Assembly: GCA_963575745.1 (NCBI GenBank)
Contig: CAUYUJ010014604.1
Coordinates: 333,087-397,086, forward strand
Reading direction: 5' to 3'
DNA length: 64,000 bases
Source of the DNA: Prorocentrum cordatum
Taxonomy: Eukaryota > Sar > Dinophyceae > Prorocentrales > Prorocentraceae
Positions within the stretch are counted from its first letter, which is position 1. Each line of letters starts with the position of its first letter. Made by a program: the position numbers and the translations under genes. Below, piece by piece: positions 1-64,000 of this stretch. Below the pieces are notes generated by a model. It made no database searches. It worked only from the letters and a program-made list of their open reading frames with translations, and was not told where the DNA came from.

Positions 1-1270
1 ATCTTCTAGAACCTGCTTGGCGTCCGGTTGGGGGCCCTGGGGGCCCTCTTGGGACAATCCTGCAGGCCATCCGTTTAGACGTGGGGAATAGTTTTGGTTG
101 CCCCGCTTGAGTCTGAGATGTTAATTTTGGGGTGCTTTCTTAGAACGCTATTGTGACGCTCTTGGGCACTCTTAGGGTCGTCTCGCGGTTCTTCTGGGCC
201 CTTCTTGGGGCTCTTTTGGGCTATCTTGGAGCCATCTTGAGACCTCAGAAGCCCATTGGACGCGAACAGGCAAGAAGGCAACACATGCTGAGCATCGTCA
301 GGTTTTGAACGTATTTTAGATTCTCGGGGATCTTCTTGGGAGGCCCCTTGTCCACTTAAGCACTTAAGACTTTAGAGCCGCCTTGGGGTGACTCGACCTC
401 GTCTTCGTCCGCGCGGTAGGGAGGAGGAGGCGGAGGAGGAGGAGGCGGAGGAGGAGGAGAAGAAGGAGGAGGAGAAGGAGGAGGAGGAGGAGGAAGAGGA
501 GGAGGATGATGATGAGGAGGAGGATGAGGAGGAGACGAAGGCTTCTTGGGGCTCTCTTGAGGCCTCCTGGGAGCCTCCTGAGGGCCTCTTGGGTCCTGGG
601 GCCTCTTGGGAACCTCTTGCGGCGTCTCACGGGACTCAAGGCCCGTTTGACGCCTTCGGAGGCCTTCTTGGGGGCCTCTCCTGGCCGTCTTGGTGCCTTC
701 TTGGAGCGCTTCATGGCCGTCTTGGGGCCCCCTTGAGCCCTTGGGCGATCTTTGGGTTCGCTTAGGTCGACTTGTAGGCCTCTTGGGCCGTCTTGGGCGG
801 TCGGACACCCAAACAGGCGAGAACCGCAACGACTCCAGAAACGTGCGGCAAATCAGCGGTTTTGGCTTCGTCGGGCTCGTCTTGGAGCCCTCTTGGGCCG
901 TCTAGGGGGCCTCTTGAGCTGTCTTGAGGCCGTCTTGGGAGCCTCTTGAGCCGTCCTGGGCCATCTTGGGCCGTCTTGGTGTCATCTTGGCTGCCTTGGA
1001 AGCCGTCTTGGTTGCCATCCTGGCCGCCTGGAGGCTGAAAACACAGCTGGAGAGCAACTTCGAGGGGGGCGATCTCAGAGGGGTGCGCGCTGTCCCAGAG
1101 GGGGGGGGGTCGGCCCTAGAACATAAAACAACAACGCCAGACAACAGACGAGTATTTTAATACGTCCCAGCGGGCACTCGGCCCAGTGGCGGATCTTGTG
1201 CGATCTTGGAGGCCTTCTTGGGCTATCTCAAGCCATGTTGGAGTTATCTTGGCCCATCTTGGACTCTCTA
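1..1270. repeat. Degenerate GGCCTCTTGG-type repeat, copy 1
   Basis: Words such as CTTGGGGCC, CCGTCTTGG and GCCTCTTGGGAGCC recur about every 10-12 bases. An AT-richer break at 790-860 (GAGAACCGCAAC...GGTTTTGGCTTCG) has relatives at 13800-13870 and, reversed, at 63570-63650, so the three loci are one higher-order family. A GGA tract lies at 415-540. All long ORFs here (R, P, K, Q, S, W-rich) are by-products. Confidence 0.75.
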
Positions 1271-1457
1271 ACCCCTCGCGCCCCTTTCGTCCAGACCAAG
1301 GGGAGGGGCAGGGGAAGCGGTCAAGACTTCCGCCCCGCCCGCAAGCGGTCTCGCTCACTCCCATCCGCCCTCCCAACACATACGTAGCACCCGAGTCTGG
1401 CCCGAGCCTCAGCATATTCAGCAGTCGTCTTTGGATGGGCAGCTACTGGGGGCCAAT

Positions 1458-1672
1458 CCGCCGCCGCCGCGTCCGCGTCCGCGTCCGCCGCCGCCGCCGC
1501 AGCCGCCGCCGCCGCCGCCGCCGCTGCCCGCCGCCGCCGCCTCCGCGCCTCTGCCGCCGCCGCCGCCGCCGTCGCCGCCGCGCCGCCCGTCGCCGCCGCC
1601 GCCGCCGCCGCCGCAGCCGCCGCAGCCGCCGCCGCCGCCGCAGCCGCCGCAGCCGCCGCCGCCTCCGCCGCC
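1458..1672. repeat. CCG trinucleotide tract
   Basis: About 215 bases of CCG/CGT variants. It reads as polyalanine, polyproline or polyarginine in different frames, so no protein is called. Confidence 0.9.
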
Positions 1673-1675
1673 AAG

Positions 1676-1860
1676 TGTACTCTGTATTGTTTTTTGGCAG
1701 GGATGGCGGGGTGAGGCTGCACCGGGTTGGCTGCGCATGCTCCGAGTTTGGAGGCAGAGTGTGTTTTAGTATTGTTTTTTTGCAAGGGATGGTGGGGGGG
1801 GGGCCCGCATGGTTCCTGGTTGGCTACCAGTCGCCTGGGGGAGGGGGTGTTTATTTATAG
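1676..1860. repeat. Two diverged units of about 85-90 bp
   Basis: TATTGTTTTTTGGCAGGGAT at 1684 and TATTGTTTTTTTGCAAGGGA at 1770 start two related units, each followed by a G-rich block and GGTTGGCT. The T-run plus CAGG resembles a splice acceptor, but no exon follows. Confidence 0.5.
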
Positions 1861-1949
1861 GGAACAGTGATCAAATTAGCCAGGTCCAACGAGCCAGCGG
1901 GCTCCGTCCACTCCCACCACCCTTCGAATAATGTAACGGATCAGTACTG

Positions 1950-2470
1950 CCGCAACTTGATGTGAGGACTGGCGCGTGTTCCCACCTAGCCAACGGGAAG
2001 CGCTCGCGCACGGCCCCCTGGCGCGGCGAGGGGACAACCACCAACCTGACACGGGCGGCAGCAGGGCTGCCAGAAAATCCTTGCGCAGCGCTTCGGCGAG
2101 AGCACCATCCAGCCCGCTCGCGCACGGCCAGATTTCCGATGGCACTGGCGAAGACCGCGAAGCCTGCGCGGCGCTGGGGAAAAAATTGTATTTCGGCCGC
2201 TCGCGTGCGGTCCCGCTGCCGCTTCCCGACCACCCGGTGAGCGAAAGGTGTGCGCCGCGCCGAAGCGGAACCACTATCACGGGAAATTTGCACGGGGCTT
2301 GGGCGATGGCGAATATTCTCCCGCTTGCGCGCGGCCCGCTTCTAACGACTGGGCGAGTGAATCATATGGGCCGCGCCCAGATGCCAGTGCAACTTTTAGG
2401 CGAAATCTGCGCCGGGATTCGGCGAGAAGTACACTTTGCCCGCTCGCGTGCGACCCCGTTGTCGACTAAT
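1950..2470. repeat. Degenerate tandem repeat, about 110-120 bp units
   Basis: CCGCTCGCGCACGGCC-like words recur near 1993, 2114, 2200, 2322 and 2441, each followed by GCGC(A/C)GCGCTTCGGCGAGA-like words. The second word also occurs in family R1 (GCGCGGCGCTACGGCGAGAG). Confidence 0.55.
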
Positions 2471-2560
2471 CGTTGTCAACGAATCGAAGCAGGGGACAGA
2501 TGCCCTGCGCCTAAGCGAGAGTTTCATTCTCAGGAAAAATCAGCGCGGCGCCGCAAAGAC

Positions 2561-3276
2561 GGGGGTTGGAAGATGAAGCGCTCTAATCCACCTGCGTCCA
2601 GAGGGCTGGTGGGATTCCAAAGTGGCCCGCTTCGCCAAATTCCCAAATTTACGCGTTCATCCACCACTTGATTTTCAAGCCAACATATCTGGCGTCTGTC
2701 GAGTGAATCCACAATAGGGCGGACACGGCGACACCCATCGGGACGTAGAGACAGGACCAGCCATTGTTCGTGGACACGAGAAACCCACCGTGACGCAGGA
2801 ACACCCGCCATGACGCCGAAACGCCCGATCGCCCCTGCACAGGGTTGTGTGGGTGGGTGGGTGGGTGGGTGGGTGGGGTGTGTGTGGGAAGGGTGCGGGG
2901 TCTGCAGAAGGGGTGTGCGGCAGGGGGGCGAGGTCTGGAAGTGAGGAGGCAGGAGGAGGGGAGGGCAGGCAGACCTCCTGGTGGACGTCATGATGGGCCT
3001 CTCCGGCTCGCGGCCCGTCGGCCGAGCGCAGTGCCAGGCGCGACGTGCGTTCGACCGGCCGCCCTCTCCCCAGGGGAGGCAGCTCGGAGGCCGCGAGTTC
3101 TGGGGCGCGCGGCGCGCGGCTCGCTGGGCCGTGTGCTGCGGAGGGTCACGTGGGCCCCCCAGGGACTCGAAGATGTTGCGTCTGAGACCTTTTTGGGGCG
3201 GCGTCGGCTTCTGGAGGCTCGTTGGGCCCAGGACGGTCACATAGTGACTCGGGATGAAGCTCAGAGAGGGACAAGC
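2561..3276. other. Low-repeat stretch, no confident gene
   Basis: Contains a GTGG/GGGT tract at 2848-2880 and GC-rich DNA at 2985-3240. A frame at 3072-3240 (GRVLRRVTWAPQGLEDVASE) follows a CTCTCCCCAG acceptor-like site and could be an exon, but nothing further supports it. Confidence 0.35.
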
Positions 3277-3389
3277 TACCGATACCGCTGCTCGTCCTGG
3301 AGAACCCTCGTCGCAACGGCCAGATTCTCCTCGACACTCTGGTCATAGAGCACCCCAGGAGTGGTCCGCGGAGTAGCAGTATTGGTACC
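3277..3389. mobile_element. IR-2 inverted-repeat element, copy a
   Basis: Begins TACCGATACCGCT and ends AGCAGTATTGGTA(CC), near-perfect terminal inverted repeats around CCTCGTCGCAACGGC and TTCTGGTCATA. The interior is highly similar to 55689-55807. There is no coding capacity: a MITE- or introner-like non-autonomous element. Confidence 0.68.
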
Positions 3390-4554
3390 TTCTCGTTTTC
3401 CAGGGGTGAAGGGCCAGCCCCATGGAAGGGGTCGCGACTTTTGGGAGTCCACCGCGAACAAAATCCCGACGTCGGGGGTCTCGGCGCCCTGGGCCCAGCG
3501 TCAATGGCGCGGGACCTCCAGGCCACCCGCCCGTGCGTGGGACACCAGTCGGCCGCCCTAGACGCCTCACTCATCCCCCCTCCCCCTCCTCTTGCTCCTC
3601 ACGCTCCTCGATCGAATAACAATGATAAACTTTCGGAGCTCCGTGCGGATGTCTCGGATCAGCGCATGCCAATTTTGTTCCTCTAGCTCCGCCCCTGGCT
3701 CCGTCCTCTCACGGCGAGGAGGGGCAAGAGCCAGCTCTGTAGTTGCGGCAGGTAGCTGGGGTCTCTGCGGCGTGAGGGCGCGGCAGATCTTGCAGGCCCG
3801 TGCGGGAGCGAACCCGACTTCGAGTCAGGCTCCGATCAGCCCGCCGAGATCCGAGGCCAGAGCAGAGAGGCCAGAGCAGAGATCGGACATTGGCTTCCCT
3901 CCATAGGGCCCCATCGGGTTTTGGTGCTCCTCGTGCTGCCGCTGCTTCTCCTCCTCCGTCTCCTTCCCCTCCCCAGGCAGCCGACGTCGTGTCTTTTTCG
4001 CAGCGTGGCTCTCCAGAGGTCTGGGCCTCTGCCCCCGGACGGGCTTTTCACCCAGGGTCGTCTTTTGACGGTCCCCAGGGCCAGTGGGGGCCCTGGGAGG
4101 CCCAAAGCGGCTGAAAACCGAGCGTTGCGATTTGTCCACGGCGCGAGGGTGTCAGGGTCCCCCTTCTTCCCCCTGACCCCATCATCTCCCGCCTCCCTCG
4201 GTGGGACGGGGGGGGCGGCGGAGTGCGGTAGGCGCAGCCGCCGCGCCTCTTCACGGGGGGAGGCGCTCGGCCTTGCAGAGCGTCGTCCCCCGAGCCTCTT
4301 GGCGCCCAGCGTCAGGGCGCTCCGAGGCTCGGCCCCCGAGGCCCCCTCTCTCGGCCGCGAGGCTCGAGTGTTCTCCGGCAGGGGGAGTGGATGGGGGCAG
4401 GCAGGAGGCGGGTCGTGACCGGCGGGGGGCAGAGGAGGAAGAATGTGGCAGAAGGAGGGCGGTGAGGAGGCAGAGGAGTGAGAAAGAGGAGGAGGAGGGG
4501 GAGGAGGAGGAGGAGGAGGAGGAGGAGGAGGAGGTGGATGATGATATTGAATTT
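3390..4554. other. No gene seen; IR-1 arm and GGA tract
   Basis: One arm of IR-1 (ATAAACTTTCGGAGCTCCG) lies at 3626-3665. Mixed GC-rich sequence follows, with a GGA tract at 4478-4537. Open frames are low-complexity. Confidence 0.5.
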
Positions 4555-6082
4555 TCACCTCTGGAGAGTCATTTATTGTTGATCCCCTCCCCAGTGAAGT
4601 GCCCCCCCCGGGGCGCGCACCCTGTTTTTTCTTAGGGGAAAACTTCGGGCTCAAACTGCGGCCCTGTCCCCGGGTTTACCACAACAACGGCTCCCGCCTG
4701 ATACGTCCTCACACAATTTATTCCGAAATCGCGCTCTCGGAATCACGCTCTCGCTTGTACCTCCTCGCGGTTTATTCAGACGCGGCGCCCTCGACTCTCA
4801 GAAATCACGCTCTCGCTTTGGCCTTTCTCACGATTTACTTTGGAAAAGCGCTATCGCTCTAGACTTCCTCGCGATTTATGCAGGACTCATGCTTCAGCAC
4901 CCGCGCCTGCTTGACCCGGCCATCAAGGCCCGCCTTCCCGACCCGCCCGTTAGGGTCTACCCGCCCGATCTTCCCGTCTTGTTCTGCCACCTTTTTTCTG
5001 CTCCTAGCCCTCCTTTTCTCTCTCGTGCTCCATCCTTGTCCCTCCCCCTTGTTTCCTTTCTGTCCTCCCTTTCCCTGCTTCAGGGGCTGCGCCAAATACA
5101 TGTGGCAGAAAAGGGAGATACTCCCAGGGGAGCGCGATTGAAGACGACGAAGGCAGGTACCAATGGTTCGGGATATACATGTTGAGTGATACGCGAGCAG
5201 ATAAGTGCGAATACTCTTAACTTGCTAATGTCGGCTCATCATTTTGAAGATGCTTTTGTTGATCCCCCCTCTCTGGTGCACCTGGAGTTTTTCAATTCAA
5301 GTGCTCATCCCGGGGCTCGCACCATGTTTTTTTTACACTGGAAAGTCTTGGTCCTCAGAATGCGTTGTTGGGCCCCGACCTGCAACAAAACGGCTCCCGC
5401 TTGTTACTTCCTCACAATTCATTTCAAGTTCGCACTCTCTCGAGGGAATTCCTCATGACTTATGCAGGAATCGTGCTCTCGTGTGGTACTCCGTCACGAT
5501 TTATTGCGGCGCCGTGCCCCTTAGAGTCAGGAGTCACGCTCTCGCTTTGGATTTCCTCACGATTTATCTATGAATCGCGCTATCGCTCGAAACTTACTTG
5601 CGATTCATGTTGGACTGACGCTTCAGCGACCCGCCCGCTTGACCTGCCCGTCTGGGCCCGCCCGCCAGACCTGCCCGTTAGGGTCTGCCCGCCCGACCCG
5701 CCCGTCTGGTTCTGCCGTTTGTATTCTTGCTTTTAACCATCTGCTTGCAAATCTCTCTCGTGCTCCATCCTTCTCCCTCCCCCTTGTCTCCTCCCTTCTC
5801 CCTTCTTTCCTTTGTTTTAGCGACTGCACCAAGGATACGCGGCAGGTAGGAAAGATATGCCCCGAAGGGGGCTACCATCGAAGACGAGGAGGGTGGGTAC
5901 CGAGGATTTGAGACACGCGTGTTGAATGGCACGCGAGCAGATAAGAGCGAATAGTTTTTAAATGGTTGATTTTCCAGTTCTAATTGATAATTATTGTTTA
6001 TCGCCCCCAGGGTGCACCTGGTGTTTTTCAGTTAAAGGGCTCCGCCTGACGCTCGCATTTTTTTTTTTTTTTTTTTTTTTTT

Positions 6083-6127
<45 letters not shown>

Positions 6128-6840
6128 TATTTTTTTTTTTTTTTTTTTTTTTTATTTTTTTTTTAATTTTTTCATATATATATATATAATAACCATGGAA
6201 AATCTTGCGACTCATATTGGGTTGTTGGCCCCCGAACTACAAGAACGGCCCCCGCCTGATACGTCCTCACAAAATTGCGCTCCTTCGCAGCACTTCCTCA
6301 TAATTGATGCAGGAATCTCGCTCTCGCGTCGTACTTCCTCACGCTTTGTTACGTCACCGTGCCCCCGAGACTCAGGAATCATGCTCTCGCTCTGGCCTTT
6401 GTGACGATTTACTTTGGAATCGCACTATCGCTTGCGATTTCCACGCGATTCATGCAGGAATCACGCTTCAGCACCCCGCCTGCTCGACCTGGCCGCCTGG
6501 GCCCGCCTTTTCGACCCGCCTGTTAGGGTCTACCCGCCCGATCTTCCCGTCTTGTTCTGCCACGTGGATTCTGCTCCTAGCCCCACTCCTGTTAATCGCT
6601 CTCGTGCTCCATCCTTCTCCCTCCCTTCCTTCCATCCGTCCTCTCTTCCCCTGTTTCAGGGGCTGGGCCAGATACGCGTGGCAGGTAAGGGCGATATACC
6701 CCTAGGGGGGCACGATGGAATACGGCGAGGGCAGGTACCGAGGGTATGGGATATACGTGTCTAGTGTCACGCGAGCAGATAAGAGCGCACAGTCTAAACA
6801 CGTCGCTCATAAAGGCCAGGCTCGCGCACCGGGGGGGGGG
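4555..6840. repeat. Threefold tandem repeat, about 700-850 bp units
   Basis: Three units share, in order, a GTTGATCCCC/TGCACCTGG block, several CTCACGATTTA...CGCGCTCTCGC sub-repeats, CTTCAGCACCCGCCTGCTTG, CTCTCGTGCTCCATCCTTCT, a TTTCAGGGGCTG(C/G)GCC block, and ACGCGAGCAGATAAG. Units start near 4555, 5245 and 5960. Unit 3 carries an AT-rich insert (6058-6190). A fourth copy in reverse orientation lies at 50130-50655. No protein is conserved between units. Confidence 0.78.
6058..6190. repeat. T-run and (TA)n island
   Basis: T24 or so, a TA dinucleotide run, then more T-runs, within the third long tandem unit. It is strikingly AT-rich against GC-rich surroundings. Confidence 0.85.
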
Positions 6841-6859
6841 GGAACAACGCACCAGCACA

Positions 6860-8165
6860 ACTCAACGCAGCTTTATGAGGTCCCATCCAATTTCCTATAC
6901 CGTTCCTTGATGGTCCTTCTACATGTTCATTCAAATCCTATATATTGCTTTCGCGGTGCTATACCTCTCCATGCATTTCTTTTATCATCCCTGCCAGGTT
7001 CCATTCAGTTCCTATGCCGTCCCAACGAGGTCCCAAACCATTGGTGTACTATCCCTGCCCAGTCCCATACAGATCCTATCCCACCCCTTTTGTGCCCCAT
7101 ACCGTTCCAATCCCTTCTAGGGCCGATATCTTGCCCATACAGCTCCTACGCACTTCCAACCAGGTCCATACCATTCCTATACCCGTTCCTTTCAGTCCCG
7201 TAGGCTCGGTCCACAGGTCCACGTATTTTTAGTACCATCCGTAGCAGGTCTCACACCAACTCTTTACCACCCTCCGTATTTCACATACCGTTTCTATGCC
7301 ATCTTGGCCAGGTCCCATGCAATGCTTCATACAATTTCCATACCGTCCGTATTGGGCCCCTTCGAATCCCTGCTGTACCCCCATATTCGGCACCAAAAAG
7401 CTGCAATGCAAACTTTATAATGTCCCATACAATTTCCATACCGTTCCATGTGGCTCAAGTATGCCATCCCTGCTCGATCCCAACCAGTTTCCATACCATA
7501 CCGTCTCTATTCGGTCGCATACCATTTCTATACCGTTGTTGCTAGGCCTTGTGCAATTTTTATATCTTCCTTGGTCTGTCCCACACCAGTTCTCCACCGC
7601 CCATGTCAGGCCCCAGACATTTCCAAGCCATCCCTGCCAGGACCCCAAAATTCGAATGCCGCAACCATTCGGCCCCATACCGTTCCTATACCATCCCTAT
7701 CAGGATCCATACCATGCATGTACCAACCCCATTCGATCCAATGCTAATCGCCATGCCACCCGTGGCAGGTCCCATTATTTTTGGTACCATCCGTAGTCAG
7801 TTCCCCACAATTTCCATTCCATTTCGGTCCTATGCCATCCGTATACCCTTCCTTGTAAAACCCGATCCATTTTCTGTACCAGCCTGTTCTGTCCCATACA
7901 AGTGCTTTATCCACCCGATCATGCCCCATTCCATACCATCCCTTGCATTTCCCATACCGTTTTTACACCGTCCCTGCCACGGCCCACACCATGTGTGTAC
8001 CATGTTGACTAGGTCCCATGCCAGTCCATGTCTAACAAACTCTAGTCAGTTTCATAATGTTTATACCCCCCTATCAGGCCTTATACGATTTTCTATGATC
8101 CCTATTCGGTCCCATTCGGTCCCATCCACTCTCATTACGACCTCGACTAGATCCCAAGCCAGACC
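6860..8165. repeat. Satellite 1, about 31-35 bp period
   Basis: Degenerate units built on CCCATACCGTTCCTATACCA and CATCCCTGCCAGGTCC fill 1.3 kb. Lengths vary between units. No coding frame persists. Confidence 0.82.
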
Positions 8166-8169
8166 CTAC

Positions 8170-9125
8170 TAGTATTATTTACAGTCCGTGTCGGATGTGT
8201 GAACAATCTTATGCAGTCCGTGTCGGATCTTTATAGGATTATAAACCGTCGCGTCGGATCTGTACGGGGTCCTTACAGTCCGCGTCGGATTTGTAAAGGA
8301 TCCCACACATTCCGCGTCGGGGGTCCTAATTCGTCCGTGTCGGATCTGTATGGGGTCCTGTACAATCTTGTCGGGTTAGTGAACGGTCCTATACAGTCCG
8401 TGTCAGATCCGTATAGGTTCCTACAGAGTCAATGCCTGGTCTGTATAGGAACCTATATAGTCTTTGTCGGACATGTGTAAGATCTTAGACAGTCCGTGTC
8501 GGATTTGGAATGAATCCTAGACAGTCCGCGTCGGATCTACATCGGATCCTACAACATCGATGTCGGATGTGTGGCCGATCTTATACACTCCGTATCCCAT
8601 TTGTATGGGATCCTAAGCGCTCCGTGTCGGATCTGTACGGGGTCCTAAACAGTCCGCGTCCGAACGGTTTCGAATCCTATACAGTCCGCGTCGGATCTGT
8701 CTAGGATCCTATACAGTCCGCGTCGGATCTGTATAGGGTCCCGTACGCGCCATGTCGGATATGCATCGGATCCCATACAGTCCTTGTCGGATCCGTATAG
8801 GGCCCTATACAGTCCGTGTCGGACATGTACAGGAGCCCGTGCAGTCGGCATCGGATCTGTATGGGACCTTGAACAATCCGTGTCGGATCTGTATGGGATC
8901 CTATACAATCGGTGTCGGATTTGTTAACGTTGTTATGCAGTCCGTGTCGGATATATGTGTAGGATCTTAAACAGTCCGTGTCGAATCATTATAGGTACCT
9001 GCGCATTCCGTGTGGGTCTGTGATCGATCCTGTACAGTTCGTGTCGGACTTGTATGGGATTCCAATCCGTCCGTGTCTGATCTGTATATGACTGTGTGCA
9101 GTCTTTATCGAATGAGTATGGGAGT
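8170..9125. repeat. Satellite 2, about 30-32 bp period
   Basis: About 30 units of ACAGTCCGTGTCGGATCTGT followed by ATGGGATCCTAT. It directly follows satellite 1 and has nearly the same period but an unrelated sequence. Confidence 0.87.
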
Positions 9126-9560
9126 CCGTGGTTGATTTGTATGGTTTCTCGCTGCGGTGCCTCCCAGCAGCCCTTTCGGTGCTCGGCCCGGACCCGCCCC
9201 GGCTCGAAGAGCTCCGCGCCGTCTGCGCCGCGGGCGCCGCGGGCGCCCACAGCCGCACCGCCGGCTCGGAGGGATTTTCGCCATCCGCCTGGCGGGCGCC
9301 CACCGCCGCGCCGCGCCGCGCCCCCGCCGGGAGCCTCGCGAGCGGCGCGGCGGGCGGTCGCGGCCGGCGGCGCGCCGCCCGAGGCGCGGGTCCGAGGTGC
9401 CCCCGTCCGCGGCGGCCTCGGGAGAGCGGCGGCGCCCGCCACGGTCGGAGGGCCCGAGGTGCGCAGAGCCTCGGGGCGGCCGTGGCCTCCCTGGGGTCGA
9501 CGGGCGGTGTGCGTCAGGGGCGGGTCCTGGAGGTGGGCCCCCCCCCAGATCTGCGAAGAA
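9126..9560 (+). other. Very GC-rich island, possible exon
   Basis: Around 80% GC without a simple period. The frame from 9128 reads LGPDPPRLEELRAVCAAGAA and later runs of A, R and G. It could be coding, but frames cannot be separated by eye. Confidence 0.2.
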
Positions 9561-9884
9561 CTGACTCTTTCCATCCAGGCGTTTCTCCTCGATGTCGGCC
9601 TCTGGGGCCCGTCATCGGGCCCTATGGCCGTCGAGAACGGATCCGGGACGAGAAACTACCCCTGAGAAAGGGTGTCGGGTGATCTAGGGCCGCGGATTGA
9701 ACAACAAAAGTCACGACGTTCGATGTCTGGGCCTGTGCGTTGACGGCCTCGTCAGAGCGGGGATAGGCGGAGCGGCCCCGTTCAGCTTCGGGTCCTCGCT
9801 TTGAATCCGCAGCGCTGCGCCCCACCTCCCCCCCTCCTTTCTCCTCTTCCTCCTGCCGCTGCTCTTCACATGCCGTAACTTCGG

Positions 9885-10105
9885 CACACCCCTCACCCCT
9901 CAAGAGTTTCGTGTCCCCTATGGGGAGCTCTAACTACGGTGCCAGCGAGGGCGCCCGTATGGCATGACCGCCTCATTTCGGCACACCCCTCACACGTTTT
10001 GCGGCCCCATGGGGAGTGCCACCCACGGCCCCAGTGATGGCGCCTGTGTGGCGGGACCCGCCACGTTTCGCGGTACACCCCTCACTGTCTTGATGGCTCC
10101 ATGGG
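9885..10105. repeat. Array S, locus 1 (about 85-90 bp units)
   Basis: Units read TTCGGCACACCCCTCACACG, TTTCGTGGCCCCATGGGGAG and then a variable block with CCCAGTG. The same family occurs at 42010-42325 (reverse), 56695-57075 and 58567-58895. 9561-9884 upstream holds no gene. Confidence 0.78.
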
Positions 10106-11079
10106 GAGGTCCGCCTATGGGAACTTCCTGCTCGGTACGCCGCTTTTCGAGAAGTGGGGCATCTACTACGCTACACGCAGCTGCGTAGGGTTGGACTTTT
10201 CGCCAGACTAATTTTTGTTTCCCCCTGGACGCGCGCGGCTGGGTGGATCGGGGGCGGTCCCTGGGGATCTGGCTCTTGGAGGGCCCGCGCCCTGGGTAGG
10301 CGCACGTCGGGGGGGGACGCACATTCGCGGGGGCGCGCTTTGGGGGGCCGCACCCGGGGGGGGGGGTGGGGCGGGAGGGGGGGCACGCGCCAACCCGCCT
10401 CTTCACGTTTGTCCGCGCATGCCGGATTTGACGAGCAGTCGGACCACATCATAAAGATGCGTAGCGTGCCCTTGCACCCTTACCTCTCGGCCCGTCTTGG
10501 CCCTCAGCCATGGGCAATGGCCTCTGTTTGGGCGTCCAGGGGCCCTGCACCCTTACCGCGCATCCTCATGATCCGGTCGCGCTGCAGTGGTGGACGCTTC
10601 CCCTCTCCCGATCGCCGCCGCCGCGCCAGTCCGCTGCCAGGGTCTGCCGCCCTTCCGTGGTCTTGGGTCCAGGTCGGCGTCGCCGGGCCGGCGGCCAGGC
10701 ACCCCGAGGGCCATTCGGGGCCCACGAACAGCCAGGTCAGGCCCTCCAGGGGCCAGGCCAGGCCAGGCCCTCCAGGTCGGAGAGCGCAAACTTTGCACAC
10801 CTCGAAGAAGAAACACACGCATAAGCTTACACATTAGGCGCCGCCAGGGGGTTTTCAGCGTAGATCCCCCCAAATCGCGCGGATCCGCGAAAGTTTTTGT
10901 TTATGCAGTTTTTTCTTCTTCTAACACCTTGCCATCGTCAGAACCATCTCTATCCCCACTGGGACGGGGTAGGTTAGCTCTCCCAGCGTTGCCGTGATCT
11001 CCGGAAGAGACGCCGCCTTGGGGGATAGGTCGGCTGGCGGGGTCCAGAATACCTGCGCCGATCTTGGCTAGGCCTATCT
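10106..11079. other. GC-rich stretch, no gene; IR-1 arm
   Basis: G-runs at 10300-10385 and a GGCCAGGCCAGGCC stretch at 10745-10775 are the main features. One IR-1 arm (GCGCGGATCCGCGAAAGTTT) lies at 10876-10915. Confidence 0.45.
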
Positions 11080-11148
11080 TGGGCCCAGGATCGGTGTGTA
11101 TGCCTTCCTGCCCAGGCCAGGAGGGCGTATACACTGGTCCTGGGCCCA
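11080..11148. repeat. Imperfect hairpin, 31-bp arms
   Basis: TGGGCCCAGGATCGGTGTGT (from 11080) pairs with the complement of ACACTGGTCCTGGGCCCA (to 11148), about five mismatches, loop of 7 bases. Confidence 0.6.
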
Positions 11149-11339
11149 GGGGGGCCTGGCCATGAAGGGTGCAGGTGTACAGTTGATGCCATCCTGACAG
11201 TTCGTCGCCTACGGTGTTCGTTTCTTTTGGAGCTCGAGGGAGCTGCAGCCAGAGTCCGCTCGAAGCCGCCCCACCCCCTGAACCCCCTCCCAGGGACCAC
11301 GCTGGCCCGCTTTCCGAGCCTCGTCGCGTCCAGCCTTGG

Positions 11340-11515
11340 CGACGAGACCCCCTCCCTCCTTCTCCTTTTTTCCCCCTTCCCTCTCTCTCTCTACCTCTCC
11401 CTCTCTCTCTCTCCCTCTCCCTCTCCCCCTCCCCTTCTTTTTGTCTCTCCCTCTCTCTCCCTCTCTTCGTTTTTTTTGTTGTTTTCCTCTCTCTCTCTCC
11501 CCCTCTCTGGAGGAG
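11340..11515. repeat. CT-rich microsatellite
   Basis: CTCTCTCCCTCTCC runs with short T interruptions. Confidence 0.85.
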
Positions 11516-11719
11516 GGAGGCCACGATCACATCAGACGGCGGAAGCAGCACGGTGGCGCTGGAGGACGCGGTCCCCAGTGTGGCCGAAGGCCAGAGCGGG
11601 GCCGGTGGCAGACCCCGGTCGAGGGCCTCGCCTCGAAGCATGGCGGCAGCGCAGTCGCCCAGGTCGGGGAGCGCGAATGTCATCGAGGACCCGCTCGTCC
11701 TTGTGCAAGCGCTCGCGCT

Positions 11720-12215
11720 CGCGTGCGCGAGCGCGCGCGTGTGAGCGTGTGGTGCGCGTTCATGTGTGCTTGCGTGCGTGCGATCGTGCGTGCGTGCGTA
11801 CATGTGTGCGTGCATGTGTGCGCGTGCGTGCGTGCGTGCGTGCGTGCATGCGTGCGCTTGTGCGTGTGCGTGTGCGTGTGCGTGTGCGTGTGCGTGTGCG
11901 TGTGCGTGTGCGTGTGCGTGTGGGTGTGGGTGTGCGTGTGCGTGGGTGCGTGTGCGTGTGCGTGTACGTGTGCGTGTGCGTGTGCGTGTGCGTGTGCGTG
12001 TGCGTGTGCGTGTGGGTGTGCGTGTGCGTGTGGGTGTGCGTGTGCGTGTGCGTGTACGTGTGCGTTTGCGTGTGCGTGTGCGTGGGTGCGTGTGCGTGTG
12101 CGTGTGCGTGTGCGTGTGCGTGTGCGTGTGCGTGTGCGTGTGCGTGTGCGTGTGGGTGTGCGTGTGCGTGCGTGTGCGTGTGCGTGTGCGTGCGTGTTTG
12201 TGTGTGTGTGTGTCC
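11720..12215. repeat. GTGCGT/TGCG microsatellite
   Basis: About 500 bases of alternating purine-pyrimidine GTGCGTGTGCGT, a sequence class able to form Z-DNA. The 510-codon minus-strand frame (HTHTHT, RTRT) is a by-product. Confidence 0.92.
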
Positions 12216-12539
12216 TCCTTAGGGTCCATGCCGCCGTTGCCTCTTCCTCGTCTGGGTACCACGCCTGTCGCTGTTGCTCCTGCTTCCGCGCGGCCGCACC
12301 CAGGCTGCCGGCCGCTAAGCCCTGCTGCGCCCGCCTCGGCCTCATCGTACTGTTTGTTGCTGGCCCACCTTACTTGTCGTCTCGTCCCGGCCGCATGGTC
12401 GCACTGCGCACCCATTTGCCTGCCTCTTGGCATGCCGCATCCTGTACCACGTCACCCCCGCTGCCCATGCCCGGGTATGCGCATGGCACGGTCGATCCTT
12501 TTTGGTTCTTGGCTCAAGCTTCTGAGGGGCTGGCCGCGC

Positions 12540-12715
12540 GCGCGCTCTAGTTGCTTGAGGTCTTTCTTCGCCTCGTCGCTGCGCGCGAGGGCACGATCGC
12601 CCGAAAGTGTGTGTGTGTGTGTATTCGACTTACTCCGCCTCGTCGCCGCGCGCGAGGCCGCGACCGCGTAAAAGCGAGCGTGTGCGAGTGTGTGTGTGTG
12701 TGTGTGTGTGTGCGT
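12540..12715. repeat. Two units of about 75 bp ending in (TG)n
   Basis: CGCCTCGTCGCTGCGCGCGA at 12570 and CGCCTCGTCGCCGCGCGCGA at 12636 each lead into a TG tract. 12216-12539 and 12716-13384 hold no recognisable gene. Confidence 0.6.
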
Positions 12716-13384
12716 GCCCGTTTGGCACCGCCGCCCGCCGCTCCCGCAAGGCGTCCCTGGAAGCCGCACTTAGCCCAGCTTTAGTTCGCTTAGCCGGGGT
12801 GTGCTCTGGACAGGTTGGTGGGCGATGGTGCACGCGATCCCGCGGTTGAATGTTGTTGCGTGGTGTCGTGTGCCAGGGCAGTGTCCTGCCATCAGGCCAT
12901 GCAGTGTCACCGACCAGCGGGTGGCTTTATATGTTTGTTTCGCGTTTATCATTTTTTTTGTTTCGGATTCTATAGGCTTACGCCACATCCGCCGACCCCT
13001 TTTTTTTCCGCGTGGTCGTTATCACGGCTTCTTTGCAAGCTGCGGGAAAGATTCAGGTGGTGACCTTGAACTGTGTTCGGGTGCTGTTGGGCGGGCCGTC
13101 GCGCATGGGCGCCGTTTGGGGGGCCCGGAAGTTGCGAGCATTGCGACAAGGCACGGAAGTTGCGAGGAATCTGACCGCTGGGGACGGGATGGATAAGGGG
13201 GACGTGGAGGAGGGAGGATGGGGGAGCAGCCAAAGGCGGAGAAGGTGAAAAGTGAGCCAGTGGAGGGAATACGAGACAGAAAGCTGAGAGGGGAGACGGG
13301 AGGAGGGGGCGGAAGAGGAGGATGAGAAGGAGCAGGAGAACACGACGAGGACGACAATGGCGGCGACAGACTCGACGGCGTAGG

Positions 13385-14060
13385 CTGGGCACCTTTTTGG
13401 GGCCATCTTGGGGGCTTCGTTGACCGTTGTGGGAGCCTCTGGCGCCGTCGTCGTGAGAATCCTCTCGGGGGCCTGCGGGAGGCAGTTTGGAGGCTTCTGG
13501 GGAGCTGTTTTGGGGCAGCTTGGGGCTTTTTTTGGGCTTGTTGGGGGCCTCTTGGGGGCTTCTTGGAGCCTCTTGGAGGCCTCTTGGGGCCTCCTTGGCG
13601 CCTTTTGGGGCGGAAGGCTAGAATTTTAGGTTCGTGGTCCCCGTCTGGAGCCTTTCTTGGGCCCCTCTGTGGGCCCTCTTGGACTGTCTGAAGGCCCTCT
13701 TGAGCCGTTTTGAGGCGCTCTTGGGCCGTGTTGGGGCCCACTTGGGAGCCTCTCGGGTCGTCTTGATGCCGTCTTGGGGGCTTCTTTCGCCGTCTTGGAG
13801 CGTCGGAAGCCCGAAAAAACGCGAAGGCCAAAAACGTTGAAAAAACCAATGGAAATCGACGATTTTGGCCTCTTGGGGCCATCTTGGGAGGCGTCTTGGA
13901 AGCTTCTTGGGGCGTCTTGGAGGCATCTGGGGCCATCTGGAGGCCATCTTGACCGTCTTCGAGTGTTTTTTCGGCGACTCGGGGCCCTCTTGGACCGTCT
14001 GCAGAGCTTCTTGGGAGCCTCTTCGCTCGTTTGCGGCCCCCCCAGCAGACTCTCTGGAGC
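13385..14060. repeat. Degenerate GGCCTCTTGG-type repeat, copy 2
   Basis: Same word family and orientation as 1-1270. It includes the AT-richer break CGAAAAAACGCGAAGGCCAA at 13813. Confidence 0.75.
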
Positions 14061-14222
14061 GGATGACCCCCCCCGGACCGCGCCGGCGGATCCCGGGGAA
14101 TCCGGCCGGACCCCCCCCCCCCCCCCTCCAAAACGACCGGACCAGGCTCCGGGGGGAGGGGTTTGGGGAGGGGGGAAGCATCTCACACGCCGATGACCCC
14201 AAGGGGTCGGCGGATTCTGTTC
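14058..14222. repeat. Dispersed 160-bp repeat, copy 1
   Basis: Shares CTGGAGC-GATGA, C-run, CAAA-CG-CC-ACCAGGCTCC, GGGGAGGGGTTTGGGGAGGG and CCAAGGGGTCGGCGG with 53218-53375 in the same order and orientation. Non-coding. Confidence 0.65.
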
Positions 14223-14399
14223 TCTTTTAAGTATTCGCTGGTGTATTTATATTTGGCTACGTAACTTATGCCCGCGTGGTGGGCGAGGGGTACCTAGCTG
14301 GTGCTGGCGGAATAGAGGCCCCAGAACCAGTTCATGCCCAGGCGCCCGACCAGAGACGCGAAACGAGAATCGGGAAACGAAGAAGGAAGAGAGAGGAGA

Positions 14400-14915
14400 A
14401 GGATGAGGAGGGGGGGAGGAGGAGGAGGAGGAGGAGGAGGAGGAGGAGGAGGAGGAGGAAGGAACTCTTGGAGGAGTAAGAGGAGGAGGAAAGTGAGGAG
14501 GGGAATGTGTCAGGATGGGCGCCCAGCCGCCCATCGCCGCTGGCCCGCGAGAGGAGGACTTCCAGCGCCTCCTTGGGGTGTTCGAGGCCCGGTTGGCGAC
14601 GCGGAAACGGGAACGCGAGGGGCGGGCCATGATGGAAGGAGGAGGAGGAGGAGGAGGAGGAGGAGGAGGAGGAGGAGGAGGAGGAGGAGGAGGAGGAGGA
14701 GGAGGAGGGAGGAGGAGAACGCTTTCCTAGTGCGAGAAGGAGGAGAGAGGAGGAGGAGGAGGAGGAAACGGAGGAGGAGGAGGAGGAGAAGGAGGAGGAG
14801 GAGGAGGAGGAGGAGGAAGAAGAAGAGGAGGCGAAGGAGGAGGAAGAGGAGGAGGAGGAGGAGAAGGAGGAGGAGGAGGAGGAGGAGGAGGAGGAGGAAG
14901 AGGAGAGGGAAGATG
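14400..14915. repeat. GGA microsatellites
   Basis: Three GGA blocks (14412-14460, 14637-14712, 14740-14912) on the plus strand, with a short mixed interval. 14916-15483 shows no gene. Confidence 0.9.
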
Positions 14916-15483
14916 AGGTTCCAGGATCGAGGAACCTTTCCGAGGAGGAGTATCGAGGACCGAGGGATTCTTCGAGGATCGAGGCTCGAGCACCGTCGAC
15001 CTTCCTCGAGGCTCGAGGCTTTTGGTAGCCCCTTCGCCCTTTTTGTCGCGCCTCTCTGGAGGCATCCGAAGCACCTGAAACACCTCCGGCGATGCGCCCT
15101 CGCCGAGTGAGAACCGGGGTGGCGGTGGACGCCAGAGGCCAGAGAGGCACGCGCGATCAGGAGGCCTCGGGCGTCCCCGCGTGCGGCGCTCCTATTCCAC
15201 AGAGGGCAGATCGACACCACCACCAGCCTGGTTATCGGGCATTTTGGCTTTTTCGATGCGTGGGCTCCCCAGGTCGGGGGTTGCTAGGGGTGTCCCTGGC
15301 CCACGGTGCCCCCAGCTTGTCGCTCCATTTTGGAGGCTGTGGGGCCCTCTGGGCCTCATCAGGGGTTCTCTGGCTTTGGAGACCGTTGGGGGCCTCCTTG
15401 GGAATCCCGGGGACACCTTGTGCCAGGAACACTTCTGGCAACATCCGAGCAGGCCTCTCGAAGAGGAGCAACAACTGCATATA

Positions 15484-15612
15484 CATAAACTTTCGGAGCT
15501 CCGCGCGGGTTTCTCAGATCGGTTCTGGGCCCCCCTGGCGCGCTCCACGCACCAGGGATATTGGGGTCCAGCGCCTATCCCAAAAAACCGCGCGGACCTC
15601 TGAAAGTTTATG
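15484..15612. mobile_element. IR-1 palindromic element, copy a
   Basis: Left arm CATAAACTTTCGGAGCTCCG and right arm CGCGGACCTCTGAAAGTTTA-TG are inverted repeats. Inside, CTGGCGCGCTCC and TCCAGCGCC also pair. There is no ORF. Related copies are 43633-43792 and 59438-59589, with a decayed one at 39552-39634. Confidence 0.75.
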
Positions 15613-15810
15613 TTCGTGTCGTTTTTGATCCTCCATTCTCGACGCTTTTCCAAAAAGGCCAGTCTTTTTTCGACGGCCCCGAGCCTCGGAGCCGGACATT
15701 CTGGAGGCCAGAAGTGGAGACAATGACGGGCCGCCCCTTTTTTTCCGAGGCGCCAAGATGTTTGGGAGGCCAGCACAGGCCCTCTTTTTGGGCCTTGTTT
15801 TGGTGTACGG

Positions 15811-15992
15811 TAGGTTCGTGTCGTGCTGACGCGGCGACGACCCTGCCGCGGGCGTTCAAGGTTGAGCTCCGACGGTGGCCCAAAATCGGCCAATACGGAA
15901 CGATCTGGCGATCGAAAAGCCGCCGATTCTTCAAGGTTGAACGATCCACGCGGTGACAGAGACCAACGCCGAAGTCGTCACGACACGAACCC
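15811..15992. mobile_element. Short inverted-repeat unit, singleton
   Basis: GGTTCGTGTCGTG (15811) and CACGACACGAACC (ending 15992) are perfect 13-bp inverted termini 182 bp apart. Inside, TTCAAGGTTGA occurs twice as a direct repeat. It was seen once, so the mobile origin is a guess. Confidence 0.4.
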
Positions 15993-16169
15993 GCCGAGCG
16001 TGGCCCCTGGCCTGGCTGGGGGCCGATGTGCACCGGCATCGCGGTGGTGCACGATGTCGTCTGTGCCGCGCGCCCTCCGCGTGGCAGGGGCTTCCAGTAG
16101 AGGAGAGGAATTGCTACGCCCCTACGTTGAAATCAGTGAAGGAACAGTTGCTGGCTCCGCTGCCCACAA

Positions 16170-16279
16170 TCGCCTTCTTGGGCCTCCTTACAGGCCTTCG
16201 TCGCCACGGGTGGATTCGCTTCGAAATGCTGGTCAGAACGCACCCCTGGATAGATCTGGGGAGTAGCCGTATGGGTACC
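16170..16279. mobile_element. IR-2 element, copy b (diverged)
   Basis: Shares CCTTCGTCGCCACGGGTGGA, CTGGTCAGAACGCACCCC and the right terminus GTAGCCGTATGGGTACC with the other copies. The left inverted terminus is not clear. Confidence 0.5.
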
Positions 16280-16328
16280 AATGACACGCCGCTGGAGGGA
16301 GGCCGTCGGCATGCTGCTTTTTGTTGTT

Positions 16329-17753
16329 GAACATTATTCCTTCTAAAGAATTATTATTGTTGGGACCCCTGGTGCGCGACCTCTGCGCCGCGCCTAGGCC
16401 GCAGCTACATTTTCATCATTTTTTCGCGAAAGCTTCAGAAAAGTGGATGAGCTCCGGATCCGGTTTTTTGTTGACGCTCGTTTTCCCTTGCAAAAAACAA
16501 TAGAAAATGAAAATTCTTGTTTTTACTTGATCAAATTGCAAGAATCCCTTGCAAAAAATAAGGTAAAGTGGACATTCGTGCGCGCAAGACGAAATCCTTC
16601 CAAAACCTTAGGTTTCGTAGCGATTTTAACATAAAAACATCAAAAACCCAATGGTTTTCTCAGAAAGAATTGTCAAAATTCTCGATTACCCGGCCTTGCC
16701 ACCGCAGGTCCACAACGTGCTCGCGTTAGCACTGCCGTATGCAAGCCCCGGCTCTCTCGCCAGCAGGCGTATCGGCAATATCATTGGGCATTTGGGAGCG
16801 CACGGGTATCAGCCAGGCCCGCACCTGCATCAGCCAGGCAGCCATGTACCCAAGCGCCTTTGCGACGTCGCAGACGACGAGTCGCCTTAGTATGCTTCTG
16901 GGTGAGTATACTCCTACGTGTGACTGGACCTGTTTGCGAAAGCAGGAGAAAGTATGGCACCCCTTTGTGTCCAGAGCCGCGCCGTCTGCGTTATTCCTTT
17001 CTCGCTTCTCTCCTTTCCTCCTTGTCCTGCTCCTCCTCCCCCTCTTGCGCCTCGGAGCCGTATTGGAACTGTCGATGGCCATCTCCCTGTCTCCCTCGCA
17101 TGTCTGCTTGTACATATGTATAATTTCAGAACTAAACGTGCATGTGATCGTTTACAACATGGTGGACCGTGCGTATGTCACGAACCTTGTGTACTTTCTC
17201 TCCCTCCGTCTGGCTGTGCACGCGCGCGTTGGGCAGTGAGAGTTAGGATCACAGCGCCACCAGTGTATGAGCAATGCATGCGTCATCCTTGGGACTGTAT
17301 AACAGCAGAAACAGACAACATTGCATCGCAGCGGGACAGCCATCGGGACAACCATCGGGACAACCATCGGGACAACCATTTGGACAAGCATCGGGATAAC
17401 GATCGGGACAACCATAACCATCAGGACAACCATCGGGGCAACCATCGAGACAACCATCGGGACAACGATACCTTCTCTCTTGTGTCCTCCCACATCCCTC
17501 AGGAAGTTGCCCTAAAGATGTGACCGACTCCTCTCTCTCCTTCTCTCTGTCTCTCGCTCTTTCTCTGCTTCATATCTATCATACGTAACACATCTACTTG
17601 TGTAATCGCCTTCCCAGGAATTTGCCTCAAAAATGTGACCAACTATCTTGGCACTGCGTACCATCTCACGTGTACCGTGTACCACATCTTCTCAGGTTGC
17701 CTCACACATGTGACGAATCTCTTTCTATCTCTCTCTCCACTGGCTCTCTGTCT

Positions 17754-17787
<34 letters not shown>

Positions 17788-18083
17788 GTACTATGTATGT
17801 CATACGCAACAAATGCACCATGCGGGGCACATGCGGGGCCCAAACAAGTGATCAACCTCTGCGGGTGTGTACTCCACGCCAGTGTAGTATCCACGATCGT
17901 CCGCGCGCCACGAAGTGAAGTGTCCTGACGTCATAGGGCGGGAAGCTGGGTGTGGGTGGTTCCCGAGAGTCGTGTGGATGTTTGGTAGAGCTTGCATTGC
18001 CCCCCCACGAAGTGGGGGTATTGGCTGGCGTCGCATGAAAACCCTGGCACTGGGGAGAACACTGAGCGTTCGGGTAAAATGAT
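16329..18083. mobile_element. Element N, copy 1 (longest)
   Basis: Starts GAACATTATTCCTTCTAAAG next to TTG repeats and ends GAGCGTTCGGGTAAAATGAT-T before TTG repeats. The first 340 bp are nearly identical to 34281-34612. The last 280 bp (GTGTACTCCACGCCAGTGTA to the end) are shared by all three copies. AT-rich sub-repeats (CCCTTGCAAAAAA) lie in the first part. The copy also holds a GGGACAACCATC minisatellite (17336-17470) and CT tracts. No ORF is shared between copies, so it is non-autonomous or non-coding. Confidence 0.72.
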
Positions 18084-18110
18084 TGTTGTTGTTGTTGTTG
18101 TTGTTGCTGC

Positions 18111-18147
<37 letters not shown>

Positions 18148-18155
18148 GTTGTCTT
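18084..18155. repeat. TTG and TTA microsatellite
   Basis: TTG runs pass into TTA runs at the right end of element N copy 1. Confidence 0.9.
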
Positions 18156-19317
18156 TTGTTGTAAAAAAAGGTTTTTATCCCTCCGAAATCCTGGTGCTTC
18201 TTTGGCAGTGAAGCGCTGATGGCTTCCCCACGGCGGCGTGTCGTTGATATTGTCGCTTCGCATTCAAAAACATGAGCAGATGTCGCCCCCCCCAGAACCT
18301 GAACCGTGTTTGCGGCAGAGTGGACGCCGCGCGCGGGGTGTCGGAGACCCCATTGTCGTCCGGGGCAGGGGTCGGGCTCGCGTGCGGCTGCAGAATCCTG
18401 CTCCAGCATCAGAGGGCACATCTTGACCCTCGCCTTCGCTGTCCAGCTACACCAAATCACGCTGTCCACGACCTTTCCTTGATCCCCTCCAGCATTCAGC
18501 GGCCCCGCGGGGTCGGGGTATCCGCCAAAGCAGGGGCCGCCTGTTACCCTCAGAGCCCATTCTCCGTATGCTCACGCTCCTGTTCACTTCGTTTGACCAA
18601 GGGTTCCGTCACCCTGGCACAGCGCCCGCCGTCCTCACCGTGTGGAAGATAGCGCAGAAACGCCTTGGCGCTCGGGGCAATCCAGGCTGCCTTTCCCCAC
18701 TGGTACACATCGCGTTCTCCGTTCTACCTTCACTCTCTTGCCAGGTTGTGCGAAGCCCCCACAGCGCACGCGTCTCTGGGGAGCATCCCGACTTTCAGTG
18801 CGGGCTTTGTGCTCAGGGGTTGGGCGCAGACACTTTGGCTATTTGGACCGGCCATCCCTTTCACATACCGTGTTCCTGCTGCTGCTGCTGCTGCGCATCC
18901 TCGTCCTCGCGCTCCTGCCCCCGATCTGACCTCAAGCTGGGAGGTCTCCAGAGGTCCACCGCGGTCTGCGGAGGTCCCTGGGAGCTTCCGTAGGTCCTGG
19001 GAGATCCCCCAGAGGACCCTGGGTGCCCCCAAATCGGCAAAAGCGTGAAACAATTCGAGTGACCTATACGACCACCCTGTTGGGGGGAAAGAACCAACTG
19101 CTGGCAAATGCGACGGGTGTGATGACGAAGATCCTTGTGACGCGCACTCGAGTTAGCGACGACGCGTGATGACGATGTTGCACTGCGATGTAATGTCACT
19201 ATTGTCCCCGCTTTCTATCTCACAATCAATGTCGCAATCAACCTCACTGTCGCTCTCATTTTTGATCTCAGTATCCATCCCGTTCTAGCGATCTCGTTAT
19301 CGATTTCAATGTCGACT
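18156..19317. other. No gene seen
   Basis: Mixed sequence with short words (GGAGGTCC near 18940-19020) and no repeat strong enough to name. The ORFs are low-quality and overlap in several frames. Confidence 0.4.
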
Positions 19318-19620
19318 TCACTGTCGATGCCAAGGCGGGACACTCCTGGCCACCGCCCGCCCACCGCCGACGGAAGACTGACGGGACACCAACGTGACAC
19401 CAACGGGACACCACAGGACACCACGGAGGGACACCCCGGGCCACCTCGCGACCACCCGGGGTGGAGGGGCGGTCCATTGCATACGAATCGCCTGAGCGAC
19501 GGCGGAGTGATTCATCTCGCGCGCCCACGCAGCTTCGCCTCGCCCGCACGCACGACACGAACGCGAAATCGAAACCGATTTCCCCGTGGGGGGGGCTCTA
19601 CATTCCACTGCGATCTCACC
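19318..19620. repeat. GGGACACC minisatellite plus 60-bp core
   Basis: Units of GACACCAACGGGACACCA are followed by GCTTCGCCTCGCCCGCACGC then ACGACACGAACGCGAAATCG. The core recurs in reverse at 59770-59840, again next to a 12-bp minisatellite of the GGGACAAC type. Confidence 0.65.
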
Positions 19621-19635
19621 CCCCAACCTCAGATA

Positions 19636-20227
19636 ATGAAAACGATGATTATGACGACGACTCTGACGATGACGATGACGATGACGATGATGATGATGGT
19701 GGTGGTGATGATGATGATGACGATGATGTTGATGGTGAGGATGATAAGGATGATGATGATGATGACGATGCTGCTGATGCTGATGCTGCTGATGATGATG
19801 TGATGACGGTGCCGATGATGGTGGTGATGATGGTGATGATGCTAATGATGATGATGATGACGATGATGACGATGCTGCTGATGATGAGGAAGGTGCTAAT
19901 GATAATGCTGATGATCAGGACTCGGGCCAAACGATGTTTTGTCGATCTCGTGGATTGTTTTCGTTTTGATTTTGTTTCGCAGCAACGGCAGAACGAAAAT
20001 ATCACGAATAAAGCAACACCACCACGAAGACGAACATCACTTTTTTGCTCGAACCCTGATGATGATGATTTTGTTGTTGCTGATGATGATTGTGCTGATG
20101 AGTGTGATGATGATGCTGATGATGACTAGGGTGATGGTGGTGGTGATGATGCTGCTTATGCTGATGCTGGTGCTGATGCTGCTGCCGATGATAATGATGA
20201 TGCTGATGCTGATGCTGATGCTGATGC

Positions 20228-20265
<38 letters not shown>

Positions 20266-20290
20266 CTGATGATGATGATGTGGAGGAGTT
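19636..20290. repeat. GAT/GATGCT microsatellite
   Basis: Two GAT-rich blocks separated by about 130 bp of ordinary sequence (19915-20050). They give poly-D, poly-M or poly-I frames only. 20291-20556 has no gene. Confidence 0.9.
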
Positions 20291-20556
20291 GGAGGAGGAG
20301 GATGACTATGATGATGATGATCATGATGAATACTATGATCATGGCGGCAACGACCTTAATGATAATGATCGCGGTGGTGGTGGTAATGGTGATGACGAGG
20401 TGGAGGAGGCGCTGCGCATCCTGCTGCTGGTGCTCTCGCATCTCCCCCTGCTCTTTGCTTGACCTGGGCTCTGGTCCCCAGATGCCCCTTGAGGCAAACA
20501 AGCAAGTACGTATACTGTTAGCCGACGCGGACCCCAAGTAATGAGTTATTGCATTG

Positions 20557-20640
20557 AAGAAGTGCAGTATAGCTGGTGTAAGCTATGCGGTGTCAGCTAT
20601 GTTGGTGAAGCTTTATGATGTGAGCTATGTGGTGCAAGGG
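20557..20640. repeat. CTATGTGGTG-type repeat, left flank of LINE A
   Basis: Words such as AGCTATGCGGTGTCAGCTAT repeat with variation. The same family resumes at 30325. Confidence 0.65.
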
Positions 20641-20739
20641 TGAGGTCTCAGGGTGAGGTCTCTCACATACCACATCCTTCGCCTCATACTTCTCTCAGGA
20701 TGGCTTTACCTCTGGCATGGTGGGCGAACGCTTAGGACA

Positions 20740-21237
20740 GCCTGTTGAAAAAGCAGGAGGATAAGAGGAAGGACATGTTGGGCTCGATCAAACAGGATGT
20801 CCAGACTTTGAAAGGGGGATGTCACGGGCATCGAGCAGTCCCAAGAAGATTTGGAAAAGCGGGTCGGGAAGCTCGAGACGGGTCAGCCTGCGAGCTCCTG
20901 GCGTGCCACGTCACGTTCGTCGAAATCACGGAGTTGTGCGAGCGGGATAACACATCCGCCAAGGGGATGAACAGGACCGAGGCCACCGAATTGGTCTTGG
21001 AGTTGAAGGGCAAGCTTCCGCTGGAGCCCCGTGAGCACCTCAGGGAGATGCAGCGCAAGGGGCCCAGGAACCACGCCATCAAGATCCTTATGACGCCCGA
21101 GCACCCATAGGAGATCTGTGGGATCTGGTACGAGTATCTCACAAACGAAGACAAGAATTGGAACAAGGTGGACACCGTGATCTACGTGCGCGCCGAGAAC
21201 CACCCCGACGTCCAGGCGCAGTATACCGTAGTACACT
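20740..21237 (+). pseudogene. LINE A ORF1-like, broken
   Basis: The first part reads LKKQEDKRKDMLGSIKQDVQ; after a one-frame change it continues as DVTGIEQSQEDLEKRVGKLE, a clear coiled coil. It then returns to the original frame with MNRTEATELVLELKGKLPLE. An in-frame TAG follows at 21108-21110, after which EICGIWYEYLTNEDKNWNKV and VIYVRAENHPDVQAQY continue in the same frame. A coiled coil followed by a small alpha/beta domain is the usual layout of LINE ORF1 proteins that bind RNA. The RNA-binding role is inferred. No zinc knuckle was seen. Confidence 0.5.
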
Positions 21238-21519
21238 AAATTCTGGCGCGTCAAGGACTGAGTGCGGGATGGTATCGATGCGACGTTGGAGCCGAAAGTG
21301 AATTGGAGCCCAGATTTTAAATTGGTTATCAACAAGTCTGACACGGAGGGGAATATGGGTGTTAAGCCAAGTACAGTGTTAGGCGAGGCTCAGCTTGGAG
21401 CAGGTCTTCGGGTCGGTGGTCTGTCGAAAACAGCCGCAGAAAAAGGAGTCAGGCGGGTCCGGAGGAAGGGACCCTTCACTAGGCAGTAGGGGGATCCGCC
21501 GCTGAATTCGGGGGCGGAG

Positions 21520-22150
21520 GCTGCTCGGTTATCGCTCACAACGTCCACAATAATCCACGTGAAATACTTCGGATCAGCAGATGTTTGAACCGTTTGTGTG
21601 CTGGGGACGATGTTGTGTGCCTGCAGGAGATCCCGAAGTGGACCAGTGGGCGCAATTAGTTCCACAGGTGTGTTGCACATAGCAGCCGTACCATGAGGGC
21701 CGAACATGCCGGGGTGAGTTGATTCGATTGTGGCTTCTTGGTGCAGGGAAGCCTGAATCCGGAGGTGATGGACGGGAGGTCTGGCAAATATTGAGGTGGC
21801 CTTGTTCTGGCACAAGGCCCAGGCGGCTATATGTTAATTTTGCGTGCACATTCTATCCATGGGCAAGGGGAATGAGGAAGAGTATGAGGCATGCGATTTT
21901 GTTGATGAGGTGCGGGAGGAGACAGTAGCATATTGGAGGGACTGTCAGAGAGAAACGCTTTGGACGAAGTCTATGCGGGGTTTGCGGTTTCGATGCCAAC
22001 GTGATGCTTCCAGGAAGCATTGAGGGCGTAACTGCAGAGACTGTGCTGCGCCCTCTCCGCTCCCACATAGTAGGGATGTACCGCCGGATCATTTCATAGA
22101 TGGAAGTGTTGGGCATACGATCGGTCAATGCAAATGGCACCCGCGCGTCG
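21520..22150 (+). pseudogene. LINE A endonuclease (EEP) fragment
   Basis: The frame starting near 21528 reads SVIAHNVHNNPREILRISRC, then LNRLCAGDDVVCLQE. The N-V-x-N start and the D-V-V-C-L-Q-E block match the first two motifs of endonuclease/exonuclease/phosphatase domains, including the catalytic glutamate. Further on the sequence is shattered by stops and frame changes, and no GDFN motif is found. Together with the RT downstream it identifies the element as an apurinic-endonuclease-type LINE. 22150-22730 is non-coding or too decayed to read. Confidence 0.55.
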
Positions 22151-22729
22151 CGCGGGGAACTATGAACGTGTGGTCTGAAACGCCGGCCGTGGGATAGATC
22201 TCAGTCGACTACATCGGAGTAGTTATCCTCTATGCTACAGGTCGCTGGTCGTGCTCTTAACTATTTTGACATTCGTAATGAGAGCCCCCTGATAAAACAA
22301 CTGGGCCACAGTCGTCAAAACCGAGATCACATAGGTAGTGAGTGGTGATGGATTTGGTTCTCAGGGCTTAGCCTCGCACCAAAAATCTATGTGACTTTTA
22401 AGCGGGCTATATCCGACGCGTCGGTACGGGAGGCATTCAGATCCTTCGTCTTCTGGCCTGATGTGATTCGATTTTCCTTTGGGCGAGTTCGAAAAGGTTC
22501 TGTTCAAGATCATAGGAGTATTTTTTTGCCGACTGTGACCGCCCAGAAGACGATGGCAAAGGACAGCACCGCGCGCGGATCAAGGACAGCTGGGCGCTCC
22601 TGAGGCTCTCAACCGACACGGGGAGGATGAGATCATTGCTGAACTTGTATTGGGTGTCTAGGAGGGCCATGGCAGCATCTGTTTCCCGTGAGCGGCTTTA
22701 AGGGTTGAAAAGACACGGTGCGAAGGAAC

Positions 22730-24236
22730 CAAGTATTCCATCGGCCTTTTTCGGAATCGACGGCATCTAAAGCTCGGACAGAAAGGAGTGGCTAGAGGGG
22801 GCATTCCAGTTCGGCGCCGGTCGCTTCACGGACCCGGACAAACCACCCTCGTGGCAACGCAAGCGGATGCAACAGCTGTGGTCGGCAGCTTGTGATGGCC
22901 GCTTGGACGGCCGCGGTGGCGAGAACATCAAGCTTTGGAATGTCATGCAAGCGAGGGCCTTCTTGCGGAAAGTAGGGGTGCAGGGGCCGATGGTATTTCC
23001 CCGGATGTGTATCACGTGATCCCGTTTTCGGTATATTCCGTATCATTTTTTCAGAAGTGCGTTTTGTTGGGCCCATCGGTTCCGCGATCGCCTTTTTGGT
23101 GCATTTCGGAATTTTGAGGCTTGCCCAAGACGAAAGCTATGGAACGATTCGAAGACCTACGCGGGACCTGCGAAACAGCCAACCTTGAAACATGGTTTAT
23201 GCGAGCATTGCGTCCCATGCTCAGGCCAGGCCAAGTGCGTCCATCCTGCGTCCACTCCTACGGATTCCGAAATGGGATTTCCACGAGGAAGATGACTGGG
23301 CTGGTGTGAGAAGTTCGTCATCTCTATCACGTTTTGGGCCCACCAGTGATAGTCGAGTGCCAGGGCGTTCGCGTTCGACTCCATGCCGCATTGGCTGGCG
23401 AAGGATTCCCTGCTCGCTCGCGGGATGTCTTCGCACGGCGGCGGCTTCTTCATGCGGGAACTGAGCGGGCTTGAAGCCAGCATCCGCCTAACCCCGGTAG
23501 GCGAGACTGGGCGATCCCAATTTGCAGAACGAGGCAAGCAGGGCGGAATGGTAACGCCAGATGAGTGGAGGGCACTTCTACGACGCGTGTTGGAGCCACT
23601 CGTCAGATTGTGGATGGAGGCCAGAATTGGATGATAGAGGATCTGATCTTTTTGTCAACCGTGCGATTTGGGCCGACAGCCTAATATTATCTTGCCCTTG
23701 GGGAGGGCATGATGCAGCATATGATGCATCAGCTTGACGAGTTCATCGCTCAATCTCATAATTCTCGCGGTGAGCGATATTCGAAGCGGACTCTGGAGTT
23801 GCTAGATGTGCGGTGGGACTTCGGTGGCAATTCCATCGGGCTCTTATATTTGTAGCGGCCCAGAACCGCGTTATTGAACTAGCAGGAACACGGGCTTAGG
23901 TTATTTAGCGAATATCTGGGCCCCAGAGGAGCCACGGGCGACAGCGTGGATTCAAATTTTGGCCCTGCCTAGGAATGTCACTACCGACGCCAGTGCACGT
24001 TGCAGGTCCGATGCGCGCCAGTCTTGAAGCAGCTTCAAGCTTGGGCGACGGGCCCCGCAGCTTGCGCCGTACCCGTTTCAGAGAATTGGCACCTTACTGC
24101 CGTCTTGTTGCGTAAATATATGACGTGGGAGCTTCAGAAGTTGTGGAGGATGTTTCGTTTTCGCCGCCGCCCCGACGCATCGGCAATGCAAGTTGACCCG
24201 CGAATTTTGAATTGTGTCGGAAAGTAGATGTCAGCA
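22730..24236 (+). pseudogene. LINE A reverse transcriptase, broken
   Basis: Recognisable blocks occur in order across several frames: DRKEWLEGAFQFGAGRFTDP and KLWNVMQARAFLRKV (22768-22975), GADGISPDVYHVIPF (fingers), ARAFAFDSMPHWLA (motif A, near 23360-23410), ERGKQGGMVTPDEWRALL (motif B, near 23530), IWADSLIL (motif C, near 23670) and a tail block TWELQKLWRMFRFRRRPDAS. Motif C reads WADS where most RTs have YADD; dinoflagellate LINEs with W-A-D at this place are familiar to me, so this may be ancestral and not decay. Many stops and shifts show the copy is inactive. LINE B sits 3' of the last block. Confidence 0.7.
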
Positions 24237-24244
24237 GCTGTTTT

Positions 24245-24266
24245 TGTGCGTGCGACGCATGCTGTA
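24245..24266. repeat. Left target-site duplication of LINE B
   Basis: The 22 bases TGTGCGTGCGACGCATGCTG-TA are repeated exactly at 29340-29361. If one mismatch is allowed, the match extends about 6 bases further upstream. LINE-type integration makes such duplications. Here they duplicate the LINE A codons for VRATHAV. Confidence 0.72.
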
Positions 24267-24363
24267 TTGTGGAGGCCTGACGGTCGGCGCCGCCGACCCT
24301 GAAAGACACCGGCGACGACCGGGGGGGGGGGGGCGAGGAGGGGGAGGAGGAGGAAGAAGAAGG

Positions 24364-24385
24364 GCCGTAGCCGTTTTGGCTCAAG
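24364..24385 (+). other. Relic of the dinoflagellate spliced leader
   Basis: The published dinoflagellate leader starts D-CCGTAGCC, then A, then TTTTGGCTCAAG. Here G precedes CCGTAGCC (24365-24372), position 24373 is G instead of A, and TTTTGGCTCAAG fills 24374-24385: 21 of 22 positions. In a functional SL RNA gene a GT donor would follow; here GCAAAATC follows, so this is an mRNA-derived relic and not an SL gene. Such relics mark messages that were trans-spliced, reverse-transcribed and reinserted. It sits 153 bp before the first methionine of the LINE B ORF1 frame. Confidence 0.88.
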
Positions 24386-24537
24386 GCAAAATCTGTGGGA
24401 ATTCTAAACCCCCACCCCCAAGGAGGCGTCCGCGCGCGTGTTTTCTTCGTCCCACCGCAGAAGGCTGCCCGGCCAGGTGTGGACTTCCATATCCTTCCAT
24501 GCACTAACTGGTTGCATAATCAGTTCCCAGCGCTCAC

Positions 24538-25898
24538 ATGTGCAGCCGTGGGGGGGCGCAGCACCATAATATCACCTGCCCATCGTGCGGGTGCAAAAAG
24601 CACTTATCTTGGCAGAAGTGTTGCTATCATTGCGGGGGTCGTCTGTCGACCTCGGGTACTTCAGCGCCCCGGTCCGAAGCCTGCAGCTGGCCCGCTGCGC
24701 CCGTGGGTGGAGGTGGTCCAGGCTACAAAGGGGGTCAGTGGCCGCGGGCCCTCAGCCAGCCCCCGAAGGCCCACAGCAAGTACGGTTTCCAGTCTTATCC
24801 CCGCCCGCCAGGCCAGTCCAGAGCAGGTCTTTACATTGCAAGGCCACCACCATGGCACGAAGACATCGACGTGAGGGCCAACTGCTTCAAGGGCGGCGGC
24901 AACGGGAAGGGAGAGGTAAAGAAGGGCAATGGGGCAGAAAGGGGGCAAAGGATTGGAAGGAGCTGACGACGGGGAAGCAGCAGGAGGAGCCAGAGCACAT
25001 GCAGAGCAGCACGGCAATGGACCAGCACGTTTGTTGTATCGGATGGCTGAAGAAATTGCCAAGCCCCAGGAAGCACCTAAGCCCCGGACCTCCGTACCTC
25101 TCCAAGCTCACGTATAAAATCGAACAAGTCATGGGCAGGAAAGAGAAGCGAAGGGCTAAGTTGGCGGAGGACGTCTCTCATTGCGACATTCTCGTTGAGC
25201 ACGTCCAGGCCACCAGAGCAAATCTTTTGGAACAAATTTCTGAGCTCGACGTGGAAATGGAATCGCTCCGCATCCAGAACGCAGAGACAATTGAGCAGAC
25301 GTCCGCAGGCCCAACCGTTGCAACTCTTGAAAGGAAGCTCGGCTATTGGGACCAGGTCATCATGTCCCATCCCAACAAAGACGAGCTACTTGCCCATTAC
25401 GACCATGTCTATAAGGAGTAGGAGAATGGAGGGGTCGACGTTGAGGACGATGAGTCGGGGGTGTCTAGCATGGGCGAAGGCAGGAAAATGGGCCAGGGCA
25501 TATTTCGAAGCTACGCAGATGAAGCAGCAGAGGAGCAGCATGCAGAAGATCTTGCTCCCATGGGGGACGATGGGGTTTTTCGGCTGGACTATGGGGCTCC
25601 TCAGCGATCTAAAGGTTCCGCGCGCTGTAGAGCTGGTGTGGAAGCTGGGGACCTCGCAGCTGCCTTCAAAACGGCGGGGGCCGCTGGCGGCCAGCAGCCG
25701 GAGCAAATCTCGGCCCTGGCCCAGCAGCTCTCCGAACACCCGGCAAAGAAAGTCGTTCTGGGAGTCGGGCCCCCACCAGCGGGAGCAGCAGCGGAGGGTG
25801 CCCATTCAGCAAGCAGCGGGGCCAGAGGCCCACCACCCTCCAGACAAGAACCCCAAGAGCCAGGGGGATTCCCAGCAGTCGGGCAAGTCGGGGGCTAA
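24538..25898 (+). pseudogene. LINE B ORF1: zinc ribbon and coiled coil
   Basis: The first frame (from 24538) has TCPSCGCKKHLSWQKCCYHC, a CxxC...CxxC zinc ribbon like those opening dinoflagellate LINE ORF1 proteins. A frame change near 24900 leads to a basic segment, then a coiled coil (ILVEHVQATRANLLEQISEL, MESLRIQNAETIEQ). A single TAG at 25419-25421 interrupts the same frame, which then continues through an acidic, Q- and P-rich tail to 25898. The likely role is RNA binding in the retrotransposition particle, by family analogy. The TAG and the frameshift make this copy defective, unless either reflects a sequencing error. Confidence 0.6.
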
Positions 25899-25936
25899 GT
25901 CTAGAGGGGCCCTCGCGATCACCGCAGCCAATACGA

Positions 25937-28346
25937 GTGGGTGGTCAACTCTGGGACATAGTCTTCATCCAGGAACGCCGCGCTCGAGGAGACAAGCATG
26001 AGTATGCGGTTGCGCACTTTCGGTCAAAAGGATGGCGGTGTATCTCCACAGAAGCCATAGACGGACCTAGCAAAGGGGCAGCTGCAGGAACATGCATATT
26101 GGCTAAAAACCATCTCGACATTTTTAGTGGCAGAGCTCCAGCAAGTTTGTTCAAGGGCCGGCTATGCAGGTGCTTTCTTCGCACCCGAAGTTTCGGAACC
26201 ATCGCCGTGTACTCCATGTATCTGAAGGGCAAGGTTGGCTTGGACCCTTGCAACCTCAGCATGCTATCAGCCCTGGGGGAAGATATTGCAGTGCACGGCT
26301 GCCCTGTCATAGTCGGAGGGGATTTTAATGTGCCATTCGATGTTGTGCATGAGAATGCGCCGCTGCAACCATTGGGAGTGCACGTCAGAGCAGGAACGGA
26401 CCCAACCATGGTTCGCAGCAGGGGCAGCAACGCACATCGATTACTTCCTTGTCAGCACGGTGCTTTGCCGCGCTGTGAAGGGTGTGCAAGTTTACATGTC
26501 CACTCCCATTCCTCCTCATCGTCCTGTGCAGTCGTCGCTTGCAAAAGCCGCGCGTGACATGCGCGTCTCTGTCCCAGTTAAATATGCAGTATACCCGACA
26601 GAACAACGGATTGGGCCCAGAGCGCCCCCTCCAGACGTCACTCAACTCAGCACTAAGTTCGACGCGATCATATCCCGGCACAAGAGCGAAGATGGCACAA
26701 TATGGTCTCTTGCAGGAGATGACGGATCACGAGACGAGCTACAACAACAACTCAACTCCATTTACCAACAATGGACCGAAGCAGTTACACAACAATTTCA
26801 AGATGTCACAGGTGAGCGACCTAAAGGGATCCCTCCTGGCTCCCAGCAAAGGTTCACTAAGGTCACTCTTGCAAGCATGATGAAGACGAAGCATTACCGC
26901 ATGGAGCACACAGCACGAGCGGTCCACTGGATAACCCGTCGTCTCAGTGAACTATATCACCGATATCTGTCAGGCAATATAGTCAACTATACCACCGAGC
27001 TCGTGACCTCCCTCGACGACATAGGTAAGCACGGGCCCTTTACCAAATTCTGGAAAGATGGCCTTACAAGCTTACGATTACCTATGCAGCAGTTGGCTGA
27101 TGTCGTCAGGCAAGCATTTCAAAGCCAAGCAGTTACGCTGCTTGAGTTTACGCTGGCCCAAGTCTCACACCTCCAGCAAGCTCTCGAAACTGGGGGCCGC
27201 ATCCAATCCCGCCACAAGCGGCAAGCATGGTGCGACCAAGCCGCTGAAGGCAGTTCTAGTATGGCATATAGGCACATCAAAGGGCCCAACGATTTATCCT
27301 TGGAAGAAGTCCAATCGGAGTTTGGCATCTCAAGTTCTATTCCGGAGCTGCTCCAAGATCAAAGAGCCATATGGATGGAGAAATGGCAAGCTACCAATGA
27401 ACCCAACGACGTTCCCACGTTCATGGTTGTTAGACCACCACTGCTGCTTCCGCCGCCGCCTGAACCAGATGACCTTCGCCAGATATCAAAGAAGTTCAAG
27501 GCGCGCACCTGTGCTCCTGACGGGTTTCATCCCAAGCATTTTGGACTCCCTGAAGATTCAACCCTTGAGGTCATGGGTAAGCTCTTTACTATCATGAACA
27601 TCCTTTCCGACGCCCCGCAGCAGATGCAGTCCATTATACTATTACTGGCGAGGAAACACAAAAGGGGGGGAAGGAGAGTATTGGGCCATGTCCCAGCATT
27701 GTACAGGATTCAGGGAAAGCTGCAAGCGAGGACATGCAGAGAATGGGAACGGAAGGAAGGTTCAGGAGGACAGTTTTCGGCATCTAGCCGCAGGAGCCGT
27801 GAGGACACAGTATGGAGGCAAGCAGTCAAGGCCGAATCTGCCACGTATTGGTCCATGCATTACCTCGCACTCCTTTGGGACCTCAAAGCGTATTTCGAAA
27901 CGATCGATCATGAGCTGTTGCACGGGCAAGCGCATGCAGCGAAGTATCCTTTGCACGTGCTGTACTTCATGATTAATGTATACCGGTGGGGTAGGAGGCT
28001 CATGCTTGAAGGCATTATTACAGATGTAGCATATGCCACAAAAGGGATAACGGCTGGGGGCTCCACGGGAACGTACGGAGCTAAAGCCTACCTCCTCCCC
28101 TCCGTCAACAACCTCTCCCTCGCCAGCGCCGAGGCCGCCGTGCACGTTGATGACTTGACATTGTGGGCATGGGCTGAAAGTATCAGTGCATGCGTGCAAG
28201 CGATTGTTGATGCAGGCTTCGAGTTGAAACAAACATTAGACTCGCTGCTCTTAAAGCTAGCCATCGGTAAGATGGCAATCACAGGCAACTCGAACCTGGT
28301 TGTTTCAAGGCACTCTGTCACCGTCACAGCTAAGGGACGCATTTGA
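25937..28346 (+). pseudogene. LINE B endonuclease and reverse transcriptase
   Basis: The endonuclease starts in the frame of 25937 with WDIVFIQERRARG (catalytic E in IQE) and VIVGGDFNVPFD (GDFN at 26318-26329). One frameshift between about 26330 and 26400 moves to the frame of 26328-28346 (672 codons), which carries HIDYFLVS and PHRPV, the endonuclease C-terminus. The RT follows: FKARTCAPDGFHPKHF (fingers), WDLKAYFETIDHELLHGQ (motif A, Asp codon 27879), GITAGGSTGTYGAKAYL (motif B) and VHVDDLTLW (motif C, Asp codons 28149 and 28152). All three catalytic aspartates are intact. Without the one shift this would be a nearly complete ORF2. Possible replication slippage or assembly error cannot be excluded. 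Confidence 0.78.
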
Positions 28347-28530
28347 TGCAGCATTGCAAGCATTTGACAAGGTCAAGCACAACTCGTGGCACCAACGTAT
28401 GAAAGGGCCCATCAGCTTGATTATCTCATGGTTACACCAAGCCGGCTGGCAAATCGTCAATTCTACAACTTTCATTGACCTGAAAGGCCAAACGTACAAC
28501 AGTTTCAGACTTGGCATGCCCAGCCGATGA
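28300..28530 (+). pseudogene. LINE B RT C-terminal block, shifted frame
   Basis: This frame reads GTLSPSQLRDAFDAALQAF, then WHQRMKGPISLIISWLHQAG and W. The pattern W-x-R-x-x-GP-x6-L-x-x-x-GW is the thumb/connection block that follows RT in related dinoflagellate elements. It overlaps the end of the main RT frame, so one indel near 28300-28345 separates them. A stop ends the frame at 28530. Confidence 0.55.
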
Positions 28531-29339
28531 TCCAGACACCGCTTTAGTCGACTCCGTTGTGTTAGAGGTATGTCCCTTGCGACGGTTCCTATGTTGGCCT
28601 GAGCTTGGAGGGAGGTGGTCTGGGTCTGGGGGATGTGTGTATGACAAGGGGCGGGAGGGAATCGGAAACACCTGCAGAGTGTTGCGTGGACTGCCAGCAC
28701 GCAACAGCGTGCGTACGACCTCGCATCAGAGCGTCGTTGCTTCAGTCCTCCATTAGCATGCTAGTGTGGAGACTTCATTCCGAGCTTTCCGAGGAAGAAG
28801 AAGAGGAGGAGGAGGCGGAGATAACGAGGCGGGAATCAGGAGGAGGAGGAGGAGGAGGAAGAGGAGGAGGAGGAAAAGGAGGAGGAAAAGGACTCCTTCC
28901 TGGACCCCCCCCCTGGGGAGGAGGACTGGAGGAAGGTGGCGTGGGAGAGGGGAGGGGAGGGGGAGGAGGACCCCCAGGGACGGATGCGCATATGACTCCC
29001 ATCCCCCCCTTTGGGATTCCTCTCCACTTGGGGGGGAGGACCCGATGAGGACCGGCGCGCCGGAGAAGGACCAGCGTGGGAGAGGAGGACCCCCAGAGGC
29101 GATGCGAGTCTGAACCCCCCCCGGGACCCCCCCCTCGCCGGGGAAGGGACAAAGGGAAGGGGCTTCCCTTTGACTTGACTACAACGTGGGTCGATTCCCC
29201 TCAATCCCCAGACTCCTTCCCCCGACGACGGGAGAGTGCTCTCTCCCTCCCGACGGGGAAGGATAAACAGAAAAGGCGTCCCGTCGACGGGGTCAGACAG
29301 ACCCCTCACGCGCGCCGACAGGGTCGGCGGTTTTGTTTG
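28531..29339 (+). other. LINE B 3' region, non-coding
   Basis: No ORF of any family is seen. It contains a GAA/GGA tract (28796-28890), C-runs in CCCCCCTGGGG-type words and short repeats of GGGAGGAGGACCC. It ends GGGTCGGCGGTTTTG just before the right target-site duplication. Confidence 0.5.
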
Positions 29340-29652
29340 TGTGCGTGCGACGCATGCTGTAATTCAGTCGGATTGGGACAAGCACTTGTGGAATTTAGAT
29401 TCTGCTGAAAACCAGCTTGCAGTAGCACGCGACTGCCGATCGACGGTGTGGGTGGGGACAACACGAACGCTTGCGTATTATGCAAAGCGACGTCGGTTGG
29501 GGATCGTGCGTTCGACAACGGGGCATCCAGTGAAATCTTGGGAGCATCATTTCACTTGCGCATGGCAGACGAGCGGAGGCGATTGGCAGGTGCATCGACG
29601 AACTTGTTCTTCCAGGGAAAATTGGGTGAAGACGTTCGAACAGTCTTCTGAG
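29336..29652 (+). pseudogene. LINE A post-RT region, resumed after LINE B
   Basis: The frame reads CVRATHAVIQSDWDKHLWNL, then DSAENQLAVARDCRSTVWVG, HPVKSWEHHFTCAWQTSGGD and WQVHRRTCSSRENWV. Spaced tryptophans with R and H are typical of the segment between RT and RNase H in dinoflagellate LINEs. It continues what stops at 24236-24266. 29653-30038 carries only short decayed pieces of the same linker. Confidence 0.55.
29340..29361. repeat. Right target-site duplication of LINE B
   Basis: Exact second copy of the 22-mer at 24245-24266. After it the LINE A reading frame resumes. Confidence 0.72.
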
Positions 29653-30038
29653 GACCTCTGAAATCAGTGGGGCCTTCCAGCGCAACGGGCGGAACGAGCA
29701 AAATGTGGTTTTTGGACGCCGGTCACGGTGCGCTTCCTGGCGGTGGATTCTGAGCTTTCGAAGCCTAGCCCTCGCGAGTGTTCCAGGGACTTACTTGGGC
29801 GGCGTGTTTGAATGCATGCAGATAACCAACATATTGTCCATGGTGGCGTGTCAGTTCTGAAAGGTGATCATTGCAGGCCGTTGTTCGTACGCCGCATTTC
29901 CGAGTCACTGCTGACTTTTCACCATCTGAACATCTAGCCCCGGAAACAGACCACTGAGTTCGTTGAGTGGGATTCGCGCTATTACGATGCCCTTGCGGAT
30001 GACGCCGCCGATAAAGCTCAGGACCGAGGGCTGTTTCG

Positions 30039-30299
30039 TTGCGCGTGCACCGCGATAGCGTGGAAACAACACGAACCAGTGCAGTCAAGTACCGTCTACG
30101 TTTCGACGGTGCCAGGCGCGGCTCGGGTGAAGCAGCTGCTGGTGTTGCCGTCCTCGCATATTTTTCAGGGGCGAGAGATCTCCTGCTCCGTTCTGGAAAA
30201 TTGCTTGGAGCCTTGTCATCGGCCTTCGTTGCCGAAGCACTCGCTGCAGAATGGTGCCTGGACCTATTATTCTCATCTTGTCCGGTTACACGTATGTGA
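30039..30299 (+). pseudogene. LINE A RNase H, N-terminal half
   Basis: The frame reads KYRLRFDGARRGSGEAAAGV, AVLAYF, LLLRSGKLLGA and SAFVAEALAAEWCLDLLF. The first catalytic Asp (codon 30105, in FDGA) and the catalytic Glu (codon 30234, in AEALAAEW) are present with the usual beta-strand spacing. The frame ends at 30299 before the third carboxylate, so the domain is cut short. RNase H removes RNA from the RNA-DNA hybrid during reverse transcription. This half-domain cannot be active. Confidence 0.62.
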
Positions 30300-30324
30300 A
30301 CCGCATGTCCTTTAAGGGAAGGAA

Positions 30325-30660
30325 AGACAGCTATGTGGTGCAGGCGCTGTCGTGTACGCTATGTGCTGTAAGCTATGCTGTGTGAGCTCTGTGGTTTGCG
30401 CTGCATGGTGCACGTACTTTTGTCTGCGTTATGATGTGTACATTCTGTTGCGTGGCCGATTTTATCATGGTGTAAGGCATGTTGTTTAATCCATGTGGTG
30501 TTAAGTCTGATGTGAAAACCACTCTTTGTAGTAAATGAGGCGTAGGGTATGTGGTGCAAACTGTGCAGTATAAGCTATGCGGCTATGCGGTGTGAGCTGT
30601 GTGTTGCACTCTACGTGGTGCAAGCTATGTGGAGTACGCCATGTTGTGCACGCTATGTGG
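30325..30660. repeat. CTATGTGGTG-type repeat, right flank of LINE A
   Basis: CTATGTGGTGCA, GCTATGCTGTGTGAGC and relatives recur roughly every 12-16 bases. It is the presumed continuation of 20557-20640, interrupted by LINE A. Confidence 0.7.
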
Positions 30661-30810
30661 TGTAGACGCACGGGGCGCCCACGGGGCGCTCACGAGCGGG
30701 CGCGGGCGCCAACGCGGCGAATGTTCGGGAAATCCACGCAGCGCACGGGGCGCCCGAGAGGCGAAAACGAACGGGCACGGGCGCCAAGGTGACGAAATCC
30801 CGGAAACCGA
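30660..30810. repeat. Two tandem units of about 70 bp
   Basis: ACGGGGCGCCCACGGGGCGC and ACGGGGCGCCCGAGAGGCGA start two units that both end GCGCCAA-G-GACGAAATCCCGG-like. Confidence 0.6.
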
Positions 30811-30889
30811 TCCAATGAGTTTAGAAAGCCAGGTACGAGACACCTTGGGTGCACACATTGTTTGGGGAAAGATGTATACGTATATGTAT

Positions 30890-30990
30890 AAGTGTACGTT
30901 TGAATGTATGTATGTGTGTATGTGTGTATGAATGTATGTATGCATGCATGCATGCATGCATGCATGCATTTATGTATGTATGTATGTCAG
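30890..30990. repeat. TATG microsatellite
   Basis: TATG and CATG tetranucleotide run at the edge of the first modular repeat. Confidence 0.88.
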
Positions 30991-31011
30991 AGTGAGGGGG
31001 CAGAACGGTCA

Positions 31012-31440
31012 TTCATTGTCCCTGGGTGCGCGGCTTAAGTGCAGATCCGTGGTGAGGGTTGTTGTTGTTCTTGTTGTTGTTGTTGTGATTGTTGTTTGTT
31101 GTTGTCGTCCCCCACGCGACACGGCCCGCGACCCACCCGCGACCCACCCCGCGACCCACCCGCGACCCACCCCGCGACCCGCTCGCGTCCCACCCGCGAC
31201 CCACCCGCGACCCACCCGCGACCTACCCGCGACCCACCGCCGACCCACCCGCGACCCACCCGCGACCCAACCCGCGACCCACCTACATTGTTTTAACAAA
31301 AATCGGCGCCTGCGGTTGGCTCGTTGTATAGCTTGAGAATTTTGCGCCTGTGGCGAGCTTCATCAGAGCCTCGCAAATTGCAGACATCCTTGTTGCCCCC
31401 TCACTTTTATCCGCAACGGAACGGGTGTTACGCGTGTGTA
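31012..31440. repeat. Modular repeat M, copy a (forward)
   Basis: Module order: CTTAAGTGCAGATCCGTGGT, a TTG tract, a minisatellite of ACCCACCCGCG (31125-31290), then GTTTTAACAAAAATCGGCGC, TATAGCTTGAGAATTTTGCG, CCCTCACTTTTATCCGCAAC and a TATG tract. The same modules recur in reverse at 32400-33240 and 33655-34131 and forward at 34132-35880. Confidence 0.78.
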
Positions 31441-31750
31441 TGTATGTATGTATGTATGTATGTATGTATGTATGTATGTATGTATGTATGTATGTATGTA
31501 TGTATGTATGTATGTATGTATTTTGTATGCATGTATGTATGTATGTATTAATGTCATGTAATGTCATGTAATTTAATGTAATGTAATGTAATGTAATGTA
31601 ATGTAATGTAATGTAATGTAATGTAATGTAATGTAATGTAATGTAATGTAATGTAATGTAATGTAATGCAATGCAATGTAATGTAATGTAATGTAATGTA
31701 ATGCAATGTAATGTAATGTAATGTAGTGTAATGTAATGTAATGTATGTGT
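31430..31750. repeat. TATG then TAATG microsatellites
   Basis: TATG run to about 31545, then a pentanucleotide TAATG run (31560-31750). Both strands give only periodic peptides. Confidence 0.92.
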
Positions 31751-31869
31751 GTATGTATGTATGTATGTATGTACGTAGCACCCCGCAATTGCGGATAAGA
31801 GTGAGGGGGCGGGCGCGGGCGACGCGAGCGTCGTCGAGACGGCGGACCTCGTGGCCCCCACCTTCCTGT

Positions 31870-32150
31870 CGATGGCGCTCTCCTCCTCCTCCTCCTCCTC
31901 GTCCTTGTCCTCATCGTCATCGTCATCCTCCTCCTCCACCTCGTCCTCCTCCTCCTCCTCTTCTTCCTCGTCCTCCCTCTCCCCCCTCGTCCTTTCATCA
32001 TCGTCCTCCCATTGTCGTCCCCCCCTCATCGGCCTCCATCATCGTCCTCCCATTGTCGCCCATCATCATCATCCTCCCCCTCCTCCCCGTCCTCGTCCTC
32101 CTCCTCCCCCTCCTCCCCCTCCTCCCCCTTCTCGTCCTCCTGCTCCTCCT
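31870..32150. repeat. CTC/CTCGTC tract
   Basis: Pyrimidine-rich plus strand, mirror image in composition of the GGA tracts elsewhere. 32151-32399 holds no gene. Confidence 0.85.
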
Positions 32151-32399
32151 CCTTTTCTTTCTCCACATTCTCCTTACATCCTCTCTTCTTCCGCGTTCTC
32201 CTCGTCCCCTGTTTACTCCTCCTGCCTCCCCCTCTTTTCCCAAGATATCTGCAACGCAATCTTTTTTTCCACTTTATGCTCCCCGCCTTCTCTGATCAAG
32301 GCAACTCGCCAGGGCAGAGTTGCTGGACGGGTTGGTGTGGATGCGCGGGGCTTGAAGAGGTCCTTGCGGGCTCAGACAGCATGCACAAATCAGCAGCCG

Positions 32400-33240
32400 C
32401 GCTTGTGCGGCATTGGTTTGTTCAGTGAACGTGGTTTAGGTCGCGGGTGGGTCGCGGGCTCTCCACCTCCACCTGGAAGGAATGCAAAAGCAGCCCGCCG
32501 CAGGCGCCGAAAAAATTCGTTTGTACACTGAACGTGGTTTGGGTCGCGGGTGGGCCGCGGGTTCTCCACCGGGAACGAATGCAAAAGATGCCCGCCGCTG
32601 TGGTTTGTACCCTGAACGTGGTCGCGGGTGGGCCGCGGGCTCTCCACCTGAAACGAATGCAAAAGATGCCCGCCGCAGGCGCCGAAAAATGTAGTTTGTA
32701 CCCTGAGCGTGGTTTGGGTCGCGGGTTGGTCGCGAGTTGGTCACGGGGTGGGTCGCGGGCTCTCCACCTGGAAGGAATGCCAAAAAAGCCCGCCGCAAGC
32801 GCCGATAATGGTGGTTTGTACCTTGAACGTGGTTTGGGTCGCGGGTGGGTCGCGGGTGGGTCGCGGGGTAGGTCGCGGGCGGGTCGCGGGTGGGTCGCGG
32901 GTGGGTCGCGGGTGGGTCGCGGGGTGGGCCGCGGGCGGGTCGCGGGGTGGGTCGCGGGGTAGGTCGCGGGGTAGGTCGCGGGGTGGGTCGCGGGGTGGGT
33001 CGCGGGTGGGTCGCGGGTGGGTCGCGGGTGGGTCGCGGGTTGGGTCGCGGCGTGGGTCGCGGGTGGGTCGCGGGGCGGGTTGCGGGTGGGACGACGACAA
33101 CAAACAACAACAACAAACAACAACAACAAACAACAACAAACAACAACAACAAACAACAACAACAACGATAATCCGCACCACGGAATTCCACTTCAGCCAC
33201 GCACCCAGGGACACTGAATGACCGTTTGGCCCTCACTCTG
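32400..33240. repeat. Modular repeat M, copy b (reverse, expanded)
   Basis: Five units of about 65-115 bp (GAACGTGGTTTGGGTCGCGG, CTCTCCACCTGGAA, AATGCAAAAGATGCCCGCCG) lead into a GGGTCGCGGGTG minisatellite (32830-33085), an AAC tract (33105-33165), CCGCACCACGG and the TATG tract. Confidence 0.75.
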
Positions 33241-33655
33241 ATGTATGTATGTATGTATGTACGTATGTATGTATGTATGTATGCATGCATGCATTCATGC
33301 ATGTACGTATGTATGTATGTACGCATATATACATGCATGCATGTATGCATGCATGTATATATACATGTACATATGTACGTATGTACGTATGTACGTATGT
33401 ACGTATGTATGTATGTATGTATGTATGTATGTATATGTGTATGTATGTTTGTATACATAGATGCATGCATGTATATATGTAAATATACGCATTTATATAT
33501 ACACATTTGTATACACGCATGCATGTACGTATGTATATATCGATGTACGTGTATATGTACGTACGTACGTACGTACGTACGTACGTATGTATGTATGTAT
33601 GTATGTATGTATGTATGTATTTGTGTATGCATGCGTGTATTCATGTATGTATGTG
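33240..33655. repeat. TATG/TACG microsatellite
   Basis: About 415 bases of ATGT and ACGT tetranucleotides between two reverse M copies. Confidence 0.9.
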
Positions 33656-33988
33656 TGTAGGTGGCAGGGACGTCAGCAGCTTGCGAGGCTCTGAACAAGC
33701 CCGCCACAGGCGCAACATTTTCAAGCTATACAGCGAGCCCGCCGCAGGCGCCGATTTTTTGCTAAAACAATGTAGGTGGGTCGCGGGTTGGATCGCAGGT
33801 GGGTCGAGGGGGGGCATGGTCGGCGGTAGATCGCGGGTGGGTCGCGGGCCAGGTCGCGGGTGGGTCGCGGGTGGGTCGCGGGTGGGTCGCGGGTGGGTCG
33901 CGAGCGGGTCGCGCGGTGGGTCGCGAGTGGATCGCGGGGTGGGTCGCAGGTGGGTCGCTGGCCGGGTCGCGGGGGGGACGACGACAAC

Positions 33989-34033
<45 letters not shown>

Positions 34034-34131
34034 CCACAACAACAACAACAACAACAACAATAACAACAACAACAACAATCACAACAACAACAGCAACAAC
34101 AACAAGCATAGTCGTCACCACGGATCCGCTT
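33655..34131. repeat. Modular repeat M, copy c (reverse)
   Basis: Carries GCGCAACATTTTCAAGCTAT, CGCCGATTTTTTGCTAAAAC, the GGGTCGCGGGTG minisatellite and an AAC tract. It ends at a perfect 14-bp-arm palindrome (34116-34149) that joins it head to head with copy d. Confidence 0.78.
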
Positions 34132-34186
34132 AAGTGCGGATCCGTGGTGAAGATTCTGCTTGTTGCGTTGTTGTTGTTGCTGTTGC

Positions 34187-34236
<50 letters not shown>

Positions 34237-35464
34237 TACTTGTTGTTGTTGTTGTTTTACTTGTTGTTGTTGTTGTTGTTGAACATTATTCCTTCTAAAG
34301 AATTATTATTGTTGGGACCCCTGGTGCGCGACCTCTGCGCCGCGCCTAGGCCGCAGCTACATTTTCATCATTTTTTCGCGAAAGCTTCAGAAAAGTGGAT
34401 GAGCTCCGGATCCGGTTTTTTGTTGACGCTCGTTTTCCCTTGCAAAAAACAATAGAAAATGAAAATTCTTGTTTTTACTTGATCAAATTGCAAGAATCCC
34501 TTGCAAAAAATAAGGTAAAGTGGACATTCGTGCGCGCAAGACGAAATCCTTCCAAAACCTTAGGTTTCGTAGCGATTTTAACATAAAAACATCAAAAACC
34601 CAATGGTTTTTTAAGAAAAAATTGTCAAAATGTCCTTCCGCGCGCTCTTGCGGATTCATAGGAAACACACCACTTTTTAAACATTTCTGTCAAAAGGGTC
34701 TTTGCGTGCTACTTCTTCAGGTGCTTTGAACTTCTCCAACAACGGTTGCGCGCCTGCGAGGGCCACCATCCCTTGCAAAAAATGAGACGAAGTGCACATG
34801 CGCGCGGCCGCCGCGCGCGCATGTCGAAATCCTGCCAAACACAATGGGTTTTCAATAATTTCAAGATGCGATGTTCAGAAAACATATGAAAACGCACTAC
34901 TTTCTCATCCGTATAATTTCAGCACTTACGTGCATGCGATCGTTTACAACATGGTGGACCGTGCGTATGTCACGAACCTTGTATACATGTGTTTCTCTCC
35001 CTCCGTCTGGCTGTGCACGCGCGCGTTGGGCACTGAGAGTTAGGATCATAGCGCCATGAGTCTATGAGCAATGCATGCGTCATCCTTGGGACTGTATAAC
35101 ATCAGTGTAACACATGTACTTCTGTAATCGCATCCCCACGAATTTGCCCCAAAAATGTGACCAACTATCTTGGCACTGCGTACCATCTCACGTGTACCGT
35201 GTACCACATCATATGTAACAGATGTGATCAACCTCTGTGGGTGTGTACCCCACGCCAGTGTAGTAGCCAGGGTCGTCCGCACGCCACGAAGTGAAGTGTC
35301 CCAACGTCATAGGGCGGGAAGCTGGGTGTGGGTGGTCTCGAAGAGTCGTTTGGATATTTGGTAGAGCTTGAACGGCCCCCCCACGAAGTGGGGGTATTGG
35401 CTGGTGTCGCAAGAAAACCCTGGCACTGGGGAGAACACTGAGCGTTCGGGTAAAATGATTGTTC

Positions 35465-35515
<51 letters not shown>

Positions 35516-35880
35516 GTTGTCGTCGTCCCACCCGCGACCCGGCCGGCGACCCACCCGCGACCCACCCCGCGACCCACCCGCGACCCACCCCGTCACCCGC
35601 TGGCGACCCACCCGCGACCCACCCGCGATCCACCCGCGACCCACCCGCGACCTGGCCCGTGACCCACCCGCGACCCACCGTCGACCCACCCGCGACCCAC
35701 CTACGATCCAACCCGCGACCCACCTGCATTGTTTTAACAAGAAATCGGCGCCTGCGGCGGGCTCGCTGTATAGCTTGAAAATGTTGCGCCTGCGGCGGGC
35801 TTCTTCAGAGCCTCGCAGACTGCAGACGTCCCCGCCGCCCCCTCACTCTTATCCGCAACTGCGGGGGGCTGCGTATATCT
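34132..35880. repeat. Modular repeat M, copy d, split by element N
   Basis: Starts TAAGTGCGGATCCGTGGTG and a TTG tract. It is then interrupted at 34281-35460 by element N copy 2 and resumes with TTG, the ACCCACCCGCG minisatellite (35527-35730), the CGGCGCCTGCGGCGGGCT module and CCCTCACTCTTATCCGCAAC. Confidence 0.78.
34281..35460. mobile_element. Element N, copy 2, nested in repeat M
   Basis: Begins GAACATTATTCCTTCTAAAG and ends CGTTCGGGTAAAATGATT, identical in its first 330 bp to copy 1. It lies inside the TTG tract of modular repeat copy d, showing it inserted after that module formed, or that it inserts into TTG repeats. Confidence 0.75.
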
Positions 35881-36016
35881 ATATATGTATGTGGGTGTGC
35901 GTGTACGTATGTATATATGCATGTACGTATGTATGTGTGTATATATATGTATGTATTTACATATTTACCCATGTATCTGTATGTGCGCATATGCTTGGGC
36001 ACCATGTATGTATACG

Positions 36017-36055
<39 letters not shown>

Positions 36056-36180
36056 TGCAGATTTACGTGCATACGTGCATATACATATGCGACTTCATAT
36101 TTAGAATCTACATAAACACATACATGCATGCGTGCATCTAAACATTTACACACGTCTCTATGTATGTATCGGAACATCTA
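35880..36180. repeat. TATG and (TA)n microsatellites
   Basis: Imperfect TATG/TACG with a TA run at 36019-36050. No gene. Confidence 0.85.
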
Positions 36181-36337
36181 TATACACATAGCATAAACTC
36201 TATGTGCCCCCGCTGCTGCCCACCCTGCTGCTGCGCCCAGTCCTTCGCAATCCCCCTCTCCGGCCCAGGCTCCGAGATCTCCAGCGGCAGCTTCGGGAGG
36301 AGTCTGGAAGGCTTCCAGAGGCCTTGCATCCCCCCCC

Positions 36338-36470
36338 GACAGATCCGACGTCGCTTGAAACGCTGGCATCGCATCGTGGGGAATCACGACCAGCGCCCGA
36401 GACCTCCTCTTTACGCGGCATTTTTCGAGCCGGATCGATCTGTGAGGGCCCGGTGGATCGATTTGGACCT
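36338..36470. mobile_element. IR-3 element, partial copy c
   Basis: GATCCGACGTCGC and GCGGCATTTTTCGAGCCGGA then TCGATCTGTGAGG match the reverse complement of 37629-37800. Confidence 0.5.
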
Positions 36471-36598
36471 GGGGCCCCCGGGGCCTCTGAAGTTGAAGGC
36501 TCTTCTGGGGACCTCCGGACGCTGCCGAAGGTCTCCGAGCGTGCCCAATCGAAAGGCCTCGGAGCTCCGCCCGCGCCGCCCACGATGGCACCCGGCAG

Positions 36599-36661
36599 GC
36601 AGAGCGCGCCCGGGTGGAGGGCGCCGAGCGGCAGATGGCGTGCGAGCGCGCAGCCGTGCAG
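36599..36661 (+). CDS. Coiled-coil exon candidate
   Basis: Between CACCCGGCAG and a GC donor, 63 bases read AERARVEGAERQMACERAAV plus Q: phase 0 on both sides, with helix-forming heptad spacing and GC3-rich codons. It pairs with the similar candidate at 38053. The intron between them would contain two IR-3 copies and a 230-bp GAT microsatellite. The protein is not recognised. It may be an upstream part of the OST-HTH-like gene on the same strand or belong to another gene. The region 36200-36598 has one more weak heptad-like stretch near 36265-36312 whose phase does not fit. Confidence 0.38.
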
Positions 36662-37224
36662 GCGTTTTTGGGGCCTGGCGACGGGGGGTCGGGGAAGCGT
36701 AAGGCTCGGGCTTGCCAGAACTCGGGCCAGCGTGGGTTTTGACGGTCCAGTCTTCGTGGGATGTCTGCAGCGCGAGCTCGCGTCGGATTTCAGACCAGGT
36801 CCCGTCATCTTTCCGACGGCCCCGTCATGCCAATTCGAGTCCCCGCAAACCTCGAGTCTTACGTCTCCCCGAGGGGAGTCAGACCTCCCTTCGTCGCGGG
36901 GGAGTCAAGTTGTTTGTCCGTTTTTGTCGGATACCAGTTTTGTTGTGGCTGCTTTTGCGCTTGCTTCGTTTTGTTGGCGTCCTCCCATGACGGGGGGATC
37001 GTGTGGTGCGCCTTTCTTCTTCGGGCCTGCCTTCTTTGCATTGTTTGGTCGGTGCCCATCGCTGGCGCGACTGGACGTGCCTGAAAAAGGCTGCCAGGAA
37101 TGTGCATCCGAGGGGTTAGGGGAATCATCTGGAGCGGATTCTGGCCAGGAGGGAGTGAGAACAAGGGAGATGAGACGGAACGGGAGGAGAAGAATGGGAA
37201 GGGAGACGGCAGAAGAGGGGAATG

Positions 37225-37452
<228 letters not shown>

Positions 37453-37628
37453 AGGAGGAGGCGGAGGAGGAGGACAGTCCCAGGAAGATGAGGAATGGTG
37501 CTGGTATAGGGGTAGGAAGGGGAAGAAGAGGAGGAGTCAAGCTGCTGAGTGGCCTGTCGTAAAGATGGAGGTCCGACCTCCATGCTGGCGACTTTATTTA
37601 TCCATTCTGGAGTCCTTTTTTTCTCTAA

Positions 37629-37800
37629 CCCTGAGATCTGGGCGTTGCATTTTTTCACAACGGGCGTTCTCGCTTGGCTTAGGACCCCAGGATCTTCTCA
37701 GATCGATCCAGCTCGAGAAATGCCGCAGCAAGATTGGGCCTGGGGCTCTGGTTGTGATTTTCGCGACGCTGCAAACTTTTCGCAACGTCGGATCTCAGGG
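37629..37800. mobile_element. IR-3 inverted-repeat element, copy a
   Basis: CCCTGAGATC and GCGTTGC at the left pair with GCAACG and GATCTCAGGG at the right: terminal inverted repeats of about 20 bp, total 172 bp, no ORF. It lies between the two coiled-coil exon candidates. Confidence 0.68.
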
Positions 37801-38052
37801 TAGACTCCCTCGTGGCCCCGGTCAGGAGTGCGTGTGCACCATGCTGGGGCCCCCTCCTCCCTGTCTTCCTCCTCCTATCCCCATCCTCCCTTCCTCCCCT
37901 TCTTCTTCCTATTCTCCCTCCTCTCCCTCTCCCCCTCTCACCCTCCAACGCCCCCCCAAATCGAAAGGTGTGGTGGTGGTGTGGTGTGCAGGTGCCGGCC
38001 TCTGCGCGTGGAGGGGAGGGCCCCCGCGCAGACAGCAGGGGGGGCGCTCCCC

Positions 38053-38130
38053 AGGCGGAGGTGCAGCAGCTCCGGCAGGATACCGAGGAGTGGTGCCTCG
38101 CGGAGAGGAAGAAGATCGAGGCGGAGTGGA
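38053..38130 (+). CDS. Coiled-coil exon candidate
   Basis: After CTCCCCAG the frame reads AEVQQLRQDTEEWCLAERKK, then IEAEWR, up to an AG|GC donor. Charged heptads and GC3-rich codons suggest a real exon. It starts in phase 0, compatible with the end of the candidate at 36599-36661. An alternative is read-through into RRVYLLFGWR, since the frame stays open for a while. An IR-3 inverted-repeat element with a T71 tract begins about 35 bp downstream. The protein family is not recognised. Confidence 0.42.
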
Positions 38131-38167
38131 GGCGTGTGTACCTTCTCTTCGGCTGGCGCGCAGGGCT

Positions 38168-38307
38168 CTCTGAGATCCCGGCGTTGCATCTTTTTTGTAC
38201 CGCGGGCGTTTTCGTCTGGCTTCGGGCCCTGGGGCCACTACAGATCGATCCGTTTCGAACCATGCCTCAGAACGATGGGGTCTGCAGTTCGGGTCGCGAA
38301 TTTTCGC

Positions 38308-38379
<72 letters not shown>

Positions 38380-38385
38380 CTCAGG
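38168..38385. mobile_element. IR-3 element, copy b, with T71
   Basis: Aligned with copy a from CTGAGATCCCGGCGTTGCAT through CAGATCGATCC and GAATTTTCGCG. The right part is replaced by 71 T (38309-38379) followed by CTCAGG. Confidence 0.6.
38309..38379. repeat. Homopolymer T71
   Basis: Uninterrupted T-run within IR-3 copy b. Exact length may be a sequencing estimate. Confidence 0.9.
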
Positions 38386-38591
38386 GGAGGGCCCCGACCT
38401 TCGAATTCGTCATTTCTATGCCTGCGCTTGTCCCCCGAGTTTGGCCTCCAGGGGTCGTTTTCTTCGATCCCCAGGACGATCAGTAATTACGCGTCCCGAG
38501 ACAAGGAAACGGTTCTGGGGAAGGAAGGGGTCGAGAGCCCCTGTGGGCCCACGTCGCGAACAAATCCTGGCGCCGCACGGCTGGGAAAAAG

Positions 38592-39150
38592 GAAGAGGAG
38601 GAGGAGGAGGAGGAGGAGGAGGAGGAGGAGGAGGAGGAGGACCAGTGGAAACCCAAGAGTCATCAACGTTTTTGGCATAAACCCTCCCTCCAAGCTTCCT
38701 CTTCATAGGCCCCAAGAGTTCATTTTCACTGAAGGAACTGCCTCGTTTGAAAACAACCGTTTGAAGACCCTGACGCATGCCAAAACATTATTCTCGGGAC
38801 TCCAACGCCACGGATCAACCTGATTTTTGCGTCTTGACGATCCTGAACCGTGCCAGAACGCCATTTCTGTAATTCCAACATCGCGAATCCACGTAGCTGT
38901 TGCATCCTCAAAGTCATGAGTCTCTCTAAAACATCGTTTCTGGTACGCTGACCGGGGGAGTCCGTGAAAACTCTTGCAACTTTAAACAACGAATGTGCGT
39001 GGTGCTAAGGTGAGAGCCACTTTTTGAAAAGGAGCCGTCCTCAATCCGTGAAGCTCTTGCAATTTCTAGAACGAATATGCGCGGCGCTTGGGCGAGAGCT
39101 ACATTTTGAAAACCACCTGCCCTCAATCCGTGAAAGACGATTTTCTCGCT
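38592..39150. repeat. Family R1, locus 1, after a GGA tract
   Basis: GGA tract (38592-38641), then AACCCAAGAGTCATCAACG, CCTCCCTCCAAGCTTCCTCT, TTGAAGACCCTGACGCATGC and units of about 70-75 bp with GTGCGCGGCGCTTGGGCGAG and CCTCAATCCGTGAAGCTCTT. The same order occurs at 48650-49290 and partly at 44450-45055 and 46700-47560. Confidence 0.72.
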
Positions 39151-39182
39151 GTCAGGGTCTTAGGGCCTCAGGGTCTCAGGGT

Positions 39183-39222
39183 CTCAGGAGGAGGAAGAGA
39201 AGGAGGAGGAGGAGGACTGGGA

Positions 39223-39275
<53 letters not shown>
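39183..39275. repeat. GGA then CAG repeats
   Basis: A short GGA block and a GCAGCAGCAG run (39225-39275). Confidence 0.88.
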
Positions 39276-39277
<2 letters not shown>

Positions 39278-39551
39278 GATCGGGTGAATGAGGAGACGAA
39301 TGAGGCGTCGAAGCATGAACAGCAGCATCAGGACGGTCTTCCCTGGCTCATCAGCGGACATATGTGTAGGTTACATGGAATTGACCGCGCGGCTCCACGT
39401 GGCGGTCTGAAGACGGCGGAATTACAGGAGGGCGGCTCCGCCAGCAGAAGCCCGGCGGAAGCCGGCGGAAGGAAGAGTTGTCTTCCGAAAAGATGTTGCC
39501 TTTGTGGATTCAGGGCGCCTGGAGCGTCGAAAGAGAAAAAACGTTATAAAG

Positions 39552-39634
39552 ATCAGCTGTCGGAGTTCCGCGCAGATTCTTGGGTCGGCGGGGCCCAAGC
39601 GCCGATCCCAGAAATGCGGGCGGATTGCGCATTC
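39552..39634. mobile_element. IR-1 element, decayed copy
   Basis: CTGTCGGAGTTCCGCGCAGA and GCGCCGATCCCAGAA match both arms of IR-1 with mismatches. Confidence 0.45.
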
Positions 39635-39639
39635 TTTCC

Positions 39640-40090
39640 CCATATCCAAAGGATGGGGTTCTTGTTATTACTCCGACCGCTCCGCGAAATCACTTCCATC
39701 CTCCTCTTCGTCATCAGGTTCTGTTGTGTTGTATTCCCCATCTCCGAAGGATGGGGATCTTGCTATTACTCGGGCTGCGCCAACTCCTCCATAACCTCCC
39801 TCCTCTGCCTCCACATCCTCATGTTACGGTATGGCATGTTATGTCATGGCATGGTATGCTATGTTGTGGTATATTATGTTATGGCATGGTATGGTGTGTT
39901 ATACTATGGCACGGTATGGCATGCTATGCGATGGTATGGTATGTTATGGTATTGCATATAATTGTTTGGCATGCTATGCTATGATATGTTGAGTTTCGTT
40001 ATGGTTTGTTATGGGATGTCGTCTTAATTCACCATATCATAAGATGGGGTTAATGTTATTACTTTGACCGCGCGGACCTCCTCCTCACCT
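39640..40090. repeat. Short hairpin repeat and TATGG tract
   Basis: CCCCATATCCAAAGGATGGG, CCCCATCTCCGAAGGATGGG and CCATATCATAAGATGGGG (39639, 39737, 40031) are spaced copies, each followed by TTATTACT. Between them TATGG/CATGG words repeat (39825-40010). Confidence 0.6.
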
Positions 40091-40219
40091 CCTCCCTCTC
40101 TCCCCCATCCTACTCAGCTTATGGTGATGCGCTCAGAGTATGATGATGCCGAATGAGGACGATACGATACTGATGGCGCCGATGATGATACAGATGATGA
40201 GTGCTGCTGATTAAAAATG

Positions 40220-40577
40220 ATGATGATTGCAGGTGACGAGAAATGATGGTGATTATGATAATGATAATGATAATGATGGTGATGATGATGATGATGCTGA
40301 TGCTGCTGATGATAATGATGATGATGCTGATGATGCTGTTGCTGCTGCTGGTGATGATGATGGTGACCATGGTTGGTATGATGCTGATGATGATGCTGAA
40401 GTTGCCGGGGGTGACGATGCTGATGATGTCGATGATGGGGATTATGGTGATGATGGCGATGCTGATGCTGCTGCTGCTGATGGTGACGATGATGTTGATG
40501 GCGCTGTTGATGATGATGCTGCTGATGATGATGATGATGATGATGCTGCTGCTGATGATGATGATGCTGATGCTGAC

Positions 40578-40635
<58 letters not shown>

Positions 40636-40645
40636 CTGATGAGGG

Positions 40646-40735
<90 letters not shown>

Positions 40736-40805
40736 GGATGATGATGGTGATGGTGATGGTGATGGTGATGGTGATGGTGCTGGTGATGGTGTTGGTGACG
40801 ACGGT
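40220..40805. repeat. GAT/GATGCT microsatellite
   Basis: About 585 bases. The 458-codon frame that crosses it is D-rich only because of the repeat. Confidence 0.92.
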
Positions 40806-41800
40806 GCTGATGACCAGAGGGGGCCAGATGGCAAGGACGTCTCGTGCGGTTTGCCTGTTTTGGTAGCCAGACTCGTCTGCGCTCAGAGCAGATTCCGAGG
40901 ATGTCTCAGGCGGTTTGCTGGTTTCGCACTCCTAAGGGGGCCGCCAGGGGTGTCTCACGGCCTCCGTTCGCGTCCAGATTGTGGGGATGTCTCAAGCGGC
41001 TTTTTTTTTATAACCAGCTCAACATCCTCCGCTTTCGGAGCAGATTTGGAGGATGTCTCGTGCGAGGCTCTGGTTTTCGCACCCCAGGGGGCCCAGATGG
41101 CGAGGATGGCTCAAGCGGTTTGCCTGTTTGGGGGGCCAGGCTCGTCTGCGCTCAGAGCAGATTCTGAGGATGTCTCAGGCGGTTTGCTGGTCAAGCGGTT
41201 TGCTTGTTTACCAGTTCAACGTCCTCCGCTTTCGGAGCAGATTTGGAGGATGAGTAGTGCGAGGCTCTGGTTTTCGCACCCCAGGGGGCCCAGATGGCGA
41301 GGATGTCTCGAACGGTGTGCCTGTTTTGCTGGCCAGACTCGTGGGCACGGATCCTCCTCAGGATGCCACAGGAGGCTCCAGCAGACTCCAGGTGGACCCA
41401 GGATGCCACAGGAAGGCTCCAGGAGCCCCCACGGGCCCCAGGAGCAGGAGGCCTCAGAAGGCCACAGGACTGGCTCCAATCCCAAGTGTTTTACGTATGT
41501 TCCTATAGATTGTCCACTTCTACCTAAGTGTTTACGTATGTTCCTATTAGATTGGGCCTGCCCTGGGGCACGAACACTTGGTGTTTTACGTGTGTTCCTG
41601 TAGATTGTTTTTCTCCTGTGGCTCCAATCCGACGTGTTTTACGTTTGTTCCTATCGGTTGGGCCTCTCCTGGGGCACAAATCCTCTCAAGGAGGCCCCAG
41701 GAGGCTCCTGGAGGCTCCAAGAGGCTACATGAGGCTCCAGGAGGCTCCAGGAGGGCACAGGAAGCCCCAAGAGGCCCCAGGAGGCCCCAGGCTCGTGTGC
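40806..41800. repeat. Two imperfect repeat sets, no gene
   Basis: GGATGTCTCAGGCGGTTTGC, GGTTTTCGCACCCCAGGGGG and CTCGTCTGCGCTCAGAGCAG recur in units of about 110-120 bp (40830-41345). GGAGGCTCCAGGAGGC words fill 41360-41790. A TTTTACGTATGTTCCTATAG word recurs at 41490-41660. 41801-42009 shows no gene. Confidence 0.6.
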
Positions 41801-42009
41801 AGAGGCGCACTAATACTACTGAGACTCATTCGCACTCCAACCCGTTCACAGTTAGATTCGCTTCCAGACCGTCAATATGCAAGCCCGTTTATATTCGAAA
41901 ACTCTTGCGCCTGGACGCTCACGGCGGACATGTCCATGATAATAAATGCACATATGGGGAGCTCCACGCAGCGAATAAGTCTTTTAGGGCTTCCCGAGAG
42001 CGCCAAATA

Positions 42010-42325
42010 GCCACTGGAGCTCCCTGTGGGGCCACGAAACGTGTGATGAGTGCGCCGAAATGGCGTGGACCAGCCATGCGAACCCTGCCGCTGGGGCATC
42101 AGGTGGAGCTCCTTATGGGGCCACGAAGCGTGCGAGGGGTGCGCCGAAATTGTGTGGACCAGGCATGCAAACCCGGCATGCGAACCCTGCCACTGGAGCT
42201 CCCCATGGGGCGCCACGAAGAGTGTGAGGGGTGCACCGACATGGCGTGGACCAGGCATGAACCTTGCCACTGGGGCCTTAGGTGGGGCTCCCCATGGGGC
42301 CACAAAGCGCGTGCGGGGTGTGCCG
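42010..42325. repeat. Array S, locus 2 (reverse)
   Basis: GGAGCTCCCCATGGGGCCAC and GAAGCGTGCGAGGGGTGCGC repeat four to five times. It is the reverse complement of the other S arrays. 42326-43044 has no confident exon. Confidence 0.78.
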
Positions 42326-43044
42326 AAGTGGACATGCGGAAGGCAGAGGCAGGTATCGATATCGGCGCGGCCCCTCGGGCGATCCCATTCGCCGAGGGCC
42401 GTCTCCAAAACACAGCGTTCCACAAAATGGGGCCCACAGGGTGCCTCAAACTGCGTGGAGTGGGGCAGACCAGAAAGGGAGGATAGCAACAGCGGAGTGG
42501 TGGAGGGCATCGCGACGCACTTCTGGAGACGGCATCTCGTGCCGTGAGGCAATGCAGGTGGGCCGATCGACACGTGGTGGGGCACGGCAGTGTGGAGCAG
42601 AGCGGGACATACGGAGAGCCGACCAGCCAGGGCATGCGCGCGGCAGCCCCTTGGCCGTCTCCGCCAGAGCCTGCGGTCCAGCCAGGCCTTGACAGCCGTT
42701 TGGCTCGAGGCGCCGTCCTCACCCACTCACGGCGCAACCCAGGCGTTGTGCCCGCTCCCTCCGCCCCTTGTAGTCGGCTTCCCTCTGCACCTCTCCGTTG
42801 CACGGTGCGCGCGCACAGATGGCCAAGCCCAGATCGGCAGGCCCAGCCTCGCCAGCCTCGAGCAAGGCGCGCGAGGGCTTGAGCCAGGACTCCGAAGCTG
42901 GGGTTCATCCATGTCCGCCGCCTGGGGCTCCGATCTTGCGGGACCTCGGGAGGCGGTGGAGATGGATATGTTCGGGCCCCAGGTGGCCCACGTACGTATA
43001 TCCATGTCCACCGCCCCCTGGGGTCCCAGGACATCGGTTTTCAG

Positions 43045-43229
43045 GCGGTGGATCCGGAGAAACTTCTGCTTTGCGAGGAGATGATCCTGAGGTGGGCGGT
43101 GAAGTCCCTCTACCAGGACGAGGCCAACCCCCGCGGGCCGCTGCTGCAGTGGTTCCTGCATTACCTGGTCGGGGTGAAGCTCAACCACCAGCAGCTGCGG
43201 GCCCTCATCGTGGACACTCCGGGTCTTAG
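43045..43229 (+). CDS. OST-HTH/LOTUS-like gene, exon 1 seen
   Basis: The open stretch reads as about 61 codons starting AVDPEKLLL, with LRWAVKSLYQDE, then GPLLQWFLHYLVGVKL and LRALIVDTPGL. From memory of dinoflagellate OST-HTH proteins, an N-terminal block of this kind (VKSLY-D-E, a helical run, then L-R-L-x4-P-L) precedes further HTH blocks. The function of such proteins, RNA binding through winged helices, is family knowledge. An acceptor TTTTCAG ends at 43044, so at least one exon should lie upstream. The best donor is AG|GC at 43229/43230 (a GC-AG intron, phase 2), because joining there to the exon at 43814 keeps the frame. A GT donor at 43223 is possible but breaks the frame with the next exon. 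There is no repeat signature and codons are GC3-rich, unlike the surrounding repeats. Exon ends are inferred without RNA data. Confidence 0.68.
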
Positions 43230-43632
43230 GCCTCAGGGGCAGCGTTAGAGGGGGGGACTTTCGGGGTCGTGGTTTGAGGTCTTCGGACGTTTTTGCAAGT
43301 CCTCGGCGGTTCTCCAGCCGTGGGGTGCTTTCCAGCAGCTGCGCCTTGCCGAGGGTCGTCCGGGAGTGCCCAGATCGCCCCGAACGGCCGCCGGAGAGCC
43401 AGGTTGTGACTCAAAGGCCAGGTGGCAACGTGAGGGGGGGATGTGCTCAGGGTGGAGCGCATCGGCCCCCCAATCGCCCACTCGGCGCCGATGAGGGGCC
43501 CGATGGCCTACCTCGCCGAGGAGCGTGCGGATTCGTTATCGGGGGCCTATCGCCGATCATCGGCGACGTATCGCCGATTCAAGCTAGATGTTTCTCTCCC
43601 TGAGCCCGTCGAAGGCAAGAACACAGCATGAA

Positions 43633-43792
43633 CATGACTTTGGGAGGTCAGCGCGGATTTCTTGGCTCTGCGCTGGCCCCCCCCCCCTGGCGGCGCCTCC
43701 AGCGCCGCCCCTGGCGCGCTCCGCGCGCCCAGGGTGGGGGGTCCAGCGCCGATCCGAGAAGTCCGCGCGGACCCCCGGGAAGTTTAGGCTCG
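43633..43792. mobile_element. IR-1 element, copy b, inside an intron
   Basis: Left arm CATGACTTTGGGAGGTCAGC, right arm GTCCGCGCGGACCCCCGGGA. The interior palindrome contains CTGGCGCGCTCC. It fills the 3' part of the inferred intron 43230-43813, ending about 21 bp before the acceptor. Confidence 0.72.
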
Positions 43793-43813
43793 TGCCTTTC
43801 CTTCTGCTATCAG

Positions 43814-43891
43814 GCTGGAGCCGATCTCGACCAAGAAGCTCAACTTCAGCGCTGTCCTCGACGAGCCCCCGCCAGGGTTCCAGGGCTTCGT
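43814..43891 (+). CDS. OST-HTH/LOTUS-like gene, exon 2 candidate
   Basis: After acceptor CTATCAG (ending at 43813) the frame continues as LEPISTKKLNFSAVLDEP, then PPGFQGFV. In the joined model this follows DTPGL-R and looks like the short beta-rich wing (hydrophobic-V-L-x-PP-x-F) at the end of an OST-HTH block. The end is uncertain. A GT donor (GTGAGC) lies at 43890 and gives phase 0. A GA donor at 43892 gives phase 2, which is what the next exon needs. A GC donor lies at 43899. The GA option is preferred only because it keeps the frame. The preceding intron (43230-43813, 584 bp) contains an IR-1 palindromic element ending about 21 bp before the acceptor. Confidence 0.5.
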
Positions 43892-44074
43892 GAGCGAGGC
43901 CGTCCAGCCAGCAAACCGGCCGGGGGGAGGCACACCGTGGGGCCCAGGGCGCGGCGGGCGGTCGCCCCACCCCTGGGCTCGCTCCCCTGGGGCGGGGAAG
44001 AGAGTGAGAGGAGGAGGATCGGAGGAGGAAGTGGCACCGGTACAGCTACCCTTTCCTCGTTTTCGCCTTGCCTC

Positions 44075-44163
44075 CTTGGAGGCCCTCGTCACGGCTGAAT
44101 TCGCATCGAAATTCTGGTCAGAACGCACCCCGGGAGAGGTCCGGAGAGTAGCGGTATCGGTAC
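44075..44163. mobile_element. IR-2 element, copy c (diverged)
   Basis: GCCCTCGTCACGGCTGAATT, TTCTGGTCAGAACGCACCCC and the terminus TAGCGGTATCGGTAC. It lies in the inferred intron after exon 2. Confidence 0.55.
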
Positions 44164-44449
44164 TTGTCAATTTCCGCAGGGGAGGAAGAGAACGGGGCGT
44201 GGGAGAGAGGAGGGAAGAGAGACGGTGGAAAGGGTGGTGGTGGCAAAGAGCCTATAGCGAAGGCCTTGTTACGATGGCCCTTCCAACCAGGTTGCGAGGC
44301 GCCGTCCTGCTGTGGGGCCCGACCGGCGAAACCAACTGCAAATCGAGCCCCCTCCGAACCCTTCGACCACCCGACTGCAGAGGAAGGGAGGGATGAGGAT
44401 GAGGATTAGGATGTGGAGGATGAGGAGGAGCGATGACCAGAGTAAGCCC

Positions 44450-45055
44450 ACCATGCATCAACGATGCTGCAATACACCCCGCCGCCCCGATTTCCCACCT
44501 CATAGGGCAACTCATGCAAGTTCTCGTTTTTGCTGCAGAAAGCGCCCCCTTGTACGACCAGCTCTTGAAAGGCCTGCCATAATGGCGAGAGCTCCTTCTC
44601 GAAAAGGAGCTGCCCTGTATCCTTCCAGCGAGTCATACGGACTGCGAAAGGTATGATCATACCGCTGAATGAGATGTCCAGGGATGTCGCCATTTCGAAA
44701 ATTGGGCCGCCCCCCATCAATGCAACTGTTGCGCAGAGCTGCACATTTGGTCATGATCTTAGAGGCAGTCTCAATCGAGAGCCAAACTTTTGAGAAGGAA
44801 CCGCCCTCCATCCGCGAGGCCATGAAACTTGGCCAAACATTCTGGTTTTGCTGGGTTGATCGACCGTACCAGCGAGAGCCCCATTCTGATAGGGAGCCAT
44901 CCCCCATCCCCGTTCTTGTCAGTCTGTAAGACGAGAGTGCGTCGCGCTAAGGCGAGAGAAGAGACACATTTCAAACAAGGAGCCGCCCCCCCATCCGCGT
45001 AATTGTTGCTGCAAGCTTTGAAGACGAATGTGCGCGGCGCTACGGCGAGCCGCCT
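44450..45055. repeat. Family R1, locus 2 (diverged)
   Basis: CATCAACGATGCTGCAATAC, GAAAAGGAGCTGCCC, GAGAAGGAACCGCCCTCCAT and GTGCGCGGCGCTACGGCGAG mark five or six decayed units of about 70-75 bp. Confidence 0.6.
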
Positions 45056-45284
45056 CCCCCTTCTTCCTCCCTCCTTCCTCTTCCCTCCTGCGCTTCACGC
45101 GCCTCATCCTCCTCATTTGGAACCCTCCGAGCGTGCCCGAGAGCTCTCGGATACCTCTCGCGCGAGCTTCCGAGAGTCCTCGCCTTCCAAAGAGCTTCAG
45201 GCGGCTCCGAAGAGTTGCGCGAAGTTCTGGTATAAAACCACGGTTCCCTCAATGATGGTTCCGAGATCAATGAAACAGAGCAGG

Positions 45285-45366
45285 CGGAGGAGGAGGAGGA
45301 GGATGAGAAGGAGGAGGAGGAGGAGCAGGAGGAGGAGGAGGAGGAGGAGGAGGAGGAGGAGGAGGT
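45285..45366. repeat. GGA microsatellite
   Basis: GGA/AGGA tract. 45056-45284 and 45367-46080 show no gene. Confidence 0.9.
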
Positions 45367-46081
45367 GGGGGAAGAGTATGATACTTGTCTTAACGATGAT
45401 GATGCCGTCGACGACGGCGACGAGGAGGTCTCTACACCCTCACCCGGGACTGATCTTTCATCCCGAGTCGTTTTTTTGACGGCCCTAGGCCCCGGCAAGG
45501 ACCACAAAACGAAGCCGCAGATGTCGGCGTTTCGCCAGAGTTGACGGGGTGGTGCGGGGGGGTCAAGCCCAGGCACGCATGCCGCTTCTGTCGCATTGCG
45601 CGCAAAGATCGGGACGCCGCTCACCAAATGTCACTCTTGTTTGGGGCCATTCTTTGCGCATAGCCGAAAATTACCTGAAGCCTGCCAGCGCGATTTCTTC
45701 GCTAGGGCACCCGCGGGGTCGCGAAGATAATCGCGCTTCGCGCGTCGCGGTCCGGGTCAGAGCGGTTGCCCTTCTCCTAGGTGCGGCGCGAGGGCGCGAG
45801 GGCGCGAAGGCGCAAAGCGCGACGTCAGGTGACCTGGTTCCACGACGTGGATTCCGACAGGCCACGCCGTGCGCTTCATCACCGCGCCTGATAGCGCGCG
45901 CATTCGGACCTCAGTCTCAACCAACGCAGACGAACCCACCAAGTCAAAAATCCTACCAGCAACACCTTCCACTGGCTGTAGGGCCACTCTTGTGTGCAGC
46001 TGAAGATGGCCTAGAACCTTCCCTCACGATTTCTCCCACGACCTGAGTGGGGGCCTTCGGATATAACTTAGATTGCACGCG

Positions 46082-46450
46082 CACCGAACTCGCACGTGCT
46101 GAACTCGCACGGGGCTGAACTCGCACGCGCTGAAGTCGCACGGAGCTGATCCCGCACGCGCAGTGAATTTGCTCGAGCACTGAAGTCGCACTGACTGAAC
46201 TCGCATATCTTTAAACTCACACGGACTGAGCCCGCACATACTGATTCGGCACGGACGATCTTTCGCAGGACTTCGCACGGGTGGCCATTGTTCGCTTGCG
46301 AATCAAGTACGTGCGAGTTCAGTGCGTGCGGGTTCCGCTGGTGCGAGTTCAGTGCGTGTGAATTAAGTGTGTGCAAGTTCAGCCGCCAGCGTGCGAGCTC
46401 GTCTGTGCGAGTTCGTCCGTGCGAGTTCAGTGTCGTTCGAGTTCAGTGCG
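46082..46450. repeat. Inverted pair of 15-17 bp tandem arrays
   Basis: 46082-46250 repeats GAACTCGCACGCGCTGAA. 46305-46450 repeats the complement, GTGCGAGTTCAGTGCG. The two arms could fold into a hairpin of over 100 bp around 46280. Confidence 0.72.
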
Positions 46451-46471
46451 TGCCCTGGTGGCTCTCGACAG

Positions 46472-46562
46472 AAATCCGGGCGAGGACGACGCGCTAGCGA
46501 CGCTCGACGAGCGCACCTGGGAGGAGGTCTCGGCCTGCCTCGGGCGCGGCGGCTGGCACAAG
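46472..46562 (+). CDS. OST-HTH/LOTUS-like gene, exon 3 candidate
   Basis: Ninety-one bases follow CTCGACAG and read NPGEDDALATLDERTWEEV, then SACLGRGGWHK. The motif D-D-A-L-x-D-E-x-T-W-E-E-V-x-x-x-L resembles the linker that opens the second block in dinoflagellate OST-HTH proteins (acidic run, then W-E-V-x-x-Y/C-L). The donor is AAG|GC at 46562/46563, phase 0, matching the phase-0 start of the exon at 55264. The exon lies directly after an inverted pair of 15-17 bp tandem arrays (46082-46450) and before a GTC microsatellite. The intron downstream would be about 8.7 kb and holds most of the repeats between 46.6 and 55.2 kb. Confidence 0.55.
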
Positions 46563-46579
46563 GCCTGCGCTCCTCGTTC

Positions 46580-46581
46580 TA

Positions 46582-46627
<46 letters not shown>

Positions 46628-46850
46628 GCCTCCGCCTCTCCGTGCTCCTCCTCCTTGTCCTCCTCCTCCTCCTCCTCCTCCCTCCTGGAAAAGGGGGAAG
46701 GAGGAGGAGGAGTAGGAGGAGGAGGAGGAGGAGGAGGAGGAGAACCAGTGTAAATCCAAGACTCATTAACGATGCTGCAGTATACCCTCCCTCCAAGCTC
46801 CTTCTTCATAGGCCCCTACAATGATTTATTTTTCCCCCATCAAGCTTGCC
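46580..46850. repeat. GTC tract, CTC-GAG hairpin and R1 start
   Basis: GTC run (46580-46626), CTC run (46641-46682) and GGA run (46694-46742) around GGAAAAGGGGG, so the last two are inverted copies. R1 sequence CCTCCCTCCAAGCTCCTTCT follows at 46785. Confidence 0.75.
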
Positions 46851-46899
46851 TACGGGGTTCCTAGTTGGTTATAGGTTGGTGCCTCGGGTGGCTACTTTG

Positions 46900-47285
46900 C
46901 CCGCTCCTCGGAGGTTCCCTGGGTTCCTCGGGGCTTAAGGTTCCTTGGGTTCCCCCGGTTCCCTGGGTTCCCCCAGTTCCCCCGGTTCCCCGGGTTCCTC
47001 GGGTTCTCGGGGTTCCTCGGGTTCCTCGGGTTCTCGGGGTTCCTCGGGTTCCTCGGGTTCCTCGGGTTGCTCAGGTTCCCCAGGTTCCCCAAGCAATGCC
47101 AAGCAATACCAGTCAATACCAAGAAATGCCAAGCAATGTCGAGCAATGTCAAGCAACGCCAAGCAATGCAAAGCAATGCAAAACAATGCCAAGCAATGCG
47201 AAGCAATGCGAAGCAATGCGAAGCATTGCCAAGCAATGCCAAGCAATGCCAAGCAAAGCCAAGCAAAGCCAAGAAGTGCCGAGCA
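46900..47285. repeat. GGTTCC and AAGCAATGCC tandem arrays
   Basis: 46905-47090 repeats GGTTCCTCG-like 9-10-mers. 47095-47285 repeats the 10-mer CAATGCCAAG about 19 times with substitutions. Confidence 0.88.
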
Positions 47286-47351
47286 CGCTCTGACAGTCTG
47301 ACATCTGGCGAACACATTATTTTTGGGATGTTTGCCATATTACGTAATCCT

Positions 47352-47560
47352 TCAAATTGTTGAACATCTTAAAATGAGTGTGCGCGGCGCTACGGCGAGA
47401 GCCACATTTTGGGAAGGAGCCGCCCTCCATCCATGAAGCTGTTGCATATTTGATGACGAACGTGCGCCTCGCAAAGGCGAGAGCCACATTGTGAAAACCA
47501 CCCGCCCTTTATACGTGAAACTCTTGCACACTTCCTGTTTCAGGAACATACATGGTGAGG
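47352..47560. repeat. Family R1, locus 3
   Basis: GTGCGCGGCGCTACGGCGAG, AGCCACATTTTGGGAAGGAG and CCTCCATCCATGAAGCTGTT, then a second unit with CGTGCGCCTCGCAAAGGCGA. Confidence 0.72.
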
Positions 47561-47641
47561 AAGTTTCAGGCGCAATGAGCGGCGCGCCCTTCTGGCTGGC
47601 CTCGGGGTGCGACAGGGAGGAATTACTCATAAGGGAAAGGA

Positions 47642-48560
47642 ATGGAGGAGGAGGAGGAGGAGGCGGAGGAGGAGGAGGAGGAGGAGGAGGAGGAGGAGGA
47701 GGAGGAGGAGGAGGAGGAGGAGGAGGAGGAGGAGGAGGAGAGAGGAGGAGGGATGAGGAGGCGGAATAGGAGGCGGATGAGGAGCAGGATGAGGAGGCGG
47801 CGGAAGATGCGGAGGAGGCGGAGGAGGCGGAGGAGGCGGAGGCGGCGGAGGAGGAGGATGAGGAGGAGGAGGAGGAGGCGGAGGAGGAAGAGGCGGACGA
47901 GGATTAGAAGGCGGAGGAGGAGGAGGCGGAGGAGGAGGCGGAGAGGAGGAGGAGGAGGAGGACCGCTTCGGCAGGGGGCGCGCCGTGCGCGCTTCCGCCC
48001 CTCTCGCGCAGGATGGCCCCCTCTGAGGCGGGGGAGAGAGGAGGAGGAGGAGGAGGAGGAAGGGAGGAGGAGGAGGAGGAGGAGGAGGAGGCGGAGGGAG
48101 GAGGGAGAGGACGCGGCGGAGGATGCGGAAGAGGCGGAGGAGGCAGAGGAGGCGGAGGCGGAGGCGGCGGAGGAGAGGAGGAGGCGGAGGAGGAGGAGGC
48201 GGACGAGGAGGAGAAGGCGGAGGAGGAGGAGGCGGAGGAGGAGGAGGAGGAGAGCAGGAGGAGGAGGAGGCGGAGGAGGAGGATGAGGAGGAGGCGGAGG
48301 AGAGGGAGCGGGAGCGGGAGAGGGAGAGGGAGAGGCAGAGGCGCAGGCAGAGGCATAGGCAGAGGCAGAGGGAGAGGGAGGGGAGATGCAGAGGCAGAGG
48401 CAGAGGCAGAGGGAGAGGGAGAGGGCGAGAGAGAGGGTGAGAGAGAGAGAGAGAGCGAGAGATGTAGGGGGAGAGGGAGGGGGAGGAGGAGGAAGAGGAG
48501 GAGGAGGAGGAGGAACAGGAGGAGGAGGAGGCGGAGGAGGAGGAGGAGGAGGAGGAGGAC
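47642..48560. repeat. Long GGA/GCGGAG tract
   Basis: About 900 purine-rich bases with few interruptions (one at 47962-48020). The overlapping frames of 270-370 codons on both strands are by-products. Confidence 0.93.
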
Positions 48561-48649
48561 AAGTGTGATAGGCCCCCCTCCGAATCGCATGAGGCCACGT
48601 TTTGCAACCCATTCCAAAGAAGGATGGGTGCTGGGGCCGCGGCAGCAGA

Positions 48650-49290
48650 GGAGGAGGAGGAGGAGGAGGAAGATCAGTGTAAACCCAAGAGTCATCAACG
48701 ATGTTGGAATAAACCCTCCCTCCAAGCTCCCTCTTCATAGGCCCCTACAACGATTCATTTCCATTGAGGGAGCTGCCTCGTTCGAAGACAACCGTTTGAA
48801 GACCCTGAAGCATGCCAGAGTATTGTTCTGGGGATTCCAACGCCACGGATGAACTTCACTGTTGCGTCTTGACGACTTTGAAAATTGTGCCAGAACGCCA
48901 TTCCTGGGGCTTCAGCACAGCGAATCAAGGTAACTGTTGCGCCCGCATAATCTTTCGTCCTTTCAAAGCACCTTTTCTCGCACGTTGATGATGGGAATCC
49001 GTGCAACTCTTGCAATTCAAGAATCGAATGTGCACCGCGCTAAGGCGAGAGCCACATTGTGAAAAAAGGAGCAGCCCTTAATCCGTGAAGCTCTTGCAAA
49101 TTTGTAAAACGAATGTGCGCTTCGCTGAGGCGAGAGCCACATGTTGAAAACCACCCGCCCTCAATCCGTGAAACTCTTGCATATTTTAAAACGAATGTGC
49201 GCTTCGCTAAGGCGAGAACTACATTTTGAAAACCACCCGCCCTCCATCTGTGAAGCTGTTTCCATTTTTCAGCTCCAGAGTCGGAAGCGG
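48650..49290. repeat. Family R1, locus 4
   Basis: GGA, AACCCAAGAGTCATCAACGA, CCTCCCTCCAAGCTCCCTCT, then units with GTGCGCTTCGCTAAGGCGAG and CCTCAATCCGTGAAACTCTT at 49020-49250. It is the best match to locus 1. Confidence 0.75.
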
Positions 49291-49401
49291 TGATGAAGTC
49301 TCAGGCGAAACGCCCGGACCGCCCTCAAATCTGGCTTAGGATGATGATGATGATGAGGAGGAGACGAGTAGGACACCTCGGGCCCAGAAGCCCGCGACAG
49401 T

Positions 49402-50140
49402 GTGCCAGCCCCAGGGGGCCAGCCTCATGGTAAACCGGCCATTTTGCATCAACTGCTACACTCATTTCCGAACCATACGTTGTACATTCTTTTTCGACAA
49501 CATCCCTTTCCCCTCGGCTCACCACGATTTCGTCGGCTAATCCAGCGTAGCGCCGCCGGCCACGCGAACAGCGAGCTCACGCACGAGTGCTGCTACGAGT
49601 CGCCGCTGCACGAGAACTCTTCGACCACAACATCCACCACCAGCTTACACAGCGCGCCAGTTCCTCGCCACGCGCCACAGCGCCCAGCAGCCACCTCGGC
49701 ATCTACTTTAAACTCTAACCACGGCGACATCATGGAGAGCAGCCGCGAGCGGATCGGGGTCTGCGCAACCACCGTGGAGATCAGCATCGAGCCGCCCGCG
49801 ATCCAGAGCTACAACGCCGAGGCCCGCTACACCAGCCATAGGTTCTGGACTCGAGCGCTGGAAGAACTACAAGTGGATGGACGAGGCCGACAGTCACATG
49901 GACAAGTCTTGGAACCAGAACCTCAACGGGAAGGGCAGCTACCAGGACGGCAAGGGGAGGAACGACCACCAGGACCCCGCCAGCAACAAGCAGAAGGGCA
50001 AGGGCAATAACAACATAGGAACAAGGCAATCCATATCCAACCCGAAAAGGAAGATACGCCCAAGAAGAAGGACGGCGGCTAGAACTACAAAAACAACAAC
50101 AATCATTTTAATACTGTTCGGTCTTACCTGCTCGCGTTCC
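49402..50140 (+). pseudogene. Unrecognised ORF pieces, Asn/Lys-rich
   Basis: One frame runs from about 49402 to 50010 (SSRERIGVCATTVEISIEPP, IQSYNAEARYTS). A second frame at 49850-50050 reads YKWMDEADSHMDKSWNQNLN and GKGRNDHQDPASNKQKGKGN. Composition (AAC-rich, few simple repeats) is similar to the coiled-coil pieces at 51912-53130. The two may be halves of one gene split by the insertion at 50110-51830. No family is recognised. Confidence 0.3.
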
Positions 50141-50651
50141 ATTCAACACTAATATCCCGAACGCTCGATACCCGCCCTTTTCGTCCTCGACCGTACCCCC
50201 TTGGGGGTGTATCTTTCTTACCTGCAACGTGTGTTTCGCGCAGCCCCTGAGGCAGAGAAAGAGAGGACGGATTGAAGGAAGGACAAGAGGGAGGGAGGAG
50301 GATGGAACACGGGCTACGAGCAGAAAGCACGTGGCAGAACCAGACGGGAAGATCGGGCGGGTAGACCCTACAAGGCGGGTCGGGAAGGAGGGCCCACGCG
50401 GCCGGGTCGAGCAGGCGGGTTGCTCAAGCATGCGTCCCGCATGGATCGCGAGGACGTCTCGCGCGACAGCTCGATTCCCAAATCAATCGTGAGGAAATCT
50501 ACAGCGAGAGCGTGACTCCTGAATGTCGCGGCGTCTGAATAATTTGCGACGATTTTCCACGCGCGAGCGCGATTCCTGCTTAATTTGTGAGGACGTCCCG
50601 CGCGAAAGCGCGATTTGGGAATGCACTGTGAGGAAGTATCAAGCGGGAACC

Positions 50652-50655
<4 letters not shown>
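50130..50655. repeat. Reverse copy of the 4.5-6.8 kb tandem unit
   Basis: The reverse complement shows GCGTTCGGGATATTAGTGTT, CTGAAACAGG-like splice block variants, CTCGTGCTCCATCC-like text and the CACGATTTA sub-repeats in the same order as the three direct units. It cuts the Asn-rich pseudogene. Confidence 0.68.
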
Positions 50656-50684
<29 letters not shown>

Positions 50685-50705
50685 TTTACTATTATTATTG
50701 TTGTT

Positions 50706-51614
50706 GAACATTATTAATTCTAAAGAATAATTATTGTTGGGACCCCTGGTGCACGGCCCCCCCGCCGCGCCTAGGCCGCAGCTACATTTTCATCATTTTT
50801 TCGCGAAAGCTTCAGAAAAGTGGATGGGGTCCAGATCCGGTTGTTTTGTTGTAATCCGTTTTCCCTTGCAAAAAACACTATAAAATGACATTTCTTGTTC
50901 TAATATAATCAAATTTCAAGAATCCCTTGCAAAAAATAAGGTAAAGTGGACATTCGCGCGCGCAAGACGAAATCCTTCCAAAAGCTTAGTGTTCGGAGCG
51001 ATTTTAACATAAAAACATCAAAAAACCAATGGTTTTTCAACAAACAAATGTCAAAATCTCATCCCGCGCGCTCTTGCGGATTCGTAGGAAACCCAACACT
51101 TTTTAAACATTTCTGTCAAACGGGCTTTTGCGAGCAACTTTTTCGAACTTCTGCGACAACGGTTGCGCACCTGCCAGGGCCATCATCCCTGTCAAATAAT
51201 ACCATGCGGGACACATTCGTTTTTTCTTCGCGCGCGCACGCCGAAATCTCCAAAAACCATTGGGTATCATGTGTATCATGTACCATATGCATCATATGCA
51301 ACAGATGTTCTGTGGAAGGCTTAACAACTTCTGTGGGTTAACAAGGCTTAACAACTTCTGTGGGTGTACGAACGTAGGCTTAACAACTTCTGTGGGTGTG
51401 TACTCCACGCCAGTGTAGTAGCCACGGTCGTCCGCAGGCCACGAAGTGAAGTGTCCGAACGTCATAGGGCGGGAAGCTGGGTGTGGGTGGTGGCGAAGAG
51501 TCGTGTGGATATTTGGTAGAGCTTGCACTGCCCCCCCACAAAGTGGGGGTATTGGCTGGCGTCGCATGAAAACCCTGGCACTGGTGAGAACACTGAGCGT
51601 TCGGGTAAAGTGAT
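50706..51614. mobile_element. Element N, copy 3 (shortest)
   Basis: Starts GAACATTATTAATTCTAAAG after a TTA tract (50656-50700) and ends GCGTTCGGGTAAAGTGATT before a TTG tract. The middle is shorter than in copies 1 and 2, with CTTAACAACTTCTGTGGGTG repeated three times (51318-51400). Confidence 0.72.
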
Positions 51615-51691
51615 TGTTGTTGTTGTTGTTGTTGTTGTTGCTGTTGTTGTTGTAGTTCGGGGCCAACAGAGCAGTTTTACCCTAGTGTCTT

Positions 51692-51820
<129 letters not shown>

Positions 51821-51911
51821 ATATAAAGAAGCAGTGTGCGAACCCTGGGGGGAACACTTCAAATGAAAAACAAAATGGTCACCCGAAGGGGGATCAACAC
51901 TATTTGTTTCA

Positions 51912-53247
51912 GTAGTGTGGGTTCGACAACAACATCGAGCGCGTCACCAACACGATCAACAATGTCATGCCCATGATGGGAATCTACGCGGTCAGGAGGC
52001 ACAACTGGGAGCCTCCTCCCAACGACCACAAACTGAGGGACGAATGGAAGAATATCGAACGCGTCGAGGAGCGAAGAGCGGCAGCTGCCACCGTCAAAAA
52101 TAATACAGCAGGTTCACCTACTGCCGACGCCGCCACACATGTGGTCTCCACCAACGCGACGGTCCTCAGCAGCACGCCCCTGGACCAGCAGGCGAGCGAT
52201 ATCGACGATGCCAGTGGGACCGTGGAGGACTACAACGAGCACTCCAATATTCACTGGCAACAGACAGCAATCCACATTAATGATATCGGGAACAACATTG
52301 AGGATCTCACGGCCTTCCATCGCGACACCAGCAATGCAATGCATGAGTGGCACAGCGACGCAGAAGCTGCAGATGACGAAGCAGATCCACCACGAAGGAG
52401 CCGTCTGCCAAGAAGATCGCCTACACCATCACCATATGGAAGCAGCCAAGGGCGGGCGAAGCCACGGACGGGCGGGATTTCGGCAACATGCTCAGGATTC
52501 TGAAGGGCCAACGACACCGAGAAAAACAAGGCCCAAACCACCGACGATATCAACAACCTCAAGAGACACCTGCGCACAGCGGAGGAAACTGCAAGACAAA
52601 GGGCCGATAATTACAACAGCGAGCTGAAGAAGGATTTTCAAAGCTCAAAGCATGCTCCAGACAAGATGGCAACACGCCACGAGTACATTTAGACCATTAA
52701 CGCGGAGAAGCCCAACAGGGCGGAGGAGCAGATCGAAACCATGAAGAGATCTCCAGTTGATGCGGGGCATCAGCCTCTGACAACAAACGACAACCAACTG
52801 CAGAGACAGCACCAGGAAATTCAGAAACAGCTTGCCGACAGCAACCACATGGGGGACAATATGGAAAAGGAATCTTCAAAGCGAATAAATATCAGCAACA
52901 CAAAGGCAGACGCACTGCAACGTGACCATGGGAGCCGACGGCCAAGTCGCCAGCGTCGAAGCCAAAGCGGCAGAAGACAGGATCAAGGACCGCAGCGACA
53001 ACAACATCCTGCATCTGAGGTTGCGGAATACAGAAGAACGGCACATGCGAGCGAGGCAAGAGCTACTGGAACAACACAGGCGTATGGAGGCTACCATCCG
53101 CATGACCAGTCTCGTGGGTGGTGTTGGCAAGAGTCAGGGGCCGTATGGGGCCGCGTGGAGGGCACCTGGGGCCGTCCTGGAGTGACTGCGGGTGTCGGAG
53201 ACGTGATGGGCAAGTTTCTGGAGCAGATGAGTCTCCCGGCGGGATGA
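51912..53247 (+). pseudogene. Broken coiled-coil ORF, Asn-rich
   Basis: After TTTGTTTCAG the frame reads FDNNIERVTNTINNVMPMMG, RHNWEPPPNDHKLRDEWKNI, then a polar run to 52503. Other frames continue DDINNLKRHLRTAEETARQR, an in-frame TAG at 52690, AEEQIETMKR, QRQHQEIQKQLADSN and, after another shift, VEAKAAEDRIKDRSDNN and RHMRARQELLEQHRRMEATI. This is a long coiled coil with at least two stops or shifts. It could be a retroelement ORF1 or a dead structural gene. It lies inside the large intron between exons 3 and 4 of the OST-HTH-like gene. Confidence 0.42.
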
Positions 53248-53375
53248 TGAACCCTTCTGGGCACCCCCCCCATTCAAAGCGTCCAACCAGGCTCCCAGGG
53301 GAGGGGTTCGGGGAGGGGCCAGTATCTCCCGCGCCGATGAATCTCCAAGGGGTCGGCGGGATTCTAGCTCTGTCT
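53218..53375. repeat. Dispersed 160-bp repeat, copy 2
   Basis: Same word order as 14058-14222 (CTGGAGCAGATGA, CAACCAGGCTCCCAGGGGAG, CCAAGGGGTCGGCGGG). Confidence 0.65.
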
Positions 53376-55263
53376 AGTTCAGGTCGTCCAACTCGGTCCA
53401 TGTGTGCCCAGTTCTGCCCAACACAATCCGTCTCAGTTCAATTGAACTCCGCTTTGTTCAAATCGGTCTAGCGCAGCCCGCCGTAGTTCCCATTCCAGTT
53501 CAGTCCACCTCACCCCGTCAAGTTCAGGCCTCCTAAATCCAGCTCATCCTAGGTTTGTCCAGCCCAAGGTTGTTTCGCCCAGCTCAGTCCATTTCAGTCA
53601 CGTGCAGTCCAGTTCGGTCCACTTTACCTCATGCTCACCCAGCTGATGAACGCAAGTCGTTGCAGTTAAGGTCATGCCAGTCGACAACAGTCCAACTCCG
53701 CATGAGTCAGTCCAGCCCAATCCAGCTCAGCCCAGCGTGGTCAGTTCGGTTCATTTCGGCCTGGTTTATTATTCGCGATTCAGCTCAGCCGCGTCCAGTT
53801 TAGTTCAGTCGAGCGGTCAGCCCAACCCAACCTTGCGCAGCTCAGTTCGATCGCTCCCTTCAGCTCAGCTGGGTCCAGCTGCTGAAGCGCACAGTTTTGC
53901 TATTGTCAGCACCTTTGAACACCGTTCGCCTTCTCACATGTATAGCTGTCGTATTCTGTCTGATTGGACCCGTGCACATTCAAAGTGCAAGCGTGTTCGA
54001 GTTCGCTCGGTTCGACATGTTCGTCGAAGCCTTGTCTATTCCATGTCTGTAATTGCCATTGCCTCCGAGAGGGTTGCACGGGTTTGTTGGCATAATCTTG
54101 TGCGGGGTGCTTCCGCAGGAATACTTGCATCGTGTTTGCACAGGTACTTCGAGGCCCCCCCCCCTTGGAGAGCGTAGAACTGGCGATCGTTCGAGAATTC
54201 ATGACAGTTTCTTCACGTCACGTGTGCGGCTGCCACTGGATTCTCTTGGACATCAGTCTTGCAATGTCGAAGCGGATCGTGCTCTTACTTGGTACTTGCA
54301 TACGGCATGTCTGTCTTCCTTAAATATCCGCTGTTGCTGTCAGTGTGCACCGGATCGGGGATATCCGTTTTGCGCCCCATTCGATATGTGGATTTTTTCT
54401 CCTTCGGCTGGAAGAGTATAATGTTCATGGGTTTCCGGCCGATCCCGCCACAATGCCTTGATAGTGTACCGAAGGCCTTTTGGAGGCCCTATTTGGTTTG
54501 GTTGGGGGCCTCTTGGGGCTTCTGGGGAGTTTCTTTAGGTCTCTTGGAAGCCTTTGGGGACTACCCCGCCTTTTGTGCGTGCCGCTGACGTCCTCAGCGC
54601 GCGTCCCGTCCAACTTGCGGTCACTCAACAGGTAGATGCAATACTTTGGTGACGTGTCATGATGCCGCTTGATGCACGCTTCGCGCATGCATCATACACT
54701 GAGTATCCCGCGTCCAGTGTTAGACACGTCTAGGAGTAACACAATCATCACTGGTGCAACGAACACTCGGCAAGCATATAGCAAGGCCGAATGAGTTCGC
54801 TATGTGGCCACCGAGTTCGCATCGCTCTAGCGAGCAGCACACGTTCTTGTGTTGATCAGAGGTTTACTGAGCCTTCACCGCTCTGTCTCGCATATATTCA
54901 TGTGCGCGCGCTCAGGTTGGAACCTGCAAGTACGCGAGCACGCCAGCAGGAATCGTGCCCACGCGTTCAGCCACCGTTCAGCAGTCATCTTGCGATCTTG
55001 CAAGCGTGAAGCAAGCAATCAGCTACCACATATTGGTGGGGCGTCTTCATTCAGTGACGCGAGGTAGGCAAGCTCGGCAAACATTTGGTATGCATGCGGA
55101 TGTACCGAACAAGTCCACACACACACACACTTCGCGTCCGCGGAGCAAGCGCTTCGCACATGCCGCCATACATGTAGAACATGGGTGAGGAGCGGGATGA
55201 TGATAAGATGAATCCGGGGTGCGCCAGGGTCGTATGCTTGTCCATCTTCTCTCGTCTCACAAG
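53376..55263. other. No gene; CAGTTCAGTCC-like words, short GGCCTCTTGG patch
   Basis: 53380-53890 repeats GTCCAGTTCAGTCCA-like 5-10-mers. 54470-54565 is a short patch of the GGCCTCTTGG family. The rest is mixed sequence within the inferred 8.7-kb intron. Confidence 0.5.
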
Positions 55264-55578
55264 GCGCAGGAGGCCGCGCACAAGTACTACGTGGTGGCCG
55301 CCTGGCTTCAGGAAGAGTCGCCCTGCTTTGGCGATATGAGCTTCGGCCGGGTGCTGAGCATCGTGCGGTGCAGCGCGCTGCAGGGCAAGTGTCTCCTCGG
55401 CCATCGCAATAGCCTTCTGGTGCCGTACCTCCAGTCCGAGGAGCACGAACGGAAGGTCAACGCCTGCATGGGCCAGCCGACGCACGTCAACCCAGACGAG
55501 CAGTACGTCAGGACGTGGGAGGAGCTGCGGCAGGGCTTGCGCACGCTGCTTGAAAAGCAGGACGAGGGCACCCTGGAG
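55264..55578 (+). CDS. OST-HTH/LOTUS-like gene, exon 4
   Basis: This 315-bp open stretch encodes 105 residues with the blocks AQEAAHKYYVVAAWLQEE, FGDMSFGRVLSIVRC, GKCLLGHRNSLLVPY and VRTWEELRQGLRTLLE. The pattern G-R-V-x-x-I-V-x-x-A then K-x-L-L-G-x-x-x-x-x-L-V-P-Y is one I associate with the middle block of dinoflagellate OST-HTH proteins, before the next tryptophan-containing helix. The acceptor is a pyrimidine-rich tract ending CTCACAAG at 55263. The donor is GAG|GC at 55578/55579, phase 0. The frame stays open to a stop at 55636-55638, but that tail (ARLGSEWAASR...) lacks the family pattern and is probably intron. Codons are strongly GC3-biased, and no simple repeat explains the ORF. This is the strongest host exon in the window. 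Confidence 0.75.
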
Positions 55579-55688
55579 GCTCGTTTGGGCTCCGAATGGG
55601 CTGCTAGCAGGATGAGGTGTCGGCACTTGGAGCTGTGATCGATCACAGCTGGACCTGCAGGCAGATTCAGCTCGTCGGAGGAGGAAAA

Positions 55689-55807
55689 TACACCGATACC
55701 GCTGTTCGTCCTGGAGAGCCCTCGTCGCCACGGCAGGATTCTCCTCGAACTTCTGGTCATAATGCACCCTGGGATTGGTCTTGGGAATAGCGGTATCGAT
55801 CGGTACC
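55689..55807. mobile_element. IR-2 element, copy d, inside an intron
   Basis: Left terminus CACCGATACCGCTGTTCGTC, right terminus AATAGCGGTATCGATCGGTA. The interior matches copy a closely (GAGAGCCCTCGTCGCCACGG). It occupies the inferred intron 55579-55970. Confidence 0.72.
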
Positions 55808-55970
55808 GTTTTGTCCTCTCAGCTTTTGCTAATGCCACATCGAACTGTCAGGTCGGGTCAGACATGAGGGATCCTGCAGCTCAGCTGACTCCACTGCGCT
55901 TTCTTCTTCCCTCGCTCGCTCGCTCCCTCCCTCGCCCCCCTCGCTTCGGGCCCCTGGAGAGGTTTCCAAG

Positions 55971-56120
55971 GTGAAGGCGATGTTCCGCACGCTGCTGAAG
56001 ACTGAGCTGAGCGAGACAGTGTTCGGCCATCAGAGCCTGTCCAAGCTGTTGGGGGACCCCGAGCTCTCCGAGGAGTTCTCGCTCGAGATGCTGCAGGGCA
56101 ACCGCTACGTCCTCCGGATG
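55971..56120 (+). CDS. OST-HTH/LOTUS-like gene, exon 5 (HTH block)
   Basis: Following TTTCCAAG the frame reads VKAMFRTLLKTELSETVFGH, then QSLSKLLGDPELSEEF, SLEMLQGNRYVLRM. The order F-R-x-L-L-x-T-E-L-S-E-T-x-F-G-H-x-x-L-S-x-L-L-x-D-x-x-L is the signature I associate with the C-terminal OST-HTH/LOTUS-like block of dinoflagellate proteins. LOTUS domains elsewhere bind RNA (including G-quadruplex RNA) or DEAD-box helicases; which applies here is unknown. The upstream intron (55579-55970, 392 bp, GC-AG) contains an IR-2 element. The 3' end is not clear: the frame stays open to 56822, but the family pattern stops near 56120 and later sequence is repeat-like, so the last codons and stop are unplaced. 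Confidence 0.7.
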
Positions 56121-56694
56121 AAATGCGAAGGCCCTCTCGGCCCAGCAGCGGCAGTGCCACTGGCTCTTGAGGGGGTGCTGGGCGCGGACGCCAGACAGCC
56201 CCGCCCAGTGACGATAGAGCTCGCAGCTGCCGTGGACTCCCTGTCGTGGCAGGCGCCGGCTCATGGGTGGAGGACCCGCAGAAGACAGCCGTGCATCGCC
56301 TCCATTCCTGGTCAGGGCCGTCCTGGGCCCTCGGTTGGTGTGCGGGTCCTCCCGGCCTCGACCAGGAGATCTACCCACGGGGCCCAAGATGGCCATGGCC
56401 TGGGGCGGTGGTGGTGCACAGCCGCCTGCCCCGGAGAGGAGCTGAGCATGTCCAAGCACATGGCCCGTGGTCGGTGTGCAGCCCCGAGGGCAAGGGGCGC
56501 CCAGGACCGGCCAGATGGCTGGACCCTCCAGAGGCCCAGCAACATCAGTTCAGAGGTGGCCGTATCGCTGTTTCCTCCCAACCATCCTGTGGTGTTGGGT
56601 CTCCGTTTTGAAGAGACAGCGCCCCGCGTGCCTCACTCCTTCTTTTCTCCTATTTCTCCCGCCTCCCATCCCTGCCTCTGCCCTCCACCGTACC
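56121..56694. other. No confident gene downstream of exon 5
   Basis: The exon 5 frame stays open, but without family motifs. CCTGTGGTGTTGGGTCT and AAGAGACAGCGCCCCGCGT (56588-56627) recur at 57187-57220, so part is repeat. Confidence 0.4.
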
Positions 56695-57075
56695 CATGTC
56701 GGCACACCCCTCACACATCTCGTGGCCCCATAGGTACTCCACCGAAGGTCCCTGTGGCACAGTCTGCATGGCGTACCGGCACCCGATTCGGCACACCCCT
56801 CACACGTTTCGTGGCCCCATAAGGGGCTCCACGGAAAGAGCCCGGGTGGCACAGTTCACCTGGCGCACCCGCACCCGATTCGGCACACCCTTCAGGCCCT
56901 ATAGGGAGCTCTTCCGAAGGCCCCAGTGGCACAGTCCGCATGGCGCGCACACGCACCTCATTCGGAACAGCCCTCATACGTTTTGTGGTACCATAGGGAG
57001 CTCCACCAAAGGTCCTAGCGGCACAGTCCGCATGGCGTAACCGCACCCATTTCGGCACACCCCTCACATGTTTCG
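56695..57075. repeat. Array S, locus 3
   Basis: Five units of TCGGCACACCCCTCACACGT, TCGTGGCCCCATA, GGAGCTCCACCGAAGG and TGGCACAGTCCGCATGGCG. Confidence 0.85.
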
Positions 57076-57289
57076 TGCCCCCACTGGGAGCTCTACTGAA
57101 AACGACTTTCACAGCTGCGGTAGTTACACATGCAGATGGTTGGGCTCTACGCAAGGAGAGGCTGGTCTGTATTTGCCAACGATCCTGTGGTGTTGGGTCT
57201 TGTTTTGAAGAGACAGCGCCCCGCGTCCCACCTCCTCCTCCTGCTCCCTTCTCCCTCCTCCCATTCCTGCCTCTGCCCTCCACATATGT

Positions 57290-57326
57290 TCATCGTCATC
57301 ATTATCATCATCACCATCATCATCAA

Positions 57327-57359
<33 letters not shown>

Positions 57360-57460
57360 GATCATCATCATCATACGCATAAGCATCACCAACATCAGCA
57401 TTGTCATCATCACCACCACCATAATCACCATCATCATCATCATCACCACCAGCACCCTCG

Positions 57461-57509
<49 letters not shown>

Positions 57510-58132
57510 TATCATCAACATCAATAACATTGTCATTTTCGTCGTTACCGCCGCCGTCGTCGTCGTCGTCGTCGCCAGCATCGTCGTCATTAATATGATC
57601 AGCATCATTATCATCATCACCACCATCATCATCATCAGCATCATCATCATCATCATCATTATCCGCATCTTCATCATCATGATCATCAACATCATCATCA
57701 TGATCATCAGCATCATCGTCACCATCATCGCCATCACCATCATCACCGTTATCATCATCACCATCACCATCTCCATCACCACCACCATACCATCACAAAC
57801 ACCAGCACCCTCATCATGATCAGCATCATCGTCAGCAGTACCATCATCACCATCATTATCATCATCATCATCATCACCAGCACCAGCATCACCATTTTCA
57901 TCTCATCATCACAATCATAATCTTCATCGTCATCGTATTGTCATCACCATGATCACAATTATCATCAGCATCATTATCATAACCACCATCATGATCATCA
58001 GCAGCATCATCATCATCGCCATCACCATCATCATCATCATCACCATCACCAGCACCATCGTCATCATCATCACCATCATCATCATCACCATCATCATCAT
58101 CGTGCTCATGACCGCCATCGTCATCGTCACCG

Positions 58133-58183
<51 letters not shown>

Positions 58184-58477
58184 CCTGCATCGTCATCGTC
58201 ATCACCATCATCATCACCACCATCAGCATCACCGTTTCCACCACCACCACCATCGTCATCATCACCACAATCAGCACCACCATCATCATCACCATCGTCA
58301 TCGTCATCACCATCTTCCTCATCCTCATCGTCATCATCCTCATCATCATCACCATCACCATCATCATCATCATCACCTTCATCATCAGCATTATCATTAT
58401 CATCATCATCATCGCCACCACCATCATCATCATAATCATCATCAGCATCATCCTCATCATCGTCCTCATCACCATCG

Positions 58478-58563
<86 letters not shown>

Positions 58564-58565
58564 AG
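57290..58565. repeat. CAT microsatellite, 1.28 kb
   Basis: CAT/ATC with CAC and GTC variants, lying between two S arrays. Frames of 200-490 codons over it are by-products. Confidence 0.94.
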
Positions 58566-58566
58566 C

Positions 58567-58895
58567 ATCGATTCGGCACACCTCTCACACGTTTCGTGGC
58601 CCTATACGGAGCTCCACCGAAGGCCCCAGTGGCACAGTCCGCATGGCGCACCCGCACCCGATTCGGCACGGCCCTCATCCGCACACCCATTACACGTTTC
58701 GTGGGCCATGGGGAGCTCCACCGAAGGCCCAGCGGCAGGGCCCGCATTGCGGCACCGCACCCAGTTCGGCGCACCTCTCACCAGCCTTATGGCCCCAGAG
58801 GGAGCTCCGCCGAAGGCCCCAGTGGCTGCGTTCGCATGCGTTCCCCCGCCCATGTCGGCACACCCTCACACGTTTCGTGGCCCCATTGGGAGCTG
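58567..58895. repeat. Array S, locus 4
   Basis: Four units as in locus 3, followed by CACTTGCATATGGTTGGGCC, a flank also seen after locus 3 (ACACATGCAGATGGTTGGGC). Confidence 0.83.
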
Positions 58896-59437
58896 CCCCC
58901 TCTTGCGTCCCACCTGCTTTGCGGTATTCACACTTGCATATGGTTGGGCCTTTCGACAGATATTTTTTGGGCCTCCAGGGGTCCCCGTTCTTAGATGCTC
59001 GTTGTGGGGACTTTGGGACCACCTAACGCATCTGTTCGACTCTAGTTCGAATTGGTTTCGACTTTCGTTCAACTCTAGCTCGACTCAAGCTCGACTCAAG
59101 GCCAACTCAAGTTCGACTCAAATCGACGGACGTTCGACGCAGCATCGACGCATGAGTGGAGCGAGTGTCGCCAGTAGGGTCCCTAGAACGAGCGTCGAAC
59201 CGTCCTGGCTGCTCCTGGCGCCCCCTCCCCTGGTCCATGGGGCTGCACGGCCGACCACCTGCACGTGGCAGCCGACTGTTCAGGGTGGCCTCTGGAGCCG
59301 GCTACGCTCGGGGCTTGCAGCGGCGGGCGGGCCACTATGGCCGCCCACGCCGGCTCGAGCGGGGCGGCCTCGGCACCGCTGGGCGGGAGGCGCTCGGCTC
59401 TCCAGGAAAAGATCGGAATAAGAGCAAATGGCATAAG

Positions 59438-59589
59438 CATAGACTTTCGGAGCTCCGCGCGGATTTTCTTGCATCGGCGCAAGGCCGCTCTGGCGGCGCC
59501 TCTGGCGCCGCCTGTTGAGCGTTCCGCGCGACAGGGAGGAGGGTCCAGCGCCGATCCAATAAACTCGCGCCGACCTCCAGAAGTTTATG
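59438..59589. mobile_element. IR-1 element, copy c
   Basis: Left arm CATAGACTTTCGGAGCTCCG, right arm CGACCTCCAGAAGTTTATG, with interior GGCGGCGCCTCTGGCGCCGC. 58896-59437 has CTCGACTCAAG repeats (59040-59130) and no clear gene. Confidence 0.73.
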
Positions 59590-59769
59590 TTCATGCAGTT
59601 TTTTCTCTTTCTCATGATGTAGCTCAATCAGGACGGTGCTCACCTGCTTCGACATCGTGTCGCGCCGTCAGCCATCTCTTGCAGCGATGGGTCGTGCGCA
59701 GGGTAAGCACGACCACTGCTATGTATCAAAGGTTGGGGGGTTGGAACGGAAGTGACCACAACTGGGAGA

Positions 59770-60124
59770 TCGGTTTCGGTTTCGGTTCGTGTCGTGCGTG
59801 CGGGCGAGGCGAAGCTGCTGGAGTTCCATCCGTAGTAGAGGCCATCTATTGCCAAAAGGGCCGCCCCCCGAGCGCCAGGCGTGGCCCTTGGTTGTCCCGA
59901 TGGTTGTCCCCATGGTTGCCCCGATGGTTGTCCCGATGGTTGTCCCGATGGTTGTCCCGATGGTTGTCCCGATGGTTGTCCCGATGGTTGTCCCGATGGT
60001 TGTCTCGATGGTTGTCCCGATGGTTGTCCCGATGGTTGTCCCGATGGTTGTCCCGATAGTTGCCCCGATATGTGTCCCGATGCTTGTCCCGATTGTTGTC
60101 CCGATGGTTGTCCCGATGGTTGAC
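59770..60124. repeat. 60-bp core plus 12-bp minisatellite
   Basis: The core GTTCGTGTCGTGCGTGCGGG is the reverse complement of that at 19530-19590. The minisatellite GGTTGTCCCGAT repeats about 20 times (59885-60124) and is the complement of the one in element N copy 1. Confidence 0.85.
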
Positions 60125-60398
60125 ATATAGATCGATCGCTAGATAGATACATGTATGCATGTGTGTATGTATTCATATATACATTTAGATAGAGATATAG
60201 ACACACGCGTCCATATATATATACATATGTAGATAATCGATATTTGTGTACATATCCATATTTATATATATAGAGTTGGATATCCTTATAGAGCGACCGA
60301 AAGAAATACACATATGTATAGCTATGTCTCTCTCTATATAGATCTATTGATTAAGCTATTGATTGCTTGAGTCATTGGTTGGCGGATGGACTGATACA

Positions 60399-60434
<36 letters not shown>

Positions 60435-60945
60435 TGTATATACATATACAGATATCTATCGTTGTCCTGAACCGATAACTCGATATATAGGTCGATAGAT
60501 CGATGGGCAGATGTGCGCGGCAATAAAGAATGAAGAAGCCACCAAATAGCCCAGAACCATCGCACATCGACCGCCTCCCCCTTCTCCCCAAACCTCCTTA
60601 TCTCCCGTAGGTGGTCCTATCGCTATATACGTATGTATGCATGCATGCATGCATGCATGCATGCATGTATGTATGTATGTATGTATGTATGTATGTATGT
60701 ATGTATGTATGTATGTATGTACGTATGTGTGTGTGTATGTATGTATATATGTATGCATGTATGTATGTATGCATGCATGCATGTATGTATGTATGTATGC
60801 ATGCATGTATGTATGTATGTATGTATGTATGTATGTATGTATGCATGTATGCATGTACGTATGTATGTATGTATGTATGTATGTATGTATGTATGTATGT
60901 ATGTATGTATGTTTGCATGTGTATTTACACACACATATATATATA

Positions 60946-60987
<42 letters not shown>

Positions 60988-61000
60988 GGGGGGGCAGCCC
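60125..61000. repeat. TATG, CATG and (TA)n microsatellites
   Basis: TATG runs at 60400-60440 and 60633-60930, TA at 60945-60984. 60441-60632 is mixed and gene-free. Confidence 0.9.
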
Positions 61001-61249
61001 CGGGGCCCGAAAACAGCCGCCTCGACCCTCCATGGGAGTACCAGGGCTCATTTTCCTTGTGTTTTTACAGGGTTTTGGCGTCCCGGGCCTTGGAGGCGTA
61101 TCTGAGTAGGCCGGGGGGGGGGGCCAAAATCGGTGCCGTCATCCCACATGGCCGCCCCCCCGAACCTTAGGGGGGTCACAGACCCCCCGGGACTGCCCTG
61201 GGCCGCTTCCAATTTGCCCACGACAGGCCACGCGGGCCGTAGAGATGGT

Positions 61250-64000
61250 CAAGCAAGCCTGAAGAGGCCCCGAAGACGCCCAAGAGCGCCCCAAGAGGGC
61301 CCGAGATGGTTTCAAGATGGCCGACGAGGGCCCCAAGAGGGCCTTCAAGAGGCAAAAATCGGCCCATTCATTCCGTAAAACGTACAATTTCAGCATACTC
61401 GCTGGCTTCGTCTTCACAGTGCCCCAGACGCCCCCGCGGAGCCCCAACACAGCCCAAGTGAGACCCAAGAGGGCCCCAGACGGCCCAAAAGGGTCGGCCT
61501 GTGGGGCTCATGGAACCCCTGAGGCGGCCCAAGAGGCCTCGAAGCCGGCCCAGGTGGCCCCCAATACGGCCTCAGGGAGGCCCAAGAGGGCCCCGTTCGA
61601 AGTCATGTTCCCGGAAGCCTCTCCGGGAACATGATTTCCGGGTTCCCAGGGCCCCCTAGAGGGCCACATGACAGCCTCAGCGAGGCCCAAGAGGGCCCCA
61701 AGAGCGCCCGAGATGGCTTGAACGGAACCCCCCAAGACGACCCAAGAGGCCCCGAAGCTGGCCCAGAATGCCCCCGGCCTCAGGGAGGCCCAAGCGGGCC
61801 TCGTTCGACATCATGTTCCCCGAAGCCTCTCCGCTCTCCGGGAACATGACTTCCGGGTTCCCAGGACGCCCAAGAGGTCCACAAGACAGCCTCAGCGAGG
61901 CCCCATAGGGCCCGAGATGGCTTCAAGATGGCCGAAGAGGGCCCCAAAAGGGCTTTCAAGAGGCAAAAATCAGCCCGTTCCTGTAGCATACTCCCTTGCT
62001 TCGTCTACACAGTGCCCCAGACGCCCCCGCGGAGCCCCAACACAGCCCAAGAGAGACCCAAGAGGGCCCCAGATGGCCCAAAAGGATCGGCCTGTGGGGC
62101 TCACGGAACCCCCAAGACGGCCCAAGAGGCCCCGAAGCCGGCCCAGGAGGCCCCCAAGACGGCCTGGGAGGCCCAAGAGGGCCCCGTTCGAAGTCATGTT
62201 CCCGGAAACCTCTCCGGGAACATGATTTCCGGGTTCCCAGGGCCTGGCCCCAGGACAGCCTCAGCGAGGCCCAAGAGGGCCCGAGATGGCTTCAAGATGG
62301 CCGAAGAGGGCCCCAAGAGGGCCTTCAAGAGGCAAAAATCAGCCCGTCCCAGTAGTAAAACGTACATTTTCAGCATATTCCCTTGCTTCGTCTACGCAGT
62401 GCCCCAGACGCGTTTGAGGAGCCCCAGCACAGCCCAAGAGAGACCCAAGAGGGCACAAGACGGCCCAAAAGGGTCGCCCCGTGGGGCTCACGGAACCCCC
62501 CAAGACGGCCCAAGAGGCCCCAAAGCCGGCCCAGGAGGCCCCCAAGACGGCCTCCAGGAGGCCCAAGAGGGCCTCGTTCGAAGTCATGTTCCCAGAAGCC
62601 TCTCCGGGAACATGATTTCCGGGTTCCCAGGCCGCCCAAAGACAGCCCCCAGAGGCCCCGGACACGCCGAAAATGGCCTCAGGACGGCCGACGACGCCGC
62701 CAAAACGCCCCAAGAGCGCCTCCAGAGGCCCCTCCAAAGGGCACCAGAAACAGAAAATCATGCATTTTTGAAGCATGCTTGCGCTCTCCCCATGTTCCGC
62801 CTCCCCACGGTCCCGGACCGCGTCAGAGGCCCTTTCAGATCGCTCCAAGACGGCCGAAGAGGCTCCCAAGAAGGCCCAGAGACGGCCCAGGAGGCCCCCC
62901 TGATAAGTCAAGAGGGCCTCGAGAGCTCCCGAAGAGAGCCCCAAGAGCGACCCAAGAGGGCCCGAAGAGCGCGACATTTCAAGGTCTCCGGCCTGAGAGG
63001 CTCCTAGGACGCCCCCGGAGGCCATCAAGAGGCTCCTAAGAAGCCCCGTGAGGCTCCCAAGAGGCCCCCCCGGAAGCCCTAATAGGCCCCCAAGTGGCCC
63101 CCAGGGAAGCCCCCTGCGGGCCCCAAAGACACTTCGGTAAATCGTATTTCCCAGAGCTTTCGGGGAACATGATTCCTTGGGCTTCCGCCCACCGCCCCAA
63201 CCATGTTTCCAATAGGCTCGCCGACAAGGCCAAGGCGCCCCTCGGTAAGCCCCCAGAGGCCCCCCTCTTAGAGAGCCGAACAAATCATGCTCCCAGAAAG
63301 CTTCCCGGGAACATGATTCTCTATCTCGGAGTAGGCCCGGGGGGGGGGCGGGCCGCTGCCTGTTCCCCCCATCGGTGCCCCCCACCGGGGGTTGCGGGGG
63401 GGGTCCATGCTCCCGAGGCGGCCCGAGCCCGCCCCGAAGCAGGCCACGACAGGCTAAGGGGGTCCCGAGAGGGCCCAAGACGGTCCCACGAGGCCCCGAA
63501 GACGCCCAAGATGCCCTCAAGACAGCCGACGAGGACTCCAACACACTCCAGGACGGACTCGAGAGGCTCCCCAAGAGGGCCCTGGAAGGCAAGATTCGCT
63601 GGTTTTCCGAGTGTTTTGGATTTGGGCGTTCTAGCTTTTTCCGCTTTCCAGCGCTCCCTCACGGCCTCGGAGGCCCTTCAGATTGTTCCAAGGCCCACGA
63701 GGCCCGGAAGAGGGCCCCAAGACGGCCCGGGATGCTCCCCAGACAACCCAAGTGTGCCCCAAGAGCGCGCCAAGAGAAGACCCAGAGGGGTCCCGAGGCG
63801 GCCTGGGCCCGCCCCGAAGCAGGCCACGACAGGCTAATGGAGGTCCCGAGAGGGCCCTAGACGGTCCCAAGAGGCCCCGAAGACGCCCAAGATGCCCTCA
63901 AGACGGCCGACGAGGACTCCAACACGCTCCAGGACGGACTCAAGAGGCTCCCCAAGAGGGCCCTGGAAGGCCAGATTCAATAATTTTCCAATTGTTTTTG
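61250..64000. repeat. Higher-order repeat, GGCCCAAGAGG family (reverse)
   Basis: Reverse-orientation relative of 1-1270 and 13385-14060. Units of about 210-390 bp each carry a hairpin TCATGTTCCCGG / CCGGGAACATGA (61603-61634, 61811-61850, 62194-62225, 62584-62615; weaker at 63150 and 63288) and a block TTCGTCTACACAGTGCCCCA. A pair of near-identical stretches lies at 63420-63600 and 63800-63980. Confidence 0.82.

What the first reader, a model, noticed from the sequence alone, without database searches (positions are those of the whole stretch)
24364..24385. Spliced-leader relic at the 5' end of a LINE
A 22-base window matches the dinoflagellate spliced leader at 21 positions (only 24373 differs) and is followed by GCAAAATC, not a donor. 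It sits between the left target-site duplication and the first ORF of LINE B. The simplest reading is that the LINE transcript received the leader by trans-splicing and that a leader-bearing copy was reverse-transcribed. A retrotransposon using the host's leader would gain a capped, translatable message. The 97 bases between duplication and leader are unexplained.
Basis: partly seen in the sequence, partly recalled or inferred. Interest (0 to 1): 0.87.

Follow-up and report, generated by a model that had tools for sequence, protein, structure and literature searches.

The report
Spliced leader heads dinoflagellate LINEs
In this dinoflagellate genome, several jumping genes of the LINE kind carry at their front end the short leader that the cell splices onto its messenger RNAs, which suggests that they copy themselves from leader-bearing messages and settle in AGG/CCT repeats.

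Summary
Confirmed and extended. The 22-nt match (21/22) is real and is the window's only spliced-leader (SL) match below 6 mismatches. An inner 13-nt repeat (24350-24362 / 28791-28803) ends one G before the leader, so the SL is the 5' terminus of the insertion 24363-28790.

The window's own genome (4.13 Gb, apparently Prorocentrum cordatum) was searched. The one other copy of LINE B's 5' end found there (L053) carries an SL plus a 15-nt SL relic exactly where the window's leader sits, as expected if the old leader's GTAG accepted a new one. Starting from LINE-B-related reverse transcriptases, 11 of 20 blind intervals hold a sense SL (0 antisense), all 11 behind an AGG-rich purine tract. Starting from SL sites, 8 of 20 lead into a sense LINE, and 33 of 48 follow a tract at least 90% purine or pyrimidine.

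Best reading: LINE transcripts are trans-spliced, reverse-transcribed to the leader and inserted into AGG/CCT repeats, repeatedly and in several families. No RNA data were available. SL-tagged retrocopies are known, and trans-spliced retrotransposons have been suggested for flatworms.

The parts
24364..24385 (+). Full-length dinoflagellate spliced leader (21 of 22; 24373 A>G) at the 5' terminus of the inserted LINE
24363..24363 (+). One extra G between the inner target-site duplication and the leader (possibly cap-derived; that reading is recalled from L1 biology)
   Evidence: sequence; interpretation inferred
24350..24362 (+). Left copy of inner 13-nt target-site duplication GAGGAAGAAGAAG, end of an AGG-rich tract
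   Evidence: 0 of 1000 shuffles reach 13 nt
28791..28803 (+). Right copy of inner target-site duplication, followed by more AGG-rich sequence
24363..28790 (+). SL-LINE insertion (LINE B), degenerate: frames broken, internal deletion, C-terminus not recognisable
24538..24966 (+). Short first ORF (142 aa) with a CPSCG...CYHCG zinc-knuckle-like stretch (motif recalled, not tested with a model)
25955..26332 (+). Apurinic-type endonuclease domain (Exo_endo_phos, 23.9 bits, just below the cut-off 24.5)
27654..28205 (+). Reverse transcriptase domain (RVT_1 18.7 bits, below cut-off 29.6; but 3.4e-46 to a Prorocentrum cordatum RT protein, P0001)
28292..28315 (+). Junction where about 157 residues of the RT (P0001 residues 292-448) are missing; the sister copy L053/L055 keeps at least residues 407-596
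28773..28790 (+). 3' tail CTTCATTCCGAGCTTTCC, resembling the ...CATTCC / ...GGAATTCC tails of SL-LINEs L033 and L040 (judged by eye)
24239..24266 (+).
29334..29361 (+). Outer 28-nt direct repeat, right copy (1 mismatch)
24267..24349 (+). Most of the '97 bases': pre-insertion sequence. Its first 53-54 bases recur in L042 (81%) and, weakly, L043 (74%, E 0.002), starting at the same base; the 3' part is the AGG-rich tract that the LINE entered

Best explanation
An APE-type LINE whose transcript received the host's spliced leader by trans-splicing was reverse-transcribed to its very 5' end and inserted into an AGG-rich repeat, leaving a 13-nt target-site duplication directly outside the leader (plus one G). 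LINEs of this clade do so habitually. The leader is at the 5' end of copies in several families. When a leader-headed copy is transcribed again, the GTAG inside its own leader can serve as the next trans-splice acceptor. The new copy then shows a fresh leader followed by a 15-nt relic. SHOWN: leader position, inner duplication, AGG/CCT context, relics, recurrence across families. INFERRED: transcription, the trans-splicing itself, target-primed reverse transcription, the enzyme, and the benefit of a cap.
For: Leader 21/22 and the only one in the window. Inner TSD abutting it. Sister copy L053, found by LINE body alone (query began after the leader), has SL + 15-nt relic at the homologous junction, behind an AGG tract that ends in (GAC)n. 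Reverse test: 11 of 20 LINE-B-related RT copies have a sense SL (10 exact, 1 with 1 mismatch) in a blind interval, 0 of 20 antisense; chance of at least 10 exact is 6e-23; all 11 follow a purine tract. Family pairs with and without relic: L079 SL|TACGAAACC and L066 SL+relic|TACGAAACC; L081 and L078. Forward test: 8 of 20 SL loci lead into a sense LINE RT, P0001 matches at +2.8 to +5.9 kb, none antisense (background 5.7%, P 8e-6). SL-LINEs L033, L040, L045 have 13-15-nt TSDs abutting the SL that recur 6.08-6.15 kb downstream.
Against: No transcript evidence. 9 of 20 blind intervals had no leader (L064, L065, L067-L071, L073, L074); one of them, L068, is 728 of 1001 N. A leader outside the interval, or truncation, was not checked. 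The nearest RT relative, C12248, lacks leader and LINE B similarity in 1.8 kb. The inner TSD is simple sequence, and the same 13-mer occurs once more in the window (14813). The sister's own TSD was not found. The window's leader has G, not the usual T, at position 1 (T in 41 of 48 loci).
Confidence: 0.86

Rival explanations
1. The leader is now a fixed, inherited piece of the LINE 5' end (acquired once), copied by transcription from an upstream or internal promoter; no fresh trans-splicing occurs per cycle.
For: Within families the leader joins at one constant place (L006/L037/L040; L072/L075/L077). Song et al. 2018 (PMC6050394, parts 1 and 2 of 3 read) propose that a relic leader could act as a promoter.
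Against: Relics of 15 nt behind a fresh leader in L053, L066, L076, L078, L082, L039, and same-family pairs with and without a relic, need renewed trans-splicing. The outer leader is better preserved than the relic (L053: 1 versus 4 changes, counted on the sequences).
Confidence: 0.1
2. Coincidence: a host retrogene's leader landed just upstream of an unrelated LINE.
For: Leaders are common (14,721 exact copies).
Against: Chance of a same-strand leader in a given 1 kb is 0.0018; 10 of 20 exact hits were seen. L053 has the leader at the homologous base.
Confidence: 0.01
3. An SL RNA gene, or a template jump of the reverse transcriptase onto SL RNA.
For: Same 22 nt; template jumping onto small RNAs is known for LINEs (recalled).
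Against: The match stops exactly at the splice junction; no GT donor and no Sm-like T-run follow, unlike the SL-gene-like unit in L003 (AAG|GTACG...). No Rfam match at gathering level. A jump should carry intron sequence too.
Confidence: 0.02
4. The AGG/CCT tract beside leaders reflects selection for expressed copies (a pyrimidine tract for trans-splicing), not insertion preference.
For: Among sampled leaders, pyrimidine tracts outnumber purine ones (24 to 9).
Against: All 11 leader-bearing LINE-B relatives, and the window copy, have the purine strand upstream, and L053 an AGG tract, useless as a pyrimidine tract; Fisher 2e-5 for the 11 against the 33 tracts of the sample. TSDs fall inside tracts.
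Confidence: 0.12

Closest known systems
Dinoflagellate SL-tagged retrogenes / mRNA recycling (Slamovits and Keeling 2008, as described in PMC6050394, parts 1 and 2 of 3 read; PMC12014239, passages)
   Same: A leader-bearing RNA is reverse-transcribed; 15-nt relic after re-trans-splicing at the internal AG.
   Different: Here the copied RNA encodes the LINE itself, so the leader passes through the mobile element's own cycle; AGG/CCT context and TSDs are shown. PMC6050394 leaves the responsible retroelement unknown and favours LTR Ty1/copia.
Leader fragments in LTR and LINE loci of flatworms (PMC12582326, one passage seen)
   Different: There partial leaders only, and an aside; here full leaders with TSDs, relic series and recurrence in families, in another supergroup.
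Trypanosomatid L1Tc/ingi LINEs with Pr77 (PMC8190864, start of abstract in listing)
   Same: LINEs in protists that use SL trans-splicing.
   Different: They carry a 5' sequence that activates transcription and give unspliced translatable transcripts.
Microsatellite-targeting non-LTR retrotransposons (PMC4640811, start of abstract in listing; R1-clade examples recalled)
   Same: Insertion into simple repeats.
   Different: The abstract speaks of restriction-like-endonuclease elements; these have an APE-type endonuclease and a host leader at the 5' end.
dinoRNAV virus with a 5' dinoSL (PMC10235124, passages)
   Same: A parasite RNA bearing the host leader in dinoflagellates.
   Different: RNA virus and endogenous fragments, not a retrotransposon.

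Membership tests
APE-type non-LTR retrotransposon (LINE) | Reverse transcriptase domain | tested here: met
   P0001 3.4e-46; RVT_1 itself below Pfam cut-off, 18.7 of 29.6 bits
APE-type non-LTR retrotransposon (LINE) | Apurinic-type endonuclease domain | tested here: inconclusive
   Exo_endo_phos 23.9 bits, cut-off 24.5, in the window copy; 31.1 bits, above the cut-off, in SL-LINE L048
APE-type non-LTR retrotransposon (LINE) | Target-site duplication, no long terminal repeats | tested here: met
   13-nt inner TSD; no direct repeat of LTR kind among the 20 families shown of 30 for 20000-34000, and no long self-match of the element's ends
APE-type non-LTR retrotransposon (LINE) | Intact autonomous coding capacity | tested here: not met
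   Window copy has broken frames, missing RT residues and no recognisable C-terminus; it is a dead copy. Relative L040 has one open frame of 1998 aa across endonuclease and RT matches
SL-tagged retrocopy | Leader or relic at the 5' end, just inside the target-site duplication | tested here: met
   L033, L040, L045 likewise
SL-tagged retrocopy | Relic of 15 nt behind a new leader on re-expression | tested here: met
   Not in the window copy; met in DNA of sister L053
SL-tagged retrocopy | Leader on the element's RNA | not testable with these tools
   No RNA reads held
SL RNA gene | GT donor after the 22-nt exon and Sm-like site | tested here: not met
   GCAAAATC follows (by reading); contrast L003
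Microsatellite-targeted LINE | Insertions concentrated in one simple-repeat class, one orientation | tested here: met
   11 of 11 leader-bearing relatives in AGG-rich purine tracts; relatives without a leader, and the biochemical target, not tested

The most novel reading that the evidence does not exclude
In this dinoflagellate the spliced leader has become part of the LINE life cycle. Each new copy is capped by the host's leader. The leader's internal GTAG gives the copy a ready trans-splice acceptor wherever it lands. Different LINE clades aim at opposite strands of AGG/CCT repeats, and the same machinery makes the thousands of leader-tagged host retrocopies. That would make LINEs, not Ty1/copia, the engine of dinoflagellate mRNA recycling.
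Probability: 0.5. Interest if true: 0.88.

Novelty: new variant of a known kind. Interest (0 to 1): 0.78.

Why it matters
Which reverse transcriptase recycles dinoflagellate mRNAs into the genome is described as unknown (PMC6050394). Leader-headed LINEs with target-site duplications, and leader-tagged copies sitting in the same AGG/CCT repeats, point to LINE machinery and make the question testable with long-read RNA and with strain comparisons. A mobile element that takes its 5' end from the host's splicing system, and turns that leader into the acceptor for its next round, would be an unusual solution to the LINE's problem of carrying its own promoter and cap. Relic counts could also serve as a count of retrotransposition rounds per copy.

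Tried and rejected
Rejected: SL RNA gene (no donor or Sm-like site; L003 is what one looks like). Chance (and the reverse test). The 28-nt repeat as the LINE's own duplication (the inner repeat fits better, and part of the 97 bases recurs elsewhere).

Led nowhere or gave little: Rfam scan (no match); viral-contig scan with RT patterns (nothing); protein search with the endonuclease (nothing); protein search with the L040 frame gave 3 LINE-like proteins from ena and jgi sources, without given names, in which no leader-encoded peptide was found; a comparison of 28470-29340 with the missing RT C-terminus gave no convincing match, although one frame scored 46 against a shuffle maximum of 45; outer-flank comparisons gave weak, partly low-complexity matches; the sister's 3' TSD was not found; a genome-wide count of CCT-tract leaders did not complete.

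Corrections: one search used 12 leader-bearing intervals where the right count is 11 (10 exact, 1 with one mismatch); recomputed.

Sampling: the 48 leader loci are the 8 given, the next 20 of its list and 20 picked by hand further down the list before their surroundings were seen, with entries passed over and five A>G leaders among them; one leader counted per locus although L038 and L047 hold more. In the forward LINE test L032 and L046 are short and L044 is 5000 of 7000 N; all three stay in the 20. In the reverse test the window itself and C19696 (too near its contig end) were left out, and only the best-scoring relatives were used (69 matches listed, 66 of 22,439 candidates scored); L068 is mostly N and stays in the 20 as a miss.

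Full report
WHAT WAS CHECKED. The window 24364-24385 differs from the dinoflagellate leader at one base (24373) and is the only such match within 3 mismatches in 64 kb; 0.01 is expected by shuffling, and the next best have 6 mismatches. It is followed by GCAAAATC. The window lies in a 4.13-Gb assembly, G000:C13755:333087-397086. Contig C1 has 3,562,531 bases; the Prorocentrum cordatum CCMP1329 assembly is described as 4.15 Gb with a largest scaffold of 3.56 Mb (PMC10666404, passages), and the one protein relative found for the RT is named P. cordatum. I therefore take the source to be P. cordatum. This is an inference; the contig count, 21,875 against 22,724 published scaffolds, is close but not equal.

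THE 97 BASES. A second repeat of 13 nt, GAGGAAGAAGAAG, lies at 24350-24362, one G before the leader, and at 28791-28803. In 1000 dinucleotide shuffles of 28346-29333 the longest match ending at the leader was 12. Both sides continue as AGG-rich sequence, so the site without the LINE reads as one AGG-rich tract. The sequence before the right copy, CTTCATTCCGAGCTTTCC, resembles by eye the ends of two other SL-LINEs, CATTCCATTCCATTCC in L033 and GGAATTCCAGGAATTCC in L040; L045 has an A-rich end instead. The SL-LINE is therefore taken as 24363-28790, nested in an older sequence. The first 53-54 bases of that older sequence recur in L042 (81%) and weakly in L043 (74%), starting at the same base.

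THE LINE. It has an apurinic-type endonuclease just below the Pfam cut-off and an RT related to P0001 of P. cordatum (32% over residues 19-291, then residues 449-501). Residues 292-448 are missing at 28292-28315, and nothing after residue 501 is convincingly recognisable. The sister copy keeps residues 407-596 at least. The window copy is dead.

SISTER COPY. A whole-genome DNA search with 24386-25186, which starts after the leader, found one relative besides the window itself, on contig C16923 (counts are lower bounds). It reads ACCGTAGCCATTTTGGCTAAAG, then CCGTTGTTGCTGAAG, then GCAAAATC, behind an AGG tract that ends in GACGACGACG. The middle 15 bases are what remains of an older leader cut at its own GTAG. 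They share the A>G of the window's leader. The fresh leader has 1 change, the relic 4. This is the series predicted by two rounds of trans-splicing and retrotransposition in one lineage.

REVERSE TEST, FROM RT TO 5' END. The LINE B RT matched 69 places (66 of 22,439 candidates scored). For 20 of the best I fetched a stretch lying about 1.6-2.6 kb upstream of the RT match start (1.0-2.8 kb for C12248) without having seen it. Eleven of 20 have a leader in sense: 10 exact, and L078 with one mismatch. None has one antisense, where the best match has 7 to 11 mismatches; shuffles give 7 to 10, and 15-16 for the N-rich one. All 11 follow a purine tract (at most 13% pyrimidine in 30 nt). The nine without are L064, L065, L067, L068 (728 of 1001 N), L069, L070, L071, L073, L074; I did not look further upstream. 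L065 and L070 have a CCT tract, L071 and L074 a purine tract, in the interval without a leader. C12248 (L064, 83% aa) shares no DNA with window 24200-29500 in the 1.8 kb read. The chance of at least 10 exact hits is 6e-23 with the observed leader density. Pairs of one family with and without relic occur: L079 and L066; L081 and L078. L072, L075 and L077 join the leader to the same LINE base at three sites.

FORWARD TEST, FROM LEADER TO LINE. Of 20 leader loci with up to about 7 kb downstream (L047 longer; L044 mostly N, L032 and L046 short), 8 lead into an RT in sense (P0001 matches at +2.8 to +5.9 kb), none in antisense. With the window as background (5.7% of positions, all of it from LINE B itself) P is 8e-6. 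L033, L040 and L045 have 13, 15 and 13 nt repeats that end at the leader and recur 6.08-6.15 kb downstream; L039 has only a plain CTC repeat match; L042, with no RT match, has a 21-nt one at 813 nt and an A-rich end. L040 has one open frame of 1998 residues across endonuclease and RT matches. L039 shows leader, perfect relic and degenerate relic.

TARGET. In 33 of 48 leader loci the 30 nt before the leader are at least 90% pyrimidine (24) or purine (9), against 3.7% of positions in the window. In leader-bearing LINE-B relatives it is purine in 11 of 11, while the LINEs L033, L039, L040 and L045 have the pyrimidine strand; L037, L038 and L050 lack such a tract, and L048 falls just short (83% pyrimidine). 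Clade-specific orientation argues for a target preference of the machinery rather than selection for a pyrimidine tract. How a leader behind a purine tract is later used as an acceptor (L066, L076, L078, L082 have relics) is unexplained.

MECHANISM. Shown: leader at the 5' terminus of insertions, duplications, tract context, relic series, recurrence. Inferred: LINE RNA is trans-spliced, reverse-transcribed to the leader and inserted by target-primed reverse transcription; the extra G may be a copied cap (known for L1, recalled). No RNA was seen.

LITERATURE. Leader-tagged retrogenes are well known (PMC6050394, parts 1 and 2 of 3 read; PMC12014239, passages). PMC6050394 calls the responsible retroelement unknown and favours Ty1/copia. 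PMC12582326 suggests for flatworms that leader fragments in LTR and LINE loci come from trans-spliced retrotransposons (one passage), so the idea is not new. I found no report of leader-headed LINEs or of AGG/CCT tracts at leader-tagged copies in dinoflagellates in the listings of searches of the held library, nor in the passages read of PMC10666404, PMC11453091, PMC7245778, PMC8045281, PMC10235124, PMC3229502, PMC3942190 and PMC12014239; Song et al. 2017 was not held, and most subscription papers are not in the library.

Noticed in passing
L001 (IMGVR_UViG_3300045993_001077) 2746-2766 and 2893-2913, minus strand: Two exact dinoflagellate leaders in an AT-rich, giant-virus-like contig; the second directly precedes a GC-richer intronless 254-aa frame (1936-2700 minus; only a sub-threshold Pfam match). 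Looks like a dinoflagellate leader-bearing mRNA retroposed into a viral genome.
   Followed up: partly
L003 (JAKUNN010000063.1, labelled Dehalococcoidia MAG) 4334-4354, minus strand: An SL RNA gene-like unit (leader followed by GTACG) downstream of what looks like an LSU rRNA end (recognised by eye) in a contig binned as bacterial: probable contamination.
   Followed up: no
L004, L010, L012, L026, L033, L048, L050, L051 just after the leader: A conserved box like GGATACCGCTAGTCCGCGGC about 25-40 nt after the leader in otherwise diverged copies; function unknown.
   Followed up: partly
L080 and L083, just after the leader: A fresh leader followed by an almost full-length older leader (TCCGTAGCCGTTGGGCTCAG) instead of the usual 15-nt relic: trans-splicing upstream of the old leader.
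   Followed up: no
L047, leaders at 501, 5742, 8778: Tandem array of leaders with nearly the same upstream and downstream sequence each time: probably DNA duplication of a leader-tagged gene.
   Followed up: no
window 24290-24301 and 29319-29330: Near both ends of the outer 28-nt repeat lies the same 12-mer in inverted order (CCGCCGACCCTG / CAGGGTCGGCGG); the outer element is unidentified.
   Followed up: partly
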